Shown here: piece after piece, positions 1-64,000 of the stretch | How positions within the stretch are numbered: the stretch's first letter is position 1 | How the letters are laid out: each line of letters starts with the position of its first letter | Assembly: GCF_001316245.1 (NCBI RefSeq) | Contig: NZ_BBDM01000004.1 | Coordinates: 1-64,000 of the forward strand | Source: Vulcanisaeta sp. JCM 14467 | Lineage (GTDB): Archaea; Thermoproteota; Thermoprotei; Thermoproteales; Thermocladiaceae | Direction: 5' to 3' | Length of the DNA stretch: 64,000 bases | Made by a program: the position numbers and the translations under genes | Notes under the pieces: model-generated | The model's input: only the letters and a program-made list of their open reading frames with translations | Database searches by the model: none | What the model was told of the DNA's origin: nothing

Positions 1-1
1 A

Positions 2-934
2 CAGACGGTAATTACGAGGTTTATCAACATAACTAGGGAATTGAACAGCGCTGGACTATCTAATTTAACGCCGTACTTACTCAATCAGTACCTTCAGTGT
101 AGGTCTGAGCTAGTTAATGCCTTCAGTAGTGGTAATGTTACGTTAATAGGGCAGGTACTGAGTAAGTGCGAGACAAGGATTCACAATTATGAGAGGGAGA
201 CGTACTACGCAGTCTGGGCCATGAACTCGACCAGGAATTACTTATCATACATAAACTACACCATTTGGAACCTGGCGAAGCAGCATGGAATTGTTGGTAC
301 AGTACCCATGCTGTGCTACGTTAAACTTAACAGCAGTATAGTGGGTAATATAACCTCAATACTTAAGGCGATGCTTAACGGGACGATAACGCCGATGGAA
401 GCTCAAGCACTAATAAATGAATACTTAAACAGTATAATTAATTCTACACCATCACTAATCGCTGGCTGCCTAGGCATAGCACCAACACCACCACACACCT
501 ACATACCGATGATCAACTCAACAATCACGATGCCCAGCACCAGCGGTAAATTGTCAATAAGCGCTAATGGGAATGCTGAATTGATCATTAACATAACAAA
601 CCCAACCCAGGAAAACCTATACATAAGTGGGTTCAGCATTGGGGAATTAACATGCACGTTCTCAAGCAACATAGAGGTTCTCGCCAACTCCCAGGGAACC
701 CTAGAGCTGGGGTTAACAGCCAGTAATGGCGTAATCACTGGTGTGTCGAGTTTAAGTGGGTCGGGTAGTGTCGTGATTCCGCAGGGAACGACCGTGAACT
801 GTATTGGGCGTTCAATAATTACGTACATACCCACATTGAGTGGAAGGCTTTACCTAAGTAATGGTTTATGGATACCATTCTTCATAGTAATTAACGGTGG
901 AACAAACGCAATAAGCGGCTACGGCTGGTGGTAG
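2..934 (+). CDS. secreted or surface protein, 5' end outside window
   Basis: The reading frame is open to the left edge of the window, so the start and any signal peptide are missing. The visible part is about 310 residues, rich in Asn, Ser and Thr with many N-x-S/T sequons (for example NST, NIT, NGT), and ends in a glycine/tryptophan tail. The first half looks helical, the second like a beta-rich domain. This composition is typical of N-glycosylated extracytoplasmic proteins of Thermoproteales. I do not recognise a family. The first in-frame start inside the window (TTG at 41) is probably not the true start, since sense codons continue upstream of it. Confidence 0.6.
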   Translation, partial: QTVITRFINITRELNSAGLSNLTPYLLNQYLQCRSELVNAFSSGNVTLIGQVLSKCETRIHNYERETYYAVWAMNSTRNYLSYINYTIWNLAKQHGIVGTVPMLCYVKLNSSIVGNITSILKAMLNGTITPMEAQALINEYLNSIINSTPSLIAGCLGIAPTPPHTYIPMINSTITMPSTSGKLSISANGNAELIINITNPTQENLYISGFSIGELTCTFSSNIEVLANSQGTLELGLTASNGVITGVSSLSGSGSVVIPQGTTVNCIGRSIITYIPTLSGRLYLSNGLWIPFFIVINGGTNAISGYGWW

Positions 935-1010
935 GGATAAAGAGACACTTAAATACTCAGTCCCATTGATATGACCGGTTTATTCCTCTCGACATTAAAC
1001 AGCCTAGCTA

Positions 1011-1796
1011 TTAACGGGCACTTAGCCTAAATAGGAATAATACGTTATCAAGCCCCGGCTTCCTCTCCATAAAGGTCTCCAGGTTATCAAGGCCCTTGGA
1101 AATAACCAAGTCATAACCAGCCAATTCATTAACCACATCGCCGTACCAAAAGGCCGAGTAATTACCAGGTAATGCCCTAACCCTGAAATTCCTTGCTAAA
1201 CTAGCGACGTAGTCGTAGGTAACATCAACCTCATACGGCCTACTCCTCGCATACACCACGACATCGACACCCATTGAGGATAACTTCCTAATTAGGAGTA
1301 GGTCAAATTGAAACTCACCAGCATTATCAACGAGGTAAGCCACAGACCTCACATTACCAAGCCTACTCCTTAGGCTGGCTGGGTCCGTACCAAGCCAAAT
1401 CGGCTCCTCAAGTATCCTATCCACGAAATCCTCAACCCTAAAGTCATAACCCTCATGTATATCCACAGAGTTAGCCGAGGCTGCGAGTCTCACGTAATCA
1501 AGAACATCATCACCGAGCCTCAACCTACCAATCAACTCACTGGCAACTCTCTCGAGCATTGCCTTCTCATCAGCATGAGGATCGGCATTACCAATCATCC
1601 TCACCATGCTATTAAAGGACTCAATGAATACAGCAGCCCTACCGAGGGAAGCCAGGTCCATAACCGCCTTACCAAGGTCAGCGAAGACCCTAACATCACT
1701 AATGCCCAACCTCCTCAACTCGCTGAATCTCGACTCAAGGGCGCAGAGCAAACAATCACTAACACTAACGTACCGTGGACCACCCACGAGAATCAC
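1011..1796 (-). CDS. DUF89 family protein (ARMT1-like metal-dependent phosphatase)
   Basis: A 261-residue protein with DUF89 features: an N-terminal Cys pair (CLLC, residues 17-20), a central DNAGEFQFD acidic motif near residue 157 that in the family helps bind the divalent metal, and a late SKGLDNLE segment matching the conserved K-G-x-x-N-x-E element. DUF89 proteins are metal-dependent phosphatases thought to destroy damaged or phosphorylated metabolites; the substrate here is unknown. Its ATG overlaps the end of the upstream sulfite-oxidase-like gene by 4 bases, so the two are almost certainly co-transcribed. Family call is firm, function is inferred from the family. Confidence 0.75.
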   Translation of the reverse strand: MILVGGPRYVSVSDCLLCALESRFSELRRLGISDVRVFADLGKAVMDLASLGRAAVFIESFNSMVRMIGNADPHADEKAMLERVASELIGRLRLGDDVLDYVRLAASANSVDIHEGYDFRVEDFVDRILEEPIWLGTDPASLRSRLGNVRSVAYLVDNAGEFQFDLLLIRKLSSMGVDVVVYARSRPYEVDVTYDYVASLARNFRVRALPGNYSAFWYGDVVNELAGYDLVISKGLDNLETFMERKPGLDNVLFLFRLSAR

Positions 1797-2455
1797 CTCA
1801 ACACCCTAACCCTCCTTCTCATGGTCGCTGGGCCCGTGCGAAACCTCTCCTCAAGCCATGGATCACCATTCTCATGATAACCAAGCAACTCCCAATAGCC
1901 GGGCTCATCCTCATCCATAATTACCAACTCATTAACGTACTTCGCGGACTTCCAACCGTAGCGAGACGGCACCACGAGCCTCAGTGGAAAGCCATGTTCC
2001 CTGGGCAGTACCTTACCGTTCATTGCGTAGGCTATTATCGTGGTCTCCTCAAGCAGGGCACTTAGCGGTAAGTTCGTGGTATACCCATCAGCTCCAACGG
2101 CCATTACATAACCACCCCTCGGCTTAGCCATGTCCATTATATACCTAGTCGGCACCCCTCTCCAGGTCACGTTCAATACCGACCAGCCCGTGACGCAGTG
2201 GAAGTCAGTGGTTAGGTCTATGCAGGGTGCCTTAGTGATTAGGTCGATATATGGGATCTCGACCCTATTCTCAACGAGTCCCGTAACCTTCAACTTATAG
2301 TTAAGTAGGTCGATATTCTCGGGAGGATCATAGACGTCGTAGATTATGAACTTGGGGATGACCCTCTGGTTGGGTGGTAATTCGCGTTTGTAGACCAACT
2401 TATTGCAGGGTCTGGTCAATGCCTCCTTAAGGGCTTCCTCAACGGTATTAAGCAC
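1793..2455 (-). CDS. sulfite oxidase-like molybdopterin oxidoreductase
   Basis: A 220-residue protein with the sulfite oxidase / MsrP (YedY) molybdopterin fold. The DFHCVTGWS motif supplies the Cys (about residue 87) that ligates molybdenum, followed by VTWRGVPTRYIMD and a GHGFPLRLVVP-like segment (EHGFPLRLVVPSRYGWK) typical of the family. No twin-arginine signal or haem domain is visible, so it may be cytosolic or membrane-associated through a partner. The start is GTG at 2455, with a TATA-like CTTAATTAGG on the minus strand about 25 bases upstream. It heads a two-gene unit with the DUF89 gene. Substrate cannot be told from sequence. Confidence 0.8.
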   Translation of the reverse strand: MLNTVEEALKEALTRPCNKLVYKRELPPNQRVIPKFIIYDVYDPPENIDLLNYKLKVTGLVENRVEIPYIDLITKAPCIDLTTDFHCVTGWSVLNVTWRGVPTRYIMDMAKPRGGYVMAVGADGYTTNLPLSALLEETTIIAYAMNGKVLPREHGFPLRLVVPSRYGWKSAKYVNELVIMDEDEPGYWELLGYHENGDPWLEERFRTGPATMRRRVRVLR

Positions 2456-2554
2456 GACTAATACATAGGGGCATTCCTAATTAAGGTTTGGGCATGGCCC
2501 ATTGAAATTAACACGCTAATGGGGTAGTTAGGATTAAATACCTTAATACGTACC

Positions 2555-3243
2555 TTGCCTACCGTGGGTTTCGTAGACCTATTGATAAACCTATTTAATT
2601 ATATCGGGATAATAGCCTTCGCAGCCTCAGGCGCCTTCAAGGCCTATGAGAAGAACCTAGACATCCTCGGCGGGATAGTCCTAGGCTCCTCCGTAGCCCT
2701 GGCAGGAGGTGTGATTAGGGACGTGCTTGTCGGAGTATTCCCACCCGTGAACATAGCATACCTGCCATACCCAATCACCGCCGCACTCGCCTCACTGGCG
2801 GCCTACGTATTCTACCCATGCATATCCAGGTATAGAAACGCCCTAATGTACGCAGACGCCATTGGCTGGGGACCTTCGCGGCAATTGGGGCCGAGGTAGC
2901 TGTTGAGCATCACCTAAATGTGCTGGGCGTGATGCTCCTGGCAGCCGTCACAGCGGCGGGCGGCGGCGTGGTTAGGGATGTCCTGGCCAATGAGGTGCCC
3001 ATAATATTTAGACAGGACATCTACGCAACCCTGGCAGCGGTGGGTGGCCTGATATACCTAGCATTCAACTCACTACTCGGTAGTGAGGTCGCAATCCTCA
3101 CCACGGCAATAACGATAATAGTCATTAGGTTCATAATAATAATGAGGGGCCTCGACAAGTCATACCTAACAATACGCCTAACCCACGGATTACACGGCGA
3201 GGCGAGAAGTAGGGAGCAGGACATCAATCCTCATACACACTAA
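2555..3243 (+). CDS. TRIC / UPF0126 family membrane protein, frameshifted
   Basis: Two reading frames together make one UPF0126 (trimeric intracellular cation channel-like) protein of about 225 residues. The family is built from two similar halves, each with a GGGxxRDxL element: here AGGVIRDVLVG in the first half and GGGVVRDVLAN in the second, in hydrophobic surroundings giving about seven membrane helices. The frame breaks near 2872-2877: after DAIG the continuation TFAAIGAEVAVEHH is found one frame over, so a single base appears to be missing. The start is TTG at 2555 or the GTG at 2564, preceded by a TATA-like TTAAATACC. Likely an ion channel or small-solute transporter. Confidence 0.75.
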
Positions 3244-3388
3244 TGCCCAACTCACGGGCAGAATTCACGAGCCTCCTTATACGGCTCCACGACTTATCCC
3301 TAACAATCACGACGTTACCCACAGTCTCCACCGAGAGGCCGAGCCTATTAATCAATTGCTTGAGCAATTCGTAGGTTTCCAGATCCAT
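3224..3388 (-). CDS. small conserved-looking hypothetical protein
   Basis: A 54-residue protein if it starts at the ATG at 3388; the open frame extends further upstream to 3493 but there it overlaps the end of rfcL. It is charged with alternating helix and strand (LETYELLKQLINRLGLSVE, then GNVVIVRDKSW), like the small DNA- or RNA-associated proteins of Thermoproteales. It sits directly after rfcL on the same strand and probably shares its transcript. No family recognised. Its 3' end overlaps the convergent TRIC-like gene by 20 bases. Confidence 0.4.
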   Translation of the reverse strand: MDLETYELLKQLINRLGLSVETVGNVVIVRDKSWSRIRRLVNSARELGISVYED

Positions 3389-3401
3389 GGTAACTACGTA
3401 A

Positions 3402-4709
3402 TTACCCCCTGGATCTCTTCGACGACCTACGTTGAGCCCCCTCACCCTCACCACTGGCTCCCACCCCCTCGATACCCAACGCCTTCTCAACACTCTCCAG
3501 GGAGTAGCCCATGACCTTCATCAACCGCTCAAGTAATTTCTTCTTGAATACGTCGCTCGTAGCCATCAACCTTAGTAGCGGCATGTAGTAGAGCGAAACC
3601 TCGGAGCTACTCACGTGGAGCTCGACCTTAAGCCTATTGATCAGCGCATCCCTAATCTGCCTAACCTCCTTGGTACTCGCCAACAACCTAATCCTCTCAG
3701 GGAATGAGAGCCTAACGAACCTGGCAAGCCCAGGCTTATTACGCACCAACGCAACGCCCGCGGTCATTAACTCAAGCATGTAAGGCATCAACTCCCACTC
3801 CTGGGTCTTAACAATCCTACCCCTAACCACGTCGGATAGGGATAGGTTATCGAGAGCATCACTAACGGCCTCAGGGGACTTCGCATACACCGTGGGTATA
3901 TTGTCCAGGGCCCATGGGTAATAACTCTCCCAGTCGAAACTCGGTAGGAAGGTTACGGACCTAGCATCCTCAAACCTCCTCGCATGGAACACCCTATCAA
4001 GGACCTTGAACATGTCGAATTGGTGGGCCCTCTCCGTAACCGCAACATCATCCCTGGTAAGGACCCTCTTACCCTCCGCAGCAGCCTGAAGGTCATTAAT
4101 CGCAGCCCTAACATCACCGCCCGATGCCTCGGCAATGAGCTTCAGAGCATCCTCCTCACACTTAATGCCCTCGGCATTGCAAATCCTCCTCAGTATAGTC
4201 ATTATGTCACCCTCACTCAACGGCTTAAGCTGAATGACCTCAGCCTCATCCCTCAACTCCCTAAACTTCGGGTCCCAGGGATTGTTAGCCGTCATTATGA
4301 TGGGCCAGGTGGACTCCCTAATCAACTCCACAATGGCAGCCAAGCCACCGCGATCCTCCCTAACATTAAGCCCATCAACCTCATCAAAGAGTATGATCCT
4401 ACCCCTAAAACCAAACAACGAACCCATCCTCATGGAACCACCAATGACCTGCCTAATCCTCTCACCAGTCCTAACATCACTGGCATTCAACTCAAGAACC
4501 TCATAACCCCTCTCATTAGCCAGGGCATAGGCAAGCGTCGTCTTACCAACACCAGGAGGACCAGCAAGCAACACAGCCTTCTTACCAGGCCTACCCTTCT
4601 CCCAAGCATTAATCCAATCAAGCAAAGCCCTCTTAGCCTCCTCCTGATCAACAACATCATTAAGCCTCCTAGGCCTATACTTCTCAACCCAAGGCACTCT
4701 ACTAGACAT
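3402..4709 (-). CDS. rfcL: replication factor C large subunit (clamp loader)
   Basis: A 435-residue archaeal RfcL, the large subunit of the ATP-driven clamp loader that places PCNA on primed DNA. The N-terminus has the RFC box (PWVEKYRPRRLNDVVDQ), the Walker A AGPPGVGKTT, Walker B LFDEVDG, and the ELNASD sensor region; a lid and collar domain follow. The C-terminal tail is short and basic (RRSSKRSRG) and has no clear PIP-like end. I start it at the ATG at 4709, since upstream codons (to 4778) are unlike RFC and a minus-strand TATA-like GTTTATTTAG lies about 28 bases before this ATG. The small subunit rfcS is encoded about 12 kb away at 16.5 kb rather than next door. Confidence 0.93.
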   Translation of the reverse strand: MSSRVPWVEKYRPRRLNDVVDQEEAKRALLDWINAWEKGRPGKKAVLLAGPPGVGKTTLAYALANERGYEVLELNASDVRTGERIRQVIGGSMRMGSLFGFRGRIILFDEVDGLNVREDRGGLAAIVELIRESTWPIIMTANNPWDPKFRELRDEAEVIQLKPLSEGDIMTILRRICNAEGIKCEEDALKLIAEASGGDVRAAINDLQAAAEGKRVLTRDDVAVTERAHQFDMFKVLDRVFHARRFEDARSVTFLPSFDWESYYPWALDNIPTVYAKSPEAVSDALDNLSLSDVVRGRIVKTQEWELMPYMLELMTAGVALVRNKPGLARFVRLSFPERIRLLASTKEVRQIRDALINRLKVELHVSSSEVSLYYMPLLRLMATSDVFKKKLLERLMKVMGYSLESVEKALGIEGVGASGEGEGAQRRSSKRSRG

Positions 4710-4732
4710 TACAGAAAAACAAGGGCAAGTAA

Positions 4733-4743
4733 CTAAATAAACG
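4733..4743 (-). promoter_or_regulatory. TATA box of rfcL
   Basis: Minus-strand GTTTATTTAG about 26-30 bases upstream of the rfcL ATG, the spacing expected for a leaderless archaeal transcript. It lies between rfcL and the distal end of the CRISPR array. Confidence 0.5.
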
Positions 4744-4816
4744 TTTCCAAACAAAAACAAAGTACTACAACAAATCAACTAAGCCAAGAATACGATAATT
4801 CAATCCACCACGAAGA

Positions 4817-5858
4817 ATTTTAGTTTCTTATTGTTGTTACTGGATGAATGAGCCACTACTGACCTCGCTAATCACTATTTTAGTTTCTTATTGTTGTTAC
4901 TTGATGCCTAATGTTGGGCCTTGGACTGAGTACAATTTTAGTTTCTTATTGTTGTTACGTAATAATAAGTCAGCCACGTCATATAGGTCAATAATTTTAG
5001 TTTCTTATTGTTGTTACATCTTGATTGGCATAGCCCTACTCACGGTATTTGTGTATTTTAGTTTCTTATTGTTGTTACCTGCAGGCTCGTGTAGTTAGTC
5101 TTCAACGCCTGGTACTATTTTAGTTTCTTATTGTTGTTACCCCTATTGGGACGAACGTGTATGTGAGACGACGATAGATTTTAGTTTCTTATTGTTGTTA
5201 CTCTGTTCCTGTTGCTGCTGAACAAGGGTTATCGCTGGATTTTAGTTTCTTATTGTTGTTACACCTAAGCAAGATGGCTGTGGTGAGGCTACACATCCAT
5301 TTTAGTTTCTTATTGTTGTTACCGGCAACATCGCGGTCTACCCAACCACAGGCGTAGGATTTTAGTTTCTTATTGTTGTTACAGCTTTATCCTTCGTGTA
5401 GACCACGAATCTGGATTAATATTTTAGTTTCTTATTGTTGTTACAGAAACTATGTCATTCAACGGCTCCAACTCTTTCGAATTTTAGTTTCTTATTGTTG
5501 TTACCGCCTTTCCTAATCTGCTCTCTGAGGGCCATGTAAATTTTAGTTTCTTATTGTTGTTACACGATAGACCAAGCCCACGATAATCATAGGCCTAATT
5601 TTAGTTTCTTATTGTTGTTACAATTCCCTCAAGGTCGTCATGCTAAATCACCCATATTTTAGTTTCTTATTGTTGTTACAATGATGCACTTGGTAGTGGT
5701 GTAATTGAGAAATATTTTAGTTTCTTATTGTTGTTACATACGTAATGAGTAATCAGACAAACACGGAGATTATTATTTTAGTTTCTTATTGTTGTTACCT
5801 TGACCAAGTACTATGGGGAACAATACTTGATTGGATTTTAGTTTCTTATTGTTGTTAC
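4817..5858 (-). CRISPR. CRISPR array, 18 repeats and 17 spacers
   Basis: Eighteen identical 24-base repeats (plus-strand form starts ATTTTAGTTTC and ends TTGTTGTTAC) alternate with 17 spacers of 34-38 bases. Repeat starts: 4817, 4877, 4935, 4994, 5055, 5117, 5178, 5239, 5299, 5359, 5421, 5481, 5540, 5598, 5656, 5714, 5775, 5835. I assign transcription to the minus strand: that form ends in GAAACTAAAAT, comparable to the GAAA(C/G)-type 3' handle of crenarchaeal repeats, and a minus-strand TATA box lies about 45 bases before the first repeat at the high-coordinate end. The leader end is therefore at 5858 and the oldest spacers lie near 4841. No degenerate terminal repeat is seen. The array adjoins a type I-D cas operon. 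Confidence 0.98.
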
Positions 5859-5898
5859 TGGATCGTGGCTGTTCGCCGCACCTACGCCCCACTCAACG

Positions 5899-5908
5899 AT
5901 TTATAAGC
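5899..5908 (-). promoter_or_regulatory. promoter of the CRISPR array (leader)
   Basis: Minus-strand GCTTATAAAT is a good archaeal TATA box. A start about 25 bases downstream would fall near 5875, 17 bases before the first repeat. This fixes the array direction. The leader ends in ATCCA directly before the first repeat, as it does in the satellite array at 15.9 kb. Confidence 0.65.
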
Positions 5909-5941
5909 ATTTCTGGGCATTAAATATCGTAGAAACTCCAT

Positions 5942-6012
5942 AACTCATTTAACGGCGGATTTACGAGAAGCAGAATGATGGGTCGAAAACGAGGAAGTAA
6001 ACTCATTTAACG
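5942..6012. repeat. pair of 13-bp direct repeats between array and cas2
   Basis: AACTCATTTAACG occurs at 5942-5954 and again at 6000-6012, 58 bases apart start to start, in the divergent promoter region between the array leader and cas2. The second copy ends about 24 bases before the cas2 TATA box. They may be binding sites for a regulator such as Csa3, or leader anchoring sequences; this is inference. Confidence 0.5.
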
Positions 6013-6035
6013 AGTAAGGGGTCGTGGAGGTAAGG

Positions 6036-6047
6036 AATTTATAGTTT
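6036..6047 (+). promoter_or_regulatory. TATA box of cas2-cas4
   Basis: AATTTATAGTTT lies 20-31 bases before the cas2 ATG at 6067, the spacing for a leaderless or nearly leaderless transcript. Confidence 0.55.
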
Positions 6048-6066
6048 ATTAAGTGGGTGTTGTTGC

Positions 6067-6357
6067 ATGTATGTTGTAGTTTCTTATGACATTTCTGATG
6101 AGAAGGTACGTGGAAAGGTTCGGCGATTATTACGGCGTTACGGTCTATCATTTATATCCAGATCAACCTATGCAGGAAGAATTTCTTGGAACAGGATCAA
6201 TTTCCTATCAGAGAAGATTAGTAGAATTATTGGAGAGGGAGATATCGTGGCTTTCATACCAGTCCAGAACGTTGACTTTGAAAGAACACTTATCGTCACC
6301 AAAAATAAGGTATCGGGATACGAGGTACAGGTTGTCTTTGCCGGCGAGGATATTTGA
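6067..6357 (+). CDS. cas2: CRISPR-associated endonuclease Cas2
   Basis: A 96-residue Cas2 with the ferredoxin-like fold: MYVVVSYDISDEK supplies the first strand and the conserved Asp (D9), followed by RRLLRRYGLSFISRSTYAGRIS and a terminal YEVQVVFAGED strand. Cas2 is the structural core of the Cas1-Cas2 integrase that inserts spacers at the leader end. It reads away from the array leader and overlaps cas4 by 20 bases. The reading frame is intact. The length is normal for the family. Confidence 0.92.
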   Translation: MYVVVSYDISDEKVRGKVRRLLRRYGLSFISRSTYAGRISWNRINFLSEKISRIIGEGDIVAFIPVQNVDFERTLIVTKNKVSGYEVQVVFAGEDI

Positions 6358-6832
6358 TGACTTACTGGTTTGTAGGTTACGGAGTAGATTTGCGATTGAG
6401 AGGGTTAAGGCTTTGGAGGATCCTAGGATGGAGTATGAGAGGAGGGAGGGTGATGTTAGGTTTGGCGAGAGGAGAAGGATGGAGCTTTACTTCTATGCAG
6501 GGGAGTGGGTTAGGATCGTGGGCATACCCGACGCAATAATTAATAACGTAGTTATTGAATTCACAATTACTAGGCAGAATATTAGGCACATCCTGGGTAG
6601 GGCCGTGATCTACGCATACATGTGCATGAGGGAGAATACGGGCTGTGCAACCCTGATAGTCCCTACGACGGGAGGTGGTGATGAGGTGGGCTACCTGGTA
6701 ATACCAAACTCCGGGTTTCTTGAGTACTTATCTAATGAGTTGGCTGAGGTATTGAAGGGCGAGGTTGAGGGGTTGAGGAATCCCTTCTGTAAATCCTGTC
6801 TCTACAGGAATGTATGTCCCTATGGTTTATAA
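6338..6832 (+). CDS. cas4: CRISPR-associated exonuclease Cas4
   Basis: About 164 residues starting at TTG 6338, inside the end of cas2; the same frame stays open further upstream but that part is the cas2 shadow. Cas4 features: an N-terminal Cys (LLVCRLRSRFAIERV), a RecB-like nuclease core including GIPDAIINNVVIEFTITRQN (Asp and Glu metal ligands, with FTITR replacing the usual E-x-K), and the C-terminal cluster CKSCLYRNVCPYGL that completes a 4Cys iron-sulfur site. It trims prespacers and helps PAM-correct integration. Its stop overlaps the convergent cas1 end by 13 bases. Confidence 0.85.
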   Translation: MPARIFDDLLVCRLRSRFAIERVKALEDPRMEYERREGDVRFGERRRMELYFYAGEWVRIVGIPDAIINNVVIEFTITRQNIRHILGRAVIYAYMCMRENTGCATLIVPTTGGGDEVGYLVIPNSGFLEYLSNELAEVLKGEVEGLRNPFCKSCLYRNVCPYGL

Positions 6833-7723
6833 ATGAATGGTTGAAAGTCGATGGACTCGACCACGAACTTCCTTAGGTCATTGGCCTTACTATAGATTTC
6901 TCCCCTCACTGTTCTCTTACCCTTCTTCTTATGCAGTATGGTGTATAGGTGCTTCGTTATTAATTCAAGCCCGTCCTTCCTGAGATAACCCTCGCTGTCC
7001 AGGGACAACTTACTTCTCCTTGACACTGCAATCACGGTATGAATGGCAACGGGCTTAAACATCTCCGAGAAGTCGTAAACAAGCGATGGCCTACCTGGCT
7101 GGTCCACGTGTAATAAGCCTGCGTAGGGGTCTAGTCCCGAGGCTATTAGAGCGTGTGTTGAGAGTGTGTATATTATTGCGTATGCGTAGTCCAACGCCCT
7201 ATTTATTGGGTCATCACCCTAGCTTCCTGCCTGGGAATTCCTTGGGCATGAATTTTCTCAATTCCTCCCACGCCATTTTACTGAGTTCAGCCTCCTCGAG
7301 TATTAACGACTTCCTATCCCTAGCCTTAAGCCTTACCTCGAATTCATTCACCACCACCTTATCTATGTAGGAGAAGTACTTAGCCACATTAAGTATGCCG
7401 CGGATTTTACCCTCAATGAACTTCCTCGCCAACAATAGCCTAGAATCCTCATCCAATGCGTAATACTTCCTCCTAATCTCACTTATCGTGTTTGTGAATG
7501 GCGTAACTAGAATAGTGTCTGTCCTCCTTCCATGAATTAAAATGGGTATGTTCAATGATGAGAGGAAGTTTATGACCTCTGAGGAGAGACTCACGTTATT
7601 CCCAACGATAATGAGTAGTTCTAGGTCTAGTGTAGATACTTGTCTCACCATATTATCGCCCCAATTAATAATCAAGTCGGAACCCTTCCTCCTAATGTTG
7701 GCGTTCTTAACAATCAGTATCAT
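6820..7723 (-). CDS. cas1: CRISPR-associated integrase Cas1, frameshifted
   Basis: Two overlapping frames combine into a Cas1 of about 300 residues. The N-terminal piece (from ATG 7723) holds the beta-rich domain and the region LILEEAELSKMAW, where the second Glu aligns with the catalytic Glu of the family; the C-terminal piece has DYAYAIIYTLSTHALIASGLDPYAGLLHVDQ with the catalytic His, and LVYDFSEMFKP with the catalytic Asp. The break is at about 7220: after PGRKLG the continuation DDPINRALDYAY appears one frame over, explained by one extra base in a G/C run. All active-site residues are present, so I read it as a sequencing error in a working gene. It is the last gene of the csa3-cas6-cas1 arm, with a TATA-like TTTAAATAAG in the gap before it. 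Confidence 0.88.
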
Positions 7724-7768
7724 AGGATTATCAGTAAATTATCAGTTTAAATTATTCTTATTTAAAGT

Positions 7769-8610
7769 TTATCCAAACTTTATTTTTACAAAACCAAAAC
7801 CCGCCGCCCTACCTGACCCTACGCCCATCTCCATGGCATCCCTTAGTATTTCTCTAATAGCCCTCTTAGCCCTCTCGGGCGTGTTTCTCCGCAGGAAGTA
7901 CTTTGCATAACCTATGACCCCAGGTAACCATTTCCCATCATAGTAGTACCAGGTCTTGGTCACAGTATTGAGGATGGTGTGCGACTCCACGAGTGCGTAG
8001 GAAAGCCTGATTATGTTTCTGACGTACTCATCCTTAAATATGTCGTAAACATTTACTGAAAAGACCACGGCCGGGTGCGGTATGAACCTCCTGGCCTTAT
8101 CACGACTTTCGGCTAGGGATATCTTAGCGAATGGGTCAACAAAGAGGGCTGGGGTTATGAAGTAAACCCTAACACTATTAAAGTCCTCTGGGGCTGTGGT
8201 ATCGATTCTCTCATACTCAATGAGCTTAACCTTAACCCTGGAGGACCCGTAATCAAACTCTAAACCACTGGTTAATCTCGAGACTGCTAGGGCAATCTGT
8301 AACTCCAGGGGTTCCCTATAACCAATGTACACGTTATAGCGCCGCCAACACTTATTGGCTTAGGCTCCTGCCTAGGCCTTCCTGAACTCTCGCCAAACCT
8401 AGTAATGATTATCCTGGGGTAGACTGGCTTTTCATCACCTTCATTAAGTAGTGGCGTGATCCTAATGGGCTTGGGCGTTGGTTGATCCTTACCTTCAAAA
8501 ATGCTCTGTAGCTCCGGGTTGGCATTCATTAATATGGTTTTCACGAACTTCCCGGTGAAGTCCTTGGTCACGAAGTGCGAGACGTAGATTTTTAGTTTAA
8601 TTAGCGGCAC
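7769..8610 (-). CDS. cas6: CRISPR RNA endonuclease Cas6, frameshifted
   Basis: Two frames give about 280 residues. The C-terminal piece ends in MGVGSGRAAGFGFVKIKFG, the glycine-rich signature of Cas6 near its C-terminus, and the N-terminal piece begins MPLIKLKIYVSHFVTKDFTGKFVKTILM, the usual first ferredoxin-like strand and helix. The frame changes near 8320-8330 (TCTLVIG then YREPLELQIALAVSRL). Cas6 cuts the pre-crRNA at the base of the repeat to release crRNAs. It starts 4 bases after csa3 stops, so they are one operon. The catalytic residue is not obvious from sequence, as is common in Cas6. Confidence 0.85.
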
Positions 8611-8614
8611 TTAA

Positions 8615-9253
8615 TCACCTCATTAGGTTCAGTATTACCTTACCCATTATCGTTGTCTCGCATAACTTGGTCCTCCTACCAATTCTTTCGCAACTTACCA
8701 ACTCACCCAGGGCATTGAGTTGGCTCACTATGGTTGACTCTGACTTATCCATAATCCTGGTTATGTCGCTTAGACTCAACTTTGTCGTTAATAATTCAAG
8801 TAATTTCAATTGTTCCTGCGTCGGTATCCTGGGGATTGATACAGGTAACTCATAGAAATTTTGCATGTTCTCATCGAATGCGTAAACCCTAACCCTCCTA
8901 ATCTTACTTAAGATAAGTGCCAGGTAATATAGTGCCAGGAGCAGTATACGCATTCCACCTATTAGGTAAAATTCCACGTAACCATCAAATCCCCCCATAC
9001 TCGATATCTGCAGCAGTACACTATCAAATGGTACATCCACATTAACGCTAATTACCTTAACGTCCCTAATCCCAACAATGTCCAGGTACTTCAAGATCGC
9101 GCCCATGGCATCCTCATTCCTCCTCCTGGAAAATTCATCCTTAGGCATGGCCGTAACGAGGATCACCTTGGACACATCATTCACGCCCCTACGCGTTAAG
9201 GCCTTTATTACGTACTCCGAGGAGAATCCCACGTTGAATACCAGGGTGGTCAT
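8615..9253 (-). CDS. csa3: Csa3-type CARF-HTH regulator of CRISPR-Cas
   Basis: A 212-residue protein with an N-terminal CARF (Rossmann-like ligand-binding) domain (TLVFNVGFSSEYVIKALTRRG, then YVEFYLIGGMRILLLALYYLAL) and a C-terminal winged helix (LLTTKLSLSDITRIMDKSESTIVSQLNALGELVSCERIGR). This is the Csa3 layout: a cyclic-oligonucleotide-responsive transcription factor that controls cas genes or spacer acquisition in Crenarchaeota. It is divergent from cas10d with 112 bases between them, well placed to regulate both arms. In Sulfolobus Csa3 is tied to type I-A; finding it inside a type I-D locus is worth noting. Confidence 0.85.
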   Translation of the reverse strand: MTTLVFNVGFSSEYVIKALTRRGVNDVSKVILVTAMPKDEFSRRRNEDAMGAILKYLDIVGIRDVKVISVNVDVPFDSVLLQISSMGGFDGYVEFYLIGGMRILLLALYYLALILSKIRRVRVYAFDENMQNFYELPVSIPRIPTQEQLKLLELLTTKLSLSDITRIMDKSESTIVSQLNALGELVSCERIGRRTKLCETTIMGKVILNLMR

Positions 9254-9365
9254 TAATATTCATGTACTCATAAATAAATATAAACCTTTTTCTACATTAT
9301 CGCCAAAATATCACGAACATGAGATTAAGTGATAAAGCTTATAAAGGGATACTATTAACATACTA
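9254..9365. promoter_or_regulatory. divergent promoter region csa3 / cas10d
   Basis: Contains CTTATAAAGG at 9338-9347, a TATA box 19-28 bases before the cas10d ATG at 9366 (leaderless). On the minus strand an A/T-rich TTTATATTTATTTATG stretch near 9266-9285 can serve csa3. The region is the likely site for autoregulation by Csa3; I see no perfect palindrome in it. Confidence 0.5.
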
Positions 9366-11891
9366 ATGATGGCTTACGTAGGCAGTAAGGAGGTTGACCT
9401 GGTCTCTAGTGCGTTGAGGTCAGTGACGTTTAAGCAAGGGGTTAGAGAGGCTAAGAAGAGATCGCCGCAGTCATATATATTCCACGCAGTCTCTGTAGGT
9501 GTCTTATCTCTCGACATTTGTAGGGCAATATATAACGAGAGCGATGTAGGTAGGCAATTACTTAGTAAGTTGGCGGATAACTATGGGATGCCATATGAGG
9601 AATTATGTTTCTATGGCGGTTTCCTGCATGATTGGAATAAGCTTGAGGGTAAGGAGGAGGGTGCGAGGGAAATAATGAACAAACTGGGCCTTGGTGGCCG
9701 TGAGGAGTTCCTTCATGGGATAGCCGCAATGGCTGAGGGCTCATTACCAGATAATCAGCACCTACCCCTTTGGGTATCGATTAAGTTAGCCGACATGCTC
9801 ATGATAAGTGAGATAAATAGCGTCAATGATGTCTTTAAACACGTAAGCTCACGTGCGTACCAGGATGCGGTAAGGGCCCTTGAGAACTTTGGGCTAAGGC
9901 TAGGCCGCATCTCCGCAACATTTCGTTTATTCACCCTAATAGCATCAAGGGATTTACTAAACGAGGTAATTAATGGCCCAGGGTACTACCCACTAATATC
10001 CTACCCTGACGGGCTAGTATTCCTACGTAGGCGGGATGCACCGCCAATACCGCTAAGTAAAATCGCAGACGTACTTAATAAAAGGGTATTCACATCATCA
10101 AAGGAGGAAGTAGAAAGTAAGGTTGAGGAAATAAGGAGGTGCCTAAACAGTAAGATTAAACTATTCAGGGAAATGAACATAGACGTTAAATCGGCCATTT
10201 ATAAGGACGACGGAAAAATGAGACAAGTCAATGAATTCCTACCTACAAAGGTATGTAAGCCCTTCGAGGACATTGTCGGCAACCTAGATAATGCAGCAAA
10301 GCTTGAGGTGGCTAGAAGTATCATTAAGGAGCTCGGGGATGAAATACCGTATGGTGTCCTAATGTATTTCGTACATAAGTTTAGTAAGAGCGATAAAGAT
10401 TACATAAGGAGAGGACTAGGAATTAGTGAGGGATCACTGGAATACCTGGAGAGCCTTGATCTACAGAGGGCGAGGGAGATGCTGGGTAAAATACTTGAGC
10501 TATTGCAGGCTAGGTACCCATTGAATGCCCAGGGCATTGATAAGACGCTTCAATACTATGTGAAACACTCATTTAGTGGGGACGTGATTGATGACCTACC
10601 ACCCATCAATGAGAAGCCGAAGAATTACTGCGTGGTCTGTGGTATGCCCATATACTCAGAAGGTTCCGTAAGGTTTGTCCAATATGCCACTGAATTAGGC
10701 GGTAAGTCCGAGATTTGGGTACCTAGGGAGAGGGGGTTGGAGAATATTGACGATATAAGAGATGAACTGAGGGTGTGCCCGATCTGTACTTATGAAGCCA
10801 ACGCATTAAAGAGCGTGGCTAAGCCTCCGTACTTCATCATTACGTTCCAGCCAGGCGTGCCTGTAAGTCTCCTTGAGATTATAGATTTTGAGCAGGTGGA
10901 TATTAATTACAGTATTGATGAGGATGAGAATTATTACAGCGCATTCAAGAGGATGGGTGGGGGCTTCAATCCAAATTCACCAAGGGTTTTACCAGGTTTC
11001 TTCTCATCGAAGGTCCTGATCAAGGCATCGGAGGTAATTGAGTCTAAATTATCGAGGTCCACGAGATTAAGTAAGAGTGAACTGAATAAGTTATTGCCAT
11101 ATGCGCACATGATTTCAATAGTATTCCTAACCTCCCCAGTGGCAATATCCTCAAGCATTTATGAAATACCCTCAACACAGAATTATGTTGTTTCAGTAAC
11201 ATCGGCATATAATTATGCTTCATAAATCCGCTCAAATTTAAGACCAACCTAAATATGCTCTACGCCTTATCCGCATACTCGGCTAAGTACCTCGTGATTA
11301 GGAGCGTGAGCGTCAGCAAGGATGAGTTGGACAATAACTTGAATAGTATGGTTAATGAAGCCGACCTCTACTCCACCGTGGATCCATCCCTCGGCATCTT
11401 AAGCGTGGGTATGGGTATTGGAACCCCCATTGAGCTTGATGCCAGGTTTTTTTCGAAACCTTAAATTACTTAGATACATATTGGATGTTGCCGGGAGGGT
11501 GAGTGAGATGGGTAAAACCATCAGATCTTCCATTTACACGATCGCCCACGTATTGAGAGAGGTGGTTAGGAGCCAGGACGTGACTAAGTACGATGTAGTG
11601 GGATTCCTGAGGGATGGCGTGGATATGTTCTTCAGAACCTCAACCATAATACATGATAAGGATGATAGAATTGGCGTCTCAATAAACGCGGCGATTTCGT
11701 CACTTGAGAATAAATACTCACTAAATGATGTGCAGAGGGCGAAGGTATACTCAGCCTTAGAGGACTTATTCGAGTCCTTATATGAGATTGAGGAGAAGGC
11801 GGATAGGAGCTTAGCAATTTCAATAGCCAACACCCTCTCAAACTGGCTATATATTGCTTATAAAATAGTCACCCAAGGTGATAAGTCATGA
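9366..11891 (+). CDS. cas10d: type I-D effector large subunit Cas10d (Csc3), frameshifted
   Basis: Three frames combine into about 840 residues. The N-terminus carries the HD nuclease motif FYGGFLHDWNKLEG (H87-D88), which in type I-D replaces the HD of Cas3. A zinc-binding pair follows: YCVVCGMP near residue 422 and VCPICTYEAN near residue 471. The remainder is the degenerate palm region (GGGFNPNSP) and a helical C-terminus. Breaks: near 11221 (NYAS then INPLKFKTN) and at a run of seven T at 11445-11451 (DARFF then RNLKLLRY). Cas10d recruits to the Cascade-like complex and degrades target DNA. The last 127 residues probably also make Cas11d from an internal start. Confidence 0.9.
11508..11891 (+). 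CDS. cas11d: putative Cas11d small subunit from an internal start in cas10d
   Basis: An in-frame ATG at 11508 within the 3' part of cas10d is preceded by GGAGGGTGAGTGAG, containing GGTGA five bases before the ATG, the same type of ribosome binding site used by other internal genes of this window. Translation would give 127 residues, mostly helical (MGKTIRSSIYTIAHVLREVV, then SLNDVQRAKVYSALEDLFES). Established knowledge: in type I-D systems the small subunit Cas11d is made by internal initiation near the cas10d 3' end. The size and helical character fit. The call for this species is inference from the RBS and position. Confidence 0.5.
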   Translation: MGKTIRSSIYTIAHVLREVVRSQDVTKYDVVGFLRDGVDMFFRTSTIIHDKDDRIGVSINAAISSLENKYSLNDVQRAKVYSALEDLFESLYEIEEKADRSLAISIANTLSNWLYIAYKIVTQGDKS

Positions 11892-11912
11892 GTGGGAGGG
11901 ACGTATTAGCAG

Positions 11913-12944
11913 GTGTTTGGCTTAAAGAGCTTTGAGGAGATCAGTAGGTACTTTGCAGACCTTAGTCAACCCAATAAGGAAAACGCGGTGCCCAGGGGTA
12001 GGGTGGCGAACGTATTCGTGGTAATACAAGCCGAGGGTGAGTTGGTAATTAGGCACGAAGGCGGCGAGGACGTGACGCTGGCCACGATAGACGGCGATAA
12101 ATACCCAATGATACTGCATGAGAAGCTGGTCTCTGCCTGGAGGAGACAAATGTTAGAGATATTAAGAAGTGACTACGACATCCATAGGAAGGAAATTAAT
12201 GAAATACTTGGAAAGGGTGAGAATTACCAGTGGCACTGCTCGTTAAGGCCGACCATCACCGTAAAGAAGAGTAGGGGTAGGGAAAGTACGGAGGAAAAAA
12301 ATGGGCGGTCTTTGCAGGGAATGCCCCAATTGCATGGTGTTCGGCTTCGCAGTAGGTGAGGGCGAGAGGTATAACTTAAAGAGTAGGGTTGAGGGAGACA
12401 TATACCTAGCAACGACGCCTGAGAGCAGGAGCGTGGTGATTAGAACCTTTAATGCCGTTGATGAGGTTACACACACGACCTACATACAGGCTGAGGGTGA
12501 AAGAACTGGCGCCCTCTTTAGGCTTTCCCTGATAAGGGAGGGCACGCTATTCGTGGGAAAGATCGCGCTTAAGGACTATCACCGGCAGAATTTGCCTTGG
12601 CCCTATATAGCCTGGCGGTTACAACGAGGATTGGCGGCGTCAAGAGTGATTTTGGTAAGGTCAAGATAATAATCCCAGCAATAGCCCTGTGCGATCATGA
12701 GGTCTCATCAGGCTATGAAGTCTTTGGAAGGGTTAAGGGTCTCGATAATGTTAGTGAGGTTGTGAGGATAATCAACGACCACGTTAAACAATTCAGCAGT
12801 GAGTGCCGTGTATTTACCTCAGAGGATTTTGCAAAGAGGATTATCGAGACCGTGGGTAAGAATAAGCATGAGATAATAGCCGAGGCCTGGAGAGATGGTC
12901 TAAACTTCAAGAAGAGCATTGAGGCCTTCATTGGGGCAGAGTGA
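11913..12944 (+). CDS. csc2: Csc2 (Cas7-type backbone of type I-D), frameshifted
   Basis: Three frames give about 340 residues. Csc2 features: an N-terminal [25 protein letters not shown] segment, a middle Cys cluster [16 protein letters not shown], and [20 protein letters not shown]. This subunit polymerises along the crRNA. Breaks: a seven-A run at about 12295-12301, and near 12587 (DYHRQ then [10 protein letters not shown]). The annotated start is GTG 11913; an ATG at 11888 overlapping the cas10d stop (ATGA) could be the true start if a further base is missing near 11912, giving MSGRDVLAG before VFGLKSF. Confidence 0.88.
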
Positions 12945-12950
12945 TCGATA

Positions 12951-13732
12951 ATGAAACTATACAGGGCCTACTTCAAACTCCATGGTATATTAATATTTTC
13001 CTCAGAGATCAGACCCATGATAACTGCTGGGGAAGCGATGGGTTCCTACATATCTCCGTCACCCTACATTCATAATTACCCCGTTATGTACGGTTTAATG
13101 GGAAAGCCATCAGAGACCTACTTCGTTTTCCCATCGCTGCATTACTTAGATTATGAGGAGAGGATGAGGAGGACGCCAACACGAAGGGGCTTGCAATACA
13201 CGAGTATTAGGAAATTATTAGAGGATTTTAAGAACGGAAGGGATTCCTTCTACGTATTCCCCTTAATACCCACCAAACTTGTGGTATCATCATTCCTACT
13301 TTCAGCCGAGTCCTGGAGTTACGTAATCCCCACCAGGTCGCCAACTAAGAACGTATTCCCCAGGCTAACGAGCTATGCCGCATTCATGCCAGGTAGTGAG
13401 TTTAAAACCTACGTGGTTGTTCAAGGCAAGGTCAAGCTACCGGAGTGGGTAAGAATCGGCAAGAAGAGGTGGGGCATATTTAGGGTTGATTATGATGAGG
13501 TGAGGGTTGAGGGAGTGAGGATAGAACGTAATAGGGTAACATCCATCCCAATAAACTATAACGATGCCAAGTTCTTCGGCTTTGAACTAAGGTCATTTTC
13601 AAAGGTCTTGGAAACACCAAACATCGAGGAAGGCTGATAGGCTGGGCCGAGTTGGAGGAGTGCACCGTGATTCGAGGCACGATTAATAAGGATAAGGTTG
13701 AGGTTTGCCTACCCATAAGGTGGGGGGATTGA
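12951..13732 (+). CDS. csc1: Csc1 (Cas5-type subunit of type I-D), frameshifted near the end
   Basis: Begins MKLYRAYFKLHGILIFSSEIRP, the Csc1 ferredoxin-like N-terminus, then TAGEAMGSYISPSPYIHNYPVMYGL, the conserved family segment. It caps the 5' handle of the crRNA. One frame stops at 13637 (NIEEG), but a continuation one frame over, GRLIGWAELEECTV, runs to a stop at 13732 directly before the cas3 ATG, so a base is missing near 13622. Restored length about 260 residues. Six bases separate it from csc2. Confidence 0.85.
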
Positions 13733-13733
13733 A

Positions 13734-15702
13734 ATGAAGAGTGGGTTGACAGGCATATCATTCACAGTGAAGGAGGCGTACATCGAGGAGGGGGATGCGA
13801 TAATCAACGGAATCAGGCTAAGGAGGTTCCAGGAGGAGTTATTCAACTCCTTAGGGAAATATAGGAGGATCCTGTTAAGGGCACCAACGGGCTCCGGTAA
13901 GACGTTCACGCTAATACTTGCGGCAATAAAATCCCGCCTAGAGGCGCAGCACTACCCAGTCGTTGGAATCTACCCATCAAAGGCCCTGGTTTATGACCAG
14001 GCAAGAAGTATATGCGAGACATTGAGAAAAATGGGGCTTAGGCAGTATGAGAATCGATTTATCGGCGATATAGTCATTAATGGTGAGAATAAGGGAAGCA
14101 TTGAATTGAACATCTACGTGGTGACCAGCGAGAGTAGGAGAGGCATCGTTACGGCAGAGGACGATTGTTGGCAGGGAGATATACCAAGTGATTACCCGCC
14201 CTCGGTAATACCAATAGTCCTCACAGTCCCTGAGTATCCCTACATGATCATAACCGCGATGAATAGGCAGTACACTGCGTCACGAATCATCGAGGCTGCG
14301 CTTAAGTATGACTTCGACGATGCGGTGAGGGTGTTGGGCGGCTTGAGGAGTGAGGTTAGGGAATTATATAATGACTTTGCGAGAGCCTTCAATGGGTATT
14401 GGTTCATAGATGAGTTCCATCTATATTCAGGGTTAGCGAGAAAGTCAATGCTAGCCTTAATTGAGATGTTCGAGAAATACAATAGTGTGATTAAGAGCAA
14501 TAAGAGTGTCGTGTTCTCATCAGCAACGCCAGTACCAATAAGCGTTGATAAGGCTATAGAGGTTAAAACCGTGGATAAAGGCAGCAGGATCAGAAAGGCA
14601 ACACACGTTGTATTTCATCTATCTACCCATAATCCTCAGGAGGAGTTAGTGAATTACGTGCAGGAGGGTGGGGAGGTAAGGACTGCGGTCATACTGGACA
14701 GAATTTATTACATAGCTGAATTATGCAGGAGGGTTAAGGATGCAGCCGTGGTTTGGGGTCTTGACATAGCCTACGGAAATTGTAGAAAGGTTGAGAAGGG
14801 ATTGGATAGGGAGAAGTTCATAATAGGGAATCAGGCTATGTCCTTTGGTATTGACATAGACCTCGATAAAGGCTTCATCCACGCGCATGACGCGGAAACT
14901 AATACAGAGGTTCGGGAGGTTTGGTAGGCATGGGAATGGAGCTGCCGAAGTTCACGTGTTCATCGAGGCTGGAGCAAAGGCAATACATGAGTTAAGCAGC
15001 GTTAAAGGTAAGGACGTGAGTTATGAGGAATTCCTCGATTTAATCAGAAAGATATATAGGGAGAGAATTTATGATAAACTCGATGAAATATTCTTTTCAA
15101 GGATAAGGTATGACATAATGATGAGGGTATTCACATTAACCTACGCAGTTTCACAGGGTGAACACGTTTATTCACTTGCTAGGCAATGGTATCCCAGTAA
15201 CGAAGCTTTAATAAATGGTAAGCCCATTCACGAAATTTTAAGGCCATCATACGACGAGTACTTCTACGTCTTCGCCTATAGACCAGGCGGTTTAAGGGGA
15301 CGTTGGTGTGAGGGTGGAGAAGATGAGTTATTCTCGATGTTACGAAACTTCGCGTACGATCACTACAATCACTGTTTCACGAAGAACCCATTGAAGGAAA
15401 TGCCCGCTATTATCCCAAGCGAGCGAAAGATAGGTAGTGTTAAGTGCGACTTTATGACATTTAACGACTTCAGCAGGAGTCTAAGCCCGAGACTCATCCT
15501 ACAGAGACAGGGCATGTCCGTACCAATGAGTCGAATGAGGGAATTCGAAAACTCTTACGTGGTGATGCTCACGAGAGAATGCACGGACTGGGGCAGCGAT
15601 TTCCCAGAGATGGCTAGGCTAGTCTCAACCTACGAAAACGCAATACCAATATACAGGGATGAACAGTTAACAACGGTCATTGGACTAGCCCTATTCATTT
15701 AA
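13734..15702 (+). CDS. cas3: Cas3 helicase of type I-D (no HD domain), frameshifted
   Basis: About 655 residues over two frames. Superfamily 2 helicase motifs in order: Walker A LRAPTGSGKTFT (near residue 48), Walker B/DExH variant WFIDEFHLYSG (near 223), motif III VFSSATPVP (near 262), and motif VI LIQRFGRFGRHGNG in the second frame. No HD nuclease domain precedes the helicase, as expected for type I-D where Cas10d carries it. The break is near 14897 (HDAET then LIQRFGR), one base missing. It begins one base after csc1 ends and is the last gene of the effector operon. Confidence 0.9.
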
Positions 15703-15875
15703 TCCTCAAATAATCCAAAAACTCATTTACCGTATCCATCCTACGTCAAGCCCAAATTAACAAAACACCAACGCATGAAGCAAATAACATAAAAATTACA
15801 ATAAGTCCCTAGACACCCTAAATCTTCCCTATCTTTGACTATATATCTAATATCTTGACATCATGTACGCATCCA
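15703..15875. other. leader-like intergenic region before the satellite array
   Basis: A/T-rich non-coding DNA between cas3 and the two-repeat array. It contains a plus-strand TATA-like CTATATATCT at 15839-15848 and, like the main leader, ends in ATCCA directly before the first repeat. No gene seen. Confidence 0.45.
15839..15848 (+). promoter_or_regulatory. TATA box of the satellite CRISPR array
   Basis: CTATATATCT, 28-37 bases before the first satellite repeat at 15876, similar to the promoter-repeat layout of the main array. Confidence 0.4.
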
Positions 15876-15958
15876 GTAACAACAATAAGAAACTAAAACG
15901 AGATATTCAGGCGAGTGGCCGTGGATAAGCCACTGTAATAACAATAAGAAGCTAAAGT
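15876..15958 (+). CRISPR. two-repeat satellite CRISPR array
   Basis: A 24-base repeat at 15876-15899 (GTAACAACAATAAG then AAACTAAAAC) matches the reverse complement of the main array repeat except for a final C instead of T. After a 35-base spacer (15900-15934) comes a degenerate copy at 15935-15958 (GTAATAACAATAAG then AAGCTAAAGT; three differences, T for C at position 6 and G for A at 17 and 23, plus the end base). The decayed second copy is what terminal repeats usually look like, so this is a minimal array with one spacer, in opposite orientation to the main array, at the far end of the cas locus. Confidence 0.85.
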
Positions 15959-15964
15959 TCCTAT

Positions 15965-16315
15965 ATGAGGTGTCATATCATTAATGAGGGGATTGGGGAT
16001 TTGTCCGTAATATGGATTGGTAAGGGTGTGGCTTTGGGGTTTGGTTATGTGGTTGCGGAGGTTGTTGGTGAGCGTCCTATTCCTCATCATTGATTGGGCC
16101 TTTACTTATTTTCATTAAGGCGGCTAGATGCTCTTTTCTACTGTTATTTAATGATCCTTTAGTTTTTCTTACGCTAGGCACGATAAGAGGAGGTTATACA
16201 TTGGGCTATGCTGCTTTTACCTCGCGTGTTTTTATCATAGTTAGATATTACGGGTCCAATGGGCGTTTTTAGCGGTTGGTGTCTTTATAATTGCTTGGAG
16301 AATTAGAGTTGTGAA
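15965..16315 (+). pseudogene. possible remnant of a membrane protein gene
   Basis: Short plus-strand frames without a joint reading frame: 15965-16093 (GKGVALGFGYVVAEVVGERP), 16090-16272 (LGTIRGGYTLGYAAFTSRVF) and then VGVFIIAWRIRVVKS. The glycine-rich hydrophobic segments resemble transporter helices. They could be the decayed end of a transporter gene or just chance frames in G/T-rich DNA. No family can be named. Confidence 0.2.
16283..16292 (+). promoter_or_regulatory. TATA box of C/D box sRNA
   Basis: CTTTATAATT; a start about 25-30 bases downstream falls just at the left arm (16319) of the inverted repeat that encloses the sRNA. Confidence 0.45.
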
Positions 16316-16318
16316 GTC

Positions 16319-16393
16319 GGGCCCAGGGTGTGATGATGGTCCAAACCACTGACCCTTGATGAACTGTCCTTGGGCTGACCCTTCCCTGGGCCC
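16319..16393 (+). ncRNA. C/D box sRNA enclosed in a 10-bp inverted repeat
   Basis: All four boxes are present at ideal spacing: C box GTGATGA 16330-16336, 12-base guide, D' CTGA 16349-16352, C' TTGATGA 16356-16362, 12-base guide, D box CTGA 16375-16378. This guides 2'-O-methylation of rRNA or tRNA at the base paired to the fifth position upstream of D/D'. The guides are 16337-16348 and 16363-16374. Perfect inverted repeats GGGCCCAGGG (16319-16328) and CCCTGGGCCC (16384-16393) flank it, and TGTTTTT follows, like a terminator. Lies between the CRISPR locus and rfcS. Targets not identified. Confidence 0.88.
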
Positions 16394-16477
16394 TGTTTTT
16401 ATTATTGTATTGGAGTTATAAGCCTTTCGTTGTTTTATGTCGTTGTTCTTCTCCTGGTTGTTGTCGTTTTGGTCTCC

Positions 16478-17479
16478 CTAGTCGTAGTTGTTTCCCTTGC
16501 CCCTAACCCGTGTTTTTTTGCCTATTAGCATTAGTTTTGCTAGGAAGGCTGTTAGTTGTATTTCCTCGTCTGAGCCCTCGGTTAATCTGTAGTCTATGTC
16601 TGCTGCCGTCTCGGCTATCTCGACCTTAGCCTCGTCTGGTACGTTGATGGCTCCGCTCATTATTTGTCTCTGTATTGCCCTGAGGATCTCCGTGCCTGAC
16701 ACGCCGTGCTCATACATTAGCATCCTCAACTTGTCCCTGGCCTTCATGAAGTCTCCGCTGAATGCCGTGTTTACTAGGTCGATTATGTCCTTAGGCTCTA
16801 TGTAGCCCACTGTCTTGTAGATGACCTCTGGCGTTATCTCCTTCGCTGTGGCGGCGGCTGCCTGTAGCGTGTTTATGGCTTTCCTCATGTCTCCCTGGCT
16901 TACGTCCCAGATGGCTTCTAGGGCTTCGTCTGTTATTTTCACGCCTTCCCTCGAGGCGATTTCCCTGAGTCTGTTTAGGACTGCGTCCTTGGGTAGTGGT
17001 GAGAATCTGAACATGGCGCACCTGGACTGTATTGGGTCTATAATCCTGGACACGTAGTTCGCAATTAGTATGAACCTGGTGACCCCTGCGTACATCTCCA
17101 TCATCCTCCTCAGGGCCTGCTGTGCGTCGGAAGTCATGTTGTCTGCTTCGTCGAGTATGATTAACTTGTAGGGTGCCTTGCCCATTGGTGCTGTCCTTGC
17201 GAATTCCTTAACCCTCTCCCTAATCGTGGTTATACCCCTCTCATCACTCGCATTAAGCTCCAATACGTTTTCGCGCCATGCGTCGCCGTATAATTCGTGG
17301 GCTATTGCCAGGGCCATCGTTGTTTTGCCAGTGCCTGGTGGTCCGTAGAATAGCATGTGGGGCATGTTGCCTGTCTTCAGGAATTGCTTGATCCTGTCCT
17401 TAACCTCCTCCTGGTCGATAATGTCGTCAATCCTCGCTGGGCGGTACTTCTCAACCCATATTAATTCTGCGATTGACAT
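16478..17479 (-). CDS. rfcS: replication factor C small subunit
   Basis: 333 residues, intact. RFC box [17 protein letters not shown], Walker [20 protein letters not shown], Walker [12 protein letters not shown], the SRC motif ([10 protein letters not shown]) holding the arginine finger, then collar domain. Four small subunits pair with one RfcL in the archaeal clamp loader. The C-terminus is short and basic ([13 protein letters not shown]). No intein, which often interrupts this gene in euryarchaea. It starts at ATG 17479. Confidence 0.95.
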
Positions 17480-17591
17480 TACGGTATTAATGAACTAGAC
17501 CTGGTTAAATAAGTATTCCTCCTGGTTGGTTGGGGGTAGTTGATAAGTATTATTATGATGCTGTGTTGGGTATTAGTTTTGGTGATGGGGC

Positions 17592-18261
17592 TTACCTTGC
17601 GCTTGCGGCTACCCTCTCCATCTCGTCCTTCTTCCTAATGGCATATGACTTCTGGTCATTCTGGGCCGCAGCTATGATCTCATCGGCCAGGCACTCCTCA
17701 ATTGGCTTTGGATTGTTGAAGGAGCACTGCCTCGCTCCCTCGGTTATCCACCTAATGGCTAGGTCAAGCCTCCTCAGTGGCGATACATCCACGGAGACTG
17801 GGTAGGCAATACCTCCGTAGACGACCCTCGTGATCTCCTCCCTCGGTGCGGCATTCACTATTGCGTCAACGAAGACCTGTATTGGGTTTTGCCCGGTCTT
17901 TAGGTGTATCATTTCGAAGGCCCTCTTAACGATGTTATACGCCTTATGCTTCTTACCAGCATTCCTGCCGGGTGCATTAATTGGTTCATCAACCTCTCTA
18001 TGGCCGGTATCCTAGCCTTACCAAACTTCCTCTTCTGATACCTACCACTCGTGTGCGGCAGGTACATGGGCTTTAGGCATAGGTACCTCCTAAGGCTGGA
18101 TCCCTAACAACCACGTTCTCAAAGGTCCACTTACCAAATAACTTAATGGGTTCTCCATCAAGGGTCTTCAAATCCCTTGGACACTCCTCAATTATCGTTA
18201 CACCACCAACTTGGTAAGTAACCGTCTCCTTGGATAGTGTAATTCCTTGATCGCTACTCAT
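17592..18261 (-). CDS. rps7: 30S ribosomal protein uS7, two frameshifts
   Basis: Three frames together encode uS7 of about 220 residues. N-terminal piece: archaeal extension ending [21 protein letters not shown]; middle piece: [33 protein letters not shown]-terminal piece: [19 protein letters not shown] then [29 protein letters not shown], the hallmark of S7, ending VAASAR. uS7 nucleates assembly of the 30S head. Breaks lie near 18080 and near 17970. As the gene is essential and single-copy, the breaks must be sequence errors. A minus-strand CTTTAAAAAGG about 25-30 bases upstream of ATG 18261 is its TATA box. Confidence 0.93.
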
Positions 18262-18348
18262 TACGCAGGTTAATAAACGAGTGCCTTTTTAAAGATTTGC
18301 CGCACGGTATGGTTAAACGTGGTTTGTGGGTAATGGATTGATTTTTAC

Positions 18349-19802
18349 TTATCCCTTAACGACGCCTATTGGTACGTGCCTCGAGACCCTCTTGGCCATG
18401 CCCGTTAGCTCGGCAACCTCGGCGACCTTGTCAACGTTCTTATAAGCTCGGGAGCCTCCTCGGATATTATCTCGCTCTCAGCCGACCTAACGATTATGCC
18501 CCTACTCTCCAGTGCTCCCCTGACCTTGTTCGGCGGTAGCATTCTGACGGCTGCTGACCTACTCAGTGTCCTGCCTGCGCCGTGTGGTGCTGTGCCGAAG
18601 GTTACCTGGAATGATGTTGGTAGTCCAATGAGTACGTAGGACGCAGTGCCCATACTACCCGGTATTAAAACCGGCTGCCCAATGTCCCTGTACTTAGGTG
18701 GTATCTCGGGCCTACCCGCTGGGAATGACCTTGTGGCTCCCTTCCTATGCACGAGAACCCTCCTGACGTGACCCTCATCATCGATTACGTGATCCTCGAT
18801 CTTGGCAATGTTGTGGGCAACGTCATAGACGATCTCGAGACCGAGCTTGTCTGGGTCCTTGCCAAAGACCCTCCTGAAGGCCTCCCTGACCCAGTGCGTT
18901 ATTATCTGCCTATTAGTCCATGCGTAGTTGGCGGCTGCCTTCATGGCTGCTAGGTAGTCCTGGGCCTCCCTGGTGTTTAGGGGCATTGATGCCAACTCCC
19001 TGTCCGGTAGGAATAATCCCCACTGCTTCAACTTATTCTCAGCAACCCTTATGTAGTCAGTGGCGACTTGGTGACCAAGGCCCCTACTACCCGTGTGTAT
19101 TAGGACCATTACCTGCCCCTCCTGCTCAATACCAAGTCTCTTAGCCAGTTCTGGGTCGAATATCTTATTAACGACTTGAATCTCAATGAAGTGATTACCA
19201 CTGCCCGTAGTCCCAAGCTCATCCTTACCCCTCTCCTTAGCCCTCTGACTAACCTTGCTCGAGTCAGCACCCTCGTAATGCCCAAACTCCTCAATGAAGT
19301 TCTTATCATCGCCCCACCCATAGCCCTTACTCAACGCCCAATCAACACCCTCATCAAGCACCTTATCAAGGTCGCCAAAGGATAGCCTTAGGAGCCCAGT
19401 CTCACCAACACCTGCAGGGACCAACTTGAATATCGTGTCCACTAACTCCCTGAGCTTTGGCCTAACGTCCTTCTCCGTCAGGTTGGTCCTAAGGAGCCTA
19501 ACGCCGCAGTTAATATCATAACCAATGCCTCCAGGACTCACCACACCGTTTTCCATATCCATGGCAGCCACACCACCCACTGGGAATCCATAGCCCTGAT
19601 GAGCATCTGGTAGGGCTATGCTGTACTTGTAAATGCCGGGTAGGCAGGCAACGTTGGCTGCCTGCTCAAGTGTCATGTCGGTCTTCATTTTCTCAAGTAG
19701 TGTCTCGTCTGCGAATATCCTGGCTGGCACCTTCATGCATGGTTTGTATCCCTTTGGTATCTCCCACACATAATCGCTTATTTTCCTCAATGGTGGTACC
19801 AT
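18349..19802 (-). CDS. rtcB: RNA-splicing ligase RtcB, frameshifted near the C-terminus
   Basis: About 484 residues, the GTP- and Mn-dependent 3'-phosphate RNA ligase that joins tRNA halves after intron removal. Active-site segments: ALPDAHQGYGFPVGGVAA, GGIGYDINCGVRLL (Cys metal ligand), GTTGSGNHFIEIQ, VLIHTGSRGLGHQ, VYDVAHNIAK, and APHGAGRTLSR carrying the guanylylated His. One frame runs to 18405, but after EEAPEL the true end KNVDKVAEVAELTGMAKRVS is found one frame over, ending PIGVVKG at 18349; one base is wrong near 18445. No intein. A partner for the intron-bearing tRNA-Gly in this window. Confidence 0.93.
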
Positions 19803-20061
19803 AACCTAGTCCTAAGTCATTAATGGGTTAATAAAACTTCACCCTGCATGCAGCGGATTTAGCCGACGTGGGCCTAATTACCCTCGCTTGATCATTTATC
19901 ATACCCTATTTTTGAATATTAATACTCCTCACTAAGCCATCAGTAACTATGATATTACGGCATCAAGCATGCATTTAACATCCAACAATGCCTAAGCATT
20001 ACTCGGCTCACCTTTTATGAACACCCGAAGTAATAAAAAGTCCAATATTAATGCCTAATTG

Positions 20062-21054
20062 ATGACTATGGAATTCAGGATGAAGGTAGTATTAGTAATC
20101 GCTATGGTTATTGTGGCGGTTGCTTCGTTACTCGTTGTTTTGCATATACATGTAACCAGTAATTATGTTAGGCATGTGTATATAATTAATAGTACAGCTA
20201 GCAATAATGGTTTAGTATTGGTAAATGTGACTAAAACTAATGTAACTAATAATACGCATGGATCTTCCCGCCCTGTAACCCCGATTCCCAGCTATATTAG
20301 TTTTGGCAGTCTCGCTTGTTACAATGATGACGTCATTATATCCAATAGTTCGATAGTTGTTCTTCATTATCAGGTTCATGGTAACGTTAGTATTAATGGT
20401 ATTGGCGTTTACATTTCATTCCCGGCCAGCATTATTAATGAGACTCTGAGCGACTTCTCGAGATTGCAAAATTCAAGTGGTGTGATGATTATCGGCATTT
20501 ACGTGAATGGTAGGTTAGTCATGCTTCAGGCAACGTCGTTACCAATTAATAGCCTAATCTTCGCAGTTAACCAACCCTATATCTACGATAATAAGCCCAT
20601 GAACTTATGGCAATACCTCAGGGCCACCAACAGCACGGGTAAGTTCGTAGTTAACACCGTTATTAGTATTGGCTTCCCAACGATTAATCTGACGGATGGG
20701 GACGCAATAACCGTGGCCATATACTCGGCGGTACCCTATGCATTACCATCGTGTAGAGTAACCAGTGAGGGTGCTGAGGTTGAGTTAATGGTAGTGAATG
20801 ATTGGATTGGCAGCTTTGGGGTGTCGAATGCCGTATTATCGGCGAGGCAGCTTTATGTGGAGGGCAGGTACGTAACTGAGGAGCCGGTGATATATGTAGT
20901 GAACGTTACAAGTCCAATAAGCCAGCTACCGCAGGTATTAAATCAGGGAGTTTTAACTAGTGTGAGTCCGTTCATTACTGGGTATGCGCCATCATTCTAC
21001 ATGATATTAAACTTACCACCAGCATCGCAGGTAAGTGGTGCGGGTAGTGGGTGA
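20062..21054 (+). CDS. membrane-anchored surface protein, function unknown
   Basis: About 330 residues with one N-terminal hydrophobic segment (MKVVLVIAMVIVAVASLLVVL, split here for length at residues 7-27) acting as signal anchor, then an extracytoplasmic beta-rich domain with more than ten N-x-S/T sequons. No recognised domain. The frame begins TTG ATG at 20059; I start at the ATG at 20062. It ends in a glycine/serine tail (QVSGAGSG). The C-terminal QLPQVLNQG and TGYAPSFYMILNLPP parts look like sandwich strands. Possibly a type IV pilus-like or S-layer associated protein, but not shown. Confidence 0.55.
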   Translation: MTMEFRMKVVLVIAMVIVAVASLLVVLHIHVTSNYVRHVYIINSTASNNGLVLVNVTKTNVTNNTHGSSRPVTPIPSYISFGSLACYNDDVIISNSSIVVLHYQVHGNVSINGIGVYISFPASIINETLSDFSRLQNSSGVMIIGIYVNGRLVMLQATSLPINSLIFAVNQPYIYDNKPMNLWQYLRATNSTGKFVVNTVISIGFPTINLTDGDAITVAIYSAVPYALPSCRVTSEGAEVELMVVNDWIGSFGVSNAVLSARQLYVEGRYVTEEPVIYVVNVTSPISQLPQVLNQGVLTSVSPFITGYAPSFYMILNLPPASQVSGAGSG

Positions 21055-21060
21055 TTAGGC

Positions 21061-21153
21061 ATGATAGGGATTATGGTTACATTAATGGTCGTGTTGATGT
21101 TTCAATTCTTCATGATTAACGGGCTACACCTAGGGCAAAATAAATTAATTTAG
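21061..21153 (+). CDS. possible 30-residue hydrophobic peptide
   Basis: ATG at 21061 opens a short frame ([20 protein letters not shown], then 10 more residues) that would be a single membrane helix. It lies 6 bases after the upstream surface protein and ends 2 bases before gatE. It may be real in an operon or a chance frame; low support. Confidence 0.2.
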
Positions 21154-21155
21154 GT

Positions 21156-23049
21156 ATGACGATGTTACGGCTGAGTATGCCGATTGATTATAGGGCTGTT
21201 GGGCTTAAGGTCGGTTTGGAGATTCACGTGCAGTTGAACACGGGTAGGAAGCTATTCTGTAATTGCCCACCCATTGTTAGGAATGACGAGCCCCACTTCA
21301 GGTTGTTAGGAGGTTGAGGCCGAGCATGAGTGAGCTTGGTGAGGTTGACCCTGCGGCTATTTGGGAGTTTAGGAAGCACAGGACCTTCATCTACGAGGGT
21401 TACTACGACACAACATGCCTAGTGGAGCTCGATGAGGAACCGCCGCACGACCCTGACCCCGAGTCTCTCGAGGTTGCCCTTGCCGTTGCCATGATGTTTA
21501 ATGCCAAGATATTTGATGAGGTTTACGTGATGAGGAAGACCGTAATCGACGGCTCGAACACCTCGGGCTTTCAGAGGACGATGTTGATCGCCCATGATGG
21601 GTTGGCCAAGTTCTTTGATTATAAGGTTCCAATACAGACCATAGCCCTTGAGGAGGATGCGGCTAGGAAGATTGAGGAGAAGGGTGACACAGTTGTTTAT
21701 AGGCTTGATAGGCTCGGCATACCGCTCATTGAGATATCCACGGGAATCCTGACCTACAGCCCGCAGGAGGTTATGGAGGTTGCTACTACATTGGTCATAG
21801 CATTAAGATGACGGGTAAGGCGAAGAGGGGTCTCGGCACTGTTAGGCAGGACGTCAACGTGTCTATCGAGGGTGGTGCGAAGACGGAGATTAAGGGCGTA
21901 CCCGACCTAAGCCTGATACCCAAGGTCATTGAGTATGAGGTTCAACGCCAACTAAACCTGCTAGCCATCCGTGATGAGCTAATTAAGAGGGGTGTTAAGG
22001 AGGATTGGTTTGTTAAGGACTTCGTTGATGTAACGGACATATTCTCGGCAACTAAGTCGAACATAATAAGGAAGGTCATTGATGGTGGCGGTAGGGTCAT
22101 TGCCATAAAGACGCCGGGCCTAAAGGGTATACTGGGTAGGGAGGTTCAGCCGAATAGGAGGTTTGGCACTGAGTTGGCGGATAGGGTTAGGGTTTGGACG
22201 AGCTTGTCAGGGTTGATCCATAGTGATGAGTTGCCTGGCTATGGAATAACTGCTGAGGAGGTTTCCAAGGTGTCCTCGAGGCTCGGTGTTGACTCGTTCA
22301 TACTCTTGGCCGGCACCTCGGATAGGGACTTGGTGGATGCTGTGGATGTGATTGTTGATAGGATTAGGGAGGCGCTTCATGGTGTTCCTGAGGAGACTAG
22401 GGCGGCTAATCCAGATGGTACGACTAGGTTCATGAGCCTAGGCCTGGCGCTGCGAGGATGTACTGAGACTGACCTTAGGCCCATTAGGATTACCGAGGAC
22501 ATGTTGGCCAGGGCTAGGGCGTTAATACCGGAGCCCATTGAGTCCAGGGTGAGTAGGTATGTTGGTTATGGCATGAGTAGGGAGTTGGCGATGCAGGTTA
22601 TTAAGTCGTCGTTTTATGACTTAATTGATTACTTAATAGGTGAGTTTCAGGGCAGGGTCTCGGCGACGTTGATAGCCAACACGATAGTCAATACCATGAA
22701 GTCCCTCCAGAGGGATGGCGTTGATGTTTCGGTAATAACTGAGGACCACCTTAAGGCCATATTTAATGAGCTAGCCCAGGGCGTGATAACGAAGGAGGCC
22801 ATACCAGACATAATAGCTGCCTGGAGTAAGGAGCCTGATAAGCCGATTAATGACGTGATCAATAAGCTGGGTCTCAGGAGGATGGGCTTTGATGAGGTTA
22901 GGAGGTACGTCATGGAGAGGGCGCCGAAGCTCGGGATAACCGATAAGAATAAGCTAATGAATGTGTTGATGAGGGAGTTGAGGGGTAGGGCTGACCCTGG
23001 TGATATAATGAGGGCTATCGATGAATACTTAAGGAGTGCCCTTCATTGA
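21156..23049 (+). CDS. gatE: glutamyl-tRNA(Gln) amidotransferase subunit GatE, two frameshifts
   Basis: Three frames give about 630 residues, the GatE length. N-terminal [24 protein letters not shown] is the GatB/E cradle signature, followed by [48 protein letters not shown], a GAD-like insertion typical of GatE ([17 protein letters not shown]), and a YqeY-like tail. GatDE converts Glu-tRNA(Gln) to Gln-tRNA(Gln), GatE supplying the transamidation kinase site and tRNA binding. Breaks: near 21303 (HFR then VVRRLRPSM) and near 21795 (EVA then YYIGHSIK). GatD, the asparaginase-like partner, is not in the window. Confidence 0.92.
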
Positions 23050-23200
23050 GGACCGCAGGATAGCCACCCTTCCACGATATGGTCCTTGCGAACCCTGGCC
23101 AGCATTTGCCTCTTAAGTAATGCGCGTCAACGTGTCTTACTATATAACCTATATTTTAACAAGCATTATTAATCACTGCATATTAATGGGCTTGATAGGG

Positions 23201-24394
23201 ATGGGTGAGGATAGGGAGGCATACATAGTCTATTTTAAGAGGACTGCGTTCTCCAGGGTTAAGAGGGAAGACCCAAAATTCGACGTGTTCTATGACATAA
23301 CTGGGCCAACGCTCTTCTCGAAATTACTTGTCAAGGCTGTTCAGGACCTTGGTATAAAGCCTGAGCAGATAGACCACGTGATAGTTGGTAATGCCCTGCA
23401 GGGTGGTGATAACTGGAGCATGGGTGGTAGGATACCGGTATTCCTCGCTAAGTTCCCAGTCACGATACCTGCCATGGCCGTTGACATGCAGTGTGCCTCG
23501 TCATTTGACGCAATTGGCATTGGTACCATGGAGATTTGGACTGGGCAGGCTGACATAGTGTTTGCTGGGGGTTATGAGCACATGTCGAGGGTCCCCATGT
23601 ATAACAACCCATACATAGTGCCGCACCTGGAGTTAGCCACTAACCCTGAGTATGCGATGTACGACATGGCCACTGGGTACGTGATGGGGCTTACTGCCGA
23701 GAAGTTGGCAGCTCTCAAGAAGATAAGTAGGGAGGAGATGGATAGGTGGTCGTACAGGAGCCACATGCTCGCCACGAAGGCTTATGAGGAGGGTTATTTC
23801 AAGGATGAGATATTGCCAATCGAGGTTGTCAAGGATGGGCAGAAGATAGTGGTTGATAGGGACCTAAGCGTTAGGCCAAACACATCACTGGAAGCCCTGG
23901 CGAAGTTACCATCTGCCTTCAAGCCTGGCGGTGTGATAACCGCCGGTAACTCAGCACCTCTTAACTCTGGCGCATCGTTGGTGGTACTGATGTCGGGTAG
24001 GATGGTTAAGGAGCTTGGCATAAAGCCGTTGGCCAGGGTTGTGTCGCTTGGTTGGGCTGCCGTTGATCCATCAATAATGGGCGAGGGCCCAGTACCCGCA
24101 TCGAGGAAGGCGTTAGCCAAGGCTGGGCTTAAGGTTGAGGATATAGACCTTTGGGAAATAAATGAGGCGTTTGCCGTGGTTACACTAAACGCAATTAAGG
24201 AATTAGGCATTGATGAGAATAGGGTCAATCTTAGGGGAGGCGCCATAGCCATCGGCCACCCACTCGGCGCTACTGGCGCTAGGCTGGTCGGTACCCTGGC
24301 AAGGCAGCTGCAATTGACTGGTAAGGAGTATGGGTTGGCCACGGCATGCGTTGGTGGTGGTCAGGGTTACGCAATAATTATTCAAAGGGCATGA
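23201..24394 (+). CDS. thiolase (acetyl-CoA C-acetyltransferase)
   Basis: 397 residues, intact. Two-Cys thiolase: MQCASSFDAIG carries the acyl-accepting Cys (about residue 94), GGAIAIGHPLGATGAR the catalytic His, and TACVGGGQGYA the second Cys. EINEAFAV is also present. It condenses or cleaves acetyl-CoA units, feeding acetoacetyl-CoA to the mevalonate pathway or fatty-acid-like degradation. There is no DUF35 zinc-ribbon partner beside it, unlike most archaeal acetoacetyl-CoA thiolases. The open frame reaches back to 23120; ATG 23201 or 23186 fits best with the thiolase N-terminus and a TATA-like CTATATAACC at 23139-23148. Confidence 0.9.
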   Translation: MGEDREAYIVYFKRTAFSRVKREDPKFDVFYDITGPTLFSKLLVKAVQDLGIKPEQIDHVIVGNALQGGDNWSMGGRIPVFLAKFPVTIPAMAVDMQCASSFDAIGIGTMEIWTGQADIVFAGGYEHMSRVPMYNNPYIVPHLELATNPEYAMYDMATGYVMGLTAEKLAALKKISREEMDRWSYRSHMLATKAYEEGYFKDEILPIEVVKDGQKIVVDRDLSVRPNTSLEALAKLPSAFKPGGVITAGNSAPLNSGASLVVLMSGRMVKELGIKPLARVVSLGWAAVDPSIMGEGPVPASRKALAKAGLKVEDIDLWEINEAFAVVTLNAIKELGIDENRVNLRGGAIAIGHPLGATGARLVGTLARQLQLTGKEYGLATACVGGGQGYAIIIQRA

Positions 24395-24474
24395 GTTAAA
24401 TTTAAGAAATTTATTTAATACCTAATTGGTTAATCTTAAAAATAAACCCTTGACCTAAATCATTTTGATAACTC

Positions 24475-24909
24475 ATGTCAGAGATACCACTCAAGCCGAT
24501 GGGTAAGGAGGACATTAGGAAGCTCGAGAGTGCACTGCTTGTCATGTCCTTATTCTCTCAGGAGACCCTTGAGACGCTTAAGAATCCGCATGAGAGACTT
24601 ACCTGGGTTGACAGTTTATACACGGCTGCCGCCGCGTTTGCTAGGGATAAGGCGGGCATGCCCATATCGCAGATAGCCGATGAGATTGGCGTGACGGAAG
24701 CCACAATACGTAAGCACCTTAGGGGTGAGACTAAGGCAGGGCAACTCGTGTTAAAGGCCTATGAGAGGCTTTCTAAGGAGGGTTTTAAGATTGAATTACC
24801 AAGCGAGTTGGCAGGTGCCGTAACCACCGAGGACGTGAGTAAACTAAAGGAGAAGATAGAAAGGGTCAAGAAACTGCTTAATGACGCACTGAAGGAGTTG
24901 AGTTCGTGA
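24475..24909 (+). CDS. TIGR03879-type regulatory protein found near KaiC-like ATPase
   Basis: 144 residues with a helix-turn-helix core (MPISQIADEIGVTEATIRKHLRGETKAGQLV) and a coiled-coil C-terminus (KLKEKIERVKKLLNDALKELSS). This matches the archaeal family described as a probable regulatory domain encoded near KaiC-like proteins, and a KaiC-like ATPase is indeed the convergent neighbour 46 bases away. DNA binding is likely; target unknown. A TATA-like TTAAAAATAAACC lies about 28 bases upstream. Confidence 0.7.
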   Translation: MSEIPLKPMGKEDIRKLESALLVMSLFSQETLETLKNPHERLTWVDSLYTAAAAFARDKAGMPISQIADEIGVTEATIRKHLRGETKAGQLVLKAYERLSKEGFKIELPSELAGAVTTEDVSKLKEKIERVKKLLNDALKELSS

Positions 24910-24955
24910 TATTCCATGCCAGGGATTTAAGGGTGAGCTAATAATCAATAATATT

Positions 24956-25818
24956 TTATTCTTCCTCTTCTTCCTCAGTCTCACGGGTCGCAGTCTTAGT
25001 CTCCTTAACGGCCTTCTCGGTTTCCTCAACCGCCTTCCTCATTTCCTCAACCTCCTCCTTAGGCAGTGGCTGTACTGATGCTGAGGTTGCCGTTAGTTTC
25101 AGGTACTTGTCCCAATAAATGACGACTCCCTCGTCCGTTATATCCATTGGGTGCCTAACCATGGATATCTTCGTATCCCTCATCTTCCAGATGATTATTG
25201 ACCTGTATAACTTACCATCAATCTCATCAAGGTCAAGCCTAATGATACCATCAACCGCATGCTCAACACCAGGCCCGCCAAAGCCGCGTTCACCAACCGA
25301 TACCTGGCTTATGAAGAGGGCTGTCGTGCCTAGCCCTGCTATGATCCTCTTTAATAACATGACCGTTGACCTAGCTATTGATGGCTTGGTTAGGTATAAC
25401 GTGCTTACCGAGTCTATGGTAACCCTCTTGGCACCCGTATCCTTAATCGCTTGTCTCAGCACGTCGACGAGCTCGTGGACATTGTCGATATCCTTAACCA
25501 CGTACTTCTCCCTCTGAGATGCAGAGCCGATACCCGCCGTGAACGCATCAACAATTGCGAACTTACCCTCCTTCTCGAACTTCGTGATATCCCAATTAAA
25601 GTGACGGAAACTACGTCTAACAGCCACTGGGTGTTCCTCCAGTGCCACGAAGACGCCGGGCTCATTCCTGCAAGGCCGTTGTATAGGAATTGCTTACCGA
25701 GTATTGACTTACCAGTGCCAGGCCCGCCAGAAACAAGGACAACACTCCTCTCTGGAATACCGCCATACAATATCTCGTCAAGTCCAGGTACGTAGGTCCT
25801 AACCCTAGGTACAGTCAT
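24956..25818 (-). CDS. KaiC-like RecA-family ATPase with acidic tail, frameshifted
   Basis: About 287 residues over two frames. Walker [14 protein letters not shown] near residue 33, [12 protein letters not shown], Walker B-like [13 protein letters not shown], and [30 protein letters not shown], characteristic of single-domain archaeal KaiC proteins (thermo_KaiC_2 type). The last about 35 residues are a charged coiled coil ending in seven consecutive Glu. The break is near 25655 (NGLAG then [12 protein letters not shown]). These proteins hydrolyse ATP and are thought to signal; the role is not known. Minus-strand TTTTTAAGCG about 25-30 bases upstream is the probable TATA box. Confidence 0.82.
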
Positions 25819-25873
25819 TAAGTGCGGTTAATGGTCTCGCTTAAAAATCCTTATCCCGTGGATGATGGAAAAC

Positions 25874-25882
25874 GCTTTTAAG
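25874..25882 (+). promoter_or_regulatory. TATA box of tRNA-Gly
   Basis: GCTTTTAAG, 24-32 bases before the 5' end of the mature tRNA, the usual position for archaeal tRNA promoters. Confidence 0.55.
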
Positions 25883-25905
25883 TAAGGGCAATGAATTACT
25901 CAACC

Positions 25906-25999
25906 GCGGCCGTAGTCTAGCCTGGTCTAGGATGGCGGCCTTCCGAGCATGTGCGTGGATAGCCGCAGAACCCGGGTTCGAATCCCGGCGGCCGCACCA
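25906..25999 (+). tRNA. tRNA-Gly(TCC) with a 15-base intron
   Basis: Acceptor stem GCGGCCG / CGGCCGC, discriminator A, encoded CCA at 25997-25999. D-stem GTCT/GGAT, anticodon stem GCGGC/GCCGC, loop C-T-TCC-G then A, variable AGAAC, T-arm CCGGG TTCGAAT CCCGG. Anticodon TCC at 25942-25944. Fifteen extra bases (25946-25960) sit at the canonical 37/38 site, to be cut by the splicing endonuclease at a bulge-helix-bulge and joined by RtcB, which is encoded in this window. Confidence 0.95.
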
Positions 26000-26125
26000 A
26001 GCCACGTCTTAATCTTGGTAAACCATTACTAACCATAACGATGGTAAGCACATACCTGTTAATTCCTCACGATATTCAACGCATAAATGCGAAGGTATAT
26101 ATTTCTAGGCAATCATTAGTAATCA

Positions 26126-26626
26126 ATGACCGAGGAGCTCGTGTTACCAAGCTAATAATTGAGGGATTGAGGTGGAGGGGCTTAATCTTGAGGATGTAAT
26201 ACTCGACGCGTTAATAAGGGTCATAGACTTGGGTCCGAATATGGTTGTTGAGACTAGGGTTGAGCTTTCGGTTAAGTACCTAAATGAGGGTAGGGATTAA
26301 TCGATAGAGGCCATGTGCAGGCTAGCGAGAAGCTTTATAAGGCGGCTAAGGAGTGCGTTAAGGGCCTAGCCCAGCACTATAACCTTGAGGATGTATTGTT
26401 CAAGGTCAATGAGAGGGGTAGGTGGACCGTGACAGAACTCGAGAAGGCCGTTGAGAAAATAAGCGAGAAACTAGGCGAATGGTTCGTAACAGCCTGGGAT
26501 AAGGCATGGGTCCTACATGCGTGGGGACTTCACGAAGAAAAACTGGATTCGAACGCTGTAAGTGTCAGATTGCCCTTATATTGAAAGGATGGTGAATGAA
26601 ACCACTAAGATAGTGAGGATGGGTTA
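26126..26626 (+). pseudogene. PaREP1 family protein, several frameshifts
   Basis: The frame at 26315-26584 reads ASEKLYKAAKECVKGLAQHY, then FVTAWDKAWVLHAWGLHEEKL, the PaREP1 signature of Thermoproteales repeat-family proteins. Upstream frames add LNLEDVILDALIRVIDLGPN and VELSVKYLNEGRD, then LIDRGHVQ one frame over; the C-terminus YIERMVNETTKIVRMG is also in another frame. At least four breaks in 500 bases is far denser than elsewhere in the window, so this copy may be truly decayed. A TATA-like GGTATATATTTC at 26094-26105 stands 20-30 bases before the ATG at 26126. PaREP1 function is unknown. Confidence 0.65.
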
Positions 26627-26764
26627 AGTTCAGTTATTTTGCTTTTACTAATGTTATTTATTTAATCTTAATTACGTTCAATTTGATTAATCCATGAGGT
26701 ATGGCCTTAAATTACGGCTTTAAGATTAAATTTAAGGTGCTGGGTTGCGCATTAATGATGCGCT

Positions 26765-27224
26765 ATGGTTAGTCTATACCTTGTTCAGCATGGTAAGGCA
26801 TTTGACGAGAAGGTTGACCCAGAGAGGAGGTTGACTCCTGAGGGTGTTTCTGAGACGGAGAGAGTGGCTAAGTACTCAGTGGCTTGGCATTAGCGTTGCA
26901 GAGATCGTGCATAGCGGTAAGGCTAGGGCTAGGCAGACTGCGGAGATCCTGGCAAGGTACCTGGGTGTTAGTAATGTTAGGGAGGTTGATGGTTTAAACC
27001 CAAATGATGACCCGAGGATTTGGTTCGAAAGGATCTCAAGCCTTGACCATGACCTAATGATGGTTGGTCACCTACCACATCTCAGCCGCCTGGTCTCATT
27101 GCTAATTGTGGGTAATCTGGACGTTAAGGTTGTCGAGTTTAGGTACTCTGGTGTTTTGAGGCTTAGTAGGGTTGAGGGTGGTTGGGTCATTAATTGGTTC
27201 ATAACACCGGACCTGGTGCGTTAA
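26765..27224 (+). CDS. SixA-like histidine phosphatase, frameshifted
   Basis: About 153 residues over two frames. MVSLYLVQHGKAFDEK begins with QHG in place of the usual RHG, with the phospho-accepting His; SGKARARQTAEILARYLG is the second conserved region, and LMMVGHLPHLSRLVSLL carries the second active-site His. This is the phosphohistidine phosphatase SixA group. The break is near 26876 (VAKY then QWLGISVAEI). Its end overlaps the convergent zinc-ribbon gene by 4 bases. Substrate unknown. Confidence 0.8.
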
Positions 27225-27421
27225 CGTTTACTCCTTAATTCCCTGGGTGTTTTCAATTTCAAAAGGATTTCCCTAGCCTCCCTACCATTCTTGGCCTTTG
27301 CAATTATTGATGCTTCCTCGATACGCATTACATAGCCGCAATACGGGCATTGATGTGTCTTAACTGTATCGCGGGTGACGGAGTAATTTCCACACCTTGG
27401 GCATGCAACGATTAGGTACAT
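27221..27421 (-). CDS. zinc-ribbon protein, DUF1922-like
   Basis: 66 residues: MYLIVACPRCGNYSVTRDTV then HQCPYCGYVMRIEEA, two CPxCG knuckles that make a rubredoxin-like zinc ribbon, and a basic helical tail (KNGREAREILLKLKTPRELR). It resembles the small archaeal DUF1922 zinc-ribbon family of unknown function. Intact, with ATG at 27421. Confidence 0.7.
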   Translation of the reverse strand: MYLIVACPRCGNYSVTRDTVKTHQCPYCGYVMRIEEASIIAKAKNGREAREILLKLKTPRELRSKR

Positions 27422-27576
27422 GGCTATTGAGCATTATAAGGTCTGGAGATAAATTGCTTTTTGGGCTTTGGTTCTTACAGTAGAGGTGGGTGAAAGCAAT
27501 ATATATCCCTTCACTTGAGTTCGTGCTGACTTATTTTATCCAATTCCTTTCTAATAAAGTAATTTAAATTTCCTGT

Positions 27577-30262
27577 GTGCAATTGAGTACTGAAGCAATA
27601 AGCAAGGTGATTGGGATAAGGGTCTTGAAGAGGAATGGAAATACAGAGGACTTCTCAAGGGATAAGCTAGTCCGCTCTCTAAAACTCGCCGGCGTTCCAG
27701 ACCCTGACCTAGTGATTAACGCCCTCGATATTAAGGGCACCGTACCAAGTAGTGAGTTATCAGATAGGGTTCAGTTAATCATGCTTAACCTAGTGACCGA
27801 CGACCTCAGGTGGCATGATGCTGCTAGGAATTACCTACTCTGGAGTGTTTACAAGCAGGTCTGGGGTAAGGACATCGTTAAGGCTGTTGATGAGGGCAGG
27901 GCTAGGTTCGAGGATACGTATAGGGAGGGCTTCAAGGCTTGGTTCAGGACTGGGCTTGAACTTAGGATTTGGGACTCTGAAATGAGTGCCTGGTACGCCC
28001 AGCACATTGATGAGCTCGCAAAGTACCTTGATCCAAGCAGGGACTTACTACTAACATACAACGGCGTTAGGACCTTGATGAGTAGGTACCTACTCAAGAG
28101 GCTTGATGGGACATTCTTCGAGGCACCGCAGTACCTCTGGATGAGGACTGCAATGGGCGTGGCATACGCCGAGCTAAGGTACGGTGGTGACCCAATAACA
28201 TGGGCTAGGCGCTTCTACGACCTCATGAGTCAGTTAAGGTTCATGCCAAACTCACCAACACTCTACAATGCAATGACTAGGCTTGGCCAGCTCTCGGCAT
28301 GCTTCGTCGTGCCCATTGACGACTGCCTATCCAGGGAGAGTGACACGAATAGAGAGGACCCTGAGTGCAACTTCGGCATAATGGATGCACTGAGGCTCGC
28401 AGCCCTAATATTCCAATCAGGCGGTGGTGTTGGTTATAACTTCGGTAAGCTTAGGCCTGAGGGCGACATTGTCAGGAGTACCACGGGCATTGCCTCTGGG
28501 CCCCTGAGCTTCATGAGGTTGTTCGACACCTTGGTTGACACGATTAAGCAGGGTGGTAAGAGGCGTGGTGCCCAGATGGGGATGCTCTTCTGGTGGCACC
28601 CTGACATTGAGAAGTTCATAACCTCGAAGAGTGGGGAGCTTAAGGACGTGCAGTTGCAGAACTTCAACATAAGCGTCACCATTGACGACTACTTCATGCA
28701 GAGGGCACTAAAGGGCGAGAACGTGTACCTGATAAACCCGAGGGAGTGCCCATGCCTATACAAGACGTGGGGTGAGGAGTTCGTTAGGTGCTACGAGTCA
28801 TGTGTGGAGGCCATAAAGGCTGGTAGGGTTAGGATTTGGAGGAGGGTGAACGCCAGGGAGTTGTGGGACAAGATAGTCAGGTCAGCCTGGGACAGCGGAG
28901 ACCCGGGGCTGTGGAACAGGGATCTGGCCAATTATATAAATAATGAGAAGTTACCTGGCGAGGTAATAAACGCCACCAATCCATGTAGTGAGGAGTCACT
29001 CTATGACTTCGAGAGTTGTAACCTCGGCAGTATTAACTTGGTTAAGTATGTACATGATGGTAAGATTGACTGGGATTCCCTGGCTAGGGATGTTCAGTTA
29101 GCGGTTAGGTTTCTCGATGATGTTATTGATGTTAATAAGCTACCGCATGAGAGACTTAGGAAGAGGGTTCTCGAGACGAGGAGGATTGGTCTCGGCGCTA
29201 ATGGACTTGCCGATACATTAATAGCCCTTGGGCTTAAGTATGACTCACCGCAGGCGTTAGCGTCTCGAACGAGTTGGCGAGCTTCATAGCTAGGATGGCC
29301 GTTAGGGCCAGCGTTGAGTTGGCTAAGGAGAAGGTGTATACCCAGCGTATAAGCATAGTGATTGGGCCGAGGGTATATTGCCGTGGACAAAGCATAGGGA
29401 GAGGCTTGAGAAGTTCTCGAGCACCATCGATAAGGAGGCGGTCGACGAGTACATGAGGACTCTTGATGCTGGTTATGCTGACCCAAGGGTTAAGGTTATC
29501 ATTGATGGCTCAACGACTGTACTTAAGGGGTATAGGGCGTTGGATAGTGATTTATCGATAGATGTAAGTATGATAGGTATTAGGAATGGTTCAATAATGA
29601 GCATAGCACCTGAGGGTTCAAGAAGCCTAATCGCCGGTGTTAACTCAAGCATTGAACCTCTCTTCGCAATTGCTTACATTAGGAACTTATCAATTGGGAA
29701 GCTAATTGAGTATAATTACACGGCACTTAAGCTGCTGATGCAGACGAAGACACTTGATGAATCTACGAGGAAGTTTGTCGAAGAGTATGGGATATTGCCA
29801 AGTGGTCACCCATTGGCTGAACTGCTTAGGACGGCTCATGAGATTCACTGGAAGTGGCATGTGTACATGCAAGTGACTTGGGCGAGGTGGAATGATTCTG
29901 GCGTGAGTAAGACGATTAACATGCCGAGCAATACGCCTATGGAGGATGTTGAGCAGGCATATAGGCTTGCATGGCTACTTGATGCCTTTGGAATAACGGT
30001 GTATAGGGATAAGAGCAAGTCTGTACAGGTAATATACACGGGCGTTAAGGGCGCCGAGGCTAAGCCTACGGTTGAGGTTAAGGAGGTTAAGGTGGAGACT
30101 AAGCCCAAGATCGAGGCCAAGGCCAGCTATACATCCCTGTCAGCACTTAAGGATAAGTTGGTTAGGATTAAGGGTAATGGTAGTGAGAGCATTGAGGAGG
30201 AGATGAGGGAGGAGCTTGGGGAGACCGATGACCCATATTGTAAGACTGGTTCATGCGGTTAA
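27577..30262 (+). CDS. nrdJ: adenosylcobalamin-dependent ribonucleotide reductase (class II), two frameshifts
   Basis: About 895 residues. An N-terminal ATP-cone domain (RVLKRNGNTEDFSRDKLVRSL), then the ten-stranded barrel: FMPNSPTLYNAMTRLGQLSACFV (Cys of the redox pair), GGGVGYNFGKLRPEGD, NPCSEESLYDFESCNLGSIN with the thiyl-radical Cys and Glu, RIGLGANGLADTLIALG, and a C-terminal tail ending CKTGSCG with the swinging thiol pair. It makes deoxynucleotides aerobically or anaerobically using B12. Breaks near 29268 and 29334 lie within ELASFIARMAVRASVELAKEK and before VYPAYKHSDWAEG. Start GTG 27577 or TTG 27583. Confidence 0.93.
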
Positions 30263-33200
30263 GTTTGATTAATAACGTTCTCCTTAAGTATACCCTTACT
30301 CATCGCCTCATTAAATAACTCATTAAGCACATCCATGTAATCCCTCTCACCAACTTCAACATCATCCATGTGCTTCTCAACAATCCTAGTCCTCTCCTCA
30401 CTAACTAAGTCGCTAAACTCCTTCCTCTCCTCGGTTAAGTACTCATAGACCTGGCGTCCAAGGTTTGTGGGCACCACGTACCTAGTCCTCCTACCAACAA
30501 CTAAGGCATAGCGCCTCTTCAATATCACATCGACAATCTTAGCATAGGTACTCGGCCTACCAATGCCCCTCTCCTTCATCATCGCAATTATATCACCCTC
30601 CCTAAGCGGTGGTGTCCTACTCACCTTCTTAATATAATCGACACTGGACACGCCATACTCGCCAGGCGTAAGCTCCTGATACTCCCTACCCTCAATATAG
30701 CCCCAAATCTTCGTGAATCCCGGCTCCAATATCTTAGACACCCTTTCCACCTCCTCCTCATGCACATTCGCACCATTAAGGTAAATGCTTATTTTCAACT
30801 TCTCCTTTAAAACCCTGGCACTCCTCATTTGACTCGCCATGAACCTCCTAAATATTAAGTCGTAAACCCTGAGGTGATTCGCCGTAATCCTAATCGTAAG
30901 CTGAAGCAGGCCCGTGTTGAGTAGGTTCCTTAAGTCATCACTATCAATGGGCCTTGTCGGTCTTATGCACTCATGAGCCCCAATCTCCTTACCACCCCAG
31001 GCCCTACCAACGAAGTAATCACTGCCAACCCTCTCGCTTATGTACTCCTTGGCAATGCCAATACCCACTGTCGATACTCTGGTACTGTCTGTCCTGTGGT
31101 ACGTTATAAGCCCGGACTCAAATAACTCCTGGGCGATTGCCATTGTCTGCTCAACACTTAAACCAAGTATGTTAGCCGAGTCCCTAAGTAGGGCATCTGT
31201 CGTGTATGGTGGGGCTGGATTCAACTCCTCCTCTTCCTCACCAACCTTAGTCACCTCAATCTTAACCTCAACCTCTGCCTGCTTATTCCTATGAATTGCC
31301 TTAAGGGCCTTTATCAACTCCTCCTTATCTGGCGGTATGTTTAACCTTAGCTTTACGCCATTACTTAATGTCACGGTCACTGAGTACACCTTATCTCTCC
31401 TACTCTCGTCATACCTCTCAATTATCCAACCAAGGACGGGTGTCTGGACTCTACCGGCTGACAGGGTCTTCCTACCAAACTTCTCCTGCACAATCTGGCT
31501 AAGGCCAAACCCAATCCACCTATCCTCAATCCTCCTCACCAACTGCGCACTAACCATGCTAAGGCTTATCGTTCTCGGATTCGTAATAGCATCAATAATG
31601 GCCTTCTTAGTGACCTCGTGGAACTCAATCCTAGCGATATTGCTCACGTAGGGCCTAAGCATCATGTAGACGTCCCAAGCAATCTTCTCGCCCTCGGCAT
31701 CTGGTCCGTGCCAATCATTACCTGGTCGACTCCGTGGCTATGTCCCTTATCGCATTCACAATATCCATTGCGTCGATGAGCTTAACACCGTGGATCTTAC
31801 ATGTGTCTACATCCTCAGTATATGTCTCACCACCAACAGGGCACCTCTTTATTGTTCCGTAAATAGGCACGAAGTTGTTACTAACTCTGAGTATTCCGTA
31901 ATAATCAATGACCTTCCCCACTCTTAGCTGGCATTAGCTCCTTAACATCGGTTGGGCTCGCCGGTATTAGGTCCCACATGTGGCCCTTAGTGGCCGTTAT
32001 CAATAGGTATAGGTTACCCAGGGTTGCTTCGTAAATAATCAATGGGCCAACCTCCCTCCTAGTGGGCACTCCGAAGAAGCTCGCAATCGTCCTTGCCTTG
32101 GTCGGCGATTCAACGATTACGAATGCAGTCCTTAACGGATCCTTTTCGAGGAATTGACTTGGTATCTTCCCAAGCATTATATTCCTAATCAACTCCCTCT
32201 CCTCCCTAATCCTTCTCATTAAATCATCAATATTGACCTCACTGATATCCTGGATCCTAACGTCCTCAAGCCTATACCTTAAATTCCTAATTAAGCCATT
32301 AAACACCTTCTCATCATCTACTATCAGTACTGACAAGCCCTGGGAAACACCACCAACGTAAAGCCTCGAAGTCCTACCACTACCCTGGATATATGTAGTT
32401 ACGTCGGGAATAATCACGTAAAGTTCATAACCCCTATACTCAAGGCCAACCTCGTTGGACTGTTCTATTGCCCTCCTAATATTAGGATCGCTTAATAACT
32501 TATTTACCAAGTCTACAGACTCCCTGATTACCTCAGCCGCGTACTTGTCGAATCCACTCAGCTCCCTATTCTCCTCAATGGCCCTTAGTAAATTGTTTAT
32601 TTGCTCTTGATTTAGCGCTGTTAAGTTCCTGAGCCTTGCAATGACCCTATCAATGTCATTCCTCAGGTATTGAGGGACGACATTCCTAATGGTGAATAGG
32701 AACATTAAGTACCTCATTGGCGTGAACTCCTCAAGCCTAAGCCTAAACCTCATGCGTGGAACACCCACAAAGACAACATACGCAATCCTCTGTGGTAAAT
32801 CAATACCCCTAACCAGGGATGACCTAGACGTGGCAAGTCCGATTAACACATCGACCTTACCCTCAACGAAGTCATTAAGTAATGACTTACTGGGTTTTAT
32901 GTAGGGCGCTGACTTAATACCATTATTATTTAATGCCTCATTTAATTCATCAATGACATCCCTCAGGTCGGGCGGTACGTAGATTATACCCCCACCACCC
33001 AATTTCTTTACTATATCAACGGTCGTATCTATTAGCGAGCCTTTGGGTTTCACGTAAACATCAACCACATTCCTAAGTCCCTCAGCCCTGCCACCAGTCT
33101 CGAAGCCGAGGAACTCCCTGAATAGGAATAGCCTGGCGGTCCTCCTCATCTTCGTTAATGCTCCAGACGCTATTAGTATGCCGATGTTGTTATTCCTAGT

Positions 33201-34062
33201 GTAGTTCGTTAATTCAGCGTTCAATTCCTTAATATTCTCCCTAAGCTTATTAATCTCCTCCTCACTAGCCCTAAACCTAACGGCTTTCCTTAGCTTCTTC
33301 ATTAGGTCGACCACGGTCAAGGCCTTACGGAGAGCCTCCTCACTAATGCCAAGCAATAGTAATAGCCTATCGATATTCTTACTTGACGCCTTCAGGACGC
33401 TATCGACATCATCAACGAAAATCAGTGAAAACCTATACTTACTGAGTAGGTCCATGTGCCTCGGTAGGAAGGCATTGGTTATTATCAATATGTCGAAGTT
33501 ACCCTCCTCAACAGCCTTCATAGCCTCAGCCAACTCCTGCTTGGAGAGTATTGAGGATGCCATGACTACCCTAACATCGGCACCAATCTTAGCCGCATAA
33601 TTGCTCAGTCTCCTATGAACGTCATAAGCCAAAGTCGATGTTGGAACAACAATTAACACCTTTCCCTTCCTCTTTAGGACCACGTATAACGATGCAACCA
33701 TGCCAAAGGTTGTCTTTCCGCTTCCCGTTGGCGCAACTATTGCGAAGCTCTTACCCTTAATGATCCTCCTAGCCCAAAGCCTCTGGGCACCCCACATGTT
33801 TGTTCCAATTATTTTCTTGAACATGTCGGCAAACTCGTTATACTCATTGACCATGTTCGCTAATGACCTTAACCTATTTATGGTGCCAAGCTTCTCCAAC
33901 ATATTCAATACCTCAATAGTGCTCGCCACCCTCTTTGGAATGTCAGGTAAGCATTTATGGCACGGTAATCCGGAGGCCAGCCTATCCGATGTTATGTCCC
34001 CTCCACAGTTTGGGCATGCCTTCGGTATATTACTAATGGCTGCCTCTCCATTTAATTCCCAT
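30259..34062 (-). CDS. rgy: reverse gyrase, three or more frameshifts
   Basis: One gene of about 1,260 residues, the hyperthermophile marker that adds positive supercoils. In order: N-terminal zinc finger ACPNCGGDITSD...CHKC; helicase half with Walker A VAPTGSGKTTFG and Walker B FVDDVDSVL; latch; topoisomerase IA half with VIVESPTKARTIASFFG, a second zinc-finger-like RCPVGGETYTEDVDTCKIHG, the Toprim GTDPDAEGEKIAWD, and LITYHRTDSTRVS with the catalytic Tyr. Breaks near 31912, 31725 and 31700, and another at the very start (ATG 34062 leads into a stop; the coding frame AISNIPKACPNC is reached by a shift). The 3' end overlaps the end of nrdJ by 4 bases. Confidence 0.93.
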
Positions 34063-34159
34063 CACATTAACTAAACCCCTTAATAAACATTCGTTACCAA
34101 CGAACAATCTTAATTGTTAGTATTAAATATTGATATTACATTGATATTGTTTGAGTAAT

Positions 34160-34699
34160 ATGTCAGTTAATACAGGGGGTATACAGGACTACGTGAGGTA
34201 CGTATACATAATGTCGTTAGTGTCCGCTTTAGCTATGGCTATTGCTGTGGACTATGTATTAACTGAGTTGTGGATTTATGGAACTGCGGACTTAACAATA
34301 CTTGTGATAACGCCGGTGTTCATGTTCATGCTTTCAATGCTAGTCATATCATCCATAACAATGATTAAGCAATTGAGGGGTAACTTTGGCAGGATGTCAT
34401 CCAAGGCTAAGGCGCTCATGATAACCTACATTACGTTTTTCATGATAGCGCTGATGTACTTCACATACATATCAATAATACACTATGCGGGTCTAGGGCT
34501 CACTATCTCGGATCCGCAATTAGTTGGTGATCATTACCTTGGCTTTGGGCTTGCTCTCTATGATGCTGGTTTACTGACCATGTCGTGGCAGTTAATTGAG
34601 GATTTACTTAATAATAAATTATCGTCATTGTATAAATTCTTCATTATGATGTTTAAACCTAATTCAGACGATGATGACGACGTAATTGTCATAAAATAA
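34160..34699 (+). CDS. small membrane protein, function unknown
   Basis: 179 residues with three clear membrane helices (YIMSLVSALAMAIAVDYVL; LVITPVFMFMLSMLVISSI; MITYITFFMIALMYFTYISI) and perhaps a fourth, a C-terminal run of five Asp and a VIVIK end. No family recognised. The ATG at 34160 is preferred over the TTG at 34151. It is upstream of and on the same strand as the next hypothetical gene, which has its own TATA box. Confidence 0.5.
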   Translation: MSVNTGGIQDYVRYVYIMSLVSALAMAIAVDYVLTELWIYGTADLTILVITPVFMFMLSMLVISSITMIKQLRGNFGRMSSKAKALMITYITFFMIALMYFTYISIIHYAGLGLTISDPQLVGDHYLGFGLALYDAGLLTMSWQLIEDLLNNKLSSLYKFFIMMFKPNSDDDDDVIVIK

Positions 34700-34776
34700 A
34701 GGTTTTCTTCCTATAATATCCGTATTACGTGGTTGCGGAACAGCATGATTTTAAAAATAGGCGCTGGGGAGGGTTA

Positions 34777-35118
34777 ATGATTATGCGCATAGCCGGTGTA
34801 GTTGCTGACCTACTGATGAGGACTTGCAACGTAAGTTCAGTGGAGAGGCAGTCATTCGTTGATGGGTCAAGGTACATGATTAGGTTTAGTGATAATCATA
34901 GCATGGAAGTTCACCTAGTGGATAAGGGTGAGAGACTCTTCGCTGAGTTCTGGGTTAATACTCATGCGGCGCCCCTAATGATTATTGAGTACGTGTACGC
35001 AGGGATAACGCCATCAAGTATTTGCGAGGAAATATGCGAGTTGGTGCGTATAATTAGTGAATCATTGGTAAAACAGGGCGAAAGGGGTAGTAAGGCCCAG
35101 GTTGCTCAGCCTAGGTAA
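34777..35118 (+). CDS. hypothetical protein
   Basis: 113 residues from ATG 34777: IAGVVADLLMRTCNVSSVER, later FAEFWVNTHAAPLMIIEYVYAG and EEICELVRIISESLV, an alpha/beta protein without recognised domain. An in-frame start exists upstream at 34729, but a TATA-like TTTTAAAAATAGG at 34748-34760 sits 17-29 bases before 34777 and would be inside the longer version, so I take the shorter. Its end overlaps the convergent gene by 13 bases. Confidence 0.45.
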   Translation: MIMRIAGVVADLLMRTCNVSSVERQSFVDGSRYMIRFSDNHSMEVHLVDKGERLFAEFWVNTHAAPLMIIEYVYAGITPSSICEEICELVRIISESLVKQGERGSKAQVAQPR

Positions 35119-35450
35119 TCAAGTATTCCACCCCTCTTGCTGGTGGTCGTTACCTCCGTGCTTGGTGATAAATCGTTGGCAAGTATTCTCATTAGGTCAT
35201 TCCAGGTAAGCGTGTTTCTAATGGCCCAGTCGATTAGTTCCTGTGTATGGTTGCTTAGAATTGAGAGGAACCTCTGCCAGTTAATGCCTATCCTAGTTAA
35301 CTCCCTACCCCAATGATCCCATAAGTACCTCGCAACCTCATTACCAAACCATACGGAAAAGGAGTCACAGCCAGACCCCGTGCACACGCTCCTCCTCTTG
35401 ATTATCCTATCCTTAATGTCCCTGGGCTCGGGTGGTATTGGGAGTGTCAT
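35106..35450 (-). CDS. hypothetical protein, probably conserved in Thermoproteales
   Basis: 114 residues, helical and Trp-rich: RSVCTGSGCDSFSVWFGNEVA, then LWDHWGRELTRIGINWQRFL and ELIDWAIRNTLTWNDLMRIL. An early Cys pair (CTGSGC) may bind metal. No family recognised. It starts at ATG 35450 and lies convergent to the previous gene and co-directional with rio1. Confidence 0.45.
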   Translation of the reverse strand: MTLPIPPEPRDIKDRIIKRRSVCTGSGCDSFSVWFGNEVARYLWDHWGRELTRIGINWQRFLSILSNHTQELIDWAIRNTLTWNDLMRILANDLSPSTEVTTTSKRGGILDYLG

Positions 35451-35529
35451 TAATACCTAGTACTACGTGGAATGAGCATTATATTAAGCTACTGCCTAAG
35501 TATTACGATTAAACCTTAATCTAAAATGT

Positions 35530-36405
35530 TCATTGAGTCGCCGCCTCATCGATTATCCTCTTACCACCTATTAATAACCATCCATCCTCATCACTCATCA
35601 CTTGGCCCCCACTCTCATACCTACGCAGTAAGGCATTGAGCAACGCCTTACTATCAAAAACCTCGACATGTAGCTCCTTACTGAAGTACCTATTAACGTT
35701 CTCAACATCCCTAAGCAGGAACTCGATAGCATTCGGGTGATTAGCCTTTACAGCACTGCCCCAATCAATTATTACTAACTCATCGCCGGTATTAACGATG
35801 TTAAATTCACTCAAGTCCGCATGAATTATCCTACCTAAAATAAATGCCCTTTCCACGTATTTAATTATCGTTAGGTAAGCAGACTCAGGATCCTCCGGCG
35901 GCTCATCCTTAATCAGCGGCGCCGGCACGCCGCTAACTCCCTTATAGCTTATGAACTCCATGACCAGGATATTCCTATTAAAGGTTATTGGTTTAGGAAC
36001 CCTAACACCTGCATTGTACGCATCGCTTAAGTTACTGAACTCCTTCCTGCACCAATACTCAATGAGCTTCCTCGTATTACTAATCTTAACACCGGTAAAC
36101 CGCGGATCGCCAAGCAAGTACTTATACCTGCCCCTAATGAACTGTGCCGTGGATGTGTAGAATATCTTCAACGCAATGTCAATGCCATCAGGCGCCCTTG
36201 CCCATATTACCTTGGCCTCCTTACCCTGGGCCACTGGTCCATAAACCTCATCAATAACGCGCCTATTCATTAATTCCCTTAGGGCATCTATGGTATATTG
36301 ATTAAATACGTCATCAACAGTCTTCAATTGGTCAATATCTTTTATCCTAAACCTCCTACTCTCTACCCTCTCCCTGATAATCCTATCAATATCGTGACCA
36401 CTCAC
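35530..36405 (-). CDS. rio1: RIO1-type atypical protein kinase
   Basis: 291 residues. Kinase motifs of the RIO1 family: flexible nucleotide loop GPVAQGKEAKVIWAR, ALKIF with the ATP-binding Lys, catalytic HADLSEFNIV (Asp and Asn) and metal loop VIIDWGSAV. RIO1 releases factors late in 30S subunit maturation. The N-terminal winged-helix found in RIO2 is absent, supporting RIO1. A strong minus-strand TATATAAAG lies about 28 bases before the ATG at 36405. Confidence 0.9.
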   Translation of the reverse strand: MSGHDIDRIIRERVESRRFRIKDIDQLKTVDDVFNQYTIDALRELMNRRVIDEVYGPVAQGKEAKVIWARAPDGIDIALKIFYTSTAQFIRGRYKYLLGDPRFTGVKISNTRKLIEYWCRKEFSNLSDAYNAGVRVPKPITFNRNILVMEFISYKGVSGVPAPLIKDEPPEDPESAYLTIIKYVERAFILGRIIHADLSEFNIVNTGDELVIIDWGSAVKANHPNAIEFLLRDVENVNRYFSKELHVEVFDSKALLNALLRRYESGGQVMSDEDGWLLIGGKRIIDEAATQ

Positions 36406-36428
36406 TAGGGTAATGAATTACTGCAGTC

Positions 36429-36438
36429 TTTATATACC
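36429..36438 (-). promoter_or_regulatory. TATA box of rio1
   Basis: Minus-strand GTATATAAAG, 24-33 bases before the rio1 ATG, indicating a leaderless transcript. Confidence 0.6.
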
Positions 36439-36609
36439 AGTTTGGTTCGTAAAGATCGTTTTGCTTACTTTCATGGAAAATATTCTAATGAATTCAATAA
36501 ATAAAGGTGAATTAAAATGCATGCAAAAGGTTAAAATCAATAGGTATTGTACGATTGAAGAAGAAAAAAAGATTTAAAAATGTTTCTAATGAATAATAAT
36601 TCAGGAAAT

Positions 36610-36948
36610 ATGGCTTTACTTCAGCAAGACGAGACCTGGTTCATGCGTAGGCTCGTTAATCTCCATAAGGTGAAGAGGCCGATTGGTAAGATCGTTGTTA
36701 ATATTGACCTTTGCAAGGACTGCAGGTTCTGTATCGAGTTCTGCCCTAATGGTGTTCTCGAGGAGTCTAAGGACGTCAATTCCAAGGGTTATCACTACCC
36801 AGTTGTTAAGCCTGGTAAGGAACTTGATTGTGTTGCTTGTAGGATGTGTGAAAAGGTATGCCCTGACTTTGCAATTACCGTGGTCTCCGAGGAGTACATA
36901 ACGTATGATAAGTACTACGGGGTGAGCAGGCATGCCCACGGTGGCTGA
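36610..36948 (+). CDS. korD: 2-oxoacid:ferredoxin oxidoreductase delta subunit (two 4Fe-4S)
   Basis: 112 residues from ATG 36610. Two [4Fe-4S] motifs: CKDCRFCIEFCP and CVACRMCEKVCP. This is the ferredoxin-like subunit that carries electrons from the ThDP site. Longer in-frame starts exist at 36580 and 36589, but the TATA box GATTTAAAAA at 36571-36580 puts the transcript start near 36602, so 36610 fits. It overlaps korA by 17 bases. Confidence 0.88.
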   Translation: MALLQQDETWFMRRLVNLHKVKRPIGKIVVNIDLCKDCRFCIEFCPNGVLEESKDVNSKGYHYPVVKPGKELDCVACRMCEKVCPDFAITVVSEEYITYDKYYGVSRHAHGG

Positions 36949-38112
36949 GTTCTACAAGAAGGACCTTGATAAACTATTGAGACCGGGGATTCACTTCCTA
37001 GATGGCAATACGGCAGTCGCTGAAGGTGCAATAACAGCTGGTTGTAGGTTTTACGCTGGCTACCCAATAACGCCGTCGAATGAAATAGCGGAGTACATGT
37101 CGTATAGGTTGCCACAGGTTGGTGGTAAGTTCATACAGATGGAGGACGAGATAGGCAGTATAATGGCGGTGCTTGGAGCATCAGCCGCTGGTGTTAAGTC
37201 CATGACCGCAACATCAGGTCCCGGCTTCTCACTAATGCAGGAGGAAATTGGGCTTGGCTCGATGCTTGAAATACCGGCGGTAATCGTCGATGTTATGAGG
37301 CCGGCCCATCGACCGGAATACCAACATTACTAGGGCAGGGCGATATACTACAAGCTAAGTATGGCTCCCACGGTGATTACGAGATAGTGGCCTACCTACC
37401 GGCTAATCCGCAGGAGGCCTTTGACTTCACAATTAAGGCGTTTAACATGGCTGAGAAGTATAGGGTCGTGGCTATTGTGCTCTCGGACCAATTGGTTGGG
37501 CATATGTATGGTAGGGTTAGGGTTCCCGAGTTTGATGAGATTGAGATAGTCGAGAGACCAAAGCCCACGGTACCCCCTGACCAGTATTTGCCCTATGACA
37601 GTAGGTACTTGGTCCCACCAATGGCAATAGCAGGCATGGGCTATAGAGCTAACAATGAGTCATTAACGCACACGGATAAGGGTTACCCAACCACCGATAG
37701 GGATGCGTCATTCAAGCTTGTGACGAGACTTGTGCGTAAGATTAGGGAGAATGAGAAGGAGATAGCTGAGTGGGAGGAGTACATGCTCGATGATGCGGAG
37801 TACGTAATCGTATCTTACGGCTCAACATCAGGCTCAGTGAGGAGGGCAATAAAGGTGTTGAGGGCACAGGGCTATAGGGTTGGCATGCTTAGGCCAAAGA
37901 CTGCATGGCCATTCCCAGGCTGGGTGGTGGAGAACCTGGTCTCTAGGGGTGTTCAGAAGTTCATAACCGTCGAGGTTAACATGGGTAAGATGTACCACGT
38001 GGTTAAGGAGTTCTCGAGGGGGGTTCTCGTGGAACACATACCGTATGCCCCTGGTTATATTCCGGATCCTGACTATGTGGTAAATAACGTGAGGAAGGTG
38101 ATCGAAGGATGA
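36932..38112 (+). CDS. korA: 2-oxoacid:ferredoxin oxidoreductase alpha subunit, frameshifted
   Basis: About 393 residues over two frames. FLDGNTAVAEGAITAGCRFYAGYPITPSNEIAEYM is the alpha-subunit N-terminus; SMTATSGPGFSLMQEEIG follows; after the break GPSTGIPTLLGQGDILQAKYGSHGD continues. The break is near 37310, one base missing. It binds the 2-oxoacid and CoA side of the ThDP enzyme. The Kor-like (2-oxoglutarate) rather than Por-like form is suggested by sequence character but not proven. RBS GGTGAG precedes the ATG, and the end overlaps korB by 4 bases. Confidence 0.9.
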
Positions 38113-38944
38113 GTGTAGAGGCTGAGGTAACAACCACGGGAGTTAAGGTTGAGCTGCCTAAGTCTTATGAGGATATCAAGGACTTGATTAGGGTCGATAG
38201 GTTACCGCACATTTGGTGCCCAGGCTGCGGATTGGGAATATTACTTAAGTTGTTGGCGAGGGCCATTAAGAATTCGGGTATACCAATTGAGAAGCATGTG
38301 ATAGTCACAGGGATAGGCTGCACGGGCAGAATTGGTGGGTATCTTAAGCTAGATGCGTATCACGTGACTCATGCAGGGCCATACCCTTCGCCGTTGGTTT
38401 GAAGATGGCGAACCCAGAGCTTGAGGTAACCGTTGTTGGAGGTGACGGTGATATACTGGCTATTGGCGGTAATCACTTCATACATGCGGCCAGGAGGAAT
38501 GATGACATTAACGTAATAATAGTAAATAACTTCATCTACGGAATGACTGGCGGTCAATACAGCCCAACCACACCGAAGGGTGCTAAGACAACGACATCGC
38601 CATACGGGCACTACGAGAATCCATTCAACGTGCCATTACTGGCGTATGCCGCTGGTGCCTCGTATGTGGCGAGATGGACTGTTCTTCATCAGAATGAGCT
38701 TTATCAATCTCTCCTGGAAATGTTTAAGGTCAAGGGCTTCGCCGTTATTGAGGTATTATCACCCTGTATAATCTATACTGATAGGAATGCCATGGGCGAC
38801 GCAGTTGATTTAATGAAGATACTAAAGGAGAGACCAGTAATTGACCATAACGCTAACCTGGCTGACTTGGACATTGATTTTAGTATGAAGAAGATTATCC
38901 TGGGAAATTTTGTGAAAAGAGAGAGACCTGTATCATATGGATAA
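38109..38944 (+). CDS. korB: 2-oxoacid:ferredoxin oxidoreductase beta subunit, frameshifted
   Basis: About 278 residues. HIWCPGCGLGILLK begins the ThDP-binding beta subunit, VTGIGCTGRIGGYL, then (after a break near 38372, where HVTH should continue GRAIPFAVGLKMAN) VVGGDGDILAIGGNHF, the ThDP GDGD motif, and NNFIYGMTGGQYSPTTP. Electrons from decarboxylation leave through KorD to ferredoxin. A T-run terminator follows 19 bases after the stop, separating korDAB from korC. Confidence 0.9.
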
Positions 38945-38962
38945 TTATCATAGACTTCAAAC

Positions 38963-38970
38963 TTTTTTTT
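38963..38970 (+). terminator. T-run terminator after korB
   Basis: Eight consecutive T after ACTTCAAAC, followed by further T-rich DNA (CTTATTATTATG), the usual archaeal intrinsic terminator form. It ends the korDAB transcript. Confidence 0.55.
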
Positions 38971-39018
38971 CTTATTATTATGTGTAATTTAAAATAACTT
39001 TTGTCAAATTAGAATAAG

Positions 39019-39029
39019 ATTTATTAAGG
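39019..39029 (+). promoter_or_regulatory. TATA box of korC operon
   Basis: ATTTATTAAGG-type element 29-39 bases before the korC ATG at 39058. Marks the start of the korC-hdrA-hdrCB-etfAB transcript. Confidence 0.45.
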
Positions 39030-39057
39030 TTTCATAATTATTTATCAATAGAAGAAT

Positions 39058-39648
39058 ATGCAACAACAGCTCGATCAGATACGCGTCAGGCTCATGGGGC
39101 TCGGCGGCCACGGCATAGTCTTTGCTGGAAGACTCCTAGGTATGGCAGCTGCAATGGGCGGTCTTGACTCGATATTAACAATAACGTATAGCCCTGAGCA
39201 GAGAGGTGGTTGGTCAAGGGCTGACCTTATAATAGCTAAGGAGATGGTTGATTACCCACTCATTGATGAAGCTGATATATTCCTCGCAACCACGCTGCAG
39301 GCATTCAACCTGGAATTTAAGAGCCTCCGTAAGGGTGGCGTATTTATTTATGAGAGTACGATCTATAAGCCATCAATTCCAAACACAAATGATTACCTAG
39401 TGATTTCAGTACCCGCGACGGAGATAGCCGAGAAGGTAACAGGTAGGAGATTAGCAATGAATGTGGTCCTTGTAGGTGTTATAACCTCGGTTCTCGAGCC
39501 ATTACTGAAGGAGGAGTACATAATCAATGCCATTAAGAACATGACCAGGAGGGCTGGCAAGCTCGATGCGTCTATTCAGGAAATGAACATAAAGGCATTC
39601 CAGGCAGGGCTTGACTATGGCAGGAAGTACTTACAGGGGTTGAGGTGA
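39058..39648 (+). CDS. korC: 2-oxoacid:ferredoxin oxidoreductase gamma subunit
   Basis: 196 residues, intact. RLMGLGGHGIVFAGRLLGMAAAMGG is the gamma-subunit nucleotide-like motif, followed by SPEQRGGWSRADLIIA, LATTLQAFNLEFKSL and MNVVLVGVITSVLEPL. The gamma subunit is required for the full Kor/Por enzyme. It is placed 113 bases after korB, beyond a terminator and with its own promoter, and 4 bases before the HdrA-like gene, so it is transcribed with the Hdr/Etf genes rather than with korDAB. Confidence 0.9.
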   Translation: MQQQLDQIRVRLMGLGGHGIVFAGRLLGMAAAMGGLDSILTITYSPEQRGGWSRADLIIAKEMVDYPLIDEADIFLATTLQAFNLEFKSLRKGGVFIYESTIYKPSIPNTNDYLVISVPATEIAEKVTGRRLAMNVVLVGVITSVLEPLLKEEYIINAIKNMTRRAGKLDASIQEMNIKAFQAGLDYGRKYLQGLR

Positions 39649-39652
39649 TTTA

Positions 39653-42600
39653 ATGCCAACAAATAGAATACTTATCCTAGGCGGTGGTATCGCCGGTATC
39701 GAGGCTGCCTTGGCTTTGGCTAACATGGGTTATAGGGTTACGTTGGTTGAGAAGTCTCCAGCCATTGGAGGTAAGATGGCGATGCTTGATAAGACATTTC
39801 CAACACTCGACTGCTCAATATGCATAGAAGGACCATTGATAAGCGACGTTGCTAGGCACCCATACATCGAATTACTGGCGCCCGCAGAATTACTTGATCT
39901 AACGGGCTCCCCAGGTGATTTTAAGGCTAGGATCCTCGTTAAGCCCAGGTACGTGACCGATGATTGCACTAAGTGTGGTCAATGTGAGGAGGTTTGTCCC
40001 GTAATTGTCCCTAGCGAGTTTGAGGCAGGTATTGGCGCTAGGAAGGCAATATACCTACCCTTCCCACAGGCGGAGCCCGGCATATACATGCTCGATATTG
40101 ATCACTGCCTAAATAAACCGCCAAATTACTTCCCATGTGATAGGTGCGCGAAGGCTTGTGATAGGAATGCCATAATATATACAATGATGCCCAAGGTCAT
40201 AGAGCGTGATGTCGCCGCTGTAATTGTATCGACAGGCTTTGAGTTAGAGAAGGGTGACATACTTGGGGAGTACGGCTATGGTAAGCACATGGACATTGTT
40301 TCATCGCTCGAGTTCGAGAGGCTCGTCAATGCATCAGGACCCTCAGGCGGCATCGTTATTAAGCCGAGCACTGGTGAGGAACCTGAGAATATATTGCTTG
40401 TATCCTGTGTTGGCTCTAGGAATAATAAATATAATGATTATTGTTCCGGGTTCTGCTGTACATACCTGCTTAAGCAGGGTATATATGCCAAGGTACTCCA
40501 CGGTATTAAGAACGTCACAATAATGTACATGAACGACGTCAGGACCTACGGTAAGGGCTTTGAGAGCTTCTTCGATAGGGCACTCAAGGAGGGTATAAAC
40601 ATTATTTGGGGTAGGCCGGAAATTGTTAGTGAAAGGAATGGTAAGATAATCGTTAGGTTTGAGGATACGAGGAATAAGAAGGTCGTAACTAATGAGTACG
40701 ACATGGTCGTACTGGCACCCTCTGTAAAGCCCGTAAGTGACATGGGCAAGTTAAGTAAGATACTGAACATTTCATTGAATAGGGCCGGCTTTGTAAAGAC
40801 TGACCCCACTAACCCAACACTAACAACTAGGTCTGGGATCTTCGTGGCCGGATCAGCGAGTGGTCCTAGGGATATTTCTGAGTCCGTAGTCGCCGGACTG
40901 GCAGCAGCAATACAGGCTATTAGGTACGCTAGTCCCGGAGTTATTGAGGAGGAGAAGTATGAGGAGACCATAGAGCCATACCCAATTAGGGTTGGGGTAT
41001 TCGTATGCCACTGCGGCACGAACATAGCTGGCGTGGCTGACGTGCCGGCACTAGTAGAGGCTGCGAAACAAATGCCCGATGTGGTCCACGCTGAGGATCT
41101 ACAATTCGCATGTGCAAAGTCATCACTGGACAGGATAACTGAGGTTATTAAGGAGAAGAAGTTGAATAGGGTTGTCGTGGCATCGTGCTCCCCAGTCACG
41201 CATTTAAGGTTCTTCCAGGACGCAGCCAAGAGGGCTGGGCTTAACCCGTACCTCGTTGAGATGACCAACATTAGGAACCTGGACACCTGGGTCCACAACG
41301 ATAGGAAGGTAGCCACAGAGAAGGCAAAGGACATGATAAGAATGGCCGTAGCCAAGGTTCACCACATGGTGCCTCTACAGACGATAAAGCTGCCAGTAAT
41401 TAAGAGGGCGTTAGTTGTTGGTTGCGGTCCTGCAGGACTCGCAGCGGCCACGGGACTTGCTGGCGCCGGTATTGAGACTATACTCGTTGAGAAGGCGGAT
41501 GAGTGTGGTGGCATGCTTAGGCGTTTAAATAGGCTTGAGCCTGAGGGTATTGAGGCTAGGAAGCTGCTTGATAGGATGGTTGAGGAGGCCAGGGAGGTTG
41601 GTGTTAAGTTCATGCTTGGAACGACGATTAAGGACGTCTCTGGGTTCACCGGCAACTTCCACGTGGTTCTCAGCAATGGTGTTGAGCTTGATGTGGGCGC
41701 CATAATTGTGGCGACGGGTGCTAAGCCGTACATACCGACAGAGTTTAATTACGGTAAGGACCCCAGGGTATTAACGACACTTGACCTCGAGAATGGGAAG
41801 ACCGTCGATGGTAAGAACGTGGCGATAATAAACTGTGTAGGTTCAAGGGCAAGTGGTAGAGGGTGTTCAAGGTATTGCTGTGCAGTGGGTTTGAGTAAGG
41901 CCATTGAATTGAGGAATCAGGGTAAGAACGTGGTTTTGATATACAGGGATATAATGGGTGTTGATCCCGAGGTTGAGGACCTATACAAGAAGGCTAGGGA
42001 TGCGGGTGTTCTCTTCATTAGGATACCTAGGAAGCTGAGTTAACGGAGGCCATTAAGATGGATAGCGATAAGCTAATAGTCCATGATGTTGAGCTGGGCG
42101 ATGATGCTGAAATACCGTTCGATAACATAGTCCTCAACATAGGGCTTATACCCAGTGAGGATACGGATGAGGTATCCAAAATCCTAAGGCTCTCTAAGGA
42201 TCAGGAGGGCTTCTTGATGGAGGCTCACCCGAAGCTTGGTCCCGTGGACACCATGACCCCTGGAATATTCATAGCAGGCGCAGCGAGGGGTCCAAAGAAC
42301 GTGGCTGAGACAATTGCCGAGGGTTACGCGGCAGCGTCTAGGGCGCTCATGATGCTTGCCCAGGGCTATGTCACCAAGGAGCCGTTTATACCGAAGTTCG
42401 ACTGGGCCAAGTGCACTAAGTGTGTCTATGCATCAAGGCTTGCCCATACGGCGCCATTAGGGGTGTGCCGGGTAAGTGGATTGAGCACATACCGGCTGCC
42501 TGCCAGGGCTGTGGTGCATGTGTGGCTGAGTGTCCGCAGGATGCCATAACACTTGATGCATTAAGTGATGACGCAATTATGGCTCAGATAGAGGCTGCTT

Positions 42601-43040
42601 TGGCTGAGGAGCCTGAGAAGAAGGTGATTATGTTCACATGCGCCTACTGCTCATACTGGGCTGCGGATAATGCCGGTATATTCAAGATGCAATATCCGCC
42701 ATACGCCAGGATAATCAGGCTTCAGTGTAGTTCTAGACTATCCTGGAAGCATGTTAAGCGTGCCTTTGAGCTTGGTGCTGCCGGTGTATTCGTGACGGGT
42801 TGTAGGCTTGGTGACTGCCACTACATAACGGCGAATTATAACACCGTGAGGAGGTTCGAAAACTGGAAGAAGAGGTTGAAGAACATAGGCGTTAGGGAGG
42901 AGAGGTTCCAGCTTAGGTTGTTTGGCGCACCCGATGTTGTTGATCTTGTTGAGGCTATGAAGGAGGCTGAGAGGGTGGTTAAGTCGGTGACTAAGGAGGA
43001 GATCGAAATGACAAAGCAAAGAATCAAGCAGTTGAGGTGA
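39653..43040 (+). CDS. hdrA: HdrA-like flavoprotein, duplicated and fused to MvhD domain, frameshifted
   Basis: About 1,129 residues. First FAD motif [20 protein letters not shown], HdrA Cys region [10 protein letters not shown], ferredoxin [12 protein letters not shown], then [12 protein letters not shown] and [20 protein letters not shown], the classic HdrA segments. A second flavin motif [17 protein letters not shown] with [16 protein letters not shown] follows, a two-cluster ferredoxin ([20 protein letters not shown]) and a C-terminal MvhD-like domain ([25 protein letters not shown]). Breaks near 42034 and 42425. HdrA carries the bifurcating FAD in heterodisulfide reductase; MvhD hands electrons to it. 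RBS GGTGAT. Confidence 0.88.
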
Positions 43041-43045
43041 TGGGC

Positions 43046-44169
43046 ATGCCGGTCACCGTAAACTTTGGTCTTAGGGAGGAATTACTTAAGCTAGTACCCA
43101 CGCTAAGTCTCTGCTATCAATGCGGCACCTGCAGTACCTACTGCCCAATAACCGATGAGACGTATAACATAAGGCTCATGGTCAAGAAGGCTCAACTTGG
43201 TGTTGTTGATCCAAATGACTTCAAGGTCATTTGGAATTGCGTGACCTGTGGTACCTGCCAAGCCCTATGCCCTAATAATGTCGAGATTGTTAACCTTGTG
43301 GAGGTCATTAGGACGATGGCCATGAAGTCTAAGGTATTTCCAACGAAGATCAACGAAATACTCTGGAAGATATATGAGAACCAGAACCCATGGGGTTACA
43401 CAGTCACTGATAAGAGGAGGTTCCTGGCGCAGTTCAGTGGATTAATTAATAATGAGAATCCAGACGTGGTGATATACCCATGCTGCCTATCGGTTGGCGA
43501 CCCAAGGCTTCAGAGACACATTAAGGCCCTGATCAGGGTGCTTACAAAGGCGGGCCTTAAGGTTGGTATGTACACGGGCCTATCCTGCTGCGGCGATATA
43601 ATAATGCACACAGGCAATAGGGCGTTCTATGAGGAGTACACGACTAAACTGAGGGACTCAATAATGAGCAGTGTTAAGGCGCCAATAATAGTTACGTTAT
43701 CACCTCACTGCGAGTATTCGCTAAAGAAGTACCTTAAGGGCGTTAGGGTTGTTCACTACGTTGAATTACTCGATGGGCTAATACGTAGTGGTAAGTTAAA
43801 GGTTGATAAGAAGGTTGACATCACCGTGACGTATCACGACCCATGCTACCTATCAAAGCACCAGAGGGTTATTGAGGAGCCCAGGAGAGTTATCACGTCA
43901 ATACCTGGCGTTAGGCTTGTCGAGATGGCGCACTCGAGGGAGAAGTCACTCTGTTGTGGTGCTGGTGGTGGGGGTATAGCCTTGAGACCAGGGTGTCGAC
44001 TGAGTTGTCAAAGCGTAGGTTGAAGGAGGCTGTTGATACGGGAGCATCCGTAGTCCTCACAGCATGTACTTACTGCTTCAGGATGCTTGAGGATGCGAAT
44101 AAGGTGATGAGGACGAACTTAAAGGTGATGGACCTGGTGGAATTCCTAGATAGTGTGATGGGTGATTAG
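43046..44169 (+). CDS. hdrCB: HdrC-HdrB fusion (4Fe-4S and CCG-domain protein), frameshifted
   Basis: About 373 residues. N-terminal HdrC part with two clusters: [12 protein letters not shown] and [13 protein letters not shown]-terminal HdrB part with two CCG domains: [10 protein letters not shown]...SCCGD and [17 protein letters not shown]...[10 protein letters not shown]. HdrB-type CCG domains bind non-cubane clusters and reduce disulfides; the natural disulfide is unknown in this lineage, which lacks methanogenesis. The break is near 43978 (GGGGIAL then [17 protein letters not shown]). I start at ATG 43046 because GGTGATG lies 4-10 bases before; ATG 43040 is possible. Two bases from etfA. 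Confidence 0.88.
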
Positions 44170-44171
44170 GT

Positions 44172-45151
44172 ATGAGTGAGTGGAGGGGAATCTCGGTATT
44201 CATTGAGCAGGATAATGGTGAGCTGGAGAGATCATCGCTTGAGATTTTAACGAGAGCCGGTGAATTAGGTAGGAAGTTTAATGAGGAGGTCCTCGGCATA
44301 TTACTAGGTCATGAGTTAGGCAGCTTGATTAAGGAATCCTCCAGGTACGGTGCCGATAAGCTAATCGTTGTTGATCACCCCGACCTTAGGCATTACAATA
44401 GTGATGCCTATACGGAGGTCATGGCTTACCTAATTAATAAGTATAGGCCAGGTACCTACTGCTGCCTGCCACTAGGAATTCCAGGGATTTGGCGGGTAGG
44501 TTAGCCGTGAGGTTTAGGACCTGCCTTAGTGCTCATGTTATCATGGTGGATATCGATGAGAAGGATAGGAAATTAGTCACCGCAGTACCTGGCTTTGGTG
44601 GTAACATAGTCGCTACTGTGGTTTGTACGGGAGGTAAGCCTGAGATGGCTACCGTGAGTCCAGGCACCTATGAGGCGAAACCAAGTGATAAGGAGGCTTC
44701 GGTGATAATGGAGTCAATCCCCGAGGATTTAGTAAGGAAGCGCAGGATTGAATTGGTGGAGAAGAAGACCTCGCCAATGCCCGACCTATCAAGGGCTGAG
44801 AGGGTCGTTGTGGCAGGGCTTGGGACTGGTGGCGACCTAGAACTAATTAGGGAGTTCGCCAATTTAATAGGCGCGGCTGTGGGTGTTACGAGGCCGCTTG
44901 CGGATATGGGTATAATGCCCAGGGATTACCAAATAGGTACCACGGGTGTCTCGTTGAGGGCTAAGACCGTGTTCGTGTTTGGTGCAAGTGGCGCTCCGCA
45001 CTTCGTCTATGGCATTAGGGATTGTGGCACGATAGTGGCGGTTAATACAGATAGGGAGGCGCCGATTTTTGAAAACTGTGATTACTGCGTGGTGGCTGAC
45101 TTATTTGACGTGCTTAAGGCATTGATAAAGGAGTTGAGGGGTGGTAAGTGA
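44172..45151 (+). CDS. etfA: electron transfer flavoprotein alpha subunit, frameshifted
   Basis: About 325 residues. N-terminal MSEWRGISVFIEQDNGELERSS, then after a break near 44482 a C-terminal FAD domain: VVVAGLGTGGDLELI, RPLADMGIMPRDYQIGTTGVSL, VFVFGASGAPHFVYGIRDCGTIVAVNTDREAPIFENCDYCVVADL, the standard EtfA signature. The enzyme accepts electrons from acyl-CoA or similar dehydrogenases and passes them on. Whether it is a bifurcating type cannot be decided by eye. No FixC/FixX genes follow. RBS GGTGAT before ATG 44172. Confidence 0.88.
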
Positions 45152-45943
45152 TGGTTTCCCTCAGGAATATAATAGTCACGATGAAGGTAACGCCAAAGCC
45201 CGAGGAGATAAGGTTTGACCCAGTCACCAAGACCGTTGACAGGTCCAAGGCGACGAATGAGATAAACCCAGCCGATAAGAACGCACTCGAACTAGCATTA
45301 CAACTCAAGGAGAAGTATGGAGGCAGGGTAATAATCCTATCAATGGGCCCACCATTTTGGGATCAATTCATAAAGATGGGCATTGCCATGGGCGCCGATG
45401 ACGCAGTCTAATAAGTGATAGGGCCTTGGGCGGTTCGGATGCCTTCGTAACGTCTAAGGCCCTTGCGGCCGCCATTAGGAAAATAGGTGATTACTCACTC
45501 GTCATTACTGGTGAGGAGAGTGAGGATGGATCAACGGGTCAGGTACCTCCTGGCATTGCTGAGTGGTTGGGCATACCTATCGTTACCTATGTCTCCCAAG
45601 TTGTTGACGTGACTGAGGACTCAATAATTGTGAAGAGAACTATTAAGGGTGGTTACGAAATCGTTAAGGTCAGAATGCCCGCAGTAATATCCGTGGAGTT
45701 GGGCGTTAACACGCGAGATTCCCAGACTTTGAGAGACTACAGTGGGCCCAGAGCCAGTTTAAGACTACGGTATGGGGCATCAAGGACCTTGGGCTTACCG
45801 AGGATGAGGTGGGCTTCAAGGGTTCATTAACAGCGGTCACGGAGCTAAAGGAGTTAAGGCCCCGTGAACGCCTACGCCAATTCATTGAGGGAGGTCCTGA
45901 GGAGATAGCCAGGGAGCTCATTAAGAGGCTTGGCTTGAAGTAA
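45151..45943 (+). CDS. etfB: electron transfer flavoprotein beta subunit, two frameshifts
   Basis: About 262 residues across three frames. NIIVTMKVTPKPEEIRFDP and INPADKNALELALQLKEKYGG are EtfB N-terminal signatures; SDAFVTSKALAAAI and ITGEESEDGSTGQVPPGIAEWLGIPIVTYV follow; the last part VWGIKDLGLTEDEVGFKGSL ends RLGLK at 45943. Breaks near 45405 and 45712. It pairs with EtfA (AMP- or NAD-binding side). Start ATG 45151, with the stop of etfA directly overlapping. Its end abuts the convergent aIF1A gene with no gap. Confidence 0.87.
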
Positions 45944-46261
45944 TTAACCAGCTAACTCATCTAATTGGTTTAAAACATCGGCGTAACCGCTTTGTCTTAG
46001 TTCGTTTACCTCGTTCTTCTCGTACTTATATATCAAATCCGCCCTATTTGGTTCAAAGTCCCAGGGCGCAACCAGTATGTAGTCACCAACCCTAAGCCAC
46101 ATCTTCTTCCTATACTTACCCGGTATCCTAACAAGCCTAACTTTACCATCCTGGCAAATAGCCTTTGCCCTATCATCACCGACTAATTCAATGACCTTAG
46201 CAAGCATTTCACCCTCCCCAGGCAACCTAACCTTGCCTCCCTGCTGATTCTCCTTAGGCAT
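45944..46261 (-). CDS. eif1A: translation initiation factor aIF1A
   Basis: 105 residues, intact. The S1-like OB fold MLAKVIELVGDDRAKAICQDGKVRLVRIPGKYRKKMWLRVGDYILVAPW is the aIF1A signature, with a basic N-tail and acidic helical end. It binds the A site of the 30S subunit during initiation. A minus-strand GTTTATAAAGG lies 20-30 bases before the ATG, so the transcript is leaderless. Confidence 0.94.
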   Translation of the reverse strand: MPKENQQGGKVRLPGEGEMLAKVIELVGDDRAKAICQDGKVRLVRIPGKYRKKMWLRVGDYILVAPWDFEPNRADLIYKYEKNEVNELRQSGYADVLNQLDELAG

Positions 46262-46280
46262 CCTCGATAATAAATCTCAT

Positions 46281-46291
46281 ACCTTTATAAA
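46281..46291 (-). promoter_or_regulatory. TATA box of aIF1A gene
   Basis: Minus-strand GTTTATAAAGG at 20-30 bases upstream of the ATG at 46261. Confidence 0.6.
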
Positions 46292-46305
46292 CCCAACCTT
46301 CACCA

Positions 46306-47245
46306 TTAACACATGCCATTCAGTACATACCTATCACTGCCGATCACGATCTCAAGGGCCTTCAAGCCCTGGTTTTCAACGCACCTAGCCTCATAACTCG
46401 GCACAGTCACGTTACCCCTAATAATATCACTCAACCTAACATTAACAACCTCCCTACTGCTCAACTCCATTAACCTAAACGTACTCTGTGAGTAGGAAAG
46501 TACGTAGTAAGGCTTGTTTGAGTAAATGATTATTGAACCGCGAGTGAGAGGGACTAAGACAACGCTAATGTTCAATTTGGTAACCACCTTATCACCACGC
46601 CCCCTAACCACACTCTGGCTCTCGGTTACCCTACTAGCATTGCCTTATGTATTTTATAGGCTATGGTCCTCGCCAAGCCCTGGTCTGATAACTTAATATC
46701 GAAGCCCTCACCCACATCCTCAACCTTAAGGAAGCCACTCCTCTCATCCTAATTGTCTCCTTCCTAACCATGTCAATTATCAACTTCTTCAACTGACCAC
46801 TCATTGGGATGACGCTCCTAACCTGAACTACGGCTCTCTCCCTCTCATTAACCATGTCCCTACACCTCGGGCATAACTCCTCGCTATACCTAACCTTGAC
46901 CTGCACCTCCTCATCATAATCGCTAATGAGATCGTGAACCGAGCCCCTAACCCTAACCACGGCAGTGTTTAGTCCCGGCCTTAAACTCAGGGTTTCAATG
47001 GAGGTATTAGTGACCCTGCCCATGTACTCCAGCGACTCAAGTATTAACTTCTCAATGACCCTTGGGTCCCTAACCCACCTACCCCTGTAGAGCATTGCGC
47101 CGCAGCTTGGGCACCTAACGATGCCGACGAAATCCCTCTTAACCCTAACGAGTGGGTGCGTCTTCCTATAGCAGTCTGGGCATAAACCCTCAATTAATAT
47201 GTCGGTCTCCCTACCGCATAATGCACATACCTGCGCATTCCTCAT
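46306..47245 (-). CDS. nmd3: NMD3-like ribosome export/maturation protein, two frameshifts
   Basis: About 312 residues. The N-terminus has four CxxC knuckles (CALCGRETD, CPDCYRKTH, CPSCGAMLYRGRW, CPRCRDMVNERERAVVQVR), typical of archaeal NMD3 which binds the 60S/50S subunit. One frame ends at 46661, but ERSGFLKVEDVGEGFDIKLS continues one frame over, and after LARTIAYKIHKAMLV a further shift leads to RVTESQSVVRGRGDKVVTKLNIS and the last piece ending 46306. I join these because the K-V-T-E-S segment is the expected NMD3 continuation. Breaks near 46738 and 46630. Confidence 0.75.
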
Positions 47246-47323
47246 TAACGCCTTAGGGCTGGGATAAATAAATCCTTTCTATCACCGTAATGTTTAATAC
47301 ACTGAGAGCGCGCTAAATTAGTT

Positions 47324-48252
47324 GTGAGTAAGGACGTGGAATCAAGGATTATAGACATAGTTAATGAGATGAGGTCTTCAGTCGTGAGCATTATAACGAC
47401 GAGGTTAATGGTTGATGAATGGTTAAACGCAACGCCGGTCAGGGGTCTTGGTACGGGGTTCTTCGTGGATAATAAGCACGTGGTCACGGCAAACCACGTG
47501 GTGCAGGACGCAACGGAATTAGTTGTGGTTACGCCAGATGGTGATGAGTATGAGGGTGAATTGCTAGGTAGGGATCCGGAGTTTGATACTGCATTAATTA
47601 GGGTTGAGGGCGCTAGGTCCGTTAAGTCAGTGAAACTCGGTGATTCCGATAAGCTCAAGGTTGGCAGATGGTGATAGCCATAGGATACCCACTTGGCTTA
47701 CTTGGTGAGCCGACGGTCACGTTAGGCGTTGTTTCAGCGATCGGTAGGAGTATAAGGACTCCAGTGGGTGTTCTCGAGGGTTTGATACAGACAGACGCAG
47801 CAATAAACCCAGGCAATTCAGGCGGTCCCCTACTTAACCTCGATGGTGAGGTTGTCGGTATGAATACCGCAATAATAGCCGGCGCCCAGGGAATTGGGTT
47901 TGCAGTACCGATAAACCTGGTTAAGCTAACGATTGAGGAGATCCTAAGGTTTGGCAGGGTCGTTAGGCCGAGGCTAGGTATATACGGGGTTGACCTCAGT
48001 AAGCCCATGGCTAGGTACTTCAGGCTGCCCGTGGAGAAGGGAGTATTAGTGGTGGGGGTCTTACCTGGGTCGCCAGCTGATGATGCCGGTCTTAGGCAGG
48101 GTGACGTAATTACCGCCATTGATGACGAGGAATTATCGAGCATAGTCCAGCTGAAGGTTCACCTGGCGAGGAAGTTTATTGAGGGTAATAGGGTTTTTGA
48201 TTTGACGGTGGTTAGGGGCAGGACTAGGTACAGGATTAAGGTCAGTATCTAA
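47324..48252 (+). CDS. htrA: HtrA/DegP-like serine protease with PDZ domain, frameshifted
   Basis: About 310 residues. Trypsin-like protease with the triad in place: TANHVVQ (His), DPEFDTALI (Asp), and [12 protein letters not shown] (Ser). One PDZ domain follows ([38 protein letters not shown]). There is no signal peptide or membrane anchor, so it acts in the cytoplasm, unlike most bacterial HtrA. GTG 47324 start. The break is near 47668 (KVGRW / [10 protein letters not shown]), one base. Its role is likely protein quality control. Confidence 0.9.
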
Positions 48253-48313
48253 ACTATTACTCAATGCTACCCATAAAGAATTATTAAAAATAAAGAATTG
48301 ATGAGTTAAGTTA

Positions 48314-49459
48314 ATGAGCGAATTTGTAGTGCCTGATTACTCAGGCGCCAGTATTCAAAACCTAGCCAACACATTACTATCACATTTCGGTGCAGTGCCC
48401 AGGGGACCTAAGTTAAGGCTTGACCTTGACCTTAGTGATCGTGTAGTCTTAATACTAATTGATGGGCTTGGCTATAAGGACCTAATAAGTAGCATGGGCG
48501 ATTCATTACCAGTGAGTAGGCTATATAGAATAACCTCCGTATTCCCAACGACGACATCCACTGTATTGACAACCTTATTCACAGGCCTAAGCCCTGGGCA
48601 GCACGGTGTCCTGGGCCCTAACGTCTACATTAAGGAGATTGGGACCATAGTCAATACACTGTCAATGGGTCCAGTGATTGGTGAGAGGGATGGACTCCAT
48701 AAGATGGGTTACGACTTGAGAAAGCTCTTCCCAATAAAGTCAACGATATTTGAGGAGTTAAGCAATATGGGCATAAGGAATAGGGTTTACGTTCCCAAGG
48801 GCTTATCTGGTGGTTTGTCTAGGATAACCTATGCAGGTGCCGAGATTGTCGAATACGTTACACTGTACGACGCAATAATAAATGCATCAAAGTTCCTAAG
48901 TGACTATAAGGTTGGTTTTGTGCATATATACATAACCACGGTGGACTCCGCAGCCCATAAGTATGGGCCTGACTCCGAGGAGTGTAGCGTCGTAATTAGG
49001 GAGACTGTGGATTCCGTGATTAGGATGGCTAAGAAGTACATGGAGGATTCCACGGTATTAATAACGGCCGACCACGGACATGACAACGTTAAGATCAACA
49101 CCAAGGCTAATGATGTTCAGGGATTAATGAAATTCCTAAACGTGCCTCCCTACGGCGATGCCAGGGCCATATATCTGAAGCTTAATGATAAGGCAAGTAT
49201 TGATGAATTAACCTCATTACTCAGTAGGTATAACGTAACTGGGCGCTTCATAAGTAAGGATAACGCAGTCAGCATAGGCTTATTTGGTGAGGTGTCCAGT
49301 GAAATGGTTGATAGGGTTGGTGACGTGATCTTCATACCCAATAGTGGGTCATCCCTCATTTACCTGTATAAGCCGGACAATGAGGAATTACTAACCCTTA
49401 AGGGTCAGCACGGTGGCTTAACCGAGAGGGAATTGTACATACCACTAATTCAATTATAG
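48314..49459 (+). CDS. type I phosphodiesterase / nucleotide pyrophosphatase family
   Basis: 381 residues, intact. Alkaline-phosphatase superfamily: VVLILIDGLGYKDL (metal Asp), FPTTTSTVLTTLFTGLSPGQHGVLG with the catalytic Thr and the His, TTVDSAAHKYGPDSEE, TADHGHDN, and GQHGGLTERELYIPL, giving the two-metal site of the nucleotide pyrophosphatase group. No signal peptide. The substrate (phosphodiester, nucleotide or phosphonate) cannot be read from the sequence. Starts 61 bases after htrA on the same strand. Confidence 0.85.
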   Translation: MSEFVVPDYSGASIQNLANTLLSHFGAVPRGPKLRLDLDLSDRVVLILIDGLGYKDLISSMGDSLPVSRLYRITSVFPTTTSTVLTTLFTGLSPGQHGVLGPNVYIKEIGTIVNTLSMGPVIGERDGLHKMGYDLRKLFPIKSTIFEELSNMGIRNRVYVPKGLSGGLSRITYAGAEIVEYVTLYDAIINASKFLSDYKVGFVHIYITTVDSAAHKYGPDSEECSVVIRETVDSVIRMAKKYMEDSTVLITADHGHDNVKINTKANDVQGLMKFLNVPPYGDARAIYLKLNDKASIDELTSLLSRYNVTGRFISKDNAVSIGLFGEVSSEMVDRVGDVIFIPNSGSSLIYLYKPDNEELLTLKGQHGGLTERELYIPLIQL

Positions 49460-49472
49460 CGCTACCCACCGA

Positions 49473-50800
49473 CTAGCTACCTAGCCTTCTACGTGACTTC
49501 TTTATTTGATTAACCATTCTCTTCATTAACTGGTAGTAATTCAGTAGTTCCTTAACATCCTTTGGAGTTACTCCAGCACCCTTGGCTATCCTGCGTATTC
49601 TCGATGCATTAATAATGTCCGGGTTTAGTAACTCATTCTTCGTCATGGAATCAAGTATGTACCTCCACCTCCTAAGCATTTCCTGGGCATTACTCATCTT
49701 CTCCTCATCAAGCATCACGGCCCTATACTGCATTGGCAACATACTCGTTGGTAGTAGCTCCAGGATCTTACTGAGGGGTCCGAGCTTCATTAATGAGTCA
49801 ATCTGTCTCTTAATGGTCAGTAGGTTTATCTTGCCCTCCTCTATCTCCTCCATGATCTTACTCTCCTCCTCAATGGCCCTTATCCTCTCGATTAATGACT
49901 CAAGGTCACCCATACCCAGGAGCCTCGATACGTACTTATTGGCGTCAAAGACCTCGACCTCATCAACATCCTCACCAACGCCTATGAACTTAATCCTCGC
50001 ACCACTCTTTATAACCGAGGTCAACGCACCGCCTGCCTTTGCCGTACTATCCATCTTCGTTAGGAAAACGCTGTGTATCGGCACGTACTTCATGAACGCC
50101 TCCGTCTGGGCGGCGGCCTGCCTACCAATTGTTGCGTCTATCACGAGCATGATCTCGTCGGGCTTAGCTTCATCATAAATTGCCTTAGCCTCCCTCAGCA
50201 ACTCCTCCTCATTCCTATGCCTACCTGCCGTATCAATTATTATTAAGTCCACCTTATTCCTCTGCATGTACTCAAGGCCATGCCTAAGTATGGCTATTGG
50301 ATCCTTTGAATTCTCCTCACCATAGAACAGGGCATTGACCTTCTCGGCTAATTGCTTAAGCTGGTGATACGCACCTGGCCTATACGTATCAGTCTCGATA
50401 AGCCCAACCCTTAGGTTTCGCTTAATGTAAAACCTGGCCAGCTTAGCCGCTGATGTTGTCTTGCCACTACCCTCAACGCCAATTAGCATTAGTTATAAGG
50501 TCTCTTGCTAATGTTTACGTTGGGCGTCTCTTCACCACCAAGTGCCTTAACCAACTCCTGATATAGCAGGTATATCAGAAACTCCTTACTCGTGATTCCC
50601 TGGGGAGGCTTATCTTGCCTGAACCTCTCCTCGATAGCCTTCGTTATTGATAGGACAACGTCAGCACTAACGTCAGCCTTAAGCAGTATCCTCTGGATCT
50701 CCCTCAGAACCTCCTTAAGCGTTGTCTCATCTATGTAATTCAACCCTCTAATCCTATTAACCAAATTCGTGAAGGCCTCAATTAATGGGTTCGGTGCCAC
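49473..50800 (-). CDS. srp54: signal recognition particle GTPase SRP54, frameshifted
   Basis: About 442 residues. N-domain four-helix bundle, then after a break near 50495 the G-domain: GVEGSGKTTSAAKLA (P-loop), ETDTYRPGAYHQL, IIIDTAGRHRNEEELL, LTKMDSTAKAGGALT, and the methionine-rich M-domain (LMKLGPLSKILELLPTSMLPM) for signal sequence and 7S RNA binding. It targets nascent proteins to SecY. Start GTG 50800, with a TATA-like ATTATTTAAAGG about 25-35 bases upstream. Essential, so the frame break is a sequence error. Confidence 0.93.
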
Positions 50801-50835
50801 TGCAATCTTGTTCCTTTACCTAATCCTTTAAATAA

Positions 50836-51898
50836 TTATTGCGGGTATTGCTGCGATTCGTAATACTGAGACGTGTAGTACTGCTGTGGGTAGTAATAAC
50901 CGTAATAGTTCTGCGGGTACTGCTGACTGCTGCAGTAACTCCTGTAATAATTGAGTGTGTTCTCGTCATTCAGAGGCCCAATTACGTAAATTCCACCAGG
51001 CTCCTTTATCTCATATATGAGCTTTATTGGCCTAATGGGCATCCACCTCATTTTCCTAATGAACATTATTCTGACCAAGCAGCCAAGGCCGTTATTAAAT
51101 AGTGGTAATTCCCTGAGGGAAAGCATGATCACACCACTGGCCAGGTACTCCTCAACGCCAAACCTGCTGAGCTTATTCTCCTCACCGGTGGGTATCTCTG
51201 ACGTCATTACCGTGGTCACGTCCTTAAGCCTCTTAAGCTGAAACACCAACTCCCTAAGGTACTCCCTAATCCAAATAACGTCCTGGTGACTCATTATTAT
51301 TAACGGCGCGATTGGGTCAATGACGAGTCTCTTAACATCATACTTCTTAACCTGTTCAATAATCATCTTAGCCAAGTCCCTTGGGTCAAGGGTTATCTTC
51401 TCATCACGTGCATAAATCCTGAAGTAAGTCCTGAAATCAGCCATGATTAACTTACCGCTTTTTTTCATATGTATCAAGGTCCCAGCCAAGGGCATCACGG
51501 ACACCCCTCTTAACGTCCTCTGATGGTTCATCGACGGTCACGTACATGCCCACCTCGCCAAGTTCGGCGCCCGTCCTTAGGAATGTTAGGCTAAATATAG
51601 TCTTCCCAGTACCAGCCTCACCAGCTATTAGGTAGACCTCACCTCTCTTGAACCCACCACCTAGTATGTATGTGTCCAGGTAGTTAATCCCGGTTAGTGC
51701 CTTGTCTTCATAGTAATAGTAGTAGTATGGGTATTGATCCTGCGGATACTGAACGGTTTGCGTATTGTAGGGATATTGATAATATGCCGTCGTATCGTTA
51801 TAGTAATTACTTGATTGGTAATTTCCATAATAATCATAATAATTAGAGTTAGAGTAAGTATCCGAGTCTGAAGTAACCTGTCTCTTCATTGAATTCAT
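50836..51898 (-). CDS. KaiC/RAD55-like ATPase with tyrosine-rich tails at both ends
   Basis: About 354 residues from ATG 51898; an upstream ATG at 51949 is possible, but a TATA box at 51927-51937 lies inside that version. A RecA-type core (GGGFKRGEVYLIAGEAGTGKTIFSLTF, Walker A; KRLVIDPIAPLI, Walker B) resembles KaiC-like archaeal ATPases. Unusually it is flanked by low-complexity tails made almost only of Tyr, Gln, Asn, Ser, Pro and Asp: an N-tail of about 60 residues ending in six Tyr (QDQYPYYYYYYEDK) and a C-tail of about 37 (QQYPQNYYGYYYPQQYY). The break is at a seven-A run near 51466. The role is unknown. Confidence 0.8.
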
Positions 51899-51926
51899 AT
51901 TATCCTGACAATTGTTATAAGAGTAC

Positions 51927-51937
51927 TTATATATGTT
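51927..51937 (-). promoter_or_regulatory. TATA box of the tyrosine-rich KaiC-like gene
   Basis: Minus-strand ATATATAAGTA, just after the stop of the upstream PIN-ATPase gene; a start about 25 bases on lies just before ATG 51898. Confidence 0.5.
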
Positions 51938-51945
51938 GCGTTTCG

Positions 51946-53533
51946 TCAATGTTCCTTCGGCCTTACCTTGAGTTGAACATTGAACTTCTTCCTAATATTC
52001 TCGAGTTTAGGTAAGCCCTTGGAAATAACTACGCCTATATATGCATCAGGTACTTGAATTATTATTGACCCATCCTCACCCTTAATTATCGACACCTCCT
52101 CAGGGGGCACGTACTTCCTCAAAACCCTAATAATCCTACTAATCAACCTCTTATCACCAACGGCCTGGCTAACCCTACGCGACTTACTTATCGGCGTTAC
52201 GAATATCTCCTCACCAAACACATAGATCTCATACTCAACCGTGTCGTTTATGAAGTCCTTAACAATAACCACAGGCCTTGCGAGATCCTCCTCACTCATG
52301 CCCTCAGGTACCTTAACCGTGAGCTCAAGGCTATACACCTTCTGAACCTCGCCATCCTTCATGAAGAGTACCGTGTCTATTATGGACGGGAGCATTCCAA
52401 GCTCGGTCCTACCTATAAACCTCTGTATCGCGTCTATAGGGCTTGTCGCATGGACGACACCAACCATACCAACGCCAGCCAGCCTAAGGTCTATGTATAA
52501 TTGGAAGTCCGCAGTATCCCTCATCTCGTCAAATATCGTGAAGTCAGGCCTAGATAACAGTAGTAGGTCATGTATTTCCTCAGATGATGCGTACGTCTTC
52601 GATATTTGCGTTATCTCATTGGGAAGTATCATGTCTCTCGGCGACTCCACGGTCTTAACAATCTTACCAAGGCTCATGTAGTACTCAGCCAATGCCTGGG
52701 CGAAGGTCGTCTTACCAGCCCCTGGCGGACCAGCAATTAGTATTCCTTCAGCCTGCCTACTTAGCCTATCAAGAACCTTAGGATGAAGTGAGTACTCCTC
52801 AAGTCTCCTCTTAATCAATGGCTTAACGGCAGTTATCTCAATACCATCAGACACGGGGGGTAGTGCAACAACGATCCTATACTCACCGTGCTGAATTATC
52901 AATGAGTTCTCCCTCCTGATCTCAATCCTAGTACTACTATCAGCCATTAGTGATGCCGATATTAACTCCCTAACCATCCTCTCAAGATACTCCCTACTAA
53001 GTGGTTCATTGCCGAGGGGCACTAACTGCCAATTACCTGGCCTACCCTTCTTGGCGTATGGTATTGAGCCTCCTTCAGGTGAACAGACATTGTGTCATTA
53101 TCGAAGAACTTCTCAATCTCCAGCTATCCTTATGTTGACCGATGAATAGGGTCTCAATGCCCATGGCCTTTGAGATCTCATAATTCATCTCATCACTAGT
53201 CACCAGGGTTGCACCCAATTCCCTCGCTAACTCCCTAACAATCTCATCAACCGAGTGCTGGTCAGGTCTCGGTATTGATTTAGGAAGTACTGATACGTAC
53301 TCAATCCTTACATCCTCAAGGCCCAGCTTATTTATTGAGTCCGTTATGTAGTTCAACTCCCTAATACCAAGCCAACCCAATGCACCGCCAGCCCTGGCCT
53401 CGCTCTCGAACTTCCTAATTATCTCAGTATGAATCAATAATCTGCCCTTGATGCTACCCCTCAATATTGCCTCCTTTAGGCTTCCATCCAAGAACACCGA
53501 TGTATCTGGTATGTAAATACTGCCTACTTGCAT
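51946..53533 (-). CDS. PIN domain-ATPase-KH protein (COG1855-like), two frameshifts
   Basis: About 527 residues. An N-terminal PIN nuclease domain (YIPDTSVFLDGSLKEAIL; ELGATLVTSDEMNYEISKAMG with acidic residues), then MSVHLKEGSIPYAKKGRPGNW, the linker typical of the family, a PilT/VirB11-like ATPase (LIAGPPGAGKTTFAQ, FTIFDEMRDTADF, GVVHATSPIDAIQRF) and a C-terminal KH-like RNA-binding part. Known archaeal protein of unresolved role, thought to link RNA cleavage to ATP hydrolysis. Breaks near 53110 and 53060. It lies just upstream of the tyrosine-rich KaiC-like gene. Confidence 0.85.
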
Positions 53534-53599
53534 TCCGCTTATCGCTATGTAATCGATAGCAAGTACCCTTAATAAACACTTTTATTCATAATAAGCCAA

Positions 53600-54591
53600 T
53601 TAATCATTACTAACGACGGTAACGCCATTAACATCAAGCACGGCCTTCAACACAGATCCTCCCGTGAGCTCTATGGCCTTCTCAACCTCAACCCTATCAG
53701 ATAGCGCTATCATGCACCCACCACCGCCGGCACCCGTCAACTTCGAGCCGAGGGCACCAGCACTCCTGGCTGCATAAACCAACTCATTCAATTGCTTAGT
53801 TGATACACCGAGCGCGTCGAGTAATCCGTGATTAATATTCATTAGAGCGCCCATTAACTCTAGATCACCCTTCTCCAGGGCCTCCCTACCTCTTTTGGTG
53901 ATTGTGCCTATTGACCTTATTATCGGCTCTATCACGTCTCTCATTGCCTCATACTTCCTCCTAACCATAGCCACCAAGTCCTTCGTCGTGCTCACCCTAG
54001 GCACGTACCCAATAATCAATGGTACATTAATACCGGGCCTTACTGGCTCCATTACCGCATTATTACCCTCGGGCCTCACATACATTATACCGCCGAAGGT
54101 TGCCATGGTTGTGTCCGTAGGGCTTGCGGAGCCCTGAACATCCCTCTCAACCTGCCACGCCAGGCGTGCTAACTCTCGCTTATCAATGTCATAACCCAAT
54201 TCCCTTATGTATGCATATATTGTTGCGACGGCCACAGCAGCCGACGTACCCAACCCAGCACCCACGGGCATTTCGGACCGTATCTCCAGGTCAATACCCG
54301 ATTTCTTATCGACATACTCCATGGCAAGTTCAACAGCTCTCTTAACATAACTCAATGCGGAGATTACCGCGCCGTAATCAGTCCTGCTATTACATCACCG
54401 TTCTCATTAATAGTTACGGAAATGCCCGCCAACTTCAAATCCCTAGCATTTATGTTGATCCTATTATCACTCCTGGCCCTTGCCGTGACGTAGACATACT
54501 TACTAATAGCCATTGCCAGGGCCGGCTCGCCATAAACGACAGCATGTTCCCCATACAATATCACCTTGCCCGGCGCCTTTACGGTAACCAC
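53600..54591 (-). CDS. mvk: mevalonate kinase, frameshifted
   Basis: About 330 residues of the GHMP kinase family. VKAPGKVILYGEHAVVYGEPALAMAIS is the N-terminal substrate-binding segment, then after a break near 54362, MPVGAGLGTSAAVAVATIYAY (the phosphate loop), TDTTMATFGG with the catalytic Asp, and KLTGAGGGGCMIALSD. It phosphorylates mevalonate for isoprenoid lipid synthesis. Start GTG 54591. Confidence 0.93.
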
Positions 54592-54617
54592 AAGTAGTGA
54601 TGAGTGGGTTTAGAAAA

Positions 54618-55229
54618 TTAAGTTCTTCCACCGAACAGTCCCGAGCCACCGGGCTTACCGAGTTCAATAATTAAATTAGTTATGGTTCTACGCGCATCAT
54701 TGAGTCCCCAAATTACCAGGATGTAACTAGGCACGGCTATGAATGCCCCAGTGAGTAATAAGTCACTACCAGCCAGGTAATTATGGAGAACCACGGCAAT
54801 GGTTCCTAGGTATACTAATGCAAAACCAAGCATTAGGAAGATCGATGAGCGTCTAAGAATATTACTGTAATAACCCAGCCTATAAAGCGAAATAATAATC
54901 ATGACCTGACCAATCGTACCCTCAACAACCCCTACCGCGTCAATTAAATTAACAATTAATTGATGAACCCTAATTGCGGCCATGATGTTCATCAACAGGG
55001 ACAACAGGGATGCGAAGGCAATGATGAATACACCAACCAACCCAATATCATAATCCTTAGGGTCAGCCTTAACCAGTAGACCGAATCCCCACCTAAATAT
55101 GATCATGTATAGGGCTAACGTAATTATTGATTCCACCGCATTACCCACGTATGTAAATACTGGCGACAAGTGAATAAGTAATCCCGTGAGTGCTATCATG
55201 GAAAATGTATAGAATATGGATATCACCAA
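54618..55229 (-). CDS. six-helix membrane protein, function unknown
   Basis: 203 residues with about six membrane helices (for example FYTFSMIALTGLLIHL; GVFIIAFASLLSLLMNIMAA; SSIFLMLGFALVYLGTIAVV) and a glycine-rich C-tail (GKPGGSGLFGGRT). No recognised family. GTG 55229 or TTG 55232 start. Lies between mevalonate kinase and an MFS transporter, all on the minus strand. Confidence 0.55.
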   Translation of the reverse strand: MVISIFYTFSMIALTGLLIHLSPVFTYVGNAVESIITLALYMIIFRWGFGLLVKADPKDYDIGLVGVFIIAFASLLSLLMNIMAAIRVHQLIVNLIDAVGVVEGTIGQVMIIISLYRLGYYSNILRRSSIFLMLGFALVYLGTIAVVLHNYLAGSDLLLTGAFIAVPSYILVIWGLNDARRTITNLIIELGKPGGSGLFGGRT

Positions 55230-55237
55230 ATCTAATA

Positions 55238-55306
55238 TTAGCCGGCTATGAGTGCGTCAATACCCCTAATGAGTAGGCTCAACCTATCAATAGTATCATT
55301 GCTCAT
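55238..55306 (-). CDS. possible 22-residue peptide
   Basis: ATG at 55306 opens MSNDTIDRLSLLIRGIDALI then AG and a stop at 55238, between the MFS gene and the next membrane protein gene. Very short; could be a chance frame. Confidence 0.15.
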   Translation of the reverse strand: MSNDTIDRLSLLIRGIDALIAG

Positions 55307-55308
55307 CA

Positions 55309-56508
55309 CTAAACATTACGGCGAGCCCTACTTAAATGAATCGCTATTAAACCCAATGATAGGATCAACGGCATTAGGAATAGGGACTCCGTACTAATTC
55401 TATAGAACTCACCAGTCAGGTAACTGCCGATTGTCTGCCCAATCAATTGAAACACAATTAATAGGCTCATCCCGTAACCCCTCCTATCGACCCCAATCCT
55501 ACTACCCAACTCACTCTGTATTGCCGTAATAACTAACTGAACACCAACCTGAAGCATGAGTAGGTAACCCACGACTGGGTATACACCTTTAACCAACCCT
55601 ATTGCGCTACCCACCGCGCTAATTATCGTGCCCAAGACAAACAATTTACTCCTATACCTATCAACATAGAATGTTAAGAATATCCCTATCACGATGTAAG
55701 CGGCGTACGAAAGGGATACTAAGTAACCCCAATAGACTGTGGCAAGTCCTAATTTGTAGATTACGTATATGGGTAGTAAGGTGTTAATGGGCATTACGGC
55801 AATGGATATTAACAATGCCGATACGTAAATCATCAGTAAATCGCCAGGTAAATTGGCAATACTAGTTAGTTGATTGTATGAGTGCAGGAGTTCCCTAAGG
55901 GTTACCTTACCAACCCTATTCCCCAGGGTCTCCTTAATTGTGAATTGCCTAATTACCGCAACAACCACGGAGATTATCGAGGAGATTAAATACGCAAGTC
56001 TAATGCCGAGCAGACCGTACTTATTGATTAAAAAGCCACCGAGAGGGGGCAAGACCAACCAGGGTATTTGGGGTAGTACTGAGGTAATTAATATACCGCT
56101 GGCGTACTTGTCCTGAGGCAGTGAATCCATGAGGATTGCGAGTAATGCGGGTTGGTAAAACGCTGCGGCCATGTTTAATGCGTAGAATACCGTGAGTAAT
56201 TGCCAATTGGGTGCTATGACCATTAGGAATGACGTTACCGTAATCAACCAAGTCCCCACAACTATCGATAGTCTCCGTCCCAATGTATCGGTTAAGTACC
56301 CACCAGGTATTATTGTGATCAACTGCATTATTATAGCAATTGAGTACGCTAAGCCGATATCCACAGAGTTGGCACCTAACATCTTTAGGTAGATCGAGAA
56401 GTACGGTATTGTTATGGCATTACCAATTGCGTAAAGGAACCAGGTAAGCAGTAGTATCCCCACGTTACCTGTCACGTAGTACCTAATGTTTCTTCTTACA
56501 TTACGCAA
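55309..56508 (-). CDS. major facilitator superfamily transporter
   Basis: 399 residues with about twelve membrane helices. Typical MFS elements: GGYLTDTLGRRLSIVVGTWL after helix 2 (the loop 2-3 motif DxxGRR), and the mirror loop FYVDRYRSKLFVLG between helices 8 and 9. An LPPLGGFLINKYG segment follows helix 5. Substrate unknown; no neighbouring enzyme gives a hint. TTG 56508 start; a minus-strand TTTTAAAAATCGG about 35-45 bases upstream. Confidence 0.85.
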   Translation of the reverse strand: MRNVRRNIRYYVTGNVGILLLTWFLYAIGNAITIPYFSIYLKMLGANSVDIGLAYSIAIIMQLITIIPGGYLTDTLGRRLSIVVGTWLITVTSFLMVIAPNWQLLTVFYALNMAAAFYQPALLAILMDSLPQDKYASGILITSVLPQIPWLVLPPLGGFLINKYGLLGIRLAYLISSIISVVVAVIRQFTIKETLGNRVGKVTLRELLHSYNQLTSIANLPGDLLMIYVSALLISIAVMPINTLLPIYVIYKLGLATVYWGYLVSLSYAAYIVIGIFLTFYVDRYRSKLFVLGTIISAVGSAIGLVKGVYPVVGYLLMLQVGVQLVITAIQSELGSRIGVDRRGYGMSLLIVFQLIGQTIGSYLTGEFYRISTESLFLMPLILSLGLIAIHLSRARRNV

Positions 56509-56571
56509 TGAGAATCCCCTTCATGTTCATGGGGTTATACCGATTTTTAAAATATTATGAAATTAAGTGAA

Positions 56572-56621
56572 TCAGTTATTTACCCATTCATCACTTGCTC
56601 AAGAGACCGTCGTCTCATCAC
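56572..56621 (-). ncRNA. C/D box sRNA
   Basis: On the minus strand: C box GTGATGA (56621-56615), 12-base guide (56614-56603), D' variant TTGA (56602-56599), 4-base spacer, C' GTGATGA (56594-56588), 12-base guide (56587-56576), D box CTGA (56575-56572). Both guides have the exact 12-base length of archaeal sRNPs. A minus-strand CTTTTAAGCC at about 56643-56652 gives a promoter at the right distance. Only D' departs from CTGA. Methylation targets not identified. Confidence 0.75.
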
Positions 56622-56669
56622 AAAGGCTTAATAATCATCAAGGCTTAAAAGAGTTTAGGTTCTATGCTT

Positions 56670-56921
56670 TTATGGCAATATGTAGTAATGATCTTTAACT
56701 AATTCCCTTACGACCCTCTCATTGGCATATATTGGTATTACTATTGGTAAGGCGTATGGCGTTGGTACAACCATTAAATGAGACGTGTTCTTAGCATCGT
56801 ATTGGTCAATAGTGGTATTTGTCTCCGTATTATTCATTGAGTAATCATTACCAACTGCCAATCTCCTTATCCACTTTGGTAATATCCTCATGTTCCTAAT
56901 TATTGTTTTCATTCCCATCAT
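56670..56921 (-). CDS. small hypothetical protein
   Basis: 83 residues: MMGMKTIIRNMRILPKWIRR basic start, Asn/Thr-rich middle, hydrophobic YALPIVIPIYAN then RVVRELVKDHYYILP. No family recognised. A minus-strand AGTATTTAAACC about 25-35 bases upstream gives a promoter, and an 18-bp palindrome lies upstream of it, which together favour a real, regulated gene. Confidence 0.4.
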   Translation of the reverse strand: MMGMKTIIRNMRILPKWIRRLAVGNDYSMNNTETNTTIDQYDAKNTSHLMVVPTPYALPIVIPIYANERVVRELVKDHYYILP

Positions 56922-56945
56922 ACATTTTTCAGCATCTATGGAGGG

Positions 56946-56957
56946 TTTAAATACTTA
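56946..56957 (-). promoter_or_regulatory. TATA box of the small hypothetical gene at 56.7 kb
   Basis: Minus-strand GTATTTAAACCC, 25-36 bases before the ATG at 56921. Confidence 0.45.
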
Positions 56958-56974
56958 TATGGTGTGAAGGGTAT

Positions 56975-56992
56975 ACTTGCTATATAGCAAGT
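56975..56992. promoter_or_regulatory. 18-bp perfect palindrome, possible operator
   Basis: ACTTGCTATATAGCAAGT reads the same on both strands, without a spacer. It lies about 20 bases upstream of the TATA box at 56946-56957 of the small minus-strand gene and could bind a dimeric regulator; A/T-rich DNA (ATATATGCTATATAA) follows. No regulator gene is adjacent. Confidence 0.5.
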
Positions 56993-57062
56993 GTAGTGAA
57001 AAAAATTACTATATATGCTATATAATTTACGTAAAACTATATGCACGATATTTAAACATTTT

Positions 57063-58565
57063 TCATGAAACCTTAATCTCAACTATTGCACCTCGCAAAC
57101 ATACTAATTGGCAAATCCCGCAACCAACACATGCATTGGCATTAATAACTGGCTTCTTATCTAATTGAATGGCAGGGCAGTTAATCCTTAGGCAGTCACC
57201 GCAATTATCGCAGTACTCATCAACCACCTTAAACACGTACTTACCTAGGGAATCCATTAAAATACGTAATATGATAATACCACGTGAATTAGCAATGCCT
57301 AAGAGGTCCCGTAATGAGTTTAGGGGATTACCTGGGTCGTAATTTATAACCTGGTAATGAACACCAAACCGAGATAGGGTATTGATGACCTCATCGCACT
57401 CGCTCCCAATTAATGGGATTATGACGAGGTAATTACCATCGGTAATATCACGAAGCAAATCCCCCTGGCTCACTAATGAACATGGGTTAACCACGGCTAT
57501 TAACCTGCCATAACCATAACCAGCCCTTAGAAATGCCAATAACGCCATTAATGGGTTAGTCACGAAGTCAATTAACTGGTCAAAACTTCTCGGTTCGAAG
57601 AATGTCGGTAGCATGTCGTAACTTGGCGTTAATCCTTCAGTACTGATTAAGTGTATATACGATGGGTCAACCACCACTATCGGCGCTTCCCCTAGCTCCT
57701 TATGCTTCGAAAGGAGCCACTCAATAATCATCAATGGGTCTCCTGCCCCTCGAAAAAAAGAGTTGCTGAATGGCACTATTGATTAAGTCACCATACCACT
57801 TATTAAGATCCTCCATCATAAGCCCATCAGCATTAACCTCCCTAGTCAGGTAATCCCCTGGGTCAACAACGTACTTTACGTTTATGGAATCCCTGGGCAA
57901 TGGATTTATGTACAACGATAACACTATTGAATAGCCACTAAATTTATCAATATGGCTCTTAATAAATGGCCAGGCGGAACCTGATACTAACACGCCATCA
58001 CCCTTCCCAATAATGGTTATGTTATCGCGGGACCTAACCCTAACCTCCCCAGGAACCTCCCTACGTATATTACCTAGCAGGCGATTGAGCCCCAACGCAT
58101 TGGTTCGCCCCAATTCTTATTAAACGTGGGTTCTCTACGCCTAACCTTAATGTCCTGAACATCCTCAATCACATTTAACCAAGGACCTAACCTCACTACG
58201 TATGGTAGCTCAAAGGACTCACTATAATCACGGCTTTCCCCAACAGCCCTAATTAGGCTCTCCTGATCCCAAGGCTCTAGGCATGGTAAACCCACCAAGT
58301 TACAGAAGGGCCTTACGTCGTGGATGTCGTAGACGAACACTGCGAGTGAGCCCCTAATTCTAGTGGTGCTTAGGGATCCTAGGGAGTTTAGGAAGCCGAC
58401 GTCATCGATTAATACTGCGACATCCCTAAACATGCTTGAGAGGACTTCGGCTTCGTTAATCGTACCCTCAGGATTCACCTTTACATTGAATACCCTATTC
58501 ATTAGGTAGGAGCCCGTTATGAGTACCTCATTAAACGAGTTCCTCAGTATATCTGCAATTCTCAT
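57063..58565 (-). CDS. divergent IorA-like protein with two 4Fe-4S clusters, two frameshifts
   Basis: About 500 residues over three frames. The N-terminal part (LITGSYLMNRVFNVKVNPEGTINEAEV; LAVFVYDIHDVRPFCNLVGLPCLEPWDQESLIRAVGES) resembles the pyruvate-binding domain of indolepyruvate ferredoxin oxidoreductase alpha, and the C-terminus has CDNCGDCLRINCP and CVGCGICQLVCLRGA. The ThDP motif expected in the middle (GDGxx) is replaced by AVVNPCSLVSQGDLL, so it may not bind ThDP. Breaks near 58090 and 57750. Start ATG 58565, divergent from the metalloprotease gene. Best seen as a paralog with lost or changed activity. Confidence 0.6.
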
Positions 58566-58688
58566 AATACTGCCCTTTACGTTAAACACCAACTTCGTTA
58601 GCGCTTCGCGATTTAAAAAAGTGTTATTTTTGTTATTGAATTGAAAGTTTTAATAAACCCTAAAAATACTAACTTTTTATCAATAAAT

Positions 58689-61600
58689 ATGGGTAGTATA
58701 GTGGGTGTGAGTTTCTGGAGTAAATTCACACGCTCACTATTAAGGAGGTATATAATCATAGCCTTAATAATTATGATTATCATACCACTAGCCGTTAAGG
58801 CTCAGGCTCCTGCCGTAAATAGTACACACTTTGTGATTTATGACCTGGCAAATGCCGGTCAAGCCTACGACCAAGAACTAGACAACTACCTAGAGCAGGG
58901 ATACTCCACATATACGGGTCTTGGCATGAAGATGGCACCGCCATGCAGTGGAAATCAGTACACAGTATATGTGGTTTCTCAGGCTGAGCAGGCCAGTGAG
59001 GCTGGCGTGACTGAGTGGTATTATGAGTATAACCCAAGCACGGGCCAAATAATTAACGCCTGCATTGTTGAGATAAACATAAGCGCTGGCCTAAATCAAG
59101 AATGGCTAGAGCACACGGCATACCATGAGTTAGTTCATGTATCGCAATTAGCGTATTTGCAATACACAACGATGCCGCAGAATTATCCCTGGTACATCGA
59201 GGCTGATGCTGAGGGCACGGCAAGCTATTACACGAATCAATGCCCAATAGCCCAGGACTACTTTCAATACAACCAGTATGAGTATGACCCATACGACTAC
59301 TCAGGAAAACCTATAATAAACATGTACTACTACTCAGCCTTTATTTACTGGCTGGTCGCTAACGGGATTGAACCAGCCACAATAGAGCAGAACGTATTCG
59401 CGGGAAGCGCCATCGTTAATTCATGGCTCGATAATTACTACATCCAATACTTACTCTCCATAGTCCATGGCCAGGACCTATGCGGTACAACATACTACCC
59501 AAGTTTCCAAACAATAAGCGTGAGCGGTAACACCTACTCATTTAGCATTAGTCTACAGGGACTAAGCGCGGAGTACTACGAAGTTCAGCTACCCGCCACG
59601 GGCACCATAGAGATTACCGCGAGTGGTGGTTCGGTCATTAGTAATATAGAGCTTAATTCAGCATTCTCGGTAACAAACACCACCCTATACATGGCTGTGG
59701 TCAACCCAACGACCAATAGCGAAACCGTTACATTGACAATAAGCTATACCCCAGGTATGATGGTTAAAATAGTTAGTGGAACCTACAACGTCATGAGGGG
59801 GTCACTGACCCTAGAACTCTACGTTACATATGGGACAGCCCCAGTTACGGGTACAATATACGTCAATGGCACAGCGATCAGCGCAAGTAATGGTTATGCG
59901 AGTATCACGTTGACGGGAATTACCTGGGGTACCTACACGGTCAATGTGACGTACGATAACTCAGCCGCACTTGCTCAGGTAACCCTTACGCAACCAACAA
60001 TATCACTAATAACATCATCCACACTATACCTAACGAGTGATAGCTTCGGTTATTTAGTGTTTTCAATAAATAATCCCAACAATGTGATTCTCATAACCGA
60101 TGTAATTGTCTCATCACCACCAAGTCCAACGAACCCCTTCAAACCAATGATCTATTTCCAACCAGGTAATGAAACCGTGACATTAAACCCAGGCACAAAC
60201 ACGGTCAAGGTTTATTTCTTCACCAATAGCACTGTGACGAGCGGGCAGGGCGATATTTACCTATACAATAGCCCAAGCACGGCAATAACACTCGGCTATA
60301 ACGTGGTGCCAGCCCAAGTGGATATCTCTGATGCTACGTATTACATAAATGGTAATTACACGGTAATCAATGCATACGTTAGTGGGATAAGCTCAATTCA
60401 GTCTGTGGTAGCTGGCCTAAGCGGTGCGGTTTACGTTAATTACAGCACGTACACTATAACAGTACTCATAATAAACATAACACCGCCAACCATAGACTTG
60501 ATTCCGAGCATCATAACCATCGCACCACACTGGGTCTTAGTCAACGCAACGATAGGGATCTACAGCCCAACAACCTGCCCAGGATATCCCGTAACCTATA
60601 GCGGTGAGTTCTACGTGAATAACAATTACGTGGGCAGCGCCACGGTGCAATGCGGTAAGGCCAAATTCATCTGGGGCGTGTTGAACTTAACGTACACGGG
60701 CAATAAACTAACGCTTACAATAAGCAATTCATCAATCACCACGAGCCTAGGTATTGTACCACCGAGAATTACCGTAATTGATTATCTATGGAATGTGACG
60801 GGCACCACTGAGTATGTGACGGTAGATCTAAGCGTAACTGGTCCTTATCAATACGTGGTTTTCAACCACGTACTGAGCAATTCAACGATAGAGGTCAATT
60901 ATACCCTACCCATAAGTGAGGGCGTTCTGGTTATAAACACTGGGTTCAATAATATAACGATTTCAAGACCAACACCATCAATAAGCCTTGAATCACCTGC
61001 AATAACGGCGTACCCACACGTAATAAGCGTCACCATTAATATCACGATGCCACCAACACTCGCTTACGAAGGCCCATTAAACGTGTACATAAACGGGTCA
61101 TTATACTCATCAATGATCATCAACTTACCACCAGGCAGGTCAAGCCTAGTTAACGTACTCGTTAAACCAATGATGCCAAGCATTTATGTAATCGATGTAG
61201 AACTTGGCACATGGTCATCTAGCAACATCACGGCAGCCAGCGTGGAGTTGCTCGGATTAAGCATACAGGCTGAGCCGCTGGTGCTTATTGGTCGTTATGA
61301 GACAATAAACATAACACTCAATGATTACCCACCAATAAGCCTCCCCATAAATGTCACACTCAATGGTTGCATTAATGAGACGATGGTGGTTACGGCAAAT
61401 GCATCATTAAGCATGGCATTCAATGAGGAATGTAAGTTAAGCATTAATGCATCATCATATATACTGACAAGTGAGGCGGTTAGTTATTGGGATGACCTAA
61501 ACCTATGGATAAACAACACAATTGGTTACTACGATGGCTACCCGTTACTGCTTAACGAGACAATAACCGCATACGCAACATTCAATAACGGCTCAAGGGT

Positions 61601-62072
61601 TCCAGCAACGGTTCTCATTAATGGTTCAAACACATTCACACCGCAGGCCTTAGGGCCGATTACAATCATGCTGAGCATCGAGTACCTAGGCATTACTAAT
61701 GAGTCTGAAATTAATGCGTATGTTATACCGCCAACATACTTCGAAGCCGAGGAGATACTTAATGAATTGGGAAACCCACCATTCCTAAACACCACAATAG
61801 CCAACGCCATAAAAAGTGGTAATTGGGGATTGGTAAACGAAGTAGTCAGTGATTACCAATCATCATCAAGGTCCTACGACCCACTTGCCCAATTATCAAG
61901 GTACTTATTAACGCAGGCCATAGTGAATGGCGACATCAATAGGATAGGCTTGGTAAGCACCATACTAAGGTATGAAATCCTCATCTACGTAGTATTTACC
62001 GCGGTAATTACACTAATGATAATTGCGATATACAGAATAGTCAGGGCCAAGCGGTATAAATCATCCATGTAA
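58689..62072 (+). CDS. large surface-anchored zinc metalloprotease
   Basis: 1,127 residues from ATG 58689. A signal anchor (RYIIIALIIMIIIPLAVKA, cleavage near AQA) is followed by a metallopeptidase domain with YHELVHVSQ (HELVH, Zn ligands), a third acidic ligand in PWYIEADAEGTASYY, and then a long beta-sandwich-rich stretch with repeated SITLTISYTP- and NVTY-type segments and dozens of N-x-S/T sequons. It ends with a membrane helix and basic tail (VFTAVITLMIIAIYRIV then RAKRYKSSM). So it is displayed outside and anchored at both ends or processed to a secreted form. Intact reading frame despite its length. Gluzincin-like by HExxH with a distant Glu. Confidence 0.8.
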   Translation: MGSIVGVSFWSKFTRSLLRRYIIIALIIMIIIPLAVKAQAPAVNSTHFVIYDLANAGQAYDQELDNYLEQGYSTYTGLGMKMAPPCSGNQYTVYVVSQAEQASEAGVTEWYYEYNPSTGQIINACIVEINISAGLNQEWLEHTAYHELVHVSQLAYLQYTTMPQNYPWYIEADAEGTASYYTNQCPIAQDYFQYNQYEYDPYDYSGKPIINMYYYSAFIYWLVANGIEPATIEQNVFAGSAIVNSWLDNYYIQYLLSIVHGQDLCGTTYYPSFQTISVSGNTYSFSISLQGLSAEYYEVQLPATGTIEITASGGSVISNIELNSAFSVTNTTLYMAVVNPTTNSETVTLTISYTPGMMVKIVSGTYNVMRGSLTLELYVTYGTAPVTGTIYVNGTAISASNGYASITLTGITWGTYTVNVTYDNSAALAQVTLTQPTISLITSSTLYLTSDSFGYLVFSINNPNNVILITDVIVSSPPSPTNPFKPMIYFQPGNETVTLNPGTNTVKVYFFTNSTVTSGQGDIYLYNSPSTAITLGYNVVPAQVDISDATYYINGNYTVINAYVSGISSIQSVVAGLSGAVYVNYSTYTITVLIINITPPTIDLIPSIITIAPHWVLVNATIGIYSPTTCPGYPVTYSGEFYVNNNYVGSATVQCGKAKFIWGVLNLTYTGNKLTLTISNSSITTSLGIVPPRITVIDYLWNVTGTTEYVTVDLSVTGPYQYVVFNHVLSNSTIEVNYTLPISEGVLVINTGFNNITISRPTPSISLESPAITAYPHVISVTINITMPPTLAYEGPLNVYINGSLYSSMIINLPPGRSSLVNVLVKPMMPSIYVIDVELGTWSSSNITAASVELLGLSIQAEPLVLIGRYETINITLNDYPPISLPINVTLNGCINETMVVTANASLSMAFNEECKLSINASSYILTSEAVSYWDDLNLWINNTIGYYDGYPLLLNETITAYATFNNGSRVPATVLINGSNTFTPQALGPITIMLSIEYLGITNESEINAYVIPPTYFEAEEILNELGNPPFLNTTIANAIKSGNWGLVNEVVSDYQSSSRSYDPLAQLSRYLLTQAIVNGDINRIGLVSTILRYEILIYVVFTAVITLMIIAIYRIVRAKRYKSSM

Positions 62073-62130
62073 TAATTAATTATACCATCCATCATTTATT
62101 ATGAAATGCCAAATTAATTCATCCTTTTGA

Positions 62131-62137
62131 TTTTTTT
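62131..62137 (+). terminator. T-run terminator after the metalloprotease gene
   Basis: Seven T following CATCCTTTTGA, about 60 bases after the stop at 62072, in a 219-base stretch (62073-62291) where I see no gene. Confidence 0.4.
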
Positions 62138-62291
62138 ATGGCGTCATGGTTTCAATTAAGGATTGTTTCATCAGTCCTTTTTAGGTATACGTTTTATTTC
62201 CATTATGTTGATTTATCGCTGGCGAATAATTTAACATTCTTAGTCCAAATACTGGTTAAGTCTAGAACAGGAATGCTATTGAATAGGAGTA

Positions 62292-63787
62292 CTATGTTGT
62301 GCCGCTCAGCCTTTTAGGGATTTCGTACGGCCTCGTACCCTTCCAGAATTCCTCCTCGACTTCGCTTGGTAGGTCGTACTCCACGGGGTCCCTGACACCG
62401 TTTATCCTAAATGCCCACCTCCTCATATAGCAGGGCCCACACCTACCGCAGTGCTTCTCACCATTGTCGTAGCAACTCCAGGTTAGGTGAAGTGGTGCTC
62501 CAACTTCGAGACCGAGCTTCACAATCTCATGCTTAACCAGGTGCCCCACAGGCATTATCAACTCCACATGCTTATTAGGACCAACGGCGTAGGGCATAAC
62601 CCTGTTAAGGAGCCTAATGAACTCCATCTCATTATCGGGGTAAGCGCCAGCCTCCTCCAGGTTAATCCCGGTGGCTATGTAATCAAAGCCGTAAGCCTCA
62701 GCGATGGCCGTGGCAAGGGCTATGAATACGAAGTTCCTAGCTGGAACCCACTCATGGGCAAACTCGGCACCCTCCCTACCCTCATCAACACGGTTAATCT
62801 CCCCATCACCCAGAAGTGGCGAGTGCCTAACGATCTTGAAGAAGTCCATGTTGACCTCAAGTAGTGGGACGCCGAGGAACTCGGCAATCCTCTTAATAGC
62901 CCTATCCTCCTGGGTCTCGGCCCTATGTCCGTAGTTAAAGTGAAGGAGCGTTACCTCATAGCCCTGCCTAAGCAGGTACGTGGCTGCCGTGGTTGAGTCA
63001 AGACCGCCGCTGGCTATTACGAGGACCCTCTTCCTCCTACCCTGCTCCTCATTCCTCAACGATACTGTGGACCAGGTACCGTCAATCCCAATTTCCACTA
63101 CGGTGTAGGGCTCGACGCGCCTAATCACTGGCGTGTCCCAAATGGGTTTGTTAGAGTCGTCAATTAAGTAGTCATCTAGGCTTGCGAAGAATAGGGCCTT
63201 TAAGTCGCTATACCAGGCCATGTACAGTGGCTTAAAGTTCGTGGCGAGCCAAACCCTGCCAGGCCTGTGCGTATCCATTATTGCCAATGCATAGCTACCG
63301 ACAACGTGGTTAACCAACACGTCCCTAAGCCCATTCAGTGATCCGTCCCATAGTCTTTCGAGTAGTGGCGGTAGTATTGCGGTGTCAATCCTGGACTTAC
63401 GGGTCAGATTGAACTTAGTCTCTAACTCCTTGTCATTGGCTATTGTGCCGTTATGCGCCACAACCACGTGCTCACCAATCATTGGCTGTATATCGTCCTC
63501 AATCTTAACCCTCACATACTCCGTGGTCGGCTCAGCCTATTGTTGAATATCACAGCCACGGTATCCTCACCAATGATACTGGGTATCCTATTCACGGCGA
63601 TGCTCGGCCTCTCCCTGCTCTTGAATACATTCAATTCACCATCTCTACTCAGGGCAACAATGCCAAAGCTGTCACGACCCCTCTCCTCACCCTTAACAAT
63701 GACCATCCTCAAAACCTCCTCAATCCTCCTGGCCCTATCTACGTCCAACCTATCACCAAATATTAATACTCCACCAATCGTGCACAT
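62292..63787 (-). CDS. queC: GAT-QueC: glutaminase-like domain fused to 7-cyano-7-deazaguanine synthase
   Basis: About 498 residues. The N-terminus MCTIGGVLIFGDRLD has Cys at position 2, the nucleophile of class II (Ntn) glutamine amidotransferases, with EERGRDSFGIVAL and HVVVAHNGTIANDKELE. The C-terminal part is QueC: VIASGGLDSTTAATYL (PP-loop), and the zinc-binding SCYDNGEKHCGRCGPCYMRR. The break near 63513 joins FNNRLSRP to VRVKIEDDI. In Crenarchaeota lacking ArcS, the GAT-QueC fusion is thought to complete archaeosine synthesis in tRNA. It begins 33 bases after queE, one operon. Confidence 0.92.
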
Positions 63788-63820
63788 CCTGACCCAGGCG
63801 TTACCTGAATATTTAAGTCT

Positions 63821-64000
63821 TTATTTAAACCCCATAAGGATATGAAGCCTCGGTGTGTAATTAACACCGAGTTTTACAGCCATCGGCTTCGTAATGGTCT
63901 CATCCTTAGCAACGCACTCTTCACGTGTTGTGCACTGGCTCATTAAGTATACCCTATCGTGTGGTATATTGAATTTGTTCATGAACCAAAGAACCTCATT
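63821..64000 (-). CDS. queE: 7-carboxy-7-deazaguanine synthase QueE, C-terminal end only
   Basis: Minus-strand frame open to the window edge, 59 residues visible, reading EVLWFMNKFNIPHDRVYLMS early and ending KLGVNYTPRLHILMGFK with a stop at 63821-63823. The NYTPRLHI end and VLWLMNKxNIP-like segment are characteristic of the QueE radical-SAM C-terminus. It forms the deazapurine core upstream of QueC in the same pathway and precedes GAT-QueC in the same direction. The start lies outside the window. Confidence 0.8.
   Translation of the reverse strand, partial: NEVLWFMNKFNIPHDRVYLMSQCTTREECVAKDETITKPMAVKLGVNYTPRLHILMGFK

What the first reader, a model, noticed from the sequence alone, without database searches (positions are those of the whole stretch)
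16319..16393. C/D box sRNA clamped by a GC-rich 10-bp inverted repeat
All C, D', C', D boxes are canonical with 12-base guides. Most archaeal C/D sRNAs have only short terminal stems; here GGGCCCAGGG and CCCTGGGCCC could form a 10-bp terminal helix stacked on the kink-turn, and TGTTTTT follows. The helix may help circularisation, shield the ends, or double as a terminator hairpin.
Basis: partly seen in the sequence, partly recalled or inferred. Interest (0 to 1): 0.55.

Follow-up and report, generated by a model that had tools for sequence, protein, structure and literature searches.

The report
Clamped guide RNA on CRISPR island
A hot-spring archaeon carries, at the edge of a stretch of inserted DNA that also holds a CRISPR immune system, a gene for a small RNA of the kind that guides chemical marking of other RNAs, and its two ends can pair unusually strongly; the kind of RNA is ordinary, but where it sits and how firmly its ends pair are not.

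Summary
At 16319-16393 (+) lies a textbook archaeal box C/D sRNA with two 12-nt guides, flanked by a perfect 10-nt GC-rich inverted repeat; the genome is a Vulcanisaeta. Among 83 C/D sRNAs (this one and 82 of relatives) its terminal helix is the longest (10 bp; next 8, 6, then at most 5); 12 of 200,000 shuffles of its flanks match it. Its TATA box sits 13-16 nt further upstream than the peak in 40 others, as expected if the 5' arm is transcribed. Two corrections. First, the 10-bp register does not stack on the kink-turn: the canonical register uses AGGG/CCCT (16325-28/16379-82), and the same AGGG cannot pair in both. No orthologue was found. The D' guide resembles a guide for U34 of tRNA-Gln(UUG) but pairs there over only 8 bp; by complementarity alone neither guide beats shuffled controls. 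A new member of a known kind, perhaps imported.

The parts
16284..16291 (+). TATA box (box A) TTTATAAT; predicted transcription start about 16312-16318
   Evidence: 8 of 8 match to YTTTAWAW starting at -47 from box C; in 40 other C/D sRNAs such sites peak at -34 to -31. The start site is inferred
16319..16328 (+). 5' arm of the clamp, GGGCCCAGGG
   Evidence: 10 Watson-Crick pairs with 16384-16393, longest of 83 sRNAs
16325..16328 (+). AGGG, 5' side of the canonical kink-turn stem; pairs 16379-16382, or 16384-16387 in the clamp
   Evidence: register 1 nt before C / 0 nt after D, 4 Watson-Crick pairs, highest of 83; GGG/CCC aligned in Rfam snoPyro_CD
16330..16336 (+). box C, GTGATGA
   Evidence: Rfam alignments
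16337..16348 (+). D' guide TGGTCCAAACCA; candidate target U34 of tRNA-Gln(UUG), 8 contiguous bp
   Evidence: first 9 nt equal to the D guide of another sRNA of this genome and genus
16349..16352 (+). box D', CTGA
16357..16362 (+). box C', TGATGA
16363..16374 (+). D guide ACTGTCCTTGGG; no target found above chance (orphan)
16375..16378 (+). box D, CTGA
16379..16382 (+). CCCT, 3' side of the canonical kink-turn stem
16384..16393 (+). 3' arm of the clamp, CCCTGGGCCC
16396..16400 (+). T5 run, probable transcription end
   Evidence: T5 within 36 nt of box D in 5 of 83 sRNAs, this one included; termination inferred
4710..16434 (.). insert with a type I-D CRISPR-Cas system between the start of rfcL (ATG at 4709) and the end of rfcS (borders approximate); the sRNA ends about 40 nt from its right border
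   Evidence: rfcS and rfcL lie a few nt apart in 9 of 10 relatives' loci; rfcL ATG and the end of the RfcS tail, read in a shifted frame, at 16435; I-D cas genes; array 4816-5872 and mini-array 15876-15956; Cas10d in 1 of 25 genomes, the own one

Best explanation
It is an independent gene for a box C/D 2'-O-methylation guide sRNA with its own TATA box and T-run, lying at the edge of an insert that carries a type I-D CRISPR-Cas system and parts rfcS from rfcL, and probably brought in with it. The RNA should assemble with L7Ae, Nop5 and fibrillarin. The D' guide most likely pairs with the anticodon arm of tRNA-Gln(UUG) and places Um34, a job for which the genome already holds a better-matched guide; the D guide has no target, as reported for tRNA guides of Pyrobaculum. 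The GC-rich ends first close the transcript as a 10-bp helix that brings boxes C and D together. On L7Ae binding the inner four pairs can slip from the distal CCCT to the proximal one, giving the canonical kink-turn stem, while the outer GGGCCC/GGGCCC pairs stay or are trimmed. Shown: boxes, clamp, both registers, place of the TATA-like box, insert. Inferred: transcription, slipping, methylation, import of the sRNA itself.
For: Canonical boxes and 12-nt guides. Clamp an outlier among 83, 12 of 200,000 by chance. TATA box set back by about the length of the 5' arm. Canonical stem at the 1/0 register present as well, 4 bp, the best of 83. No full-length match outside this genome among 101 genomes; rfcS and rfcL adjacent in 9 of 10 loci; Cas10d of the insert not found in 24 relatives. 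The D' guide shares 9 consecutive nt, in register, with the D guide of an sRNA of this genome and seven others (6 of these 8 loci identical over all 12 nt), which pairs 10 bp with tRNA-Gln(UUG) at U34. The review PMC7994747 (section 6 read) says that tRNA guides come with a second guide that has no target. In vertebrates, a model for newly copied C/D snoRNAs is that they are expressed if they have a promoter and a stable terminal stem (PMC10234308, abstract and passages).
Against: No expression data. By complementarity alone both guides are at the level of shuffled guides (D' 8.0, D 8.6; 120 shuffles: median 8.0, 95% at 9.4). The D' pairing with tRNA-Gln mismatches at positions 1, 3 and 12 from box D'. 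TATA-like sites in the other sRNAs are also frequent at -22 to -11, so the promoter argument rests on one peak. Four neighbourhoods of related I-D systems hold no C/D element, so no link of the sRNA with the Cas system is shown; it may have arisen or arrived separately. Flanks of a S. acidocaldarius sRNA could be mutated without effect on maturation (PMC7994747, section 9, citing Tripp 2017), so a clamp may be dispensable.
Confidence: 0.55

Rival explanations
1. A C/D sRNA whose clamp promotes circularisation: the paired ends are held side by side and ligated.
For: In T. kodakarensis 21 of 24 circularised RNAs shown could form a terminal stem of 3 or more pairs, and 16 of 17 non-circular C/D sRNAs are less likely to; Rnl fails when the stem is disrupted (PMC9014305, passages). 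RtcB is encoded 2 kb away.
Against: The Rnl family TIGR01209 was found in 0 of 41 genomes, G000 included (it did ring in 2 of 14 named control genomes; G000 is 81.6% complete). PMC9014305 says that P. aerophilum and two Sulfolobus species lack type-3 Rnl too.
Confidence: 0.15
2. The clamp is chiefly a transcription terminator or 3'-end signal that ends the sRNA and keeps it from running into the convergent rfcS gene, whose end lies about 40 nt away.
For: GC-rich arm followed by TGTTTTTATTATT; rfcS converges, with its tail ending at 16435 in a shifted frame or at 16478 as the frame stands.
Against: Arms 55 nt apart; no terminator-like hairpin found. PMC3491384 (section 10) describes a T-stretch as a commonly used archaeal terminator element. 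A terminator would not need the 5' arm to be exactly complementary.
Confidence: 0.12
3. A former or decaying guide gene: an orphan copied with the insert, without present function, whose clamp is incidental.
For: Both guides at chance level for rRNA and tRNA; no orthologue found; several cas genes of the insert read as broken frames.
Against: All four boxes and the TATA-like box are perfect matches, unlikely for a decaying gene. The broken frames may be sequencing indels: rfcS also shows a shift at a run of seven A, and completeness is 81.6% for 2.44 Mb.
Confidence: 0.18

Closest known systems
Archaeal box C/D sRNAs (Rfam snoPyro_CD RF00095, sR9 RF01312, sR5 RF01304)
   Same: Four boxes, spacing, 12-nt guides, GGG/CCC stem at the 1/0 register in snoPyro_CD
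   Different: Scores below gathering; an inverted repeat extends the stem to 10 bp in another register; sits in an insert with a CRISPR-Cas system
sRNA for U34 of tRNA-Gln(UUG) in Vulcanisaeta and related genera (G000:C10:2206 and loci of seven other genomes; target assigned here)
   Same: Nine consecutive guide letters in the same register, same N+5 nucleotide
   Different: There it is the D guide and pairs 10 bp; here it is the D' guide and pairs 8 bp; no such clamp is visible there (sequences)
Circular C/D sRNAs with terminal stems of T. kodakarensis (PMC9014305)
   Same: GC-rich pairing ends
   Different: Stems described as three or more pairs against ten here; the ligase Rnl was not found here
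Mobile C/D sRNAs at borders of split genes in Nanoarchaeum equitans (PMC3491384, section 10)
   Same: sRNA gene at the border of DNA that parts what is normally joined
   Different: There genes are split; here a gene pair is parted by an insert with a CRISPR-Cas system
Vertebrate C/D snoRNAs with terminal stems (PMC10234308)
   Same: Stable terminal stem linked to expression, also of copies in new loci
   Different: Eukaryotic, mostly intronic

Membership tests
archaeal box C/D sRNA | Boxes C RUGAUGA, D' CUGA, C' UGAUGA, D CUGA in order | tested here: met
archaeal box C/D sRNA | Guides of 10-12 nt, short D'-C' spacer | tested here: met
   12 and 12 nt, spacer of 4 nt
archaeal box C/D sRNA | Terminal stem next to the C/D kink-turn (1 nt before C, 0 after D) | tested here: met
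   AGGG/CCCT, 4 bp; GGG/CCC in Rfam alignment. The geometry is recalled from L7Ae structures and agrees with the Rfam consensus; in the set this stem is mostly absent (58 of 83 have 0 pairs)
archaeal box C/D sRNA | Complementarity of a guide to rRNA or tRNA with the N+5 rule | tested here: inconclusive
   8 bp to tRNA-Gln, D guide orphan; both at null level
archaeal box C/D sRNA | Match to an Rfam C/D family at gathering score | tested here: not met
   22.3 bits against 36 (sR9), 21.4 against 45 (snoPyro_CD); not a defining feature in itself: such families are mostly single guides (recalled), so a miss is expected for a new guide pair
archaeal box C/D sRNA | Expression and binding of L7Ae, Nop5, fibrillarin | not testable with these tools
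   no RNA or binding data
Rnl-circularised C/D sRNA | Terminal stem of at least 3 bp | tested here: met
Rnl-circularised C/D sRNA | Rnl encoded in the genome | tested here: not met
   TIGR01209 in 0 of 41 genomes; G000 incomplete
intrinsic terminator hairpin | GC-rich stem with short loop before a T-run | tested here: not met
   loop of 55 nt; none found

The most novel reading that the evidence does not exclude
The insert carries its own tRNA-modification guide on purpose: the sRNA places (or competes for) 2'-O-methylation at U34 of tRNA-Gln(UUG), next to a CRISPR-Cas system, for example to shield that anticodon from a virus- or toxin-borne anticodon nuclease, or to make the host depend on the insert. 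The slippery clamp would let the RNA fold and survive in a new host without help.
Probability: 0.07. Interest if true: 0.75.

Novelty: new member of a known kind. Interest (0 to 1): 0.36.

Why it matters
How archaeal C/D sRNA genes spread is open: the N. equitans paper asks for the basis of their mobility (PMC3491384, section 10). A self-contained guide gene, with TATA box, strong clamp and T-run, sitting just inside a recognisable insert at a gene-pair break gives a concrete case of possible horizontal spread. The two overlapping stem registers make a simple prediction about clamp versus kink-turn that can be tested with synthetic RNA and L7Ae.

Tried and rejected
G021 'homologue': the D half (C', guide, D) matches at 92% over 25 nt and 2 of 81 genomes, G000 and G021, hold the pattern; in G021 it lies beside Csa3-like and helicase/methylase-like genes (recognised by eye). 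It folds as a hairpin of about 17 bp, and a relaxed C/D scan of the region found nothing, so I rejected it as an sRNA.

One search shows the tail continuing in the next frame after a run of seven A (KKHGLG...RRRTTT, stop at 16435-16437), like the tails of relatives, so the right border is nearer to the sRNA than I first wrote.

rRNA targets: hits of the D' guide at 9 lie on the antisense strand. Sense hits in 16S or 23S reach at most 8.6, at null level. A match of the D guide inside the intron of tRNA-Cys (8 bp, seen by eye) is not among the two best hits listed for it and is taken as chance. Two 9-nt matches of the D guide to rfcS mRNA (16985, 17191) are taken as chance: both seem to fall on Lys-Asp codons (read by eye).

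CRISPR link: the mini-array spacer has no match of 11 nt or more elsewhere in the window (two of 10 nt), and no 9-mer of the 17 main spacers lies in 16271-16420, so a CreA-like control of the sRNA is not supported.

Viruses and plasmids: patterns in viral contigs gave 7, 0 and 21 stretches; none of these 28 contains a C/D element with an exact C box. No match in phages or plasmids.

Own-genome search for better targets: D guide 20 one-mismatch places besides itself (reversed control 9), D' guide 11 (control 23); none coincides with the rRNA or tRNA places (against 12, 13, 19).

Not tested: 5S rRNA, SRP RNA and RNase P RNA as targets; spliced forms of intron-containing tRNAs; two weak tRNA matches of 48 (L170, L171) were left out of the target set.

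Full report
What is there. The + strand at 16319-16393 reads as a complete archaeal box C/D sRNA: box C GTGATGA, a 12-nt guide, D' CTGA, four bases, C' TGATGA, a 12-nt guide, D CTGA. The pattern C-D'-C' occurs once in 64 kb and in 0 of 100 shuffled windows. Rfam's archaeal C/D models match it over its length but stay under their gathering scores. No listed open reading frame of 60 aa or more covers it. The genome is a Vulcanisaeta, judged by the neighbouring rfcS gene (93% identity to V. distributa).

The clamp. GGGCCCAGGG and CCCTGGGCCC are perfectly complementary. I took C/D sRNAs from the window and from relatives by the exact pattern (125 hits in 17 of 25 genomes, summed from its table), had flanks for part of them (91 sources, the window included), and measured the longest Watson-Crick helix with up to 6 nt between helix and box on each side. 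In the first set, 40 other sRNAs had at most 5 bp. In the larger set of 83 distinct elements with a D box (this one included; 12 more without a clear D box were left out) the values were 10 for this one, 8 for one of G026, 6 for one, 5 for six, and less for 74. Shuffling its own flanks gave 10 or more in 12 of 200,000 trials. So the clamp is real and extreme, though not without a cousin. The set holds orthologues, so the 82 are not independent.

Two registers. In box C/D kink-turns the terminal stem ends one nucleotide before box C and directly after box D (recalled from L7Ae structures; the Rfam snoPyro_CD consensus shows the same). In that register this RNA has AGGG (16325-16328) on CCCT (16379-16382), four pairs, the highest of 83; 58 of the 83 have none. 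The duplication CCCTT-CCCT thus offers AGGG two partners: the distal one continues the GGGCCC helix, the proximal one fits the kink-turn with the outer six pairs kept across a 5-nt bulge. By nearest-neighbour energy alone the 10-bp form is better (-20.6 against -13.6 kcal/mol at 37 C; -6.5 against -2.0 at 80 C), but the calculation ignores kink-turn and protein. I infer that the long form folds first and L7Ae shifts the inner pairs.

Transcription. In 40 other sRNAs TATA-like sites (6 of 8 or better) are most frequent 34 to 31 nt before box C (29 sites in that bin; 0-8 in each bin further upstream; but also 12 at -30 to -27, 20 at -22 to -19, 12 and 11 in the next two). Here the best site, a perfect one, starts at -47, 13-16 nt further out than the main peak. 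With a start site about 25 nt after the box, transcripts would begin just before the 5' arm. A T5 run follows the 3' arm; such a run occurs within 36 nt of box D in 5 of 83, this one included. Transcription is inference from sequence.

The setting. In 9 of 10 relatives' loci, rfcS is followed within a few nucleotides by rfcL (the tenth, G013, was not caught by my motif). In this genome rfcL lies at 3402-4709 (ATG at 4709) and rfcS begins at 17479; its listed frame stops at 16478, but the usual tail continues in the next frame to a stop at 16435-16437. Between rfcL and rfcS are a CRISPR array of 18 repeats (4816-5872), cas2, cas4, cas1, cas6, a csa3-like gene, cas10d, csc2/cas7d, csc1/cas5d and cas3d, and an inverted two-repeat mini-array at 15876-15956. 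The system is type I-D. Its Cas10d has no match in 24 related genomes and matches in 5 of 397 other genomes of a phylum sample, at best 50% identical. The sRNA lies between the mini-array and the end of rfcS, about 40 nt from the latter. Its DNA has no full match in the other 100 genomes (49 of 101, the own included, give hits at E up to 1, the foreign ones short, best E 0.006). Four other Cas10d neighbourhoods of 17-19 kb hold no C/D element. So the sRNA, like Cas10d, was seen only in this genome among its relatives, but a working link to the Cas system is not shown.

Targets. I scored guides against 16S, 23S and 46 of 48 tRNA matches of this genome, with the N+5 nucleotide paired. Of 84 guides (this sRNA, 40 others from this and related genomes, and the one at G000:C10:2206; one search gives the number) 33 score 10 or more; 120 shuffled guides have median 8.0, 95% at 9.4 and maximum 10.4. 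This RNA's guides score 8.0 (D', tRNA-Gln(UUG), U34) and 8.6 (D, 23S and 16S), no better than chance. What lifts the first is likeness to another guide: nine consecutive letters, in register, equal the D guide of an sRNA at G000:C10:2206 that I also saw in loci of seven other genomes (6 of 8 with identical 12 nt, 7 of 8 with CTGA after it; loci picked from search hits, not by a systematic survey) and that pairs 10 bp with tRNA-Gln(UUG) at U34. The review PMC7994747 (section 6, citing Lui 2018) says that tRNA-targeting sRNAs of Pyrobaculum have a second guide without target, and that 28% of guides there had none (passage). I put the tRNA-Gln target at about 0.4.

Function of the clamp. Circularisation through Rnl needs a terminal stem (PMC9014305, passages), but Rnl was found in 0 of 41 genomes. 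RtcB lies at 18405-19802 and could act. A terminator role is weak. The reading I prefer is a folding and end-protecting stem, as proposed for vertebrate snoRNA copies in new loci (PMC10234308, passages). Against it, flanks of a Sulfolobus sRNA could be changed without harm (PMC7994747, section 9).

Literature. Searches with C/D sRNA and CRISPR/mobile/horizontal terms, with Vulcanisaeta and sRNA, and with archaeal virus/plasmid terms listed no paper that by title or start of abstract deals with a C/D sRNA beside a CRISPR-Cas system (only the first 15, 4 and 8 of those found were listed); of these I looked at passages of PMC3396285 only. The Pyrobaculum survey (Lui 2018) and another paper looked up by DOI were not held.

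Verdict. Observation confirmed; interpretation partly supported. A new member of a known kind, with an extreme clamp and an unexpected address.

Noticed in passing
4710-16434: An insert with a type I-D CRISPR-Cas system parts rfcS from rfcL; its Cas10d was not found in 24 related genomes.
   Followed up: partly
6820-15702 and about 16513-16522: cas1, cas6, cas7d and cas3d each read as two or three frames, and rfcS shifts frame at a run of seven A; real decay or sequencing indels cannot be told apart here.
   Followed up: partly
15876-15956: Two-repeat mini-CRISPR in the opposite orientation to the main array, second repeat diverged; its spacer has no match of 11 nt or more elsewhere in the window.
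   Followed up: partly
56572-56621 (- strand): A second possible C/D sRNA with one box mismatch (D' TTGA); the relaxed scan gave none in 20 shuffles.
   Followed up: no
18405-19802 (-): RtcB RNA ligase gene 2 kb from the sRNA, beyond rfcS.
   Followed up: no
L265 (G026:C3:74170-74430): Another C/D sRNA with a perfect 8-bp terminal inverted repeat, second longest of 83.
   Followed up: no
L206 about 7560-7660 (G021:C41): Hairpin of about 17 bp next to csa3-like genes; it mimics half a C/D sRNA.
   Followed up: partly

Follow-up and report, generated by a model that had tools for sequence, protein, structure and literature searches.

Tyrosine-rich tails flank a KaiC-like ATPase in a 64,000-nucleotide stretch (the window) of contig NZ_BBDM01000004.1 of Vulcanisaeta sp. 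JCM 14467, which raises the question of whether such tails are genuine, whether they are maintained, and what they might do on an enzyme of this type. The gene is read from the minus strand (50836..51898), with an ATG start at 51898 and a stop at 50836-50838. In the present assembly, it is divided into two ORFs, one comprising the N-tail and the Walker A motif (51949-51452) and the other comprising the Walker B motif and the C-tail (51531-50836). The frame breaks at a 7-nt homopolymer (51459..51465, minus strand), and the gene is a single frame of 343-351 amino acids (aa), both tails included, in seven genomes of the same genus. Several other genes of the window are likewise split into two ORFs each, namely, those encoding an HtrA-like protein (47324-48252), SRP54 (49473-50800), PINA (51946-53533), and a mevalonate-kinase-like protein (53600-54591), which is consistent with an indel-rich assembly and makes sequencing error the likeliest cause of the break. 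The same gene is also broken, at another position, in the Vulcanisaeta assemblies JCM 16159 and JCM 11216. Since both tails are in frame in the seven intact genomes, the possibility that they are artefacts of the frame break was ruled out, and the doubt about the C-tail raised by an earlier sequence-only reading was settled in favor of a genuine tail.

Both halves of the gene matched the KaiC family PF06745 (E values of 1.7e-25 and 1.5e-29; 90.2 and 103.5 bits), and the intact orthologue from genome G007 scored 208.7 bits against a cut-off of 26.6. The Walker A (GEAGTGKT, 51599..51622, minus strand) and Walker B (RLVIDP, 51313..51330, minus strand) motifs are both present, with the pattern G-E-x-G-x-G-K-T and the Walker B Asp being invariant in the A1 alignment. 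We then modeled the G007 orthologue with AlphaFold2 as a monomer, using 41 family sequences, and obtained pLDDT values of 85-96 for most of the core, with weaker loops. A Foldseek search using this predicted model retrieved PH0186 (2zts) as the best match (E value of 3e-20, TMt 0.86-0.88) as well as the CI domain of KaiC, placing the model within the RecA/KaiC fold. The KaiC-type core proposed from the sequence was thus confirmed by HMM and by the fold of the predicted model. Identification as a clock KaiC or as ArlH was ruled out by HMM scores far under the cut-offs: the protein has one domain instead of the two of circadian KaiC (TIGR02655, 35 and 30 bits versus 546), while the ArlH/FlaH profile (NF006320) reached only 18.8 bits versus 215, in the N-terminal half only, and the genomic context consists of PINA and SRP54 rather than arl genes. 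The enzyme itself is an ordinary archaeal single-domain KaiC-like ATPase whose core resembles PH0186 and SSO2452 (2w0m) in sequence and fold. PDB sequence matches were restricted to this core (query residues about 67-302), leaving the Tyr-rich flanks without comparable counterparts in the best matches. A second KaiC-like fragment was found elsewhere in the window (24956-25648, minus strand; PF06745, E value of 3e-58); it carries no Tyr tails and lacks the N-terminal part, probably because of another frame break.

While the enzyme type is already known, its combination with Tyr-rich tails constitutes what appears to be a new domain architecture. The N-tail (51695..51898, minus strand) spans 68 aa, including 20 Tyr (29%), 7 Asn, 7 Gln, 7 Ser, 6 Asp, 6 Thr, and 3 Pro, and contains a six-Tyr run encoded by a mixture of TAC and TAT (51710..51727, minus strand). 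The C-tail (50839..50973, minus strand) spans 45 aa, including 14 Tyr (31%), 9 Gln, 5 Ser, and 4 Asn. Against a Tyr content of 4.5% over the ORFs of the window, the binomial probabilities are 1e-11 (N-tail) and 5e-9 (C-tail). Ranked by Tyr density in any 40 residues, the two KaiC halves come first among 75 ORFs of the window, and the top 17 of 256 ORFs from Thermoproteales loci are all this KaiC. These counts bear out the first description of very dense Tyr at both ends and of a six-Tyr run. Its statement that the tails consist almost only of Y, Q, N, S, P, and D named the main residues correctly but was slightly overstated, as Thr equals Asp in the N-tail and the opening eight or so residues are ordinary. 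Y, Q, N, S, G, P, and T account for 75% of the N-tail and 84% of the C-tail, a prion-like composition, with 3 and 1 Arg+Lys and net charges of -4 and -2, respectively. The proposal of disordered, prion-like tails was also supported by prediction, with FoldIndex values of -0.31 and -0.35 and, in the G007 orthologue, pLDDT values of 29-40 over residues 1-60 and of 34-43 over the C-tail, predicted to be disordered from residue 323. A genome-wide family of similar tails was considered and dropped, as a tail search of the genome matched essentially the KaiC gene alone, with one weak match in a different protein (E value of 0.07, 33% identity). Only one further run of five Tyr codons occurs in the genome, within a 180-aa fragment (L079) that appears by eye to be unrelated to KaiC.

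To evaluate how the tails evolve, we aligned the codons of eight Vulcanisaeta sequences, with the window's own copy entered in two pieces and the residues at the break left out. In ordered pairwise comparisons, Tyr was retained in 89% of cases in the N-tail and 87% in the C-tail, values drawn from sequences that are akin rather than independent and that the aligner may inflate in low-complexity regions; the number of Tyr in the last 60 N-tail residues (17-20) is unaffected by how the sequences are aligned. Retention in the N-tail was lower for Asn (66%), Ser (44%), Thr (60%), and Pro (69%), while that of Gln was also high (84% in the N-tail and 89% in the C-tail). The sequence-only reading had asked whether Tyr richness is conserved while the sequence drifts, and this is what we observed. 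All columns that always encode Tyr mix TAT and TAC (12 of 12 in the N-tail, 4 of 4 in the C-tail), and in the N-tail 434 of 888 Tyr-Tyr cells use different codons, which is near saturation. Where either sequence has Tyr, both do in 80% (N-tail) and 78% (C-tail) of cells, compared with 87% for the folded core; a rough estimate of the neutral ceiling is about 14%. The pN/pS ratios of the tails exceed those of the core and are mostly well below 0.4 (mostly below 0.35 in the N-tail), with the exception of the C-tail compared with G011, the most distant genome. Because Tyr is kept while its codons vary, these sequence comparisons indicate that Tyr in the tails is kept by selection and not by drift. 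The tails could instead be functionless, as neutral low-complexity expansions or by-products of slippage in AT-rich DNA, and their length does differ between genera; however, the mixed and species-variable Tyr codons rule out slippage or drift as the source of the tyrosines, and the low N-tail pN/pS together with the persistence of the trait through nearly the whole order make a functionless origin very improbable.

A genome scan recovered the KaiC-like protein in Vulcanisaeta, Caldivirga, Thermocladium, Thermoproteus, Pyrobaculum, and Thermoproteales MAGs, then in Thermofilum and other Thermoprotei, and finally in Brockarchaeota. In all 38 Thermoproteales orthologues, a set that leaves out one basal lineage of the order, the 25 residues ahead of the core contain 3-10 Tyr and no Cys4 motif. 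The 11 other sequences, from this basal lineage and class-level outgroups, have 0-3 Tyr at this position and all carry a C-x2-C...C...C motif, whose four Cys are invariant in the alignment of finger-type N-termini. Thus, the expectation that relatives with the same core would also be tailed held for the main body of Thermoproteales but failed outside it, where a zinc finger is found instead. For example, Thermofilales-type orthologues (L041-L051) have a core 41-51% identical to that of the tailed protein, but where the tailed protein has its Tyr-rich segment, they carry a Cys4 finger and a disordered linker rich in Pro, Ala, and Gln. In the AlphaFold2 model of a finger-type orthologue, residues 1-30 reached pLDDT values of 65-77 and were followed by a linker predicted to be disordered to about residue 117, then by the core. 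In the core tree, midpoint-rooted for drawing only, Tyr-type sequences form one clade of 23 rows (SH-aLRT 100), including one Thermoproteus row scored as having neither N-terminus (three Tyr, short N-terminus); the sister of this clade, L125, is of the zinc-finger type, as are the Thermofilales-type sequences that come next. Since a single Tyr-type clade has finger-type neighbors, one replacement is the simplest history, and the exchange of the zinc finger for a Tyr-rich segment probably took place a single time, near the root of Thermoproteales. In KaiC-like proteins from Brockarchaeota and in related ones (L143-L150), the core is immediately preceded by a zinc ribbon (CxxC...CxxC), suggesting that a metal-binding N-terminus may be old.

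The Tyr segment would later have lengthened in Vulcanisaeta and its kin, and a matching Tyr-rich C-tail would have been added in Vulcanisaeta. The N-tail is about 22-23 aa in Pyrobaculum (MAYQEQYSYDYQDYYPVYDNRAP) and shorter still in Thermoproteus. It reaches about 56-65 aa in Thermocladium and Caldivirga, where the last 60 residues include 12-14 Tyr, and about 62-72 aa in Vulcanisaeta, where the same span includes 17-20; long N-tails are confined to Vulcanisaeta and close kin (f1 genera). A strongly Tyr-rich C-tail is a feature of Vulcanisaeta and is weaker in Caldivirga (YQYSYYPYTTQ) and Thermocladium, a near-limitation that the sequence-only reading had not anticipated, any more than the zinc-finger replacement or the conserved gene order described below. 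Pyrobaculum is the hottest-growing of these genera, and its tails are among the shortest. Heat adaptation as a driver was rejected, as longer tails do not go with hotter growth, and the earlier suggestion of heat-stable aromatic networks found no support. The broad occurrence of the juxta-core Tyr also fits a narrower explanation, in which the functional part would be a short Tyr motif beside the core (such as YYPVYDNRAPTG or YYYYYYEDKALTG) acting as a latch that folds on binding and docks on its own ring or on one partner, the rest being spacer. The 3-10 Tyr are found ahead of the core in all 38 orthologues, long tails only in f1 genera, and in most sequences the motif runs into a similar short joint before the invariant TG of the core (such as EDKALTG, DNRAPTG, or EDRAPTG). 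However, Tyr is also held in the distal part of the N-tail and in the C-tail of Vulcanisaeta despite synonymous saturation, and AlphaFold2, in a monomer model only, gave low confidence up to residue 60, most juxta-core Tyr included. We consider such a latch a serious but unlikely alternative, ahead of the other alternatives discussed here.

The gene order around the KaiC-like gene is also conserved. Upstream lies a PIN-ATPase-KH gene in two ORFs (51946..53533, minus strand; NF010335, NF053733), and downstream lies an SRP54 gene in two ORFs (49473..50800, minus strand; PF02881, PF00448, PF02978). The neighbor noted at first sight as a PIN-ATPase-KH protein was identified by HMM as PINA (NF010335, 510 bits versus a cut-off of 340); its ATPase-KH piece alone scored 452 bits with NF053733, whose cut-off of 800 is meant for the whole protein. 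The PINA-KaiC-SRP54 order is kept in Vulcanisaeta, its sister genus (g3), Caldivirga (g2), and g8 of f2, as well as in the zinc-finger lineages f3, f4, and f7, several of the Thermofilales-type loci having it in common with Vulcanisaeta. Only PINA-KaiC is kept in g7 (Thermoproteus-type) and only KaiC-SRP54 in g5 (Pyrobaculum-type), while neither gene is near KaiC in f5 (Thermofilum-type); each of the 23 genomes checked nevertheless encodes PINA at some locus. Since finger-type KaiC occupies the same gene position, the link to PINA, if real, would belong to the core and predate the Tyr tails. The adjoining SRP54 gene and the existence of KaiC ATPases associated with type IV pili could suggest that the tails tether the protein to the membrane, the envelope, or another cellular structure rather than promoting self-association, and the sister genus begins with MSIFEKFRRKRK, a basic leader ahead of a Tyr/Pro/Gln-rich tail. 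However, the Vulcanisaeta tails show no sign of a hydrophobic or amphipathic helix, and genes of the PINA family were not observed in secretion settings (PMC4858521), making a tether improbable.

We favor an explanation, to which we assign a probability of roughly 40%, in which the zinc finger of a KaiC ring gave way to Tyr tails that act as stickers between rings or between a ring and a partner, likely PINA. If the core assembles as a KaiC-type hexamer, the 34 Tyr per chain on two tails would display about 200 tail Tyr on the twelve arms of each ring, and these aromatic stickers would hold rings together or to the partner. Ring assembly depending on ATP or phosphorylation would then set the valence, high as a hexamer and low as a monomer. 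The tails resemble the low-complexity domains of FUS, EWSR1, and TAF15 (FET-type), which are likewise disordered, weakly charged, and rich in Tyr with Gln, Ser, and Asn. The Tyr density of the tails is about twice that of FUS. In contrast to FET-type proteins, the tailed KaiC is archaeal, has Tyr runs, and places them on a ring-type ATPase; with 3 and 1 Arg+Lys in the tails, the FET-type pairing of a Tyr segment with an Arg-rich disordered segment was not found in the protein, and the Tyr-Arg stickers of FUS-type proteins are thus missing in cis. The protein may cluster reversibly through its Tyr tails, although heat would be expected to loosen contacts between Tyr residues. The replaced zinc finger probably also served binding.

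PINA is suggested as the likely partner by the archaellum, in which the KaiC-like ArlH (FlaH) binds ArlI, a related, secretion-type hexameric ATPase: the ArlH hexamer sits on ArlI and is released upon autophosphorylation (PMC8978795). PINA has Holliday-junction branch-migration activity in Sulfolobales (PMC8775617), and its ATPase belongs to a clade including secretion ATPases and PilT (PMC4858521). Gene order and homology would thus be compatible with a KaiC-PINA double ring, in which the KaiC-like protein would gather or regulate PINA at nucleic-acid substrates. ArlH also oligomerises and switches by autophosphorylation (PMC8978795), but the neighbor of the present protein is PINA and not ArlI, and the Tyr tails are new. 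Against a partnership with PINA, Pyrobaculum retains a short Tyr segment though PINA is not adjacent. The phosphorylation control of ArlH (PMC8978795) also lends some weight to another possibility, in which the tails would be multisite tyrosine-phosphorylation substrates that switch ring or partner binding; archaeal Ser/Thr/Tyr phosphorylation is documented (PMC2652253, PMC7744417). However, runs of adjacent Tyr with few charged neighbors would be unlike defined kinase sites, and we regard this possibility as rather improbable, if somewhat less so than a tether.

The sticker model can be extended to a bolder version, in which Tyr tails on a KaiC ring would form a condensate switch, gated by ATP-driven ring assembly, and at 75-100 C would gather PINA on recombination intermediates. 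We consider this version doubtful, only slightly better placed than tail phosphorylation; if true, prion-like phase separation would have evolved independently in hyperthermophiles, through the zinc-finger exchange. Condensate-forming proteins are barely known in archaea: archaeal entries make up 1% of a 2025 condensate database, in which Cren7 is proposed, with further study needed (PMC12532770). The Tyr-rich module described here is selected and nearly order-wide, and the zinc-finger orthologues, which share the core and the neighboring genes, offer a built-in control. It makes it possible to ask whether aromatic stickers still work at temperatures close to the limit for life, and it points to a candidate regulator of PINA. 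No description of Tyr-rich tails on KaiC proteins was found in the literature searched, archaeal KaiC-hub and prion-like-domain studies being outside its scope; within it, "Vulcanisaeta" and "KaiC" co-occur only in a pilus census.

Other Tyr-rich proteins were observed in passing. Vulcanisaeta relatives encode ORFs of about 280-300 aa with about 40 Tyr (L089 at about 1501 in G004; L095 at about 1501 in G011), in which a hydrophobic helix is immediately followed by a Tyr run (VMPYYYYYYNYYYGNYPS; ITSYYYYYYYGYYRGPGYY), corresponding to a different, probably extracytoplasmic protein. The window also contains a 1143-aa ORF (58641-62072, plus strand) with a signal-like N-terminus, 11 Tyr in 40 aa, and no Pfam match, and a similar ORF starts at L055:10937. 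Finally, the region 7214-15702 of the window encodes Cas6 (PF10040), along with Cas1-like and Cas10/Cas3-like ORFs recognized by eye only.
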